Source: a virus
Direction: 5' to 3' (one strand)
Length of the DNA: 36,005 bases
Virus record (IMG/VR): IMGVR_UViG_3300017737_000029
Span: 1-36,005 of that record
Shown one piece after another: positions 1-36,005 of the stretch. How positions within the stretch are numbered: position 1 is the first letter of the stretch; every line of letters starts with the position of its first letter. The notes below the pieces were generated by a model. The model had not been told where the DNA came from, did not search any database, and saw nothing but the letters and a program-made list of their open reading frames with translations. The translations under genes and the position numbers were made by a program.

Positions 1-630
1 AGCACTGCTGCTGCTCTCGCTGGCGCTGTCCGTAGGACTGCACCTAAAGCGGTTGCTGAGTATGTGATCAAGGGTGGCGACAGCAACTCATATGATCTCG
101 TATTTGTTGACACCACGGAAATGGCACTCGCTGAGAATAAGTCTCGCGGTATCACAGGTCCTGGTTGGTGGCAGTATCGCACATACACCACTGCTAATGG
201 TGACACCAAGCATAAGGCAGAGTGCTTAGCATTCGTCCATGCTACTGCTGGTGCTGCTGGTGACGACGCTGATGACACTGTGGTTGCTGATGTAGCATCT
301 GCTGTAACAGTTACAGCACAACCTGCTGCTTCTACTTCTTCCTCTGGCGCTGGTACGTTTACTCTTACCACATCCACCACAGGAACACCTGGAGCACTTG
401 CATATGTCTGGCAACGTCAGACTGCTGCCTCAACTAAGAAGTGGACTAACATCACTGCTTCCCTTGACACTGGCATCACCTATGCAGACTTCACGACCGC
501 AACTCTTGCTTACAGTGGTCTCGCTGGCGACACTCTGGACGGTTACAAGTATCGCGTCAAGATTACCTCAGCAGGTGGCACCGAAGAAGTGATCACCGAT
601 GGCGTAGGCGCTCTGACCTTCGGGTCTTGA
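1..630 (+). CDS. Virion structural protein with C-terminal Ig-like domain (5' partial)
   Basis: The reading frame is open from the first base of the window and ends with TGA at 628-630, so only about 209 C-terminal residues are visible. The last ~110 residues are rich in Thr, Ser, Ala and Gly and have an Ig-like beta-sandwich pattern: a valine-rich strand, then YVWQRQ, a KKWTNI turn and a final YKYRVKITSAGG strand. Such domains decorate capsid or tail surface proteins of tailed phages and are thought to bind cell-surface sugars. This makes a virion protein likely, but head or tail cannot be decided from the fragment. A GTG at 64 could be mistaken for a start but is internal to the open frame. 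Confidence 0.75.
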   Translation, partial: STAAALAGAVRRTAPKAVAEYVIKGGDSNSYDLVFVDTTEMALAENKSRGITGPGWWQYRTYTTANGDTKHKAECLAFVHATAGAAGDDADDTVVADVASAVTVTAQPAASTSSSGAGTFTLTTSTTGTPGALAYVWQRQTAASTKKWTNITASLDTGITYADFTTATLAYSGLAGDTLDGYKYRVKITSAGGTEEVITDGVGALTFGS

Positions 631-648
631 TAACTGACTTTTTACATA

Positions 649-1020
649 ATGCATTTTGATCAACTTAGTGAAAAAAACTATTTAATGTTTGCTATTCAGC
701 ATTATGATAACCCACAGTCGGTTACCGTAGATGATTTTATGGAGGACATGAAGAAATTCAAATACCTTAAGAGGTTACTCAAGAGGTATTTGAAAACGGG
801 TGTCCTCCGTGTCAATCTGATACTCAATCATCTTATCATTCTGTTTAATGTGTTTAGTGACGGGACGATCCCGCTACTGATGTATAAATTAGAGAGAGAA
901 TATTGGTCCCTGATAAAGACCTTTCTTGTATATCTGAATAGATATCCACAGGTTCCTGCTGGATGTCTTGACCTTGTTGATATCGATAACGACGTAAAAG
1001 ACTTACTAGAAGATCTGTGA
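649..1020 (+). CDS. Conserved cyanophage protein of unknown function (123 aa)
   Basis: I do not recognise a named domain. The protein is predicted to be alpha-helical, with a basic stretch around residues 38-48 (KFKYLKRLLKRYLK) and a hydrophobic helix at about 55-70 (NLILNHLIILFNVF) that is not convincingly transmembrane. The start at 649 lies 18 bases after the preceding stop and has no obvious Shine-Dalgarno. Its stop overlaps the next start (TGATG), which suggests a co-transcribed pair with the following gene. Confidence 0.7.
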   Translation: MHFDQLSEKNYLMFAIQHYDNPQSVTVDDFMEDMKKFKYLKRLLKRYLKTGVLRVNLILNHLIILFNVFSDGTIPLLMYKLEREYWSLIKTFLVYLNRYPQVPAGCLDLVDIDNDVKDLLEDL

Positions 1021-1406
1021 TGAATGAAGACGCACCCACAATGAGCGCAGGCGATGGTGGTTTCAGCAACACTGCTGATGCAACTGGACCCAATGCTGGT
1101 TTCACTCCTCTCCTAGGAGGGTCGAAAAAGAAACCTAAGAAGCGTCGTCGCTATACTATTTCCCAGTCCGACATGTTAGCGACTGAAGGAGCACAGAAAG
1201 ATACCTCATACCTACCATTCCTTATCTCCTATGATGGGGCAGAGCAGTATGTATTGTATAGTAAGTCAGAAGCACAACTAAAGATAGAACTTCGTAAGAT
1301 CTATCGCCCAGAAAACTTTAAGAAGTTGGATGTTAAACGTCTTTATCCTAATGATGTAATCCAGTTTTACTGGAAGAAACGACAAGCAGCACTTAGATCC
1401 GAATAA
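1020..1406 (+). CDS. Hypothetical protein with low-complexity N terminus (128 aa)
   Basis: The ATG at 1020 overlaps the previous TGA and is preferred over a GTG one codon earlier. The first ~30 residues are Gly/Ser/Asn-rich and probably disordered. They are followed by a very basic patch (KKKPKKRRR, residues ~36-45) and a compact C-terminal half containing YLPFLISYDGAEQYVLY and KIYRPENFKKLDV. The basic patch suggests contact with nucleic acid or an acidic partner, which is inference only. The stop overlaps the next start by one base (TAATG). Confidence 0.65.
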   Translation: MNEDAPTMSAGDGGFSNTADATGPNAGFTPLLGGSKKKPKKRRRYTISQSDMLATEGAQKDTSYLPFLISYDGAEQYVLYSKSEAQLKIELRKIYRPENFKKLDVKRLYPNDVIQFYWKKRQAALRSE

Positions 1407-1837
1407 TGGCCGACATTAACTCAGCGATTCTAGAAAGATTAGAAAAGGTAGTTGATTCATTACAGGATAATTCTGTAAAGATGGGTCAACTACTTGCAGT
1501 ACATAACGAAAAACTATCTACACAGAGTGAAGTTGACGGTATTCTATTTGAAAAAGTAGATAGACTTCATGCAGATCTGAATAAAGAGACAGACACAATC
1601 AAGAAAGGTTGTGAGAGAGACATTCGTTTGGTGGATGATAGACTCAGGATGATGGAGAAAAAGATGTGGACCATCTTCGGTGGTCTTGCTGTGATCTCTT
1701 TCCTCGTCAGTGTCCCAGGTCAAGCATTGCTTAGGTCATTGACACCTGGCGATCCATCTGCTATGGTGGATGCAATGGACCGCTCTGCATGGATTACGTC
1801 GATGACAAATACATCCGACTTCTCAGCACCAGGCTAG
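1406..1837 (+). CDS. Coiled-coil protein with C-terminal membrane segment (XhlA/holin-like, DUF7201-like)
   Basis: Residues 1-85 form a long charged helix or coiled coil with heptad-like hydrophobic spacing. They are followed by a basic step (MMEKKM) and one hydrophobic segment (WTIFGGLAVISFLVSV, about residues 88-104). This coiled coil plus single C-terminal membrane segment is the architecture of the small XhlA/haemolysin-type phage proteins that accompany holins. Membrane location is supported by the sequence; a role in lysis is inference. The last 49 bases overlap the primase gene in another frame, so the final ~15 residues are constrained by two genes. Confidence 0.6.
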   Translation: MADINSAILERLEKVVDSLQDNSVKMGQLLAVHNEKLSTQSEVDGILFEKVDRLHADLNKETDTIKKGCERDIRLVDDRLRMMEKKMWTIFGGLAVISFLVSVPGQALLRSLTPGDPSAMVDAMDRSAWITSMTNTSDFSAPG

Positions 1838-2781
1838 AGAAATACAAACACGTCAAATCAGGACTATATAACTTCCGCTGCCCTTACTGTGGTGATTCAC
1901 AGAAGCATAAGAATAAGGCACGGGGGTATTTTTTTCTGAAGAAGACTGAATACATCTTCAAGTGTCACAACTGTGGCATGGGTAGATCGCTGTCTAATTT
2001 TCTAAAGGACAATGCTGCTGACCTTCATGGTGAGTTCGTCATGGAGAAATATAAGCAGGGGATGACTGGTAAAGGTAGGCACACACCTGCTCCTGAATAC
2101 AAAGGTGCAAAGCCAAAGTTTGCTAACAAAGTGACAGATCTCACTCCGATCAGCGAGCTAAATACAACGCACCCCGCCAAGAAGTATCTTCTTGATAGAA
2201 GAATCCCAGAAGATCAACTGGGTAGATTCTTCTATGTTGACAAGTTTAAGAGGTGGGTTAATACGCAACGCCAGACATTTGACAATCTTCAGAATGACAG
2301 ACCTAGAATTATTATCCCTCTCATTGACAAGGACGGTAATTGGTTTGGCATTCAGGGTAGATCTATGGCAGCAACTTCTACGCTACGATACATCACCGTG
2401 ATGTTTGAGAATCAACTCAAACTATTCGGACAAGACCAAGTAAACCCAGAGGAGACAGTGTATGTCACAGAAGGACCCTTCGATAGTACTTTCATTAAGC
2501 AATCTGTTGCTATGTGTGGCAGCGATGTTGACCACCGCACTCTTCCTTATACACATAGGGTCTGGGTCTTCGACAACGAGCCTAGAAACAGACAGATCGT
2601 GTCTAGGATTGATGCGGCAATTGGAAGCGGCGAAGCAGTAGTCATCTGGCCGAAGTCAGTAAAAGAAAAAGATATTAATGACATGGTGTTGGCAGGACTT
2701 GACCCTGCTGCTATAATAAAGAGCAACACCTTTTCAGGATTAAAAGCAAAGGTACAACTTACAGATTGGAAAAAGGTATGA
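1789..2781 (+). CDS. 61: DNA primase, T4 gp61 family (330 aa)
   Basis: This makes the RNA primers for lagging-strand synthesis, working with the replicative helicase gp41 in the phage replisome. The N terminus carries a zinc-ribbon with CPYCGDS at about residue 32 and CHNCG at about 59, the template-recognition module of gp61/DnaG primases. A TOPRIM-like core follows, with EGPFDS at about residue 228 and VFDNEPRN at about 260 as likely metal-binding acidic motifs. The length is close to T4 gp61 (342 aa). The ATG at 1789 is chosen because it puts the zinc-ribbon at the expected distance from the N terminus, although it overlaps the upstream gene. The TGA overlaps the nrdA ATG (ATGA), so the two are probably translationally coupled. 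Confidence 0.93.
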   Translation: MDYVDDKYIRLLSTRLEKYKHVKSGLYNFRCPYCGDSQKHKNKARGYFFLKKTEYIFKCHNCGMGRSLSNFLKDNAADLHGEFVMEKYKQGMTGKGRHTPAPEYKGAKPKFANKVTDLTPISELNTTHPAKKYLLDRRIPEDQLGRFFYVDKFKRWVNTQRQTFDNLQNDRPRIIIPLIDKDGNWFGIQGRSMAATSTLRYITVMFENQLKLFGQDQVNPEETVYVTEGPFDSTFIKQSVAMCGSDVDHRTLPYTHRVWVFDNEPRNRQIVSRIDAAIGSGEAVVIWPKSVKEKDINDMVLAGLDPAAIIKSNTFSGLKAKVQLTDWKKV

Positions 2782-5099
2782 GCAACACAGTTGTCAAACG
2801 CAACGGACAGGTGGAAGAGATCCACCTAAGTAAAATCCATGAAATGGTAGAGCACGCTTGCAGAGGACTTGCTGGTGTGTCAGAGTCGGCAATCGAAATG
2901 AATGCTAACCTGCAACTATTTGATGGCATCAAAACCAGTGACATCCAAGAGATTCTTGTGCGCTCTGCTAATGATTTGATTACATTAGATGCACCAAACT
3001 ATCAGTTTGTAGCAGCACGTCTGCTTCTGTTTGGTCTTCGCAAGCAAGTATATAATGGACACCCAGACTTGCGTCCTCATATTCAGGAGCATGTATGGGA
3101 CTGCGTTCATCGTGGTGTCTATGATAAAAGTATCCTTACAACATATAGTGATGATGAGTGGGATCAGATTGAATCATTCATTGACCACGACCGTGACTAT
3201 TTGTTTACATATGCTGGTCTAAGGCAGGTCGTTGATAAATATCTCGTGCAGGATCGATCGTCTGGGGAGGTGTATGAGACACCCCAGCAGATGTACATCA
3301 TGATTGCAGCAACTCTCTTCCAAACCTATCCACAAGAGACAAGACTCGATTATGTCAGACGATACTACAACGCGATCTCGAAGCACAGGATCAACATCCC
3401 AACCCCCATCATGGCAGGGGTCAGGACCCCTCTACGACAATTTGCTAGCTGTGTTCTTGTTGATGCTGATGACACCCTCGATAGCATTTTTAGCAGTGAC
3501 ATGGCTATTGGTTACTACGTTGCTCAAAGGGCGGGGATTGGCATCAACGCAGGCAGAATCCGTGGCATCAACGCTAAAATCAGAGGGGGAGAAGTTCAAC
3601 ACACAGGTGTTATCCCTTTCCTCAAGAAGTTTGAGAGCACTGTCAGATGCTGTACTCAAAATGGCGTCCGAGGTGGAAGCGCAACTGTCCACTTCCCCAT
3701 CTGGCACAGAGAGATCGAAGACATCATCGTCCTCAAAAACAACAAAGGCACAGAAGACAACCGAGTAAGGAAACTTGACTATTCTATCCAAATTAGTAAA
3801 CTATTTTATGAAAGATTCATCGGAAACGGAGAGATGGCGCTTTTCAGTCCTCATGATGTCCCTGGGTTGTATGACGCTTACGGGACTGATGAGTTTGACG
3901 CTATGTATCTTGGTTACGAAGGGGATCAGTCGGTCCCTAGACTCACCATCTCTGCCCAGCAACTCTTCCTTGATCTACTAAAGGAGCGAGCAGAGACAGG
4001 TCGTATTTACATCATGAATATCGACCACTGTAATACTCACTCCTCCTTCAAGGACAAGGTGAATATGAGTAACCTCTGTCAGGAGATCACTCTACCTACT
4101 GATCCTATCAATCACATTGATGATCGTGGTGGTGAGATTGCTCTGTGTATTCTCTCTGCTATCAACGTGGGTAAACTGAAGTCCCTAGATGAGATGGAAG
4201 ACCTCTGTGACCTCTCTGTGAGGGGTCTGGAGGAGTTGATTGACTACCAGGAGTATCCAGTCGCTGCTGCTGAGCGTAGCACGTTGGCACGTCGCTCTCT
4301 GGGTATTGGATACATCGGACTAGCACACTACCTTGCTAAGAACGGTGAGCATTACGATGACAAAGGTGCATTGAGACTCGTCCATGAGTTGACTGAAGCA
4401 TTCCAATACTACCTGCTGAGAGCATCTAATAGACTCGCTCAAGAGCGTGGTCCATGCGAAGCATTCCACCGCACCAAGTACTCTGATGGACTTCTACCAT
4501 TAGATACATATAAGAAGGATGTCGATGACTTAGTAGCACCAGAATACAACTATGATTGGGATTCTCTTAGGCAATCTATCGATGAATACGGACTCAGGCA
4601 CAGCACTCTGTCCGCACAAATGCCATCGGAAAGCAGTTCCGTTGTGTCAAACGCAACAAATGGAATTGAGCCACCTAGAGACTACTTGTCCATTAAAAAG
4701 TCCAAGAAGGGACCTCTTAAGCAGATTGTTCCTCAATTCAATACACTGAAGAATAACTATACTCTCCTATGGGAAATGCAATCCAACAAAGGATACGTTG
4801 AGATTGTTGCAGTCATGCAGAAATTCTTTGACCAAGCCATCTCAGGCAACTGGTCTTATAACCCAGAGAAATTTGAAAATAATGAAGTGCCTGTATCCGT
4901 TATGGCACAAGACCTACTAATGACCTACAAGTATGGTTGGAAAACTTCTTACTATCAAAATACATACGATGCCAAAAAAGATGTAGACGAGCCTGCTCAT
5001 TCAATTGGATGGGTTGATGAGACTGCTTCCAAACTAGACAATCTCTTAGCGGAGATTGATGCAGGCGATGAGTCTGAATGCGATGCCTGCAATGTCTAA
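2778..5099 (+). CDS. nrdA: Class Ia ribonucleoside-diphosphate reductase, large subunit NrdA (773 aa)
   Basis: NrdA reduces ribonucleoside diphosphates to deoxy forms and supplies dNTPs for phage DNA synthesis. The N-terminal ~90 residues resemble an ATP-cone allosteric domain (VVKRNGQVEEIHLSKI). The catalytic barrel has the first redox cysteine in QFASCVLVDADDT, the finger-loop NLCQEI with Asn, Cys and Glu, and the second cysteine in IALCILSAIN. The C-terminal YYQNTYD tyrosine pair for radical transfer and a terminal CDAC redox pair are present, so all catalytic elements look intact. ATG 2778 overlaps the gp61 stop and is preferred over a TTG four codons earlier. The nrdB gene follows after one small gene. 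Confidence 0.97.
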   Translation: MSNTVVKRNGQVEEIHLSKIHEMVEHACRGLAGVSESAIEMNANLQLFDGIKTSDIQEILVRSANDLITLDAPNYQFVAARLLLFGLRKQVYNGHPDLRPHIQEHVWDCVHRGVYDKSILTTYSDDEWDQIESFIDHDRDYLFTYAGLRQVVDKYLVQDRSSGEVYETPQQMYIMIAATLFQTYPQETRLDYVRRYYNAISKHRINIPTPIMAGVRTPLRQFASCVLVDADDTLDSIFSSDMAIGYYVAQRAGIGINAGRIRGINAKIRGGEVQHTGVIPFLKKFESTVRCCTQNGVRGGSATVHFPIWHREIEDIIVLKNNKGTEDNRVRKLDYSIQISKLFYERFIGNGEMALFSPHDVPGLYDAYGTDEFDAMYLGYEGDQSVPRLTISAQQLFLDLLKERAETGRIYIMNIDHCNTHSSFKDKVNMSNLCQEITLPTDPINHIDDRGGEIALCILSAINVGKLKSLDEMEDLCDLSVRGLEELIDYQEYPVAAAERSTLARRSLGIGYIGLAHYLAKNGEHYDDKGALRLVHELTEAFQYYLLRASNRLAQERGPCEAFHRTKYSDGLLPLDTYKKDVDDLVAPEYNYDWDSLRQSIDEYGLRHSTLSAQMPSESSSVVSNATNGIEPPRDYLSIKKSKKGPLKQIVPQFNTLKNNYTLLWEMQSNKGYVEIVAVMQKFFDQAISGNWSYNPEKFENNEVPVSVMAQDLLMTYKYGWKTSYYQNTYDAKKDVDEPAHSIGWVDETASKLDNLLAEIDAGDESECDACNV

Positions 5100-5259
5100 G
5101 GACATTACTATCACACTCAGCAAGGACTTACAAGAAGAATTTGAGTCCTATCTTGACTGCTGTGACTCCCTGGACTTTGCTCCAAGGATCAATGCATTCC
5201 TAAATTATATTCACAACTACGGTACATGCAAGAATCCAAGGGAGCCAAAATGGGACTGA
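5092..5259 (+). CDS. Small conserved protein between nrdA and nrdB (55 aa)
   Basis: The start (ATGTCTAA) lies inside the last codons of nrdA and the stop lies inside the first codons of nrdB (ATGGGACTGA), so the three genes are interlocked. The protein has a hydrophilic strand (KDITITLSKDLQEEFESYL), an SLDFAPRINAF segment and a Lys/Pro-rich end. The ITITLSKDLQEE opening looks like a small ribbon- or helix-type fold, but I cannot name a family. Conserved position between RNR subunits is the main hint to its role. Confidence 0.6.
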   Translation: MSKDITITLSKDLQEEFESYLDCCDSLDFAPRINAFLNYIHNYGTCKNPREPKWD

Positions 5260-6386
5260 CTGTTTTCAACGACAAGAAAGTAGACACCAAAAAACAACCA
5301 ATGTTTTTCGGAGCTCCCTTGGGGATGCAACGATACGATGAATATAAGTATCCTGACTTCGACAAACTAACACAGACACAACTCGGTTACTTCTGGAGAC
5401 CTGAAGAGGTATCTCTACAGAAGGACCGTGCCGATTACAAGACACTGAATGAGCAACAAAAACATATCTACACCAGCAACCTCAAGTATCAGATCCTTCT
5501 GGACTCTGTGCAAGGGCGTGGTCCTGGCATGGCATTCTCACCTTACTGTAGTCTTCCAGAGTTGGAAGGATGCATGGGAGTATGGGAATTCATGGAGCAG
5601 ATTCACTCTCGCTCCTATACTCATATCATCAAGAACGTATACGCAGACCCATCAGAAGTCTTCGATGCGGTATTAGATAACGAGAAGATCCTTGACCGTG
5701 CTACAGCAGTATGTAAAGCATACAATGACTTCATTGAGGTAGCAACTGAGTGGTCACTCAGTAACATGTGGAAGGAAGGTTGGAAAGACTCTCCTACTTC
5801 ACAGTGGACTATCAGAGATGTCAAGCGTAAACTCTATCTGGCGATTGCTAATGTCAATATCCTTGAAGGAATTCGGTTTTATGTTTCTTTTGCTTGCAGC
5901 TTTGCTTTTGGTGAACTTAAACTCATGGAAGGTTCTGCAAAAATTATCTCCCTTATTGCCAGGGACGAGTCACAGCACCTCGCATTGACCCAGAAGATCC
6001 TCTACAAGTGGAAGAAGGGTGACGATCCTGAGATGCAGCAGATCATTCAGGAAGAGGAAGAGACAGTGCGTCAGATGTTCCTTGACGCAGTTGCCCAAGA
6101 GAAAGAGTGGGCAAAATATTTGTTTGAGAATGGTAGTATGATCGGTCTTAACGAGCGTCTGCTTTCTCAATACGTGGAATGGATTGCTAATCGTCGTATG
6201 AAAGCAATCGGACTAGCACCCGCCTTCGATATCCCTGCTAAAAACAATCCTCTGCCTTGGACAGAGCACTGGCTAAATAGCAAGGGTCAACAAAATGCCC
6301 CTCAGGAAACTGAGATTGAATCCTATGTCGTTGGGGGAATCAAGCAGGATGTTAGTGCGGAAACTTTTAGCGGGTTTAAGCTATAA
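5250..6386 (+). CDS. nrdB: Class Ia ribonucleotide reductase, small (radical) subunit NrdB (378 aa)
   Basis: NrdB holds the di-iron centre and tyrosyl radical needed by NrdA. The residues equivalent to the E. coli di-iron ligands are all visible: Asp in QILLDSVQGR, Glu and His in MEQIHSRSY, Glu in LEGIRFY, and Glu and His in RDESQHLA. The radical tyrosine is the Tyr of HSRSYTHI. The N terminus also matches E. coli NrdB closely (PMFFGAPLG, FWRPEEVSL). ATG 5250 is used because it aligns with the family start; an ATG at 5226 would add eight unsupported residues. Together with thyX and the glutaredoxin at 22689 it forms the phage's dNTP supply set. Confidence 0.97.
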   Translation: MGLTVFNDKKVDTKKQPMFFGAPLGMQRYDEYKYPDFDKLTQTQLGYFWRPEEVSLQKDRADYKTLNEQQKHIYTSNLKYQILLDSVQGRGPGMAFSPYCSLPELEGCMGVWEFMEQIHSRSYTHIIKNVYADPSEVFDAVLDNEKILDRATAVCKAYNDFIEVATEWSLSNMWKEGWKDSPTSQWTIRDVKRKLYLAIANVNILEGIRFYVSFACSFAFGELKLMEGSAKIISLIARDESQHLALTQKILYKWKKGDDPEMQQIIQEEEETVRQMFLDAVAQEKEWAKYLFENGSMIGLNERLLSQYVEWIANRRMKAIGLAPAFDIPAKNNPLPWTEHWLNSKGQQNAPQETEIESYVVGGIKQDVSAETFSGFKL

Positions 6387-6414
6387 AATTACAACATGGA
6401 TACGGATACCCAAG

Positions 6415-6591
6415 GTGTATCCAGATACACATCACGATGCCGAGAAGAAATTGGAAGAGACAAGCGATGTCCCTGTATACAAACGAGACACAATCGACTG
6501 GTATTCCGAAAACCCCGATACATGGTATCAGGGACCACTTATCCTTCTTGAAGAAACTCAAGAAGGACTTAAAGAATACCAAGCCCATTAG
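6415..6591 (+). CDS. Hypothetical acidic protein after nrdB (58 aa, start uncertain)
   Basis: The frame downstream of nrdB reads as plausible protein: an acidic, Trp/Tyr-rich stretch including DTIDWYSENPDTWYQGP followed by LLEETQEGLKEY. No ATG exists between the nrdB stop and this stretch. GTG 6415 is the best non-overlapping start. ATG 6349, inside nrdB, is an alternative that adds 22 poorly convincing residues. A competing frame (6437-6634) ends in a very basic tail, so a frameshifted longer gene cannot be excluded. I do not recognise a family. Confidence 0.4.
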   Translation: MYPDTHHDAEKKLEETSDVPVYKRDTIDWYSENPDTWYQGPLILLEETQEGLKEYQAH

Positions 6592-6638
6592 TAACACTCC
6601 CTACCATCGTCGCAAAAAGAAACGAAAGAAGTAGGGGG

Positions 6639-6667
6639 TTGCATAAATAGTAATGTCATGCTATCAT
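6639..6667 (+). promoter_or_regulatory. Promoter of the riboswitch-peptide unit (sigma70-like, with embedded ATAAATA)
   Basis: TTGCAT at 6639-6644 and TATCAT at 6662-6667 are separated by exactly 17 bases, which places the transcript start near 6674, just at the first base of the riboswitch. ATAAATA at 6643-6649 could serve as a T4-type late box. A perfect inverted repeat (TGTCATG, CTAT, CATGACA; 6654-6671) covers the -10 region and could be an operator or a hairpin. Confidence 0.6.
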
Positions 6668-6674
6668 GACAACA

Positions 6675-6727
6675 CGTTCATCCCACTCTTGGGTGGGACG
6701 CAAGTAAGTCGCGCAACGGAGCGTTGA
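6675..6727 (+). promoter_or_regulatory. Probable glutamine-II riboswitch (Downstream-peptide / glnA motif)
   Basis: The leader contains the hallmarks of the cyanobacterial and cyanophage Downstream-peptide RNA: CGTTC at 6675-6679 (P1 left arm), a TCCCAC/GTGGGA stem at 6681-6698, the conserved GACG-C-AAGTA at 6697-6706, and GGAGCG at 6718-6723 (P1 right arm, one G-U pair). The family binds L-glutamine. The GGAG of the right arm is also the Shine-Dalgarno for the ATG at 6732, so ligand-stabilised P1 would hide it and lower translation. The gene that follows is a short peptide, as the family name implies. A weak alternative hairpin (CAACG/CGTTG, 6714-6726) competes with P1. Confidence 0.75.
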
Positions 6728-6731
6728 TCCC

Positions 6732-6893
6732 ATGTTTGAATTACTTTTGTATTCATCACTCACCTGCCAACAAGCTGATACAATCATGCTTAAAATGAAA
6801 GCAAATGAGGATCTCTCACATGCTTTTAAGGTAGAGTTGATAGAGACCGTAAAGGAATCTGTCCCTGAGTGTTATTGGGACGCACACGATTGA
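6732..6893 (+). CDS. Riboswitch-controlled small peptide (53 aa)
   Basis: This short gene follows the glutamine-type riboswitch directly. The peptide begins MFELLLYSSLTCQQADTI, continues with a basic/acidic helix (KANEDLSHAFKVELIETV) and ends ESVPECYWDAHD. It has two cysteines and no signal peptide or membrane segment. I believe related short peptides occur behind the same RNA motif in marine cyanobacteria and cyanophages, but no function is established to my knowledge. Expression is expected to drop when glutamine is high, assuming the usual off-switch mechanism. Confidence 0.75.
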   Translation: MFELLLYSSLTCQQADTIMLKMKANEDLSHAFKVELIETVKESVPECYWDAHD

Positions 6894-6933
6894 AGGAACG
6901 GGGATTAAAAACCCTAACTTCGGAGACGAACTC

Positions 6934-7101
6934 ATGAACACACTTAACCTCATTCGCAAGCAAATTCACAAGGCATCTGCCTTGCATAACGCACAGATTA
7001 CTCACACCACATATCGCGGTGTAAAGTATGACACACGTTGTGTGGAAAGCAAAGAGTCTCACGGGACTTTCTGCTACCGTGGAAAGACCTACAGCAAGTG
7101 A
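6934..7101 (+). CDS. DUF4278-like small protein (55 aa)
   Basis: The gene has a Shine-Dalgarno (CGGAG at 6920-6924) and an ATG at 6934. The product has a basic N-terminal helix, then HTTYRGVKYDT and, near the C terminus, CYRGKTYSK. The repeated YRG.xY motif is the signature of DUF4278, a small family common in cyanobacteria and their phages. The function is unknown. It is the second gene of the riboswitch-led unit and is followed at once by a terminator. Confidence 0.75.
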   Translation: MNTLNLIRKQIHKASALHNAQITHTTYRGVKYDTRCVESKESHGTFCYRGKTYSK

Positions 7102-7109
7102 CCTAAGTA

Positions 7110-7133
7110 AGAGGGGGTAACCCCTCTTTTTTA
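7110..7133 (+). terminator. Intrinsic terminator of the riboswitch-peptide unit
   Basis: AGAGGGG (7110-7116) pairs with CCCCTCT (7121-7127) around a GTAA loop, followed by a run of T. It closes the 6639-7101 transcription unit. Confidence 0.85.
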
Positions 7134-7145
7134 TTATACTTTTAT

Positions 7146-7364
7146 ATGAAACTATTAACGTTAGATGATTACAAGAAAGCAGGAGATACTTTCTGGGAAA
7201 AGTATTGGTATGTTGCTAAAGAGTTAGGCGGTGATGCTAAGACCGAAGACATCCTCAAAGTAATGGAGTCTCTGGGTGCTGTTGCACTTAAGTTGAGACT
7301 AGAAGAAGATAAAGTTTCGCCGTTTGGATTCAAGAAGGAGACTGAAGAAGATGTCATTGAATAA
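7146..7364 (+). CDS. Conserved hypothetical protein (72 aa)
   Basis: A small, acidic, helical protein with a DDYKKAGDTFWEKYWYVAKE segment and a helical EDILKVMESLGAVALKL core. It starts 13 bases after the terminator without an evident Shine-Dalgarno; AT-rich TATTATAC sequence just upstream might be a -10 element. The next gene starts inside its 3' end. No family was recognised. Confidence 0.65.
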   Translation: MKLLTLDDYKKAGDTFWEKYWYVAKELGGDAKTEDILKVMESLGAVALKLRLEEDKVSPFGFKKETEEDVIE

Positions 7365-7521
7365 GATCGACACACAGGGCATGAGTCTCCCTGGCAAATC
7401 AAAGAAACCTAGTAGTTATGCACCTATGCCTGTCAAGGTAAGGACAATCTTTACAGCAGAAGAACGTATTGAGTTGAAGCAAATTATTCATGAAGCACTT
7501 GATGAGAGGATACCTAAGTGA
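7351..7521 (+). CDS. Hypothetical basic protein (56 aa)
   Basis: ATG 7351 overlaps the end of the preceding gene by 14 bases and is preferred over upstream in-frame codons that lie deeper in that gene. The product has a Lys/Ser/Pro-rich N-terminal half and a C-terminal helix (TAEERIELKQIIHEALDERI). It ends in GTGA, where the nuclease gene begins, so it is probably translated together with it. Function unknown. Confidence 0.6.
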   Translation: MSLNKIDTQGMSLPGKSKKPSSYAPMPVKVRTIFTAEERIELKQIIHEALDERIPK

Positions 7522-7874
7522 AACCACAGAGTGCGAAAGCAAAGGGTAGAAACTTCCAGAAGTGGGTGAGAGACATGCTCATTGAGCATAGGGATGTCCA
7601 CCCTGAAGACATTGAGTCTCGCAGCATGGGTGCTGGTGGAGAAGATCTCATCATGGCACGAGATGCTAGGAAGAAATTTCCTTTTAGTATCGAGTGTAAA
7701 AATGTAGAGAAGTTGAATGTGTATGATGCTTACGATCAGGCATGTGCTAACTCTGGAAATTACGAACCCATCCTCTTCATGAAAAAGAATAGGAAGCAAG
7801 CACTCGTGGTAGTGGATGCCGAATGGTTTATCAAACACTTTGGGGTTGACAGTCAACCTATTGAGCATATATAA
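7518..7874 (+). CDS. PD-(D/E)XK nuclease, Holliday-junction-resolvase-like (118 aa)
   Basis: The small basic protein has the compact restriction-fold layout: an N-terminal helix (KAKGRNFQKWVRDMLIEH), then SRSMGAGGEDLIM supplying an acidic metal ligand, then the core strand FSIECKN with the E-x-K catalytic pair (about residues 57-60). This pattern fits archaeal Hjc-like resolvases and related phage endonucleases that cut branched or unusual DNA. A role in processing replication or recombination intermediates is inference. It starts with GTG at 7518, overlapping the upstream TGA. Confidence 0.7.
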   Translation: MKPQSAKAKGRNFQKWVRDMLIEHRDVHPEDIESRSMGAGGEDLIMARDARKKFPFSIECKNVEKLNVYDAYDQACANSGNYEPILFMKKNRKQALVVVDAEWFIKHFGVDSQPIEHI

Positions 7875-7904
7875 TTAGCAAGTTAAGGGAAGTGGAGACC
7901 TACC

Positions 7905-8057
7905 ATGGAAAATCAATTTCTTGAGGAGATTGATGAGATTAATTACACAATCGAATTTCTAGTAGACCAACTACATGAAGCCTTAGCAGCAGGAGATCTC
8001 CTACGAGGTGAAGTCCTTGCAGACAAGATCAAACAATACTCTGAAGCATCTAAATGA
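7905..8057 (+). CDS. Small acidic helical protein (50 aa)
   Basis: ATG 7905 has a reasonable upstream purine stretch (AAGGGAAGTGGAG). The product is a strongly acidic pair of predicted helices (FLEEIDEINYTIEFLVDQL and AGDLLRGEVLADKIKQYSEA), typical of small coiled-coil proteins. The stop overlaps the start of the oxygenase gene (ATGA at 8054-8057). Function unknown. Confidence 0.65.
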   Translation: MENQFLEEIDEINYTIEFLVDQLHEALAAGDLLRGEVLADKIKQYSEASK

Positions 8058-8644
8058 TTCATTCTTTATTCTCAATTCCGATTGCACACTATGAAATACA
8101 GAATTGGAAACAGAATAAAGAAAAGATCATGAGTGCTCTGCCTATCTTTGGGCAAGAGCATTTAGATTCTAATGGTGAGCAATACACAGACTTCTTTCAT
8201 CAGGCAGAATGGGAGTTGCCACCTTACGCTGATACGGTAATTGATATTATCGAGCCATACATTGCTGAGTTTACTGAGCGTAGACGCACCGAGTTTACTG
8301 ACATGTGGTGTCAAACATCATACAAAGGTCAGAAGCACGGTCTACACAATCATGGACACAGTGGATGGTCAGCAGTAATGTATGTGGACTTTGATCCACA
8401 ACTCCATCAAGCCACGCAATTCATTTCACCTTTCAATAATCCTTGGAGCGGTAGGTTACAGTCCTTCGTCCCACCTGTTAAAGAAGGTGACATGGTTATT
8501 TTTCCAGCAACCATTGCACATGAGGCACTACCCAATGAGTCAGACAGACCACGCACCATCGTTTCGTTTAACCTACGAGGCAAAGTTGACAAGGTTAAGA
8601 GGACTATGTGGGAGGGTGACCCAATCGTTCGTGTAAATGCTTAA
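8054..8644 (+). CDS. 2OG-Fe(II) oxygenase family protein (196 aa)
   Basis: Likely an iron- and 2-oxoglutarate-dependent dioxygenase with a double-stranded beta-helix. The proximal metal site is in the region GLHNHGHSGWSAVMYVDFD (residues ~96-115), with His, an acidic residue downstream, and the distal His in PATIAHEALPNESDRPRTIVSFN; the Arg of DRPRT would bind 2-oxoglutarate. Many cyanophages carry several such enzymes of unknown substrate. This one resembles the putative 2OG oxygenase group common next to phage small genes rather than a characterised prolyl hydroxylase. Its TAA abuts the first base of the tRNA gene at 8645. Confidence 0.8.
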   Translation: MIHSLFSIPIAHYEIQNWKQNKEKIMSALPIFGQEHLDSNGEQYTDFFHQAEWELPPYADTVIDIIEPYIAEFTERRRTEFTDMWCQTSYKGQKHGLHNHGHSGWSAVMYVDFDPQLHQATQFISPFNNPWSGRLQSFVPPVKEGDMVIFPATIAHEALPNESDRPRTIVSFNLRGKVDKVKRTMWEGDPIVRVNA

Positions 8645-8718
8645 GGTCCAGTAGCTCAGTGGAATAGAGCAACTGCCTTCTAAGCAGTCGGTCGATGGTT
8701 CGAATCCATCCTGGATCG
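8645..8718 (+). tRNA. tRNA-Arg (anticodon TCT)
   Basis: A full cloverleaf can be drawn: acceptor GGTCCAG (8645-8651) pairs with CTGGATC (8711-8717) with one G-U; the D arm begins TAGCTCAGT; the anticodon stem ACTGC/GCAGT encloses loop CTTCTAA with anticodon TCT; the T arm is GATGG TTCGAAT CCATC. The 3' CCA is not encoded, as expected for cyanobacterial-type tRNAs. It reads AGA codons. The gene sits directly on the stop codon of the oxygenase gene and must be cut from a polycistronic transcript. Confidence 0.95.
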
Positions 8719-8719
8719 T

Positions 8720-8735
8720 TGCACCCTAGGGTGCA
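8720..8735. repeat. Perfect 16-bp palindrome after the tRNA
   Basis: TGCACCCTAGGGTGCA is a perfect dyad immediately 3' of the tRNA. It has no following T run, so it is not a standard terminator. It could be a hairpin that guides tRNA 3' processing or a protein-binding site. Confidence 0.6.
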
Positions 8736-8762
8736 TGTTGGAAAACCGAATAGGAGTCAGTC

Positions 8763-8987
8763 ATGACTGTTAGAGATCGCTTTGCAGATTCTATGCAAAT
8801 TCTGAAGGAGACTGTCAATGGTAACATTGCCCTTGACACAGAGTATCCTCCCCTCTTCTCAGCACTCTGTCGCTTTTACAGTGACAAGAGCGCACGTCAC
8901 GTCCACTTTTGGGGACTGGATGTTGAGGAGGACTATACGATTCTCATTGATAACATGATTGCCGATGGCGTCCTGGAAATGACCTAA
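8763..8987 (+). CDS. Conserved hypothetical protein (74 aa)
   Basis: The gene starts at ATG 8763 with an AGGAG Shine-Dalgarno. The product is a soluble small protein with RFADSMQILKETV, YPPLFSALCRFY and a terminal acidic helix (DYTILIDNMIADGVLEM). No catalytic motif or membrane segment is seen. I do not recognise a family. Confidence 0.65.
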   Translation: MTVRDRFADSMQILKETVNGNIALDTEYPPLFSALCRFYSDKSARHVHFWGLDVEEDYTILIDNMIADGVLEMT

Positions 8988-9010
8988 ACTTTACCCTGGT
9001 CGGGATACTT

Positions 9011-9634
9011 ATGCTTAAAGAAGAAATCACAATTTATAAAGGTAACGTCTGCACCCCACTTAATGATGAGTGTAATGACTTCATCTGGGGTAATTTTATT
9101 GATGAATCCGTTGTGACGGGACTTGAAGATTTCTGGCATAATCAAAACGTCTTGAATTTTCATGAGGGTCAGGTCCTTAGACAAGGAGATGTGACGGTGG
9201 ATAAGGAGTATAAAGACTCTCTCGATCTACATGTCCCTTATCAACTGTCCTGTCCTCAGGTGCAAAACTATATGCACGCACTTCAAGACGTGCTCAATCA
9301 ATACTTGGAGAGGTTTCCTTTCTGTGAGACCTCACGATTCCAAGTAAAGGAGCCACTGTCTATGCAGTGGTATCCTAAAGGTGGTGGATTCAAGCAGTGG
9401 CATACCGAAAGGTCTAATGCCCTGCCTGGATCCGTCTATCGACACCTAGTCTTCATGACTTACCTCAATGATGTCCCTGATGGTGGTACCGAATGGTATT
9501 ATCAGCAGAAGTATGTCCCAGCGCAGCGTGGATACACTGTGATCTGGCCAGCAGATTGGACATTCCACCATCGTGGTAGAGTCTCTAACGATAGTGAGAA
9601 GATGATTATTACAGGTTGGTTTAATTTTATCTAA
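9011..9634 (+). CDS. 2OG-Fe(II) oxygenase, prolyl-4-hydroxylase-like (207 aa)
   Basis: The protein contains the canonical metal triad of the superfamily: H-x-E in FKQWHTERS (residues ~130-138) and a distal His in WTFHHRGRVS (~182-190). A Lys in SEKMIITGWFNF is positioned to bind the 2-oxoglutarate carboxylate. The YLNDVPDGGTEWY segment is typical of P4H-like phage oxygenases. The substrate is unknown; protein or nucleic-acid hydroxylation are both possible. It is the second such enzyme within 1.6 kb and differs in its metal motif (HTE here). Confidence 0.82.
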   Translation: MLKEEITIYKGNVCTPLNDECNDFIWGNFIDESVVTGLEDFWHNQNVLNFHEGQVLRQGDVTVDKEYKDSLDLHVPYQLSCPQVQNYMHALQDVLNQYLERFPFCETSRFQVKEPLSMQWYPKGGGFKQWHTERSNALPGSVYRHLVFMTYLNDVPDGGTEWYYQQKYVPAQRGYTVIWPADWTFHHRGRVSNDSEKMIITGWFNFI

Positions 9635-9642
9635 GGAGTTAC

Positions 9643-9813
9643 ATGGAGACACAGGACGACAAATGGAATAGGGGACTTGACATTTTCATAGAGAGTGTGC
9701 TAGAACCTGATCCCAAACTGAGAGCATGTGCTCATTCCCAGAAATGTTACCACGAACTGTTGTGGATCCGTGAGGATGTGCTATCATATTTGAAGACACT
9801 CAGACGACCATGA
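9643..9813 (+). CDS. Small hypothetical protein (56 aa)
   Basis: An AGGAG Shine-Dalgarno lies eight bases before ATG 9643. The product contains a Cys pair (RACAHSQKCYHELL) and a C-terminal amphipathic helix rich in Trp, Leu and Arg. The stop overlaps the next start (ATGA). Function unknown. Confidence 0.6.
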   Translation: METQDDKWNRGLDIFIESVLEPDPKLRACAHSQKCYHELLWIREDVLSYLKTLRRP

Positions 9814-10091
9814 ATGATCTTGATCCGCAGTCAGTCGCAACGACCAAGACTACTGTGATTCACGAGAGGTTTCCCTATCGCTATGTGCAGAAGGGTCACA
9901 TTCAATTGAATGGCAAACCTGATTTTCGTTTGCAAAAAGCAAACGAGTATACAAAGAAGTATTCTGACATCTATCTCTTTGATAATGGTGATCAGATGCT
10001 TCTTGCTATTGAAGACTTTGAGTATGCCAAATGGTTAGACCCTGCTGGTGTCCCTTGCTATACACGAGACAGTGTTAAAGCGTCTTCTTAA
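9810..10091 (+). CDS. Hypothetical protein (93 aa)
   Basis: A soluble protein that starts within the upstream stop codon. It has a basic central part (VQKGHIQLNGKPDFRLQKAN) and an acidic/aromatic C-terminal half (YSDIYLFDNGDQMLLAIEDFEYAKW). No family was recognised. A terminator 64 bases after the stop closes the unit. Confidence 0.6.
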   Translation: MNDLDPQSVATTKTTVIHERFPYRYVQKGHIQLNGKPDFRLQKANEYTKKYSDIYLFDNGDQMLLAIEDFEYAKWLDPAGVPCYTRDSVKASS

Positions 10092-10154
10092 CGTCTGGAA
10101 GTATTCCCTAGGGTCATTCTCTGATGACAAGACAGGACCCTATGATAATTACAT

Positions 10155-10179
10155 TGCAGGTATTCGTACCTGCATTTTT
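10155..10179 (+). terminator. Intrinsic terminator with TTCG tetraloop
   Basis: TGCAGGTA (10155-10162), loop TTCG, TACCTGCA (10167-10174) and five T. The stem is perfect. It lies between the genes ending at 10091 and starting at 10238, and it argues against any longer N terminus for the downstream gene. Confidence 0.9.
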
Positions 10180-10237
10180 GTATCCTATCTTGTCACCAAT
10201 TGTTTTATCGTCAGCGGAGTTATCCGTCACTGGAATT

Positions 10238-10555
10238 ATGAAAGCAGAATTGACAGCAGCAACAGAGGCACTCAAGAAAGCACTGCACAGTGCGATCGAT
10301 GACCCTAACTTCAATCGCAGTCACCTGAGTGAGCTGTGGCGTCACTACAATGGTCTACAGACCATCACTGAGCAGTGTGCTGAGGACGTGCCACAGATCG
10401 AATTCCCTAGCAGTCCGATCTATCTCAACGATAACTATGACTTCCAGAACATTGAGACCAGTGACACGATCTCCTTCAGTGGGGACACCTTTGCAGCACA
10501 ACCAGTAGACCTCGGTGGGGTGATCGGTGGACAGGATGTCATCACATTTTCTTAA
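10238..10555 (+). CDS. Conserved cyanophage protein (105 aa)
   Basis: ATG 10238 is chosen because the frame further upstream would be translated through the terminator at 10155-10179. The N-terminal half is helical (MKAELTAATEALKKALHSA, then SHLSELWRHYNGL). The C-terminal half is an acidic, Asn/Asp-rich tail with YDFQNIETSDTISF and a terminal GGQDVITFS. Proteins of this layout recur in cyanomyoviruses, but I know of no assigned function. It precedes the hli promoter by seven bases. Confidence 0.65.
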   Translation: MKAELTAATEALKKALHSAIDDPNFNRSHLSELWRHYNGLQTITEQCAEDVPQIEFPSSPIYLNDNYDFQNIETSDTISFSGDTFAAQPVDLGGVIGGQDVITFS

Positions 10556-10561
10556 GGGGGC

Positions 10562-10590
10562 TTGACAAATATTGTAAAGTTATATATAGT
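10562..10590 (+). promoter_or_regulatory. hli promoter (host sigma70 type)
   Basis: TTGACA (10562-10567), a 17-base spacer, and TATAGT (10585-10590), giving a start near 10597. Both hexamers and the spacing equal those of the psbA promoter at 13742, including the surrounding ATATATAGT. Confidence 0.85.
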
Positions 10591-10615
10591 TACAAGAAGT
10601 AACATACCTTAACAA

Positions 10616-10834
10616 ATGACTGTTACAATCGAAGACGGTGGTCGCACCAACATGTATGCCACCGAGCCCCAAATGTACATCGACCCTAAAGTGGAGAAAG
10701 CAATGCAATCAGAAGTATACGAGACTCACAATGAGTCCGCAGAGAAACTCAACGGACGCCTAGCAATGCTTGGCATCGTCTCTGCCTTCCTGTCCTATGC
10801 CTTCACTGGCAAACTCTTCTTCGGAGTGTGGTGA
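10616..10834 (+). CDS. hli: High-light-inducible protein (HLI, 72 aa)
   Basis: HLI proteins are single-helix relatives of chlorophyll a/b-binding proteins that sit in thylakoid membranes and protect photosystems from excess light. The diagnostic helix is residues ~43-72, with EKLNGRLAMLGIVSAF carrying the Glu, Asn and Arg chlorophyll ligands and ending in FTGKLFFGVW. The N-terminal ~40 residues are hydrophilic. The gene follows a strong host-type promoter and overlaps nothing. A second, very short hli begins one base after its stop, so both are made together. Confidence 0.95.
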   Translation: MTVTIEDGGRTNMYATEPQMYIDPKVEKAMQSEVYETHNESAEKLNGRLAMLGIVSAFLSYAFTGKLFFGVW

Positions 10835-10835
10835 A

Positions 10836-10943
10836 ATGACTCCTCAAGCAGAACGTTTTAATGGTTGGATGGCAATGATCGGAATCGTTGCCGCAATGGG
10901 CACCTACGCTGTCACAGGACAGATCATCCCAGGTATTTGGTAA
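10836..10943 (+). CDS. hli: Minimal high-light-inducible protein (35 aa)
   Basis: This tiny gene encodes little more than the HLI helix: AERFNGWMAMIGIVAAMG with the Glu, Asn and an aromatic in place of Arg, followed by TGQIIPGIW. It corresponds to the short single-helix hli type frequent in cyanophages. It is easily missed because of its length. It starts one base after the first hli and its TAA overlaps the next ATG (TAATG). A role in photoprotection of infected cells is established for the family and inferred here. Confidence 0.9.
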   Translation: MTPQAERFNGWMAMIGIVAAMGTYAVTGQIIPGIW

Positions 10944-11080
10944 TGAGTCTAGAGGTATTTCAGACGATCGTCTTCTGTTTTACTCCTTTCATTATCTTGC
11001 TACTACTAGCAGACACTGATGAGGATGACGACGGAAGTGATGGGGGAATGATGATTCCTTCTTATGCTCCAACCTCTTGA
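10943..11080 (+). CDS. Small membrane protein with acidic tail (45 aa)
   Basis: The N-terminal ~22 residues form one transmembrane segment (FQTIVFCFTPFIILLLLA). They are followed by an acidic linker (DTDEDDDGSDGG) and the end MMIPSYAPTS. It is the third gene of the hli operon (start overlaps the hli stop) and ends inside the -35 box of the next promoter. Small proteins of this design recur beside hli genes in cyanophages; whether it acts with HLI in the thylakoid is inference. Confidence 0.65.
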   Translation: MSLEVFQTIVFCFTPFIILLLLADTDEDDDGSDGGMMIPSYAPTS

Positions 11081-11104
11081 CAACCACGCTAAATACGCTA
11101 TGAT
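11077..11104 (+). promoter_or_regulatory. Dual promoter (TTGACA-16-TATGAT with embedded CTAAATA)
   Basis: TTGACA at 11077-11082 and TATGAT at 11099-11104 form a host-type promoter. CTAAATA at 11089-11095 matches the cyanophage version of the T4 late box. The TGA in TTGACA is the stop of the preceding gene. The sigma70 start would be near 11111, inside the left arm of the terminator that follows. Confidence 0.65.
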
Positions 11105-11108
11105 ACTC

Positions 11109-11129
11109 GGGTGCCTCTGGCACCCTTTT
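11109..11129 (+). terminator. Terminator of the hli operon
   Basis: GGGTGCC (11109-11115), loop TCT, GGCACCC (11119-11125) and TTTT. It lies directly downstream of the dual promoter, so it should stop hli read-through while a transcript starting near 11111 would lack part of the left arm and escape. Confidence 0.85.
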
Positions 11130-11134
11130 CTATT

Positions 11135-11728
11135 ATGGATAGACTAGACATGAGACCACTTGTAATGGTAACAGCAATGCTGCCACTGCTTATGGCATGT
11201 ACTTCTTCTGCTCCTCACAAAGTTGAAGCAGCAGGACTGAGACCTACAAAGATCTTAGAGACTAAATGGGAGTGTGAAGATTGCTCCCCTGAAGAGACAA
11301 AAGTCGTAGCGTATTTACAAACACCATCAGTAAATATCAAAGACAAAAATGCTATTGCTACAATTCTTGGCAACATTAGACAGGAGTCTAATTTCACTGC
11401 CAATATATGCGAGGGAGGTGCTAGAGTTTCTTACCACGATTGTCATCGGGGTGGTTATGGCATCATTCAGTGGACCAGCGTAAACCGCTACGTCAACCTC
11501 GGCAAATTTGCCAATAAGTTTGAGTGTGATCCCTCCACATTCGACTGCCAACTTCGTTACATGGTTAACGAGAATATATTTCAGCGTCAACTTCCATACT
11601 TCCAATCGAATGGAATGAGTATTGCATACTATATGCAACCTTCTTATCGTTGGTTGGGATGGGGCATCAAAGGTAACCGTGAAGTATATGCTTGGGATTA
11701 TCTAAATAAACTCAGGTTGGATGCATGA
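11135..11728 (+). CDS. Exported lysozyme-like protein with lipobox (197 aa)
   Basis: The N terminus has a signal sequence (MRPLVMVTAMLPLLMACTSS) with a lipobox-like LMAC, so it may be a lipoprotein. The rest resembles the phage tail lysozyme (Phage_lysozyme2) fold: ILGNIRQESNFTANICEGG with a likely catalytic Glu, then GGYGIIQWTS and NRYVNLGKFA, and YRWLGWGIKGNREVYAWDY near the end. It probably cleaves peptidoglycan. The lipobox is unusual for a tail enzyme and hints at action in the periplasm or at the envelope, which is inference. ATG 11150 is an alternative start giving a more typical signal peptide; neither start has a clear Shine-Dalgarno. Confidence 0.72.
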   Translation: MDRLDMRPLVMVTAMLPLLMACTSSAPHKVEAAGLRPTKILETKWECEDCSPEETKVVAYLQTPSVNIKDKNAIATILGNIRQESNFTANICEGGARVSYHDCHRGGYGIIQWTSVNRYVNLGKFANKFECDPSTFDCQLRYMVNENIFQRQLPYFQSNGMSIAYYMQPSYRWLGWGIKGNREVYAWDYLNKLRLDA

Positions 11729-11731
11729 GTC

Positions 11732-11887
11732 ATGTATTGCTTAGAGTTTTACTGGGATGGTAACTGGGTTAAGTTAAAAAACTACTCCAACCTATCCCTA
11801 CACAAGGCTCAATTTCTTCTGCACCTGTGTGAAGCAGGGCAGAAGGCATTCCAAACTAAAAAAGAATTCAGGATGATTGCTCAATGA
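11732..11887 (+). CDS. Small hypothetical protein (51 aa)
   Basis: It starts four bases after the lysozyme-like gene and ends overlapping the next start (ATGA). The product has an aromatic N-terminal hairpin (YCLEFYWDGNWVKLKNY) and a helical rest (HKAQFLLHLCEAGQKAF). The W-x-W-type opening suggests a small beta-hairpin fold. No family was recognised. Confidence 0.55.
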   Translation: MYCLEFYWDGNWVKLKNYSNLSLHKAQFLLHLCEAGQKAFQTKKEFRMIAQ

Positions 11888-12189
11888 TTGAAGACTGGCG
11901 CTATGACGACGGCAAGATGGCAGAGAGACAGATTTGTCTGACTGCATTTATTCATAAGCAAATCCCCATAAATAGAGAAGTGTATGAGTTCTGTCACTAC
12001 TATGTGTCGAATGGGTTGCTTAATGTCCCATCCACCCAGCAAGGATTAGAAGAAGCATTGTCTACCCATGGCGGAGACCTCTATGCTTTCGTTGGTGAGA
12101 ATCTCTTCAAAGAATTTTCTAAATATCAATCCATTAATGGAAGAAAAGAAACAACTCTCAACAAAGAAAGCAGTAAAGAAACTACTTAA
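11884..12189 (+). CDS. Hypothetical protein (101 aa)
   Basis: A soluble protein starting in an ATGA overlap. It has an acidic N terminus (MIEDWRYDDGKMAERQ), a central NREVYEFCHYYVSNGLLNV helix and a Lys/Ser/Thr-rich end whose last 53 bases overlap the next gene. No motif of known function is visible. Confidence 0.6.
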   Translation: MIEDWRYDDGKMAERQICLTAFIHKQIPINREVYEFCHYYVSNGLLNVPSTQQGLEEALSTHGGDLYAFVGENLFKEFSKYQSINGRKETTLNKESSKETT

Positions 12190-12274
12190 AGGAGCAAAGA
12201 AACATCCCAATTGGTATACACCAGAGGAAGTTTTGTATGCTAAGATGATTAAAAAGACACTGAAAAAAAAGTAA
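12137..12274 (+). CDS. Small Lys-rich protein (45 aa)
   Basis: ATG 12137 starts within the end of the preceding gene. The protein is very basic (STKKAVKKLLKGAKKHP, ending IKKTLKKK), with a central NWYTPEEVLYAKMIKK helix. Short basic proteins of this pattern are widespread in cyanophages. Nucleic-acid binding is plausible but unproven. The halogenase gene begins one base after its stop. Confidence 0.65.
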   Translation: MEEKKQLSTKKAVKKLLKGAKKHPNWYTPEEVLYAKMIKKTLKKK

Positions 12275-12275
12275 C

Positions 12276-13745
12276 ATGCGTATTGTGATTGTCGGTGGTG
12301 GTACATCTGGTTGGATGACTGCCGCCGCTTTTTGTAAAACTTTCCCTAACTGGGACATCACTATGATCAATGGTGGTGATGCCATCGGTGTAGGTGAAAG
12401 CACTACGCCACACATCAATCAGTATCTTGATTACATGGGGATCACTGATGAAGTATTCCTCCCTGCAGCACGAGCAACATTCAAATCCTCTTCAAGGTTT
12501 GATGGTTTCGTGAAGGAGGGTGAAGTATTTCACTATCCCAATGGACAGTCAGTCGCAAAACATATAAAATTTCAAGAGTGGATGCTCGCCAAAGCATTTC
12601 ATCCAGAGAATCTACCACCCTTCTCCCAAGTATTCATGCCATTCACGGCGGTGGCAGAGGCAGGGCGACTACCACTGAATAAAAATATCCTAGGACCATA
12701 TGACCTCGCTAAAGACAGATCATTCCATATTAACGGAGCAGCCTTCTCCAACTTTCTCAGAGACACCTTCTGCAAAGATCTTAAGGTGGTTAATAGCACA
12801 GTTAAGTCTGTTGCTACTAAAGGAAGGAACATCGAGCACGTCGTGGTCACAGGTGGACCATACAAACTCGGGGGAGAAAAGATTTTTGGTGATCTCTTTA
12901 TCGACTGTAGTGGGCAGCAAGCAGTTGTCGGGGGGGCGCTTAGCAAGTGGAAACCCTACGATTCAATTGTAACTGACAGCGCACTCGTAGTTAAGACTGA
13001 CTACACTGATCGTGAGACCGAGATGGTCCCCTACACCAACGCTAAAGCAATGACTGCTGGTTGGCAGTGGACCATCCCTACCTATGACTTCCTCAGCAGG
13101 GGATATGTATTCTGCTCAAAGTTTCAGAGCGAAGAGGATGCCCGTAAAGAATTCGGATACGATGATGCACGTCTGATCAAGTTTGAAAACGGCAGGCATG
13201 AGAGAGCATGGACAGGTAACTGTGTGTCCATCGGACTCTCGTTTGGATTCATTGAGCCGTTAGAATCTACAAGTCTCTTCAACACACACCATGGCATCCT
13301 TGCTCTCATGGACCTCCTACAGGAGGCACCTCTGCCTGGACAATTCCAGCGTGATCGCTTCAACCATAACCTCACTGAGCATATGGACGGATGGCGTGAG
13401 TTTGTAGAGGCACACTACTATTACAGTCGCCGTCGTGACACACCTTTCTGGAGTCATGTCAGCGATGAGATAGAGTATGATCTCACAGGAACCCATGAAG
13501 CCATTCAGTATATTATGAATGGCAACGAAGCCATTTCCCATGGTGGCACACAGGTCCTTCACATCCTTGCAGGATCAGGTTATACTACAGTCAACAAGCG
13601 ACTCACTGAATACTTCAAGTATCCAGAGCTTGTTACTCGTCGCAAAGTCGATGACTGGGCATATGAGCACCAACTTGTGCTACAATATGCCAAGACATGT
13701 CCTCCTATGTCGGTTTTCTTGGAGTCCACCTTCGATTACACTTGA
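12276..13745 (+). CDS. Flavin-dependent (tryptophan-type) halogenase (489 aa)
   Basis: The enzyme family uses FADH2, O2 and halide to halogenate aromatic substrates. The N-terminal FAD site is IVGGGTSGWM. The catalytic Lys that forms the haloamine or hypohalous-acid contact is in ATFKSSSRFDGF (~residue 68). The signature GWQWTIP, which separates halogenases from monooxygenases, is at ~residue 267, and the conserved active-site Glu lies in GFIEPLESTSLF (~330). All key residues are present at nearly full family length, so it looks active. A viral halogenase of this family from cyanophage Syn10 (VirX1) has been shown to iodinate many compounds. The substrate in infection is unknown. The stop TGA lies within the -35 box of the psbA promoter. 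Confidence 0.92.
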   Translation: MRIVIVGGGTSGWMTAAAFCKTFPNWDITMINGGDAIGVGESTTPHINQYLDYMGITDEVFLPAARATFKSSSRFDGFVKEGEVFHYPNGQSVAKHIKFQEWMLAKAFHPENLPPFSQVFMPFTAVAEAGRLPLNKNILGPYDLAKDRSFHINGAAFSNFLRDTFCKDLKVVNSTVKSVATKGRNIEHVVVTGGPYKLGGEKIFGDLFIDCSGQQAVVGGALSKWKPYDSIVTDSALVVKTDYTDRETEMVPYTNAKAMTAGWQWTIPTYDFLSRGYVFCSKFQSEEDARKEFGYDDARLIKFENGRHERAWTGNCVSIGLSFGFIEPLESTSLFNTHHGILALMDLLQEAPLPGQFQRDRFNHNLTEHMDGWREFVEAHYYYSRRRDTPFWSHVSDEIEYDLTGTHEAIQYIMNGNEAISHGGTQVLHILAGSGYTTVNKRLTEYFKYPELVTRRKVDDWAYEHQLVLQYAKTCPPMSVFLESTFDYT

Positions 13746-13770
13746 CAAGGTGTTGAAAACCATATATAGT
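13742..13770 (+). promoter_or_regulatory. psbA promoter (host sigma70 type)
   Basis: TTGACA (13742-13747), 17-base spacer, TATAGT (13765-13770), start near 13777. The leader to ATG 13917 is ~140 bases and contains a stem-loop (CCTG-C-TGC / GCA-A-CAGG, 13848-13870) with loop TGAGGGT. No other gene lies between 13746 and 13916. Confidence 0.85.
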
Positions 13771-13916
13771 ATGGACGGTCGTTACACAACGACACACTTG
13801 ACGCCTTACCAAGACTAAACAGCGTCATTAAATAACAGTCTTTCATACCTGCTGCTGAGGGTGCAACAGGCATATTATATTAGTGTTTCCCTGCACTCAT
13901 ACCTACCCTAATTTCA

Positions 13917-14996
13917 ATGTCAACTCTTTCAAGGCAACAACAAACAACCTCCGCGTGGGATTCGTTCTGCGAGTGGGTAACTTCCACAAACAACCGACTC
14001 TATGTCGGATGGTTTGGAGTGCTGATGATCCCAACTCTGTTGGCGGCAACCATCTGCTTCGTGATCGCTTTCGTAGCGGCACCACCCGTCGATATCGACG
14101 GTATCCGTGAGCCCGTAGCAGGTTCACTCATGTATGGTAACAACATCATTTCTGGTGCTGTTGTCCCATCCTCCAACGCAATTGGTCTTCACTTCTACCC
14201 CATCTGGGAAGCCGCATCACTCGACGAGTGGTTGTATAACGGCGGTCCTTTCCAATTGGTAATCTTCCACTTCCTGATCGGCATCTTTGCCTATATGGGA
14301 CGTGAATGGGAATTGTCTTACCGTCTTGGGATGCGTCCTTGGATCTGTGTTGCATACTCTGCACCTGTTGCAGCAGCATCCGCAGTCTTCCTGGTCTATC
14401 CTTTCGGTCAAGGTTCTTTCTCTGACGCAATGCCTCTTGGTATCTCTGGCACATTCAACTACATGCTTGTCTTCCAAGCAGAGCACAACATCCTTATGCA
14501 CCCCTTCCACATGTTGGGAGTAGCAGGTGTCTTCGGTGGATCACTCTTCTCGGCAATGCATGGTAGTCTTGTTACTTCTTCACTCGTCCGTGAGACGACT
14601 GAATCTGAGTCACAAAACTATGGTTACAAGTTTGGACAAGAGGAAGAGACTTACAACATCGTCGCCGCTCATGGTTACTTTGGTCGTTTGATCTTCCAAT
14701 ACGCTTCCTTCAACAACAGCAGAAGTCTTCACTTCTTCCTTGCCGCATGGCCTGTTGTCGGAATCTGGTTTACTGCACTGGGCGTAAGCACCATGGCATT
14801 CAACCTCAACGGTTTCAACTTCAACCAGTCCATCTTGGACAACAATGGTCGTGTCCTCCCTACCTGGGCAGACGTGCTTAACCGCGCTGGTCTTGGTATG
14901 GAAGTCATGCACGAGCGTAACGCTCACAACTTCCCACTCGATCTGGCTGCTGCCGAGTCCACACCTGTGGCACTTACCGCACCTAGCATCGGTTGA
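13917..14996 (+). CDS. psbA: Photosystem II D1 protein (359 aa)
   Basis: D1 is the reaction-centre subunit that turns over fastest in light; phage copies keep photosystem II working during infection. All functional residues are in place: Tyr161 (YZ), the Mn/Ca ligands Asp170, Glu189, His332, Glu333, His337, Asp342 and Ala344, the chlorophyll ligand His198, the iron ligands His215 and His272, and Ser264 at the QB site. Residue 130 is Glu (GREWELSY), the high-light D1 form. The C terminus after Ala344 ([15 protein letters not shown]) is the processed extension. The gene is uninterrupted, with no intron. It is followed by a terminator and then psbD. Confidence 0.99.
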
Positions 14997-15017
14997 TCAC
15001 TCAACTTGTGGTATAAT

Positions 15018-15041
15018 AAAGGGGTCTACGGACCCCTTTTC
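15018..15041 (+). terminator. Intrinsic terminator after psbA
   Basis: AAAGGGGTC (15018-15026), loop TACG, GACCCCTTTT (15031-15040). It separates psbA from the psbD unit, so psbD is transcribed at lower level by read-through or from another start. Confidence 0.9.
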
Positions 15042-15065
15042 TTTTCTTCATTACTGTAAAGTTTT

Positions 15066-15287
15066 ATGTCTACTGATCTAATCGAATTGCTCACTTACTA
15101 TGTGATCGGTGGTGCTTTAATCATTGGTCCTCCTGCTATCTTCCTTATCATTGCTATGATGGGTGCTATCCAAAATACAAAAGGTCGCATGGTTGGATAC
15201 AAAGATCATAAAATGTATGGTGACATCTCATTCTACGAGAATGCACCTAGTGATCAAACAAAATTCTATTTGGAACTAAACAACTAA
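15066..15287 (+). CDS. Small membrane protein between psbA and psbD (73 aa)
   Basis: Residues ~8-35 form one or two membrane helices (IELLTYYVIGGALIIGPP and AIFLIIAMMGAIQ) followed by a hydrophilic tail with KGRMVGYKDHKMYGD. Its place between the two photosystem genes suggests a function in the thylakoid during infection, but no photosystem subunit family is recognised. The psbD start lies 11 bases after its stop. Confidence 0.7.
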   Translation: MSTDLIELLTYYVIGGALIIGPPAIFLIIAMMGAIQNTKGRMVGYKDHKMYGDISFYENAPSDQTKFYLELNN

Positions 15288-15298
15288 GGTAAAATTCA

Positions 15299-16354
15299 AT
15301 GACGACTGCTACACTACAACAACAACGGAGGGGTTGGTTTGATATCCTTGATGACTGGCTTAAACGGGATCGCTTTGTCTTTGTGGGTTGGTCTGGAATA
15401 CTTCTTCTTCCCACTGCTTATCTTGCCATTGGTGGTTGGCTTACTGGCACAACTTTTGTCACGAGTTGGTACACCCACGGACTTGCTACTTCCTATCTTG
15501 AGGGTGCTAATTTTCTTACGTCAGCTGTCTCAACGCCTGCTGACGCTATGGGTCATTCTCTTCTTCTACTTTGGGGTCCTGAAGCTCAGGGGGATTTCGT
15601 CCGCTGGTGCCAACTTGGGGGACTCTGGGCTTTCGTGGCTCTCCACGGTGCCTTCGCTCTCATTGGTTTCATGCTTCGACAGTTTGAGATCGCTCGTCTA
15701 GTTGGTATCCGTCCCTACAATGCTATTGCGTTCTCTGGTCCTATTGCTGTCTTTGTCAGCGTATTCCTTCTGTATCCACTGGGTCAGTCTTCATGGTTCT
15801 TTGCACCTAGTTTCGGGGTAGCAGCAATCTTTAGATTCCTACTCTTCCTTCAAGGTTTCCACAACTGGACCCTCAACCCCTTCCATATGATGGGTGTTGC
15901 TGGTATACTGGGTGGAGCATTGCTATGTGCAATCCATGGTGCTACTGTAGAAAACACGCTGTTTGAAGATGGTGAGCAAGCGAATACTTTCAAGGCTTTT
16001 GAGCCTACGCAAGAGGAGGAAACTTACTCGATGGTTACTGCGAACCGTTTCTGGTCACAGATCTTCGGTATTGCTTTTAGTAACAAGCGTTGGTTGCATT
16101 TCTTTATGCTATTCGTGCCCGTCATGGGTCTCTGGACTTCTTCTATCGGTATTGTTGGACTCGCTCTTAATCTTCGTGCTTACGACTTCGTATCTCAGGA
16201 GATTCGTGCAGCGGAGGATCCTGAATTCGAGACCTTCTACACCAAGAATATCCTCCTGAATGAAGGACTCCGTGCTTGGATGGCACCTGCTGACCAACCA
16301 CATGAAAACTTCATCTTCCCTGAGGAAGTACTACCAAGAGGTAATGCACTGTGA
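15299..16354 (+). CDS. psbD: Photosystem II D2 protein (351 aa)
   Basis: D2 pairs with D1 to form the photosystem II reaction centre. The sequence matches cyanobacterial D2 over its full length (family 351-352 aa): the N-terminal [20 protein letters not shown], the tyrosine-D region ([12 protein letters not shown]), the chlorophyll-ligand helix [14 protein letters not shown], the iron-ligand [16 protein letters not shown], and [12 protein letters not shown]. The C terminus is [11 protein letters not shown]. Codon choice differs little from neighbouring genes. It ends with GTGA, which overlaps the start of the next gene. Confidence 0.99.
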
Positions 16355-16596
16355 TTAAATCACTCTTCAGTATTATGTTTGCTGCTCTAATGTGGGTGCA
16401 AGTCCCACAGTGGAGTGACGATTGGTCTAAGTGTGCAGTAGATGTGCCTGACACATCATGTCATTGGTATATCACTGCACCTGATAACACCTTTGGTGAA
16501 GGATTCAGTTGGGCTAATGCTCCTTGGTTTAGTGCCGAGGGTCTTCGTGATGTTGGTGAGTTACACAACACAGTTCAATCTCTTCAGGAGGCATGA
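16351..16596 (+). CDS. Exported or membrane-anchored small protein (81 aa)
   Basis: GTG 16351 overlaps the psbD stop. The N-terminal ~17 residues ([18 protein letters not shown]) look like a signal peptide or membrane anchor. The rest has two cysteines ([14 protein letters not shown]) that could form a disulfide outside the cytoplasm. I do not recognise a family; tight coupling to psbD is the only functional hint. Confidence 0.6.
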
Positions 16597-16799
16597 TGAA
16601 TAGTTTTGAAGTCTTTCTTTACTTCACATGCTTCGCTCTCATTGCTGGCGGTGCCTTTGCTCTTATGTATTACAACCTTAAATCTATTTACTGGGGTGCT
16701 AGATCTCGGAAACATCCCGAGGCACCTCAGATAGGTGAAGAGGTATTGTATGTAGATCTATCCAGAGAAAAACTGGAGAATCTATACAACGATAAATAA
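16593..16799 (+). CDS. Single-span membrane protein (68 aa)
   Basis: The ATGATGA overlap with the previous gene leaves two adjacent ATG codons; the first (16593) is used. Residues ~5-27 form a membrane helix (FEVFLYFTCFALIAGGAFAL), followed by a basic loop and an acidic cytoplasmic-type tail. It is the last gene of the psbD unit. Function unknown. Confidence 0.65.
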   Translation: MMNSFEVFLYFTCFALIAGGAFALMYYNLKSIYWGARSRKHPEAPQIGEEVLYVDLSREKLENLYNDK

Positions 16800-16848
16800 A
16801 GTATCGTCGCCGCTGATGTGGATGGCAAAATCCATCAAACACATCACA

Positions 16849-16855
16849 CTAAATA
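16849..16855 (+). promoter_or_regulatory. Late promoter box for the 1535-aa virion protein gene
   Basis: CTAAATA at 16849-16855 fits the cyanophage form of the T4 gp55-dependent late box. The expected start, about six bases after the box (near 16861), lies inside the left arm of the following terminator hairpin. Just upstream, GATGTGGATGG and CCATCAAACACATC (16815-16845) form an imperfect stem-loop. Confidence 0.6.
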
Positions 16856-16882
16856 GAGGAGCAGCACCCGCTCCTCTTTTTT
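16855..16882 (+). terminator. Terminator of the psbD unit
   Basis: AGAGGAGC (16855-16862), loop AGCACCC, GCTCCTCT (16870-16877), then T run. It lies one base before the ATG at 16884, so read-through from psbD stops here, while late RNA starting near 16861 cannot form the full stem. Confidence 0.88.
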
Positions 16883-16883
16883 A

Positions 16884-19800
16884 ATGTCCGAGCATATTCG
16901 TAATCTAGTTGCTCGCTGTTACAATGTCACGGGTCCGATTGGTCTGACCCCCAACGCATTGGATGGTGAGAATCCTGCTAGTGAATTTAGACCCGCAGGT
17001 GGAACCTCCGAGGGTATACCACCAACACTAACACCTTCTGAAGTGATTCAGAATCTGGTGGGTAGATGTTATGGTCCTACTGCACCACCAAACAGTCCCA
17101 ACCCACTGGACTCGCTCAATATCCCTGAGCGTCCTGATGCTCCTGAATTTACTCCCCCGCCAACACCTAATGAGGTGATTCAAGATCTGGTTGGGAGATG
17201 TTACCCTGCCCTTCCGCCACTACTACCACCCCGTCCACCTGACGATTTACCTGATCTCCCTACGATTGTTAACATCGATCCTATTATTTGTTTCGTTGTA
17301 GATGAATTAGGTATAGAAATTCCTGGTCTGAAATGCGGCAATCCCATCACCATCCACTGGCCAACTGGTCCCGAGCCTGATGGTCCATGGATAGGCACTG
17401 GTGGTAGCACTGGCGGTGGTCCCCCTGATGACTGTAAGCGTGTCAGTGAGTTAAGAATTCGTGGCAAAGTAAAAGATATAGGTAATGGATACTGGAAAGT
17501 AATTGGAAGTGACCCTGAAGAGATATTGTATTGTCCTTTCTCTAAACCAGAGGATGACGATTGGGCACGATGTGTTAGAAAAACTTTAGAATGTACATTC
17601 AAACCATACTTAGGTGGTGGTTGGACACCTGCCAAGGCAGACTGTGAAGGATTCCACCCTCGTGGATGGTCTGCTAACAAGACGGAAGTTTGTATCAAGA
17701 ACTGCTTCCCTGAGAGAGTCCCTGTCTATGAATCCGAGAATGGTAATGAGTACAACTATCACAATGAGATTGCTGGTCCTTCTGGATACTCTCTGACTGA
17801 TGGTGATGCTGCATGGTGGTGCCTAAAGGATAAGGTGCCTGGATCAGCAGGTGGTAGTGGACAAAACGTAGAGCTAATCACTGGTAGCAATTCAGGATTC
17901 ACAACATCAGAAAAGAATCCACCGATCAAAACTACTAACAATGAAGGTGTAGGTAATGGCACCTGGGTTTATAATGAGGGTGGTGCTGACTTCTGGCCTA
18001 AGAAAAACCTAGGTTTAAGTAGTGGCAATGGAAGAAGAGGAGATATCGCACAGCACACTATCAGATATGGTGGTGCTGTGATTAACTTTGAAGTCAGACC
18101 TGTATATAATGTAGGCAGTGATGGTAAGGCAGATGATATTGATAGTGAGTGGAGAGTAACCTCTTGGACTGGTAAACTTCCTGAGTCTGGTGTGGAGATT
18201 CCATTTACATTCATGCCTCAGCAGAATGGTAATGACGGTCAGAGGGTGATGAATATCACTGCATCTATCCTTGGATCTGAGACAAGAGATAGAAGTGTGC
18301 CTCTGTTTAAGTACAAAGGTAGCAATCCTCATGATTATTTCCTGACCACTAACCCTGGTGCTCCTGATACTCAGGGTGCTGGTGAGAGAGACACCATGAA
18401 TGGTGCTGGCATGGTCTTCCATAGTATCCTGGGGTATGTCTTCCAGAAGAAACCCGATGGCATTGAATTCATTGCTGATAAGGAAAAACTGTGGGGACTT
18501 CATCGCTTCTACAATCCATCCACAGGTGACCATAGGTATACAATTGACCCACAGAACAACACCATCCCTCAGAGGGTCTCACGGAGCAGGTTTGCATACC
18601 GTATCCCTCAGAAGGTTACTACTGATCTTACCGTCCGTCTGGATGTGGAGAAGGGTAAGGCAGGATACGACAATGCATTTGGTTACTACCTAGCAAATAG
18701 CAGTGGTCCTCAGTGGGGCAAGATCGTTGTGCCTAGTGCTAAGAATGCTGAAGAGGGTGGTGGTAACGAGACCAACGTCGTCACAATCAGTGTGTCTGAG
18801 TTGCAGGCATATAAAGGTGGCACCATGGGATTCTTCCTGCTGTCTGATGGTGCTGGTCAAAACAGTCTGAGCACCAACCAGACATTTAATATCAACTCAC
18901 ACTCCAACGGTCATGGTTCTGGATTCCGTGGTAGTGGTATTGATACCAAGGAGAATGATTACATCCTCTTCTCAGATAAGGAGTGGAATCCTGAGGACAA
19001 GAAGGACTACACCAAGTGGAAGGGTCCCAACAAACAGATGTGGGAAGACCTTATTGATGGTGACGATGACTATGATGACCTGATCCTTTGGCATACTGTA
19101 GAGTTTACTGCTTATCCTGGTTACATTTACGAGGGTATTCAGTGCTATGTGTTTGCAGACAACAGACCTGAGCCTGTGATGCTGAAGATTGATCTGTCTA
19201 ACCCATGTGATCCTCAGTCATTTAAGAAAAACTTTAAGGATGTTATCCTCCAACGTCAGGGGTGTGGTAACGATTCACCTATCACATTTGGTGAGTGGGA
19301 TGAAAACCATGAGTGTGGTAAGTGTGACGGGGACTACTCAATCTCACAAGGTCGTAACCAAACTATTACTACGATCACAGGTGGTAACTTTAAGTTGAAG
19401 TCCTTCGGTGGTATCACTGGTGGTAGCACAGGTGACTGCATCAGATTCAAAATGAGGATGAAAAAGAATGGATCGGAGATCTTTTCGCAGAGGTATGACG
19501 CTGGGGACTGGCCGACTATTGGGCAAGACCTCTATGATGGCACCATTTCCCTCTCGCCTGGAGACAAACTTAACTTCAAACTGCAGTCAATTATCACTGG
19601 TCCACCTACAGGAACGATCACACCATACTGTGCTCTATGGAATGTAGACACAGGTAAGTTTGAGATGCAGTGGGGTCTCCAGTTGACAACAGTGTCTGGT
19701 GATAACCCACTCAGTCCTATGATGATGGCAAACACACAGTTACTTAGTATTCAATCTGCTGGTGCTGTGGTTGGAATAAACTTCCAATTCTATCCATCAT

Positions 19801-21491
19801 ATGGATCTCAGATCAATGCCAAGGCAGATGGCAAGACGAGAGCAGGTAGTATGATTGGTGACACTTGGCATGATCGTGCCAAACCTAACAAGAAATCTGC
19901 TGGTCCTAAGCAGGCATCTACCAAGGTATATGAAAACTCCACCATCACATCGATGCATGGTCTGCTACAGAACAACCCTGCAATTCTAGGTGGCATGGCT
20001 AGAGATACTTTCAACCCTCTGATTCCTAATGTCACGGGAGGGTATTGCGACACAGGATATCCTGAGGACTCAGCATCTGAATATGAAAGAGGAAACTGGC
20101 AAGGGTATCGTGTGCAGGTGTTGGGTGGTGACTATGGTGATTTTGTAAGAAGACATCTAGTCACACGATTCGATCAGGGTGATGGAACAATCCCTCAACG
20201 TAACACATTCCTCAACAAGTCTCCTGTCTGCTTTGCTAGACAAGAGAAACCCTGGTATGTAGTTGCTGACTGTCAGTCAACAGCAGCATCAGTATTCGAT
20301 GGTGGCACAAACTTCTTTAGTGCAAATACTTTCACTCAGGACTACTACCTAGATGGTAATGAGTTTGAGAATGATGCTATTGAGAATGTGAGCGTAGCAG
20401 CTTCATTGTATGCAAAGGTTAGGATTGGATTCACCTTCTACTCCACTAAGGGAATCCCTAACGAGCAGGGCAAACCAGAGGGCGGTGTTGCCAACCCTGA
20501 GAGGTGGATGTGTGCCATCACCCTTATGGAGGTGCTACAGACGGGTATAGGATACTCTCAGGGGCAGGAGTATGATCTTACGTGGCCACCTAGGAGATAC
20601 GACCAGGGAGCGACGGGCACCCTGTCTGCATACTTCTTGCCTAATGGCACAGGTATTCAGGTTGAGGGTGCTGGTAGTGGCACCATTACACTTGACTTTG
20701 ATTGGGATGATCAACCCAGCACATCTGGTCAAGCAGTTGGTAAACTGGTTATTGAAGGTCAGACATTTGATCAGGGTAACAGCGAGACTGGCAACCAGAC
20801 TCGATCCTTCTCTGTTACTGGTGGCAACAAATATCTTTGGACTATCAATGGTCAGGCTGGTCAATATGCAAATGCTAGAGAGGCATTTAACGCTGGTGAC
20901 ATTACATCACTTTCAAACTTTGCAAAGGATGTAATTGTACAAGGTTGGGATGATCATCCAGAATACCTTACTGATCCAGAGCTTCACCAACAAGCGGTCG
21001 GATATTTCCCTGATCCAGATAGCGAACATGGTCTACCTGATCGTGGTTTCACTTCACTCTTCCAAGTTGATGCAGACGATGATGAGCAAGGATTTACTTG
21101 GTTAGGTGGTGAGCAAAGTGGAGATGCTGGTTTCCGAATCAGAGACAGTGGTCAGACGATTCAATGGGATGACAATGCAGCGAATGGATTTGACGTTAAT
21201 GCTACAATGGTAATTGCAGACCTAACTACTAGCGGTGGTGGACAATCTGCTGATGCTGCCTATAATGCAATGGAAGATCCAAACACATCACCTTACTACC
21301 CAGACATGAAGGGCAACTTTACGTTACCACGTAACCTTGCTGCATTCTATGAAAGAGATAGTATGAGGAGGAGTGCGAAGGAAGCATTCTATCAAGAATC
21401 ACACAACAAAAACTCACCTGTGTGGTATACTAGCTCTGACAGAGACAAACACCGTGTTAAATTCAAACTAATCATCACACAAACATCGTAA
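16884..21491 (+). CDS. Large virion structural protein with DUF4114-like domain (1535 aa)
   Basis: This is probably a tail, fibre or surface protein. The N-terminal ~110 residues hold three copies of a short motif, each ending in L-V-x-R-C-Y (IRNLVARCY, IQNLVGRCY, IQDLVGRCY), separated by Pro/Asn-rich linkers. Around residues 478-552, HDYFLTTNP and RFYNPSTGDHRYT look like DUF5648-type lectin-like repeats. Around 620-745 a DUF4114-like region ends in DGDDDYDDLILWH, an acidic calcium-type loop. The remainder is Gly/Thr/Asn-rich beta structure with many aromatic residues. No signal peptide or protease motif is seen. It is preceded by a late promoter, which supports a virion role. Cell-surface binding is inference. 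Confidence 0.8.
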   Translation: MSEHIRNLVARCYNVTGPIGLTPNALDGENPASEFRPAGGTSEGIPPTLTPSEVIQNLVGRCYGPTAPPNSPNPLDSLNIPERPDAPEFTPPPTPNEVIQDLVGRCYPALPPLLPPRPPDDLPDLPTIVNIDPIICFVVDELGIEIPGLKCGNPITIHWPTGPEPDGPWIGTGGSTGGGPPDDCKRVSELRIRGKVKDIGNGYWKVIGSDPEEILYCPFSKPEDDDWARCVRKTLECTFKPYLGGGWTPAKADCEGFHPRGWSANKTEVCIKNCFPERVPVYESENGNEYNYHNEIAGPSGYSLTDGDAAWWCLKDKVPGSAGGSGQNVELITGSNSGFTTSEKNPPIKTTNNEGVGNGTWVYNEGGADFWPKKNLGLSSGNGRRGDIAQHTIRYGGAVINFEVRPVYNVGSDGKADDIDSEWRVTSWTGKLPESGVEIPFTFMPQQNGNDGQRVMNITASILGSETRDRSVPLFKYKGSNPHDYFLTTNPGAPDTQGAGERDTMNGAGMVFHSILGYVFQKKPDGIEFIADKEKLWGLHRFYNPSTGDHRYTIDPQNNTIPQRVSRSRFAYRIPQKVTTDLTVRLDVEKGKAGYDNAFGYYLANSSGPQWGKIVVPSAKNAEEGGGNETNVVTISVSELQAYKGGTMGFFLLSDGAGQNSLSTNQTFNINSHSNGHGSGFRGSGIDTKENDYILFSDKEWNPEDKKDYTKWKGPNKQMWEDLIDGDDDYDDLILWHTVEFTAYPGYIYEGIQCYVFADNRPEPVMLKIDLSNPCDPQSFKKNFKDVILQRQGCGNDSPITFGEWDENHECGKCDGDYSISQGRNQTITTITGGNFKLKSFGGITGGSTGDCIRFKMRMKKNGSEIFSQRYDAGDWPTIGQDLYDGTISLSPGDKLNFKLQSIITGPPTGTITPYCALWNVDTGKFEMQWGLQLTTVSGDNPLSPMMMANTQLLSIQSAGAVVGINFQFYPSYGSQINAKADGKTRAGSMIGDTWHDRAKPNKKSAGPKQASTKVYENSTITSMHGLLQNNPAILGGMARDTFNPLIPNVTGGYCDTGYPEDSASEYERGNWQGYRVQVLGGDYGDFVRRHLVTRFDQGDGTIPQRNTFLNKSPVCFARQEKPWYVVADCQSTAASVFDGGTNFFSANTFTQDYYLDGNEFENDAIENVSVAASLYAKVRIGFTFYSTKGIPNEQGKPEGGVANPERWMCAITLMEVLQTGIGYSQGQEYDLTWPPRRYDQGATGTLSAYFLPNGTGIQVEGAGSGTITLDFDWDDQPSTSGQAVGKLVIEGQTFDQGNSETGNQTRSFSVTGGNKYLWTINGQAGQYANAREAFNAGDITSLSNFAKDVIVQGWDDHPEYLTDPELHQQAVGYFPDPDSEHGLPDRGFTSLFQVDADDDEQGFTWLGGEQSGDAGFRIRDSGQTIQWDDNAANGFDVNATMVIADLTTSGGGQSADAAYNAMEDPNTSPYYPDMKGNFTLPRNLAAFYERDSMRRSAKEAFYQESHNKNSPVWYTSSDRDKHRVKFKLIITQTS

Positions 21492-21493
21492 TT

Positions 21494-21898
21494 ATGGCAG
21501 GATTTGGTAATACTGGACACGCAGAGAGGTCCATGGAGAAAACCTCCCGTGAGTTGAAAGCACTCAGGAGGATCATTGAGAAATACAAAGACGATCCCAA
21601 GGGTCGTAAGAAGATGATGAAGAAAATGCAGAAGTATTGGAGGTCTAACCTTGCAGAGGTGCAGGGTATGGATCACAAACCTGGCAAGACTCAAGCATTT
21701 GGTGGTGGGTTCGTGCCTGTTGGTATGATAGAAGACCTGGAGGCAGTCCAGAAGTCACTCTCCCCTGCAGAGGACACCCAAGAAGATGTTACTCAACCTG
21801 AAGAGAATCTAACGACTGGACAAATGTCAGAGATTCGTGATATAATTAGTAAGTCCAAGGAACTTTCAGACCATGATCAATCTGCACCAGAAGTATAA
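21494..21898 (+). CDS. Hypothetical basic protein (134 aa)
   Basis: It starts two bases after the large structural gene. The N-terminal half is helical and basic (RELKALRRIIEKYKDDP, RKKMMKKMQKYW); the C-terminal half is acidic with PAEDTQEDVTQPEENL and ends in a helix. The charge split suggests a small adaptor or chaperone, but this is not testable here. It may serve the virion protein encoded just upstream. Confidence 0.6.
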   Translation: MAGFGNTGHAERSMEKTSRELKALRRIIEKYKDDPKGRKKMMKKMQKYWRSNLAEVQGMDHKPGKTQAFGGGFVPVGMIEDLEAVQKSLSPAEDTQEDVTQPEENLTTGQMSEIRDIISKSKELSDHDQSAPEV

Positions 21899-22091
21899 TC
21901 ACTATCTTAATACGGATAAACTTCTGGACTCAGATGACGTGCATGAGCGCATAATCACCTATGGATGGACAGATGATGGAGTGGATCTCACTGGATACTA
22001 CGTCTTGACAGAATGCCATGAGCTGCACTATGATCTGTCCGAGCAGTTGATCAAGAAGGTTAACCGTTGTCCAACTGGCACAAGGGATTGA
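21873..22091 (+). CDS. Hypothetical acidic protein (72 aa)
   Basis: It starts 26 bases inside the preceding gene. The product has YNHYLNTDKLLDSDDVHERI and a cysteine-containing YYVLTECHELHYDLSEQL segment. The TGA stop is embedded in the TTGACA -35 box of the next promoter. No family was recognised. Confidence 0.55.
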   Translation: MINLHQKYNHYLNTDKLLDSDDVHERIITYGWTDDGVDLTGYYVLTECHELHYDLSEQLIKKVNRCPTGTRD

Positions 22092-22118
22092 CATTTGGAG
22101 ATTAAACTGCTATAAATA
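22088..22118 (+). promoter_or_regulatory. Hybrid early/late promoter of the beta-barrel gene
   Basis: TTGACA (22088-22093), a 17-base spacer, then TATAAATA (22111-22118), which is at once a -10 hexamer (TATAAA) and the complete T4 late box. The start would be near 22123, at the base of a strong 5' stem-loop. Confidence 0.8.
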
Positions 22119-22123
22119 ACCAA

Positions 22124-22192
22124 CCGTGACCAACTAAGGTTACGGATTGTTACAGACTACACACGGGGAGAGTCGAATCCCCTATCATCTGT
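22124..22192 (+). ncRNA. Structured 5' leader of the beta-barrel gene
   Basis: Two elements fold in the 110-base leader. CCGTGACC (22124-22131) pairs with GGTTACGG (22138-22145) at the very 5' end of the RNA. ACAGA/TCTGT (22152-22156, 22188-22192) encloses GGGGA/TCCCC (22165-22169, 22178-22182). A 5' hairpin of this type often stabilises abundant mRNAs. No known riboswitch family was recognised, and I see no small gene in 22092-22234. Confidence 0.5.
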
Positions 22193-22234
22193 GGGTAAAC
22201 ACTCCACAAGAAAACACTAAGAGGTATTAATTCA

Positions 22235-22612
22235 ATGATCAAAACTGCAATCGCAACTCTCGCCGCCACTGCCGCAATTGTGGCTCCGTCTGCTGCCCTC
22301 GCAGGTCCCTACGTTAACGTAGAAACCAATGCTGGTTGGACTGGCGCAGATTATTCTGGTGCCGCGACGGATTTTCACGTAGGGTATGAAGGTGCTCTGG
22401 GCGAATCCGCTTCATACTATGTCCAGGGCGGCGCTACTTTGGTTTCTCCTGATGGCGCTGAGAATGACACGGTTCCTTCTGGTAAGGCAGGTGTCGGTGT
22501 TTCCCTGAGCGATGCTCTGGGTGCGTATGGTGAAGTCTCATTCGTGGGCAGTGGCGATGACAACATCGACCGTGGCTACGGTGGGAAACTGGGCGTCAAG
22601 TATTCTTTCTGA
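22235..22612 (+). CDS. Exported beta-barrel (porin-like) protein (125 aa)
   Basis: The N terminus is a clear signal peptide (TAIATLAATAAIVAPSAALA, cleavage before GPYVN). The mature ~100 residues alternate hydrophobic and polar positions with Gly turns (FHVGYEGALG, YYVQGGATLV, KAGVGVSLSD, YGEVSFVGS). They end in YGGKLGVKYSF, and the terminal Phe is the outer-membrane-protein signature. The protein is short for a complete barrel, so it may oligomerise. The gene is monocistronic, with an AAGAGGT Shine-Dalgarno, its own dual promoter and a strong terminator, which implies high expression. Insertion into the host outer membrane (exclusion or permeability) is inference; a virion role is the alternative. 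Confidence 0.75.
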   Translation: MIKTAIATLAATAAIVAPSAALAGPYVNVETNAGWTGADYSGAATDFHVGYEGALGESASYYVQGGATLVSPDGAENDTVPSGKAGVGVSLSDALGAYGEVSFVGSGDDNIDRGYGGKLGVKYSF

Positions 22613-22646
22613 TATATAATTTAGACGGAATCTGATGCTCTGTTGA

Positions 22647-22668
22647 GGGTCCTTCGGGACCCTTTTTT
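22647..22668 (+). terminator. Intrinsic terminator with TTCG loop
   Basis: GGGTCC (22647-22652), TTCG, GGACCC (22657-22662) and six T. It ends the beta-barrel transcript. Confidence 0.93.
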
Positions 22669-22688
22669 ATTCTCTCTCATATATTACG

Positions 22689-22937
22689 ATGGCAAAACCT
22701 GGCAACACAGCAATTTACACACGACCTGGGTGTCCTTTCTGCACTAAAATTAAAGAAGTGTATCGAATGAAAGGTTATCCCTTTGCAGAATTCACATTAA
22801 ATGTTAACTTTACAAGAGACCAATTCTATAAAGAGTTTGGTAATGGTGCTACCTTCCCTCAAGTTCTAATCAATGGACGACAGATGGGTGGATGCACTGA
22901 AACTGTTAAGTATCTGAGAGAAAACAACTTACTGTGA
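22689..22937 (+). CDS. Glutaredoxin (82 aa)
   Basis: A small thiol-disulfide oxidoreductase, probably the electron donor for the phage ribonucleotide reductase. The active site is dithiol CPFC in YTRPGCPFCTKIKEV (residue ~14). The cis-proline loop TFPQVLIN and the glutathione-binding GGCTETVKYL motif are intact. Length fits classical glutaredoxins. It is followed by an overlapping gene starting with GTG at 22934. Confidence 0.93.
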   Translation: MAKPGNTAIYTRPGCPFCTKIKEVYRMKGYPFAEFTLNVNFTRDQFYKEFGNGATFPQVLINGRQMGGCTETVKYLRENNLL

Positions 22938-23287
22938 AGACAAAAGACACAACTGAAGTCTATCAACTGGTAGAGCGAGCACTCGATGAGGCAATGCTCA
23001 ATCAGAAATTTTTATTCAAGATGTACAACTATCTCAAGCAAGCGAAGTGGACACGACGTGAAACAAATGATTTCATTGAGTCATCCACTGCAGCACAACT
23101 GAGTAACACCGTGGAGGAGTTAAATGGTTACATCAAAGGGGGGGACCCAGTGCTACGCGAAGCGTATGGTCACATCCCCAAACCTAAGGCAAGAAAGATC
23201 AGAGACTACCTCTACAGCATCCTGGAGGGCGCTTGGCAGTATCATGCCGAGAGGAAACCTGGAAGGCGTAAGAAGGTTGCTAAATAA
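22934..23287 (+). CDS. Conserved hypothetical protein (117 aa)
   Basis: GTG 22934 overlaps the glutaredoxin stop. The protein is helical: VYQLVERALDEAMLNQ, FKMYNYLKQAKWTRRE, and a C-terminal basic tail (KPGRRKKVAK). A central AAQLSNTVEELNGYI helix is present. The basic tail suggests nucleic-acid contact. I do not recognise a family. Confidence 0.65.
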   Translation: MKTKDTTEVYQLVERALDEAMLNQKFLFKMYNYLKQAKWTRRETNDFIESSTAAQLSNTVEELNGYIKGGDPVLREAYGHIPKPKARKIRDYLYSILEGAWQYHAERKPGRRKKVAK

Positions 23288-23312
23288 TTTTAACAAGACT
23301 TAAGGAGGCATC

Positions 23313-23549
23313 ATGGCTGATCTTACATTTCTGTACATTGCCTTCTTTCTTACCCTAGGATCCTTTCTTCTAGGGTTTATCGCATCATGGAACCTGAAGC
23401 ATGTGTTTGATCTGTGGTTAGATAGAGCAGAGTATGCTGCTGTTGTTATGCACCCTGAAATGCAGGGTGAAGATGGCATGGCAGACCCAGCTGAGCTCCT
23501 CTACTTGCGGATCGCAGATGAAGATGATATGATTGATGACGAAGAGTGA
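23313..23549 (+). CDS. Single-span membrane protein with acidic tail (78 aa)
   Basis: A strong Shine-Dalgarno (AAGGAGG) precedes ATG 23313. Residues ~5-27 form a membrane helix (LYIAFFLTLGSFLLGFIASW). They are followed by a cytoplasmic domain with HPEMQGEDGM, AELLYLRIADEDD and a very acidic end. Similar N-in membrane proteins are common in cyanophages. Function unknown. Confidence 0.68.
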   Translation: MADLTFLYIAFFLTLGSFLLGFIASWNLKHVFDLWLDRAEYAAVVMHPEMQGEDGMADPAELLYLRIADEDDMIDDEE

Positions 23550-23571
23550 ATGTAAACCTACTATCTAAACC

Positions 23572-24012
23572 ATGAAACTGATGATTTCTGAAGTGCTTCA
23601 GAAAGCACATAATGCTAAGACGAAAGCAGCAAAGATTAAAATCTTGCAAGACAACAACACCCAGACACTAAGGTCTATCTTCATCATCAACTTTGATGAG
23701 AGCATAGAACCTCGTGTCCCTATGGGTGAAGATGTCCCTTATCGTCCTAACGAAGCACCTGTTGGCACTGAGCACACACTGTTGGAGAAGGAGGGTAAGA
23801 AACTCTATCGATTCTTCAAGGGTGGTGACGATACATTGCCTGGGCTGAAGATCGAGAGCATGTTTATTCAGATGCTTGAAGGACTGCATGAGAGTGAAGC
23901 AGAAGTCCTTATCAAAGCAGTGAATAAGACACTCCATAAGAAATACCGCATCACACAGTCAGTAGTTAAGGATGCATTTCCTTCTATTGAGTGGGGGGGA
24001 CGAGCTCGATGA
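23572..24012 (+). CDS. Conserved T4-like phage protein, DUF6433-like (146 aa)
   Basis: The N terminus is a basic helix (KAHNAKTKAAKIKILQD), followed by FIINFDESIEPRVPMGEDVPY and KLYRFFKGGDDTLPGLKIE. A C-terminal helical block (LHESEAEVLIKAVNKTL) follows. The layout matches a conserved family found in many T4-like phages of cyanobacteria and other marine bacteria, which I tentatively call DUF6433. No function is known to me. ATG 23581 is a possible alternative start. Confidence 0.65.
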   Translation: MKLMISEVLQKAHNAKTKAAKIKILQDNNTQTLRSIFIINFDESIEPRVPMGEDVPYRPNEAPVGTEHTLLEKEGKKLYRFFKGGDDTLPGLKIESMFIQMLEGLHESEAEVLIKAVNKTLHKKYRITQSVVKDAFPSIEWGGRAR

Positions 24013-24287
24013 GTAGAGGGATTAAAACCTTACAATCAGATTGTGACCTTCAAGCAGCAGAGGATAGATCGCTACCAACGTCAGCGTTTATCGTTTGCTA
24101 TCTGATTGAAGGTCAAGAGCACTATGACATCGTTACCAGCGGAAAGAATGTTGATATCTTTGACCATTATTGGGACAAGTATAAACATGATCTGAAATGG
24201 TACAAACAAGCAGAAGGAAGAATCAATCCCAAACTATGGCAAGATCCAAACAAACCCCCAGCAAAGGTAACCAAGGGCAAAGGATGA
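24009..24287 (+). CDS. Hypothetical protein (92 aa)
   Basis: Starts in an ATGA overlap with the gene before and ends in an ATGA overlap with the gene after. It contains SAFIVCYLIEGQEHYDIV, FDHYWDKYKHDLKWYKQAEG and a Lys/Pro-rich tail. The aromatic pattern suggests a small globular domain. No family was recognised. Confidence 0.6.
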   Translation: MSRGIKTLQSDCDLQAAEDRSLPTSAFIVCYLIEGQEHYDIVTSGKNVDIFDHYWDKYKHDLKWYKQAEGRINPKLWQDPNKPPAKVTKGKG

Positions 24288-24586
24288 CTAAAGGAGATCA
24301 AGTTTACTTCGACCCTAGACAGTCTGCTGAGCAGCAGATTGAAGACATGAAGGCAGCAGTGGATGCTGCCCTGAAGAAAGAAGAAGAGGAGCAGGAGAAA
24401 CTGAGCAACATTGAGATGGGTAAATCTATTGTTGCAGGACTCGGCACCCTCTTCATCTCACCACTGGTGCTGATGTTTATCTGGAATATGTTTATGCCAG
24501 GTTTATTCGCACTACCTGTGCTAACCTACTGGACAAGCATGGGACTAATCGTAATCTCTCGCCTGCTTATCCCTAAGAATGACTAA
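24284..24586 (+). CDS. Membrane protein with N-terminal coiled coil (100 aa)
   Basis: ATG 24284 overlaps the upstream stop and is preferred over a start at 24197 that lies within that gene. Residues ~14-45 are a charged coiled coil (AEQQIEDMKAAVDAALKKEE). Two membrane helices follow (IVAGLGTLFISPLVLMFIW and LFALPVLTYWTSMGLIVIS). The protein could be a holin-like or membrane-organising factor, which is inference. thyX begins inside its last codons. Confidence 0.65.
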   Translation: MTKGDQVYFDPRQSAEQQIEDMKAAVDAALKKEEEEQEKLSNIEMGKSIVAGLGTLFISPLVLMFIWNMFMPGLFALPVLTYWTSMGLIVISRLLIPKND

Positions 24587-25316
24587 AATTTCTCCTGTAG
24601 AGCACTCCTCTAAGGTGTGTATGGTATCTGTGACCCCTGATGCTGAGAAGCACATGGGATATGTTGCTCGTGTGAGTAACCCAAACAACCAGGACAACCC
24701 TGAGGTTGCTGGTCTACTGAAGTATTGCATCAAGCATGGGCACTGGAGTGTCTTTGAGCAAGCATTCATGACGCTTGAGATCAACACTACCAGGGGACTG
24801 GCAGCTCAGATCCTGAGGCATAGATCTTTCACCTATCAAGAGTTCTCACAACGCTATGCAGATACTAATCTGCTGAGTGAAATGATTGAGGTGCCTGATC
24901 TACGACTGCAAGACACTAAGAATCGTCAGAATAGTATTGACGCTGTAGATGTAGAGCAGAAAGCATTCTTACAGGGACGCATCCATCAATACTTTATTGA
25001 GGGAATGGATCTCTACAATGAATTACTGCGTGAAGGTATTGCAAAGGAGTGTGCTCGTTTTGTGCTCCCCCTTGCCGCACCCACCAGAATTTTCATGACT
25101 GGCTCTGTGCGTTCATGGATCCATTACATCCAACTGAGGTCTTCTAATGGCACTCAGCAGGAGCACATGGACATCGCTCAACTGTGTCAGAAGCATTTCA
25201 TCTGTCAGTTTCCTACTATCTCTAAGGCACTGGACTGGTGTCCTGAGCAGGACTGTGGATGTAATGATGATGATCAATACTGGCAAGACATACAACCCTG
25301 TTTGAGGATTGACTAA
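24579..25316 (+). CDS. thyX: Flavin-dependent thymidylate synthase ThyX (245 aa)
   Basis: ThyX makes dTMP from dUMP with methylene-tetrahydrofolate and FAD/NADPH. The family signature RHR-x-x-S is extended here as ILRHRSFTYQEFSQRY (~residues 78-93). ThyX-type features HWSVFEQAFMTLEI (FAD/dUMP region) and the C-terminal GSVRSWIHYIQLRS (catalytic Ser/Arg region) are present. The C-terminal end is a phage-type extension with several Cys (PEQDCGCNDDDQYW). Together with NrdA/NrdB it supplies DNA precursors. Confidence 0.95.
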   Translation: MTKISPVEHSSKVCMVSVTPDAEKHMGYVARVSNPNNQDNPEVAGLLKYCIKHGHWSVFEQAFMTLEINTTRGLAAQILRHRSFTYQEFSQRYADTNLLSEMIEVPDLRLQDTKNRQNSIDAVDVEQKAFLQGRIHQYFIEGMDLYNELLREGIAKECARFVLPLAAPTRIFMTGSVRSWIHYIQLRSSNGTQQEHMDIAQLCQKHFICQFPTISKALDWCPEQDCGCNDDDQYWQDIQPCLRID

Positions 25317-25495
25317 TGAGTTTCAAACTAATCAGATACATGATTACCTATTCGCTACCCGCTACAGGTAATCGTCGTCACCATAAGATCGTTGAAGCAC
25401 GGTCACAGTCTGAATCAAAGCAACTCTTTGAGTCAGATATACCTACCGCTAAGTATATTAGCAGTCAAGTTATGCCCCAAAGCAGGAGTCTGTAA
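25316..25495 (+). CDS. Small hypothetical protein (59 aa)
   Basis: The start overlaps the thyX stop (TAATG) and the stop overlaps the next start (TAATG). It is a basic protein with MSFKLIRYMITYSLPATGN and a KIVEARSQSESKQLFE helix. No family was recognised. Confidence 0.6.
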   Translation: MSFKLIRYMITYSLPATGNRRHHKIVEARSQSESKQLFESDIPTAKYISSQVMPQSRSL

Positions 25496-25725
25496 TGCCT
25501 ACATACAATGTAAAGAATCTTAAGACAGGCGAGAAACAAGAATTCTCTATGTCAATGGTCAACTATGATCAGTGGCGTAAAGATAATCCCGACTGGGATA
25601 AGGACTGGCAAGCAGGTATCGGTGGGGTAACCTACGGAGAACCTAAGCAGTCCGATGGTTTCAAAGAGGTTATGCAGAAGATGCAAGCCGACCACCCCGT
25701 AGCAAACTTGTCCCGTTACACCTAA
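25495..25725 (+). CDS. Small conserved phage protein (76 aa), FmdB-like without zinc site
   Basis: The MPTYNVKNLKTGEKQEFSMS opening is typical of small T4-like phage proteins distantly resembling FmdB zinc-ribbon proteins, but no cysteine is present here, so no metal site remains. A C-terminal SDGFKEVMQKMQADHPVANL helix is conserved in this group. Function unknown. It lies 12 bases upstream of phoH. Confidence 0.6.
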   Translation: MPTYNVKNLKTGEKQEFSMSMVNYDQWRKDNPDWDKDWQAGIGGVTYGEPKQSDGFKEVMQKMQADHPVANLSRYT

Positions 25726-25737
25726 CCAACACCCTCT

Positions 25738-26502
25738 ATGCCAACATCTGTTAAGTCCAAGACACGCCGTCGCTCCATGAAACTGGAGACACTCACAGCA
25801 AAGCAAATGAGAAGAAAGAAACCTATTAATCTTGAGCATCTCAAGCAGATTAATCCACTCACAGACAATCAAGAAACTATCTTCAACTCTTTTGCTGAAG
25901 GTAAAAACCTAGTCCTGCATGGTGCCGCTGGCACAGGCAAGACTTTTATTAGTCTTTACTTAGCATTGCGTGAGGTTCTGGACCCAGAGACTCCATACGA
26001 GAAGGTCTACATGGTCCGATCACTGGTGCCTACGAGAGAGATTGGTTTCTTGCCAGGTGATCACGAGGACAAAGCAAACCTATACCAGATACCATACAAG
26101 AATATGGTGAAGTATATGTTTGAGATGCCAGATGACAATGCGTTTGAAGCACTGTATGCTAACCTCAGAGCACAAGAGTCTGTCTCGTTCTGGTCTACCT
26201 CATTCATTCGTGGCGTGACACTTGACAGGTGCATTATAATAGTGGATGAGTTTAGTAATCTCAACTTCCATGAGCTTGATTCCATTATCACTCGTGTTGG
26301 TGAGGATGCTAAGATCATCTTCTCTGGTGACTACTCCCAGTCTGATCTACTGAAATCTAATGAGCGCAATGGCGTGCTTGACTTCATGAAGATCCTACAA
26401 TCTATGCCATCCTTCGACTGTGTTGAGTTTGGTATCGAGGACATCGTAAGGTCTGGGTTAGTGAAAGAGTATCTTGTATCTAAAATTAACATGGGAATGT
26501 GA
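25738..26502 (+). CDS. phoH: PhoH-like ATPase (254 aa)
   Basis: A P-loop NTPase of the PhoH family, very common in marine phages. Walker A is GAAGTGKTF (~residue 61) and Walker B is CIIIVDEFSN (~164). The sensor region KIIFSGDYSQSDL (~200) and YMVRSLVPTREIGFLPGD (~90) are family hallmarks. The N-terminal ~20 residues are basic. The role in infection is not settled; phosphate-stress response and RNA-helicase-type activity have been proposed for the family. It is followed directly by the nuclease gene. Confidence 0.95.
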   Translation: MPTSVKSKTRRRSMKLETLTAKQMRRKKPINLEHLKQINPLTDNQETIFNSFAEGKNLVLHGAAGTGKTFISLYLALREVLDPETPYEKVYMVRSLVPTREIGFLPGDHEDKANLYQIPYKNMVKYMFEMPDDNAFEALYANLRAQESVSFWSTSFIRGVTLDRCIIIVDEFSNLNFHELDSIITRVGEDAKIIFSGDYSQSDLLKSNERNGVLDFMKILQSMPSFDCVEFGIEDIVRSGLVKEYLVSKINMGM

Positions 26503-27177
26503 ATGTCTTTTAATTATGTTGGTCCTGCTTCTCCTCTCACTGAGTTAGAGAGCAGGACTCTTCCTCACGGAAGGTTCTATAAGACCGATAGTGGTTGGAT
26601 GCCTAGCGTCACAACTGTTGTCGGTCATAATACTAAGGCGGGTATCCTTGCCTGGGAGAAGAGAGTAGGATACACTGAGGCAGAGCGTGTCCGCCGTGCT
26701 GCATCGTGGCGTGGCACCCAATACCATACCATCGTGGAGCACTATCTAAACAATGACTTGGAGAAAATTAAAGAAAGCAAAGGTCTTCCCAAGTACCTTT
26801 TCGGGTTTGCTCGTAAGGATCTTGATCGTATTTCTAACATTCATTGTATTGAAGCCCCTCTTCATTCTCTTAAGTTGGGTCTTGCTGGTAGGGTTGATTG
26901 TATTGCTGAGTTTGATAACTCTCTAGCAATCATTGACTTCAAGACCACAACTAGGATCAAGAAGGAGGAGTATCTTAAGTCATACTTTGTACAGGAAGCA
27001 GCATATGCTTACATGTATTACGAGATGACTGGTGTTGAGGTAGACAAACTTGTTACATTATCTGTGGCAGAGGATGGGCAGATGCAAATTGTAGAGAAGT
27101 ATGATAAGATACCTTATATGGATACCCTAATCAAATGGATCGAAGAGTATCGTTACTATGTCGAGGGACTTAAATGA
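26503..27177 (+). CDS. PD-(D/E)XK exonuclease, MGME1/RecB-like (224 aa)
   Basis: Likely a single-strand-specific exonuclease. The core reads LAGRVDCIAEFDNSLAIIDF followed by KTTTR, giving the Asp and D-x-K catalytic residues (~residues 126-147), and QEAAYAYMYYE (~165) supplies the Q-x-x-x-Y motif of RecB/Cas4-type nucleases. An N-terminal GTQYHTIVEHYL helix carries the family His. Homologues in T4-like cyanophages are often labelled MGME1-like. It starts right after the phoH stop, and its end overlaps gene 33. Confidence 0.82.
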   Translation: MSFNYVGPASPLTELESRTLPHGRFYKTDSGWMPSVTTVVGHNTKAGILAWEKRVGYTEAERVRRAASWRGTQYHTIVEHYLNNDLEKIKESKGLPKYLFGFARKDLDRISNIHCIEAPLHSLKLGLAGRVDCIAEFDNSLAIIDFKTTTRIKKEEYLKSYFVQEAAYAYMYYEMTGVEVDKLVTLSVAEDGQMQIVEKYDKIPYMDTLIKWIEEYRYYVEGLK

Positions 27178-27419
27178 AAGAGATTGAAGAAAAATTCATG
27201 ACTCAGGGTAAGTTTACCTCACTCGTAGAAATGCGAGTCAAAGACTCCCAAGGACTCATCAACTACATAGAAGCAGTTGCGTCTGTTTGTGAGGAGTTTG
27301 AGATTGAAGTTGAAACTGTCAGTAAACTGATCTCTAAACCACTCAAGGACAAAATCAAATGGGACGCCCAGCAATTAAATTACATTAAACGAACGAGCAA
27401 AGCGATCTTGCCCCTATGA
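27174..27419 (+). CDS. 33: Late-promoter transcription accessory protein, gp33-like (81 aa)
   Basis: T4 gp33 bridges RNA polymerase and the sliding clamp gp45 so that the gp55 sigma factor can use late promoters. The C-terminal part fits the conserved gp33 pattern: a helix with INYIEAVASVCEEFEIEVET, then LISKPLKDKIKWDAQQLNYI and a basic end. The protein is shorter than T4 gp33 (112 aa), as is usual in cyanophages. It is consistent with the many CTAAATA and TATAAATA late boxes in the window. The ATG overlaps the nuclease stop. Confidence 0.8.
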   Translation: MKEIEEKFMTQGKFTSLVEMRVKDSQGLINYIEAVASVCEEFEIEVETVSKLISKPLKDKIKWDAQQLNYIKRTSKAILPL

Positions 27420-27784
27420 CTGACAACGAATTTTTCAAGAGCGACGTAGTAAAAGATGAGGTAGAGCAGATTCAGGAGTGCTATACAGAACTCTTGAAGA
27501 TGTCTGCTGGTCTTAAAGAGTTTGATCCAGAGCAGCGTCTGGAGCATGTAGAGAAAACCCTAGAGTTGATCGCCAAGCAAAAAGTATTTTACTCACGCTT
27601 GGCACTAGCATCTCATGGGATGGATCCTACTGATGAGAATGACAATGAAGCGAAGTATGTCAAGGATCGTATTGATCTCTTGTCACAGGAGTATTCTGGT
27701 GGATTGAATCTCATGATGATCCTACAGACAATGGAAGACAAACTACAGGCGTGGCGTAAGGAGTTACGTGATGCCAAATCCTAA
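27416..27784 (+). CDS. DUF1825 family protein (122 aa)
   Basis: Matches the cyanobacterial DUF1825 pattern: NEFFKSDVVKDEVEQIQECY at the start, FDPEQRLEHVEKTLELI in the middle, then KQKVFYSRLAL and a helical end (LMMILQTMEDKLQAWRKEL). DUF1825 occurs almost only in cyanobacteria and their phages, which supports host range. The function is unknown. It starts overlapping the gene 33 stop and sits in the replication/transcription cluster. Confidence 0.82.
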   Translation: MTDNEFFKSDVVKDEVEQIQECYTELLKMSAGLKEFDPEQRLEHVEKTLELIAKQKVFYSRLALASHGMDPTDENDNEAKYVKDRIDLLSQEYSGGLNLMMILQTMEDKLQAWRKELRDAKS

Positions 27785-27923
27785 CCAACTGTACGAGGAC
27801 ATGCAGAAACTCGATGACCTATACGAGGAGCTGCTGTGGGGTCCTGATGACGAGTTACAATTCACCCATGACGGTGAGAAGGTCCTGATCATAAACCGCA
27901 CACAGGCGCTTGACAAACGCTAA
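27771..27923 (+). CDS. Small acidic protein (50 aa)
   Basis: Overlaps the end of the DUF1825 gene by 14 bases. The product is acidic (LYEDMQKLDDLYEELLWGPD) with a strand-like end (QFTHDGEKVLIINRTQAL). The final codons CTT GAC AAA carry the TTGACA -35 element of the gp32 promoter. No family was recognised. Confidence 0.6.
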   Translation: MPNPNQLYEDMQKLDDLYEELLWGPDDELQFTHDGEKVLIINRTQALDKR

Positions 27924-27941
27924 ATACTATGCCACTATAAT
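27910..27941 (+). promoter_or_regulatory. gene 32 promoter region (TTGACA, CTAAATA, TATAAT)
   Basis: TTGACA (27910-27915), CTAAATA late box (27920-27926) and a perfect TATAAT (27936-27941) all lie within 32 bases. The TTGACA-TATAAT spacing of 20 is wide for sigma70, so the exact early start is uncertain. The arrangement resembles the dual promoter at 11077. Confidence 0.55.
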
Positions 27942-27983
27942 ACGGTGGCAAATACAAAACACACAACCACAACGGAGAAACAC

Positions 27984-28922
27984 ATGTCTTTTGCAAGTCT
28001 CAAGAAAAAGTCAGGCACGTTTGATAAGCTGACTCAACAGATTGAGAAGATGTCCAAACCCCAAGGCGCTGGTCCTGATGAGCGACTTTGGAAACCTGGG
28101 GTGGACAAGAGCGGTAACGGTTATGCCGTGATCCGTTTCCTCCCTGAGCCTGATGGTGAAGACCTTCCTTGGGCACAGGTGTGGAGCCACGCTTTCCAAG
28201 GTCCTGGCGGATGGTATATTGAAAACTCCCTCACCACATTGGGTCAGAAAGATCCTGTTGGTGAATTGAATCGCACACTATGGAATAGTGGTCTCGATGC
28301 TGACAAAGAGGTTGCTCGTAAGCAGAAGCGTAAGCTTTCCTACTACAGTAACATCTATGTCGTGAAGGATCAACTGAATCCTCAGAATGAGGGTAAAGTA
28401 TTCCTGTATAAGTATGGTAAGAAGATCCACGACAAGGTGGTGTCCTCTATGCAACCACAGTTCGAGGATGAGACTCCTGTCAATCCTTTTGACATGTGGC
28501 AAGGCGCTGATTTCCGTATCAAGATCCAAACCATTGGTGGATACTGGAATTATGATAAGTCTGACTTCGCTGCACCTGCTACGCTGGGTGGATTTAGTGA
28601 TGAGCAACTTGAAGATATCTGGAAGTCTCAGCATTCCCTCAAGGAATTCACTGATCCTACAGCATTCAAGCCTTATGAGAAGTTGGAAGAGCGTTTGAAT
28701 ATGGTCCTCAACAGGGGTCGTACTCAGGTCCGCACTCGTGACGAGTCCTTTGAGGATGAGTCTGAGGGTCGTGGCAACTTCAACTCTCCTGACATCATGT
28801 CAGTTGCACCACTGTCACAACCTGACACCACACCCAGTGGATTCGGTGCTAAGATTGAAGAGTTAAACAAAGCAGACGATGGTCCTGACCTGGACTACTT
28901 CGCTGCACTCGCCAACGACTGA
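27984..28922 (+). CDS. 32: Single-stranded DNA-binding protein gp32 (312 aa)
   Basis: gp32 coats single-stranded DNA during replication and recombination. The N-terminal basic SFASLKKKSG is the cooperativity (LAST-like) segment. The core shows WYIENSLTTLGQ, RKLSYYSNIYVVKD and NEGKVFLYKYGKKIHDK, closely parallel to T4 gp32, and the C-terminal tail is acidic (DDGPDLDYFAALAND), used for partner proteins. The three Cys ligands of the T4 zinc site are absent, and the whole protein has no cysteine. ATG 27984 fits the family start; an in-frame GTG at 27945 is rejected. The next gene starts in the stop overlap. Confidence 0.95.
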   Translation: MSFASLKKKSGTFDKLTQQIEKMSKPQGAGPDERLWKPGVDKSGNGYAVIRFLPEPDGEDLPWAQVWSHAFQGPGGWYIENSLTTLGQKDPVGELNRTLWNSGLDADKEVARKQKRKLSYYSNIYVVKDQLNPQNEGKVFLYKYGKKIHDKVVSSMQPQFEDETPVNPFDMWQGADFRIKIQTIGGYWNYDKSDFAAPATLGGFSDEQLEDIWKSQHSLKEFTDPTAFKPYEKLEERLNMVLNRGRTQVRTRDESFEDESEGRGNFNSPDIMSVAPLSQPDTTPSGFGAKIEELNKADDGPDLDYFAALAND

Positions 28923-29197
28923 TGAAACTACTTGCCCTTCCCCTTCTGCTGCTACTGTCTGCGGCACCCGCCAACGCAATAACCTGGAAGGAATTCTGGG
29001 AGCCGTTTGATGGGGATCGGCATTACCATTACCATGATTCACACATCCACAGGGACTATTACAGACCCCGTAGACGCATGTGTGAGGTGCAAGTAACCCG
29101 ACGTGTTTGGATCCCTGGCTATTGGTTAGGGCATCACCAATACATCGAGGGTTACTACGAGAAGCAGACACGTCTGAAGTACAGACCGTGCCGTTGA
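28922..29197 (+). CDS. Exported His-rich small protein (91 aa)
   Basis: The start overlaps the gp32 stop (TGATG). A signal peptide (LLALPLLLLLSAAPANA, cleavage before ITWKEF) is followed by a His-rich stretch (HYHYHDSHIHRDYY), a basic patch and a WIPGYW motif near the C terminus with two Cys. The His cluster suggests metal binding in the periplasm. The WIPGYW element recalls YXWGXW-type repeats of secreted proteins. Its position right behind a DNA-binding protein is odd and may reflect operon convenience. Confidence 0.7.
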   Translation: MKLLALPLLLLLSAAPANAITWKEFWEPFDGDRHYHYHDSHIHRDYYRPRRRMCEVQVTRRVWIPGYWLGHHQYIEGYYEKQTRLKYRPCR

Positions 29198-29276
29198 CCT
29201 CATATATTATTTGACTTTTGAGTTACAGGATCGGCGGAAAAAAATTCGGGGTAATTTTTAGTCTCCAGGGTTTTTC

Positions 29277-29283
29277 CTAAATA
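29277..29283 (+). promoter_or_regulatory. Late promoter box
   Basis: CTAAATA 23 bases before ATG 29307. The surrounding 29198-29306 gap also holds an A-rich and T-rich stretch but no clear terminator. Confidence 0.6.
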
Positions 29284-29306
29284 TCAAGTGATAAAGGATG
29301 TAATTA

Positions 29307-29621
29307 ATGTTATCAACTGCTTATCGCCTACGAATGGAATTCATTTGTAAGCGCATTGCTAACGGCGAAGAAGTCAAACTAGACGACATGATCTGGGCAA
29401 ACAAACTTGCAAAGGCAAATACCTCTGCTAATGAAATGTTGAAAATCGCACGTCGCCAGATTACATACAATATTGAAGAAGGCAGCACAGACGATTTTCT
29501 GAATAGGATGGGATTAGGTGATCCCGACCCATCCAACCACAAAAAGGGATTTACTGACGCCGACGACATTAAGAGTTGGTTTCATCAAGAAAAACCTGAT
29601 GATTGGAGACAACGTGACTGA
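29307..29621 (+). CDS. Conserved hypothetical protein (104 aa)
   Basis: Starts behind a CTAAATA late box. The N-terminal half is helical and basic (RLRMEFICKRIANGEEV, IWANKLAKANTSANEML) and the C-terminal half is acidic and Asp/Pro-rich, ending EKPDDWRQRD. No motif of known function is visible. It is the first gene of a five-gene string of small genes. Confidence 0.62.
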   Translation: MLSTAYRLRMEFICKRIANGEEVKLDDMIWANKLAKANTSANEMLKIARRQITYNIEEGSTDDFLNRMGLGDPDPSNHKKGFTDADDIKSWFHQEKPDDWRQRD

Positions 29622-29745
29622 TTATGTCTGTGTCCAAACATGGGATCCTATTTTTGAGTGTATGCGCTATCATTGGGTACACAAGTCAGAAGAGGATCCA
29701 GTGCAATTCGTGAAAAACCTCAATCCAGAGCAAAACGTGCTATGA
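29614..29745 (+). CDS. Small hypothetical protein (43 aa)
   Basis: GTG 29614 overlaps the upstream stop (GTGACTGA) and has a GGAG Shine-Dalgarno at 29604-29607. The product is Trp/Cys-containing (DYVCVQTWDPIFECMRY) with a basic-acidic end. Its stop overlaps the next ATG. Confidence 0.5.
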   Translation: MTDYVCVQTWDPIFECMRYHWVHKSEEDPVQFVKNLNPEQNVL

Positions 29746-30041
29746 GTAGCAAGATGATGTTCTTGGTTGACACTGGCAATGGCAGGTGTGTCAGTCATGA
29801 TGGATATATTCAACTTGGTAGTTTCTCTCATAGTGTAGAGAAGCACCTTGAACTGTGTCCTGAGCAAGAGTGGCAAGTGACCTATTGGATGCCTGATCCA
29901 TTTCGTATCAGATATCCAAGACCAAACTATCAACATACCATGAAGGCGAATGAAGGCTCCCCTAGGACCGATAACGCTACTGATAGCAGACCAAGAGACT
30001 TCCCTGATCAACCAACTGAAAGACTGGAAAGGACATTATGA
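29742..30041 (+). CDS. Hypothetical protein (99 aa)
   Basis: ATG 29742 (ATGA overlap) is preferred over a GTG at 29658 that lies inside the preceding gene. The sequence has SSKMMFLVDTGNGRCVSH, then EWQVTYWMPDPFRIRYPRP and a Thr/Arg/Asp-rich end. No family was recognised. Confidence 0.58.
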   Translation: MSSKMMFLVDTGNGRCVSHDGYIQLGSFSHSVEKHLELCPEQEWQVTYWMPDPFRIRYPRPNYQHTMKANEGSPRTDNATDSRPRDFPDQPTERLERTL

Positions 30042-30352
30042 ATGATGCGAATATCACACCAGAAACTTATCAAAAGATGGAAGATGAGTTTCGCGAAGAG
30101 GGACTTGCTTTCACTATTACTATTCCTACACAGGAAGCAATTGATGAGTGGTATAACGCTCCTGCACTGCCTTACAACACACCAGAACCTGTCGATATGG
30201 TTGCTGAGATGTGGAAGAAGCATAGAGAGCAACCTGAATCTGGTCCTGAAGCAGATAAAATTGCAGGACTTGCTCTTATCAGAAGAGCAGGTGGTTTATT
30301 GAATGCTCAAGTTGAATACCTAGACAACAAAATTGTGATTACTTATGGATGA
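30038..30352 (+). CDS. Hypothetical acidic protein (104 aa)
   Basis: Starts in an ATGA overlap. The N-terminal part is acidic (ITPETYQKMEDEFREEGLAF), and the C-terminal part contains DKIAGLALIRRAGGLLNAQ and EYLDNKIVITYG. The last segment resembles a small beta-hairpin. No function assigned. Confidence 0.6.
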   Translation: MNDANITPETYQKMEDEFREEGLAFTITIPTQEAIDEWYNAPALPYNTPEPVDMVAEMWKKHREQPESGPEADKIAGLALIRRAGGLLNAQVEYLDNKIVITYG

Positions 30353-30536
30353 CTTTAACCAACCACAGGAAAGACCAGGGATTGATGACAATTTTAAGAA
30401 GTTTGCAGTTCAGATACAACTAGATAATATATGCAGAATATTGGGTGGCGAAGCAACTCATTATATTTGCACCGATAAAAAGACTCAACATCAAAAATTT
30501 GTAATTACCTACGATCGTAAGGAGAAACAATCATGA
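30345..30536 (+). CDS. Hypothetical protein (63 aa)
   Basis: Overlaps the gene before by 8 bases and the gene after by 4. It has FKKFAVQIQLDNICRILGGE and a strand-like C terminus (FVITYDRKEKQ). No family was recognised. Confidence 0.58.
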   Translation: MDDFNQPQERPGIDDNFKKFAVQIQLDNICRILGGEATHYICTDKKTQHQKFVITYDRKEKQS

Positions 30537-30775
30537 TCCCTCAGACCGCTGTAATCTATTCAAATGGAAGTCAAGAATGTGAAAGGGCAGCACAACTGCT
30601 ACTATCACTAGATGGCGAATATCTCGAATATCGCCTAAATCAGCATTTTACGCAAAAATCGTTTGAAAACGAATTTGGTCAAAAAGCAGAATACCCACAA
30701 ATCGCACTTGGAGCGCAACATGTGGGTAATTTGAAAGATTTGCTACATGTAGCAAAAGAGAAAGGACTTATCTAA
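30533..30775 (+). CDS. Glutaredoxin-fold protein with degenerate active site (80 aa)
   Basis: The sequence aligns with the glutaredoxin at 22689 over its length: IYSNGSQECERAA replaces YTRPGCPFCTK, LNQHFTQKSFENEF parallels LNVNFTRDQFYKEF, EYPQIALG parallels TFPQVLIN, and HVGNLKDLL replaces the GGCTETVK glutathione motif. Only one active-site Cys remains, so it cannot work as a dithiol reductase. It may bind a partner or cofactor, or be a monothiol form. It is the last plus-strand gene before the minus-strand pair. Confidence 0.65.
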   Translation: MIPQTAVIYSNGSQECERAAQLLLSLDGEYLEYRLNQHFTQKSFENEFGQKAEYPQIALGAQHVGNLKDLLHVAKEKGLI

Positions 30776-31728
30776 TATCCACCACCACCGCTGTAGGACG
30801 ATCCTGAGGACTGTTGACCACTAGATGATCCAGCAGACCCATACTGATTAGTTTCAGTTGTATCCATTTGTCCTGCCTGCTCAATAGTTGCACTGCTAGT
30901 TCCTGTAGAGACGCTAACTGAAACAACGGTGCTACCATCAGCAAGTACATCACCTTCAGAGATAGTAGGATCGGAAGATCCGAAACTTCTGGAGGTGTAT
31001 TCTGCTGAAGAGGCAAATTGAATTGAAGGTATTTGTCCCACAAGAGTCTCATACGTGGGTTTGACATTGGTAAATGCCTCTGCAACAGCTGCTGCAGTCT
31101 TCTTAATACCTGTAGCAGGATCAACTTCATTAGAAGGAAGGTATTCAACCAATTTCTCAAATTCTTCAACAAATGCATCGATATATTGAGGTTTGAGTAG
31201 GTGTATACCTCTCTTATAGTCATTTAATGCCAATTCATAGTCATAGTTGGACACAGGTCTAACTAACTCTTCTTTGGGGATAAGTGTGCCATCAGGACGT
31301 GAGTATTCAAAGTCTTGAGCAACCTCAAATCCATCTCTAAGGATTACATCACCCCTTGTGCTTTTAATCTCTTGTGTTACCCAGTGGTGAATGCTTTCTA
31401 CGTGTTTCGCACCGTATTTACGAACCATATATGCATACATCTCCTGCTCAGTCATAGGCCATTCATCATATACGTTGATGATGTTATTAGTGAGTAGCAC
31501 GACCCAATCATATTCAACGTTACCATATACCCTATCAGCAATCTGATCGGGTCTTTCGTTGTGTTGAATGATGTATTTTTCAAATCCAAGAATGATATCA
31601 CTTATATCATCTCGTATCTTAATACGACGGAATAGATTTTTTGCCTGGACGTAAGGATCATTATTACCTGTGCGATAACTAGATGTCCTTACGAATACGT
31701 CAGGTAAGTATGAGAAGTAATTTGACAT
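30772..31728 (-). CDS. 53: Baseplate wedge protein gp53 (318 aa)
   Basis: gp53 is a wedge component of the T4-type baseplate. The diagnostic N-terminal region is VKIRDDIS-type helix (RRIKIRDDISDIILGF), then the LysM-like block RPDQIADRVYGNVEYDWVVL followed by LTNNIINVYDEWPMTEQEMY. The first ~200 residues match the family. The C-terminal ~100 residues are Ser/Thr/Gly-rich low complexity ending in a GSSYSGGGGY tail, and look disordered. The stop (TAG on the minus strand) interlocks with the TAA of the upstream plus-strand gene. Its start overlaps the gp48 stop by one base. Confidence 0.88.
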   Translation of the reverse strand: MSNYFSYLPDVFVRTSSYRTGNNDPYVQAKNLFRRIKIRDDISDIILGFEKYIIQHNERPDQIADRVYGNVEYDWVVLLTNNIINVYDEWPMTEQEMYAYMVRKYGAKHVESIHHWVTQEIKSTRGDVILRDGFEVAQDFEYSRPDGTLIPKEELVRPVSNYDYELALNDYKRGIHLLKPQYIDAFVEEFEKLVEYLPSNEVDPATGIKKTAAAVAEAFTNVKPTYETLVGQIPSIQFASSAEYTSRSFGSSDPTISEGDVLADGSTVVSVSVSTGTSSATIEQAGQMDTTETNQYGSAGSSSGQQSSGSSYSGGGGY

Positions 31729-32657
31729 TATTCGTCCTTGAAGTCCTCGCGAGTACGGTATTTGGTCTCTTGGAAAGTGAGAGACATGTTATAGACGGCA
31801 AAACCGAAGTCTTTATTTTCCAGTCCAGGCGTATGGGTGCGAATTGCAGTTGAATCGCCAAAGTCAACGCTCATGTCCTGTAACACCATTTTGTGAGGAA
31901 AGCGTAGTAGGGCATTCATATACCCACCTGACCTTTTTCCTTTACCTAGTTTTTCATCGTCACCACTTGATTCATACCTAACAATCTCTGCCTTGAACTT
32001 GTCAGGGATGAGCAACCAGTCGTTTCCTTCTTTCGCTGGGTGCATAGATTGTCTAAGACAACTAATGATCTCATAGATCGTCTGCACATCTGCAGCACTC
32101 TTAGGCACGAAACTAAACTTAAAACTATGAGAGATAAATCCGACACCTTTGAAGAGCATCTCTTCATAAGGGTTGAATACTTTACCTTGCGTTAGTTGGG
32201 AAAGATCGTTAGAATCAATGTTGAATCCATAAGGTGACACTTCACCCACCACCGTGTTGATTGCGGTAGCACCAATCTTAAATCCTAGAGCAGGTTTTGC
32301 TGCTTTTGCCGCCGCTGAAACATTGTCACCGATATTATCAAGAGATCCACCACTACCAACCACGTCAGCAGCAGCACCGATTACGGCATTACCAACTGCA
32401 CCAAGGTTCTTACCTTCATACTTAGCAGAATACCTCTCATTCAAACCAGGAGGGAGGTATAAGTAAAGTTGCTTATATCCTTCACCACTACCTTTATCAG
32501 ATCCTTGAGATCTCTTTTTGTGTTTATAAATATTTAACTTAAGGTAGTCTACAACTTCTGTAGGATACGAGGCTTTGTCTCTTACAGACGCCCTGCTACT
32601 ACTTGATGTGCCCATAGGTTTGACCCTAGGGAATACTAACAAATTTGACTTCGGCAT
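31728..32657 (-). CDS. 48: Baseplate tail-tube cap protein gp48 (309 aa)
   Basis: gp48 caps the baseplate hub and starts tail-tube polymerisation. The core is recognisable by NPYEEMLFKGVGFISHSFKF and then DVQTIYEIISCLRQSMHPA, with a C-terminal ALLRFPHKMVLQDMSVDFGD and MSLTFQETKYRTREDF. This is the tail-tube-like fold of gp48/gp54. The Gly/Ala-rich region at about residues 80-150 may be flexible. It is transcribed on the minus strand with gp53. Its ATG (CAT at 32655-32657) overlaps the ATG of gp4 on the other strand. Confidence 0.85.
   Translation of the reverse strand: MPKSNLLVFPRVKPMGTSSSSRASVRDKASYPTEVVDYLKLNIYKHKKRSQGSDKGSGEGYKQLYLYLPPGLNERYSAKYEGKNLGAVGNAVIGAAADVVGSGGSLDNIGDNVSAAAKAAKPALGFKIGATAINTVVGEVSPYGFNIDSNDLSQLTQGKVFNPYEEMLFKGVGFISHSFKFSFVPKSAADVQTIYEIISCLRQSMHPAKEGNDWLLIPDKFKAEIVRYESSGDDEKLGKGKRSGGYMNALLRFPHKMVLQDMSVDFGDSTAIRTHTPGLENKDFGFAVYNMSLTFQETKYRTREDFKDE
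32525..32532 (+). promoter_or_regulatory. Late promoter for gp4, located inside gp48
   Basis: TATAAATA (perfect T4 late box) on the plus strand, 124 bases before the gp4 ATG. The transcript would start near 32538, inside the N-terminal coding part of gp48. Confidence 0.7.
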
Positions 32658-33090
32658 GAGTTATTCTGGCAAATACAGACCATCAAATAGACATAAGTAT
32701 AAGGGTGATCCCACTAATATTATTTATAGGAGTTTGTGGGAAAGAAAGTTTATGGTCTGGTGCGACAAAAATGTAAATGTAATGGAGTGGGGAAGTGAAG
32801 AGATCGTTATTCCATACATCAGTCCTGTTGATGGTCGGATTCACCGCTATTTTCCCGACTTCTACGTCAGAGCACGAACTAGAAACGGAGGGACTCAGAA
32901 ATTCATTATCGAAGTTAAACCGAAAGTCCAGTGTGCGCCCCCGAAGAGACCGAAGAGGCAGACTAAAAGATATATAACTGAAGTGAAAACTTACGGTGTC
33001 AACCAAGCAAAATGGAAGGCAGCAAGAGAATACTGTAAGGATCGTCGTATGGAATTCCTAATTCTCACAGAAAAAGAGTTAAACGTATGA
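32656..33090 (+). CDS. 4: Head completion nuclease-fold protein gp4 (144 aa)
   Basis: gp4 (T4 gp50/gp4) is needed to finish DNA-filled heads so that tails can join. The sequence follows T4 gp4 closely: YSGKYRPSNRHKYKGDPTN, YRSLWERKFMVWCDKN, WGSEEIVIPYISP, HRYFPDFYVR and FIIEVKPK. The PDFYVR and IEVKPK elements are the Asp and E-x-K of a PD-(D/E)XK nuclease fold. The end has VNQAKWKAAREYCKDRRMEF. ATG 32656 matches the T4 start; a 27-residue upstream extension would read across the gp48 start and is rejected. Confidence 0.93.
   Translation: MSYSGKYRPSNRHKYKGDPTNIIYRSLWERKFMVWCDKNVNVMEWGSEEIVIPYISPVDGRIHRYFPDFYVRARTRNGGTQKFIIEVKPKVQCAPPKRPKRQTKRYITEVKTYGVNQAKWKAAREYCKDRRMEFLILTEKELNV
32721..32728 (-). 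promoter_or_regulatory. Late promoter for gp48-gp53, located inside gp4
   Basis: TATAAATA on the minus strand (TATTTATA on plus), 63 bases upstream of the gp48 ATG and within codons 22-25 of gp4. The transcript would start near 32715. Confidence 0.7.
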
Positions 33091-33557
33091 GCATCTTCAC
33101 TGATGTTAAGGATCTTGCAGAAGGCAAGTCACAATCTAAAGAGTGGTATCGCTCTCAACTGCAATATGGTATGGAACCCTATGAGGGCACCTTTGCAGTT
33201 GGTGACATCATCTTTTTTGCATATTCTGCATCAACTGAGAAATTGTCATTTTATGACAGATTCCCCATGGTGCAAATATCCGATCTGGATAAACGTAACA
33301 TGCAATTCTCAGGTGGTAACTTACATTATCTACAACCATCAGCAAGAAGGACAATCGCTGCACAGTGGTCTATGGGCAGTCCCGCATTTCCTGCCCGTTG
33401 CTATCATAAATACTTTATGTCAAATGCTACCAACATTTACACTGTTAAACCGATTGATCTGCAGGATATGACTCCATTGCCTATCGAGCAATTCTTATTT
33501 AATGCAGCAGGTCGCTGGATCGAAGTCCCTAGCAGTCACATCTGGAGTCGAGTTTAA
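33087..33557 (+). CDS. Conserved T4-like neck/baseplate-region protein (156 aa)
   Basis: Starts in an ATGA overlap with gp4 and ends in a TAATG overlap with the next gene. It has KEWYRSQLQYGMEPYEG, VGDIIFFAYSA, FYDRFPMVQISDL and NLHYLQPSARR segments, a pattern that recurs next to gp2/gp4 in many T4-like marine phages, where it is left as unknown or called DNA-end-protector-like. It is small for gp2. A virion or assembly role is inferred from its position. Confidence 0.6.
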   Translation: MSIFTDVKDLAEGKSQSKEWYRSQLQYGMEPYEGTFAVGDIIFFAYSASTEKLSFYDRFPMVQISDLDKRNMQFSGGNLHYLQPSARRTIAAQWSMGSPAFPARCYHKYFMSNATNIYTVKPIDLQDMTPLPIEQFLFNAAGRWIEVPSSHIWSRV

Positions 33558-34309
33558 TGAGTTACAGAAATCCCAATAGTTTTCTCCGATTTGCTGATCT
33601 AGTCGCAAGTGGCGAGAAAGATATTGCAAAGTCGAATCTATTCTCGGTGGAGATTACTCTCCCCGTAATGATGTATGCTACTGGAACACAACCCGATTTC
33701 AAAGAGCATTACGAATCTATCAACTATTTTGCTGACAGTGTAACTATCCCTGCTAGAAGGATTAAGACACAATCAATCAAGACTGTTGGTATGCCATATG
33801 ACTATGCATACGGTCAGCAGAAGCAAGAAGTCCGAATGTCCTTTATTATGACAAAGGACATGTATCATCGCCAATTCTTTGAGAATTGGATGAATATGAC
33901 TGCTAATGATGCTGAAAATAGAGTATCATTCTATGATGAGTATACATCAAGCATTCAGATCCTGAAATGGGAGAATGGTGCTAACGTTGTATATAAAGGT
34001 AGAGCTAATAATGGTGCTGGAAAACCAGTTAAATTTGAGCAGAGGATGAATAGATCCACTGCAGTCTGGCAGATGTATGGTGCATATCCATTTGACATCT
34101 CAGCAATGACTCTTAATAATGGACCAGCAGATCTGCTGAAGATTGATGTTGACTTCAAATATGAGAGATTTAGATTTGACACAACTGCAGAGGATGTGCT
34201 GTCATTCAAAGCTAGTGCCAATGATAAAGTCATTCGCGATTTTGATAAAGTATTCAGTCGCTTAGGATTCTCCAACGATCAGATAGATTCGTCGTTCTTT
34301 GGCACCTAA
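33557..34309 (+). CDS. Tail-tube/baseplate protein of the gp19/gp54 type (250 aa)
   Basis: The sequence has tube-protein features: NLFSVEITLPVMM, then DSVTIPARRIKTQ, QKQEVRMSFIMTKD, FENWMNMTANDAENRVSFY and YGAYPFDISAMTLNNGPAD, which match the two-sheet fold shared by tail tube gp19 and baseplate tube initiator gp54. The position in the baseplate cluster makes a gp54-like initiator more likely than the major tube protein, which is usually elsewhere. The last stop codon overlaps a CTAAATA late box. Confidence 0.7.
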   Translation: MSYRNPNSFLRFADLVASGEKDIAKSNLFSVEITLPVMMYATGTQPDFKEHYESINYFADSVTIPARRIKTQSIKTVGMPYDYAYGQQKQEVRMSFIMTKDMYHRQFFENWMNMTANDAENRVSFYDEYTSSIQILKWENGANVVYKGRANNGAGKPVKFEQRMNRSTAVWQMYGAYPFDISAMTLNNGPADLLKIDVDFKYERFRFDTTAEDVLSFKASANDKVIRDFDKVFSRLGFSNDQIDSSFFGT

Positions 34310-34312
34310 ATA
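34306..34312 (+). promoter_or_regulatory. Late promoter box before gp26
   Basis: CTAAATA, 22 bases before the gp26 ATG. It contains the TAA stop of the preceding gene, so stop codon and promoter share bases. Confidence 0.65.
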
Positions 34313-34334
34313 AATTTAATAGTTATGGAGCATT

Positions 34335-35039
34335 ATGCCTTTACCTAAGCTCGCTATCCCCGAGTATGATTTGACACTGCCTATTACTGGCACTAAAATC
34401 ACATATAGACCTTTCCTCGTTAAGGAGGAAAAACTGCTGTATCTCGCTATGGAGTCGCAAGACGACAAGCAGATGATCAAGGCAGTTAAGACCATCATCA
34501 AAAACTGCACCAACCTGAAAGGTAAGGTTGAAGATCTCGCAACATTCGAGATCGAATACATCTTCCTTCGCATTCGTGCTACTGCTGTTGGTGAAGCAAG
34601 TGAATTCAAAATCACCTGCCCTGATGATAATGAGACTCAAGTAGAAGTGATGGTCCCTCTAAATCAAGTTGAGGTGGTTATTCCTGCAGAACATGAGAAG
34701 AAAATGCTTCTCGATGATAATGTAGGTATTGTTATGAAGTATCCGTCGATTGATGTATTCATCAGTCAAAATATGTCGGAGGATCCTAATATCGAGGATA
34801 TCTTCGAGTTGGCAGCAGGGTGTATTGAAAGTGTTTACGATAAGGAAGAGGTCTATGACAGCTTCACTAAGAAAGAAGCACTTGAATTCTTGGAAGACTT
34901 GAATTCCGAGCAGTTTGCTAAAGTCCAGAAATTCTTTGAGACTATGCCCAAACTGTCATACACACTTGAAGTTGTTAACCCCAACACTAAAGTCGTATCC
35001 GATGTTGTGCTTGAAGGACTAGCGAGTTTTTTCGCATAG
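34335..35039 (+). CDS. 26: Baseplate hub assembly protein gp26 (234 aa)
   Basis: Matches the T4-like gp26 family: LPKLAIPEYDLTLP followed by KITYRPFLVKEEKLLYLAME, then DDKQMIKAVKTIIKNCT, a FLRIRATAVGEASEFKITC block and a long acidic helical C terminus. It helps build the baseplate hub. The zero-frame stop (35037-35039) comes only two codons after a T-TTT-TTC slippery heptamer (35027-35033), and the -1 frame continues for 65 codons as a gp51-like sequence. It is therefore best read as one gene with two products. Confidence 0.85.
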   Translation: MPLPKLAIPEYDLTLPITGTKITYRPFLVKEEKLLYLAMESQDDKQMIKAVKTIIKNCTNLKGKVEDLATFEIEYIFLRIRATAVGEASEFKITCPDDNETQVEVMVPLNQVEVVIPAEHEKKMLLDDNVGIVMKYPSIDVFISQNMSEDPNIEDIFELAAGCIESVYDKEEVYDSFTKKEALEFLEDLNSEQFAKVQKFFETMPKLSYTLEVVNPNTKVVSDVVLEGLASFFA

Positions 35040-35230
35040 CCCTACTGCACGATAGTCTTGAAAACTACTATAAGACAAACTTTGCCTTGATGCAGCACCA
35101 CAAGTATTCGCTAACAGAATTAGAGAATATGATACCGTGGGAACGTGATGTATATGTGAATCTTCTCCTCGCACACATTGCTGAGGAAGAAAGAAGACAA
35201 AACCAAGATCAGTCACGCATGTCCCTCTAA
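35027..35230 (+). CDS. 51: gp51-like hub assembly domain, reached by -1 frameshift
   Basis: In the -1 frame after T-TTT-TTC, the sequence reads RIALLHDSLENYYKTNFALM followed by QHHKYSLTELENMIPWERD and VYVNLLLAHIAEEERRQNQD, which fits the conserved end of T4 gp51 (hub assembly catalyst). There is no ATG until 35089, which is inside the conserved block, so it is most likely expressed as a gp26-gp51 fusion of about 298 residues. A possible downstream stem (GTCTT...AAGAC) could stimulate the shift but is weak. Internal initiation at 35089 would give only a fragment. Confidence 0.7.
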   Translation, partial: FFRIALLHDSLENYYKTNFALMQHHKYSLTELENMIPWERDVYVNLLLAHIAEEERRQNQDQSRMSL

Positions 35231-36005
35231 TGGCAGCAATCCGCAGTTTCATAAAAATTCAACCGATAACTGGTAAGTCAGGTATCGCTCAAAACATGGA
35301 TCAGGTGCGTAAGGGCATCAATCGCATGGGGAGCGTGACGGATGGCATTGCCAAGAGTTTTTATGATACTACTGAGCTTCTAAAGTTTGAGAAAGAGTAT
35401 CTTACAGACACTTCCAAGACAGAAGTCACGACGATTAAGAGGAAAGATAAGAAGGATAAGACCAAGTGGACTACATCCATGCGGGATTTCCGAAGAACTT
35501 TCCGAAAAAAGAAACGTGGTAAATTAGAAGACGAAGCAGAGAAGGGCGTAGAAGAAGGCAAAGAGGAAGGTAGGAAGGCAGTTGAGAAGCAGAAACCCAA
35601 GTTAAATATGCTTGGTGGACTTTTCAATGGTCTATTCAAAGTCTTCAAATATATGATTATATTTGGAGCATTAAACTGGTTAAGTAACCCCAAGAATGCT
35701 GAGAGTGCCGTAAAGGTATTCAAGATACTATTCACGATAGGTAAGTTTGCATTCAAAGTTACTAAATTTGGGGTTGGTCTGCTCCTTGATGGACTGACTA
35801 ATGTAATTGGTAATTTTAAGGAAGAAGGTCCGATCAGACGTGCATTCCGAGGCATACTCGGAGTCGTGCAACTGATGGGTGGTCTTGCTGCGCTTAGGAC
35901 AGCACAGTATCTGATCATGCCTTGGAAGTTGATGAAGGACGTTAATCGTCTGAGAATGATCTTCAACATGTCCAACCAGCAGTCTGCAGAGCAGGATGCT
36001 AACCA
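35230..36005 (+). CDS. Probable tail tape-measure/baseplate hub protein (3' partial)
   Basis: ATG 35230 overlaps the gp51-frame TAA. The 258 visible residues run open to the window end. Order: a short N-terminal region, a highly charged segment (~residues 78-135, with many Lys/Glu, KKRGKLEDEAEKGVEEGKEE), then hydrophobic segments (GGLFNGLFKVFKYMIIFGAL and FKILFTIGKFAFKVTKFGV) and VVQLMGGLAALRTAQYLIMP. Alternating coiled-coil-like and membrane-like segments are typical of tape-measure proteins, and the location after gp51 supports a gp29-type role. The match to a specific family cannot be confirmed from this part. Confidence 0.55.
   Translation, partial: MAAIRSFIKIQPITGKSGIAQNMDQVRKGINRMGSVTDGIAKSFYDTTELLKFEKEYLTDTSKTEVTTIKRKDKKDKTKWTTSMRDFRRTFRKKKRGKLEDEAEKGVEEGKEEGRKAVEKQKPKLNMLGGLFNGLFKVFKYMIIFGALNWLSNPKNAESAVKVFKILFTIGKFAFKVTKFGVGLLLDGLTNVIGNFKEEGPIRRAFRGILGVVQLMGGLAALRTAQYLIMPWKLMKDVNRLRMIFNMSNQQSAEQDAN

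Follow-up and report, generated by a model that had tools for sequence, protein, structure and literature searches.

Two T4-type late promoters very probably face each other across the divergent junction of gp4 and gp48, and the antisense overlap of their RNAs would be mainly a by-product of compaction that the phage tolerates. Comparison of sequences across relatives showed that selection holds the boxes as DNA signals, over and above the protein code. From these patterns we infer that the promoters are used in vivo, where their start sites lie, and that the overlap is mainly tolerated through compaction, with at most modest interference.

Layout of the gp4-gp48 junction

The window, meaning the whole stretch of DNA analysed (36,005 nucleotides), is a 36-kb virus record that was taken as a fragment of a T4-like cyanophage because it encodes photosystem genes, phoH and T4-type genes. 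A gp33-like late-transcription co-activator is present in the window (Table 1), and gp33 is also encoded in six relatives. The late-transcription factors gp33, gp55 and gp45 have been reported for all cyanomyoviruses, and for S-PM2 and Syn9 the late box has been published as NATAAATA (PMC2984593). Among the photosystem genes, two adjacent genes (13917-14996 and 15299-16354) both match phrog_182 (photosystem II D1), the second of which may be psbD or a second psbA. A tryptophan halogenase-like gene of 489 aa lies beside them (12276-13745; phrog_2928).

The ATGs of gp4 on the plus strand and gp48 on the minus strand share the four bases CATG. The first-pass annotation had placed an exact TATAAATA box inside each gene, directed at the other; the coordinates of both boxes and of the shared CATG proved exact, and the names gp4 and gp48 agree with the phrog matches in Table 1. 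An AT-rich segment lies directly 3' of each box, TTTAACTTAA on the plus strand and ATATTAGTGG on the minus strand. Downstream of gp4, between it and the tail tube gene, the window carries a gp2-like DNA end protector gene (33087-33557), as does S-SZBM1; Syn9 has no gp2-like gene at that place, and its next gene begins directly after gp4.

Table 1. Positions of the features discussed, numbered from the first base of the window.
Feature	Position	Strand	Evidence
gp33-like late-transcription co-activator	27177-27416	+	60% identity to Syn9 gp33, E 7.8e-29
gp53, baseplate wedge	30772-31728	-	phrog_232 E 1.1e-82; Pfam Phage_gp53 2.6e-11
gp48, baseplate tail tube cap, 309 aa	31728-32657	-	phrog_230 E 1.9e-57
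gp4 late promoter box TATAAATA (putative), = gp48 Asn-Ile-Tyr-Lys (aaT ATT TAT Aaa)	32525-32532	+	exact; relatives
Predicted mutual antisense 5' overlap, 178 nt	32538-32715	both	from T4 box-to-start spacing
CATG, overlapping divergent start codons of gp4/gp48	32655-32658	both	sequence; same layout in 79 unique loci
gp4, head closure/completion protein, 144 aa	32656-33090	+	phrog_218 E 4.6e-65; Pfam Tn7_TnsA-like_N 5.5e-23
gp48-gp53 late promoter box TATAAATA (putative), = gp4 codons 22-25 (ATT ATT TAT Agg)	32721-32728	-	exact; relatives

In the proposed arrangement, late promoters of the gp55/gp33/clamp type would face each other at a head/baseplate gene junction devoid of intergenic DNA. The gp48-gp53 box lies antisense to gp4 codons 22-25, and the gp4 box antisense to an Ile-Tyr codon pair within gp48. 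Under T4 spacing, which puts the box at -13 to -6, a transcript begun by late RNA polymerase at 32538(+) would be a gp4 mRNA with a leader of ~118 nt (32538-32655), and one begun at 32715(-) would be a gp48-gp53 mRNA with a leader of ~58 nt (32658-32715). The gp4 and gp48-gp53 RNAs would then be antisense to each other over ~178 nt. Transcription of gp53, which lies downstream of gp48, is presumed to follow as the second gene of the gp48 transcript.

The window held three exact copies of TATAAATA against 0.86 expected, and at least that many occurred in 7 of 100 shuffles. When synonymous codons were shuffled with both peptides held, a box arose in the first 262 nt of gp48 with P = 0.32 and in the first 112 nt of gp4 with P = 0.147. 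Given the peptides, the window's own boxes are thus compatible with chance, and as a single genome it is suggestive but short of proof. The third exact copy is at 22111-22118, ~117 nt upstream of a conserved phrog_417 gene (22235-22612).

Conservation of the boxes in relatives

Since chance was not excluded from the window alone, the junction was compared with that of its relatives. From viral contigs and isolates, 296 distinct gp4 loci were collected, of which 195 had gp48 divergent, 74 had it collinear and 27 were unassigned. The overlapping-start (CATG) class comprised 79 divergent loci, this window and the isolates S-SZBM1, S-WAM1, P-RSM6 and P-TIM40 included, which formed 21 clusters at 90% identity; clusters share ancestry, and gp48 starts are uncertain in some relatives. 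A phylogenetic sign test was uninformative, as the gp4 tree held only ~3 independent transitions on well-supported branches, too few for such a test.

The minus-strand box for gp48, at gp4 +65 and spelled ATT ATT TAT, was found in all 79 overlapping-start loci and all 21 clusters. A check of relatives for retention of the boxes despite coding constraint had been proposed from the window alone, and the gp48 box came through it in every locus of this class. When only clusters with a compatible peptide were counted, the box stood at those gp4 codons in 5 of 19 collinear clusters (Fisher P ~5e-7) and in 11 of 31 clusters in which the box has moved to gp4's ATG (Fisher P ~9e-7). Among the first 60 codons of gp4, no three consecutive codons other than 22-24 were all fully frozen, and these were so in the overlapping-start class only; synonymous conservation was also raised at codons 25-27 and 29-30. 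Pure peptide conservation as the cause was ruled out by the synonymous test together with the class comparison. On the tree, a gp48 box was present in 80 of 80 divergent clusters: all 33 without a box in -30..0 had one at +65, and the remaining 47 had one in -30..0. The sequence CATAAATA, with its box at -5, also lies over gp4's ATG in many collinear-class loci.

Conservation also reached upstream of the gp48 box, over window positions 32728-32745 (gp4 codons 25-30, AGG AGT TTG TGG GAA AGA). T4 late promoters have no upstream element, and an extended late promoter in the overlapping-start lineage is possible.

For gp4, ATAAATA was found within 260 nt upstream, inside gp48, in 16 of the 21 overlapping-start clusters, against 5.2 clusters expected and a maximum of 11 under codon shuffling. 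The same search in three control windows gave 0 of 21 clusters in each. This box too is retained in most clusters of the class, though its site varied. Aligned to gp48, the box occupied three different sites: an N-terminal Leu-Ile-Tyr, the X-Ile-Tyr that follows Asp-Tyr-Leu-Lys (this window), and an X-Ile-Tyr-Leu-Tyr-Leu-Pro stretch. Its presence is, on this alignment, kept while its place shifts. Most of the nearest relatives use the site found in this window, and among 19 close relatives the X-Ile-Tyr codons there are nearly frozen. In the other five clusters the exact gp4 box was not found within 400 nt; three of them carry Phe rather than Tyr at both the second and the third site, and gp4 may have another promoter there. 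In the other classes, CTAAATA stands close upstream of gp4 in 33 of 38 and 24 of 25 clusters.

Whole genomes were strongly biased in the strand that carries the box. Across six large genomes or contigs ATAAATA occurred 217 times on one strand and 16 times on the other (S-SZBM1 30:3, P-TIM40 36:2, S-WAM1 41:5, P-RSM6 38:3, a 187-kb contig 35:2 and Syn9 37:1). Ranked by strand bias, it took first place of 4,604 heptamers in Syn9 and seventh place of 5,571 in P-TIM40; among AT-only heptamers it led in both. CTAAATA was also strand-biased in whole genomes (23:2, 30:3 and 23:1), unlike its reversed control. In all six genomes or contigs the gp48 box was among the rare opposite-strand copies of ATAAATA, and in Syn9 it was the only one. 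This bias is consistent with a promoter that acts in one direction and is avoided on the wrong strand, with the exception serving the flipped gp48-gp53 unit. In Syn9 and P-TIM40, roughly one third to one half of the leading-strand boxes lay inside ORFs.

Convergence, overlap and alternative explanations

Every one of the 90 clusters with both boxes had them convergent, a count set partly by the ranges searched and by the short intergenic space. The predicted antisense overlap ran from ~1 to 306 nt across relatives, being 127-304 nt in the overlapping-start class and 6 nt in most Syn9-type clusters. A universal or fixed-length overlap was ruled out by this range, and a fixed antisense duplex is therefore not conserved. 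In a simple and crude collision model with polymerase size and speed as in PMC6593788, 178 bp between the promoters gave a symmetric loss of ~5% when the promoters fired at 0.01/s and of about one third at 0.05/s.

The Syn9 type (Syn9 5147-5181 and other loci) carries a compact intergenic pair in which ~16 bp separate CTAAATA from TATTTATG; the right half of TATTTATG overlaps gp4's ATG. Most clusters, from several genera, share this spacing, and a similar box pair also occurs where another gene is divergent.

The first-pass annotation had interpreted the embedded boxes as a possible means of balancing head and baseplate proteins by RNA pairing or polymerase collision. The facing boxes themselves were kept in relatives and behave like late promoters set within the opposite gene, but the balancing part found no support: the overlap varies over the range given above, five of the 21 clusters have no exact gp4 box within 400 nt, and the modelled loss at 0.01/s is small. 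That the antisense overlap balances head and baseplate output is possible, if less likely than plain compaction. We weighed the proposal that pairing and/or collision of the late RNAs has itself been selected to balance gp4 against gp48/gp53 levels. The convergent geometry in all 90 clusters speaks for it, as do the long overlap in the overlapping-start class, the loss of a third of output on both sides at 0.05/s, and known interference between convergent phage promoters (PMC6593788); yet a lack of intergenic room would by itself produce such a geometry, the overlap shrinks to 6 nt in most Syn9-type clusters, a clear gp4 box is absent from 5 of 21 clusters, and little interference is predicted at low firing rates, so that we regard such selection as rather unlikely. 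The wider form of this idea is rather unlikely too, namely that the convergent pair is a conserved regulatory element through which gp4 and gp48-gp53 output are coupled by antisense leaders and polymerase collisions, with the facing arrangement kept by selection in T4-like cyanophages whether compact (~32 bp intergenic, Syn9 type) or spread into both genes. On the preferred reading, in which two late promoters are selected and their overlap is tolerated, they would be convergent largely through the absence of intergenic room.

It is also improbable that only the gp48 box is real, with gp4 transcribed here mainly from elsewhere, by read-through or from another promoter, and the box inside gp48 incidental. 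The shifting place of the gp4 box, its absence from five clusters and the P of 0.32 in the window alone would suit this explanation, but it does not account for the excess over the shuffle expectation and the empty control windows, for the near-frozen X-Ile-Tyr codons of the close relatives, or for the CTAAATA found close upstream of gp4 in the classes that have no box inside gp48. Codon coincidence, in which conserved Ile-Ile-Tyr and Ile-Tyr peptides encoded by AT-rich genes would have produced both boxes incidentally and neither would be a promoter, agrees with the two P values obtained from the window but is very hard to credit against a synonymous freeze confined to where the box is needed, the codon-shuffle excess in relatives, and a genome-wide strand bias to which the gp48 box is the exception.

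Comparison with known systems

In this arrangement protein code and promoter would be superimposed on each other, both ways, at a single phage gene junction, and the synonymous sites give evidence of selection on the DNA signal. Promoter surveys restricted to intergenic DNA would overlook genuine late promoters of these marine viruses, which are very common. If the overlap does regulate, it would provide a simple, built-in tie between head and baseplate production.

With T4-type late promoters (gp55/gp33/gp45; cyanophage form NATAAATA) the junction has in common the 8-bp box, the AT-rich stretch downstream, the structural genes served and gp33 nearby; it differs in that each box is embedded in the neighbouring gene of the opposite strand. 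A survey of 16 cyanophages kept only boxes that were intergenic or no farther than 10 bp from the upstream gene (PMC3037559), and reciprocal gene-internal boxes were thereby excluded from it. A literature search, whose coverage did not extend to the Syn9 transcriptome study, found no report of such reciprocal overlapping late promoters.

Both phage promoters that converge and divergent genes whose leaders overlap have precedents. Lambda PR-PRE and 186 pR-pE likewise face each other over a few hundred bp and give overlapping RNAs, which are here predicted from box positions. Those pairs set the lysis/lysogeny decision and their promoters are differently regulated, whereas here the two promoters would belong to one late class and drive a pair of virion genes, each of them required. 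With excludons and other divergent overlapping leaders the junction would share antisense 5' ends (178 nt, predicted from the sequence); excludons are defined by opposite expression of their two sides, whereas co-expression is expected here, both being virion genes with late boxes. CfrI of cyanophage S-PM2 is another case of antisense transcription in a T4-like cyanophage (PMC2984593), as predicted here, but it is an antisense RNA of ~225 nt over psbA and a homing endonuclease gene rather than a pairing of two virion mRNA leaders.
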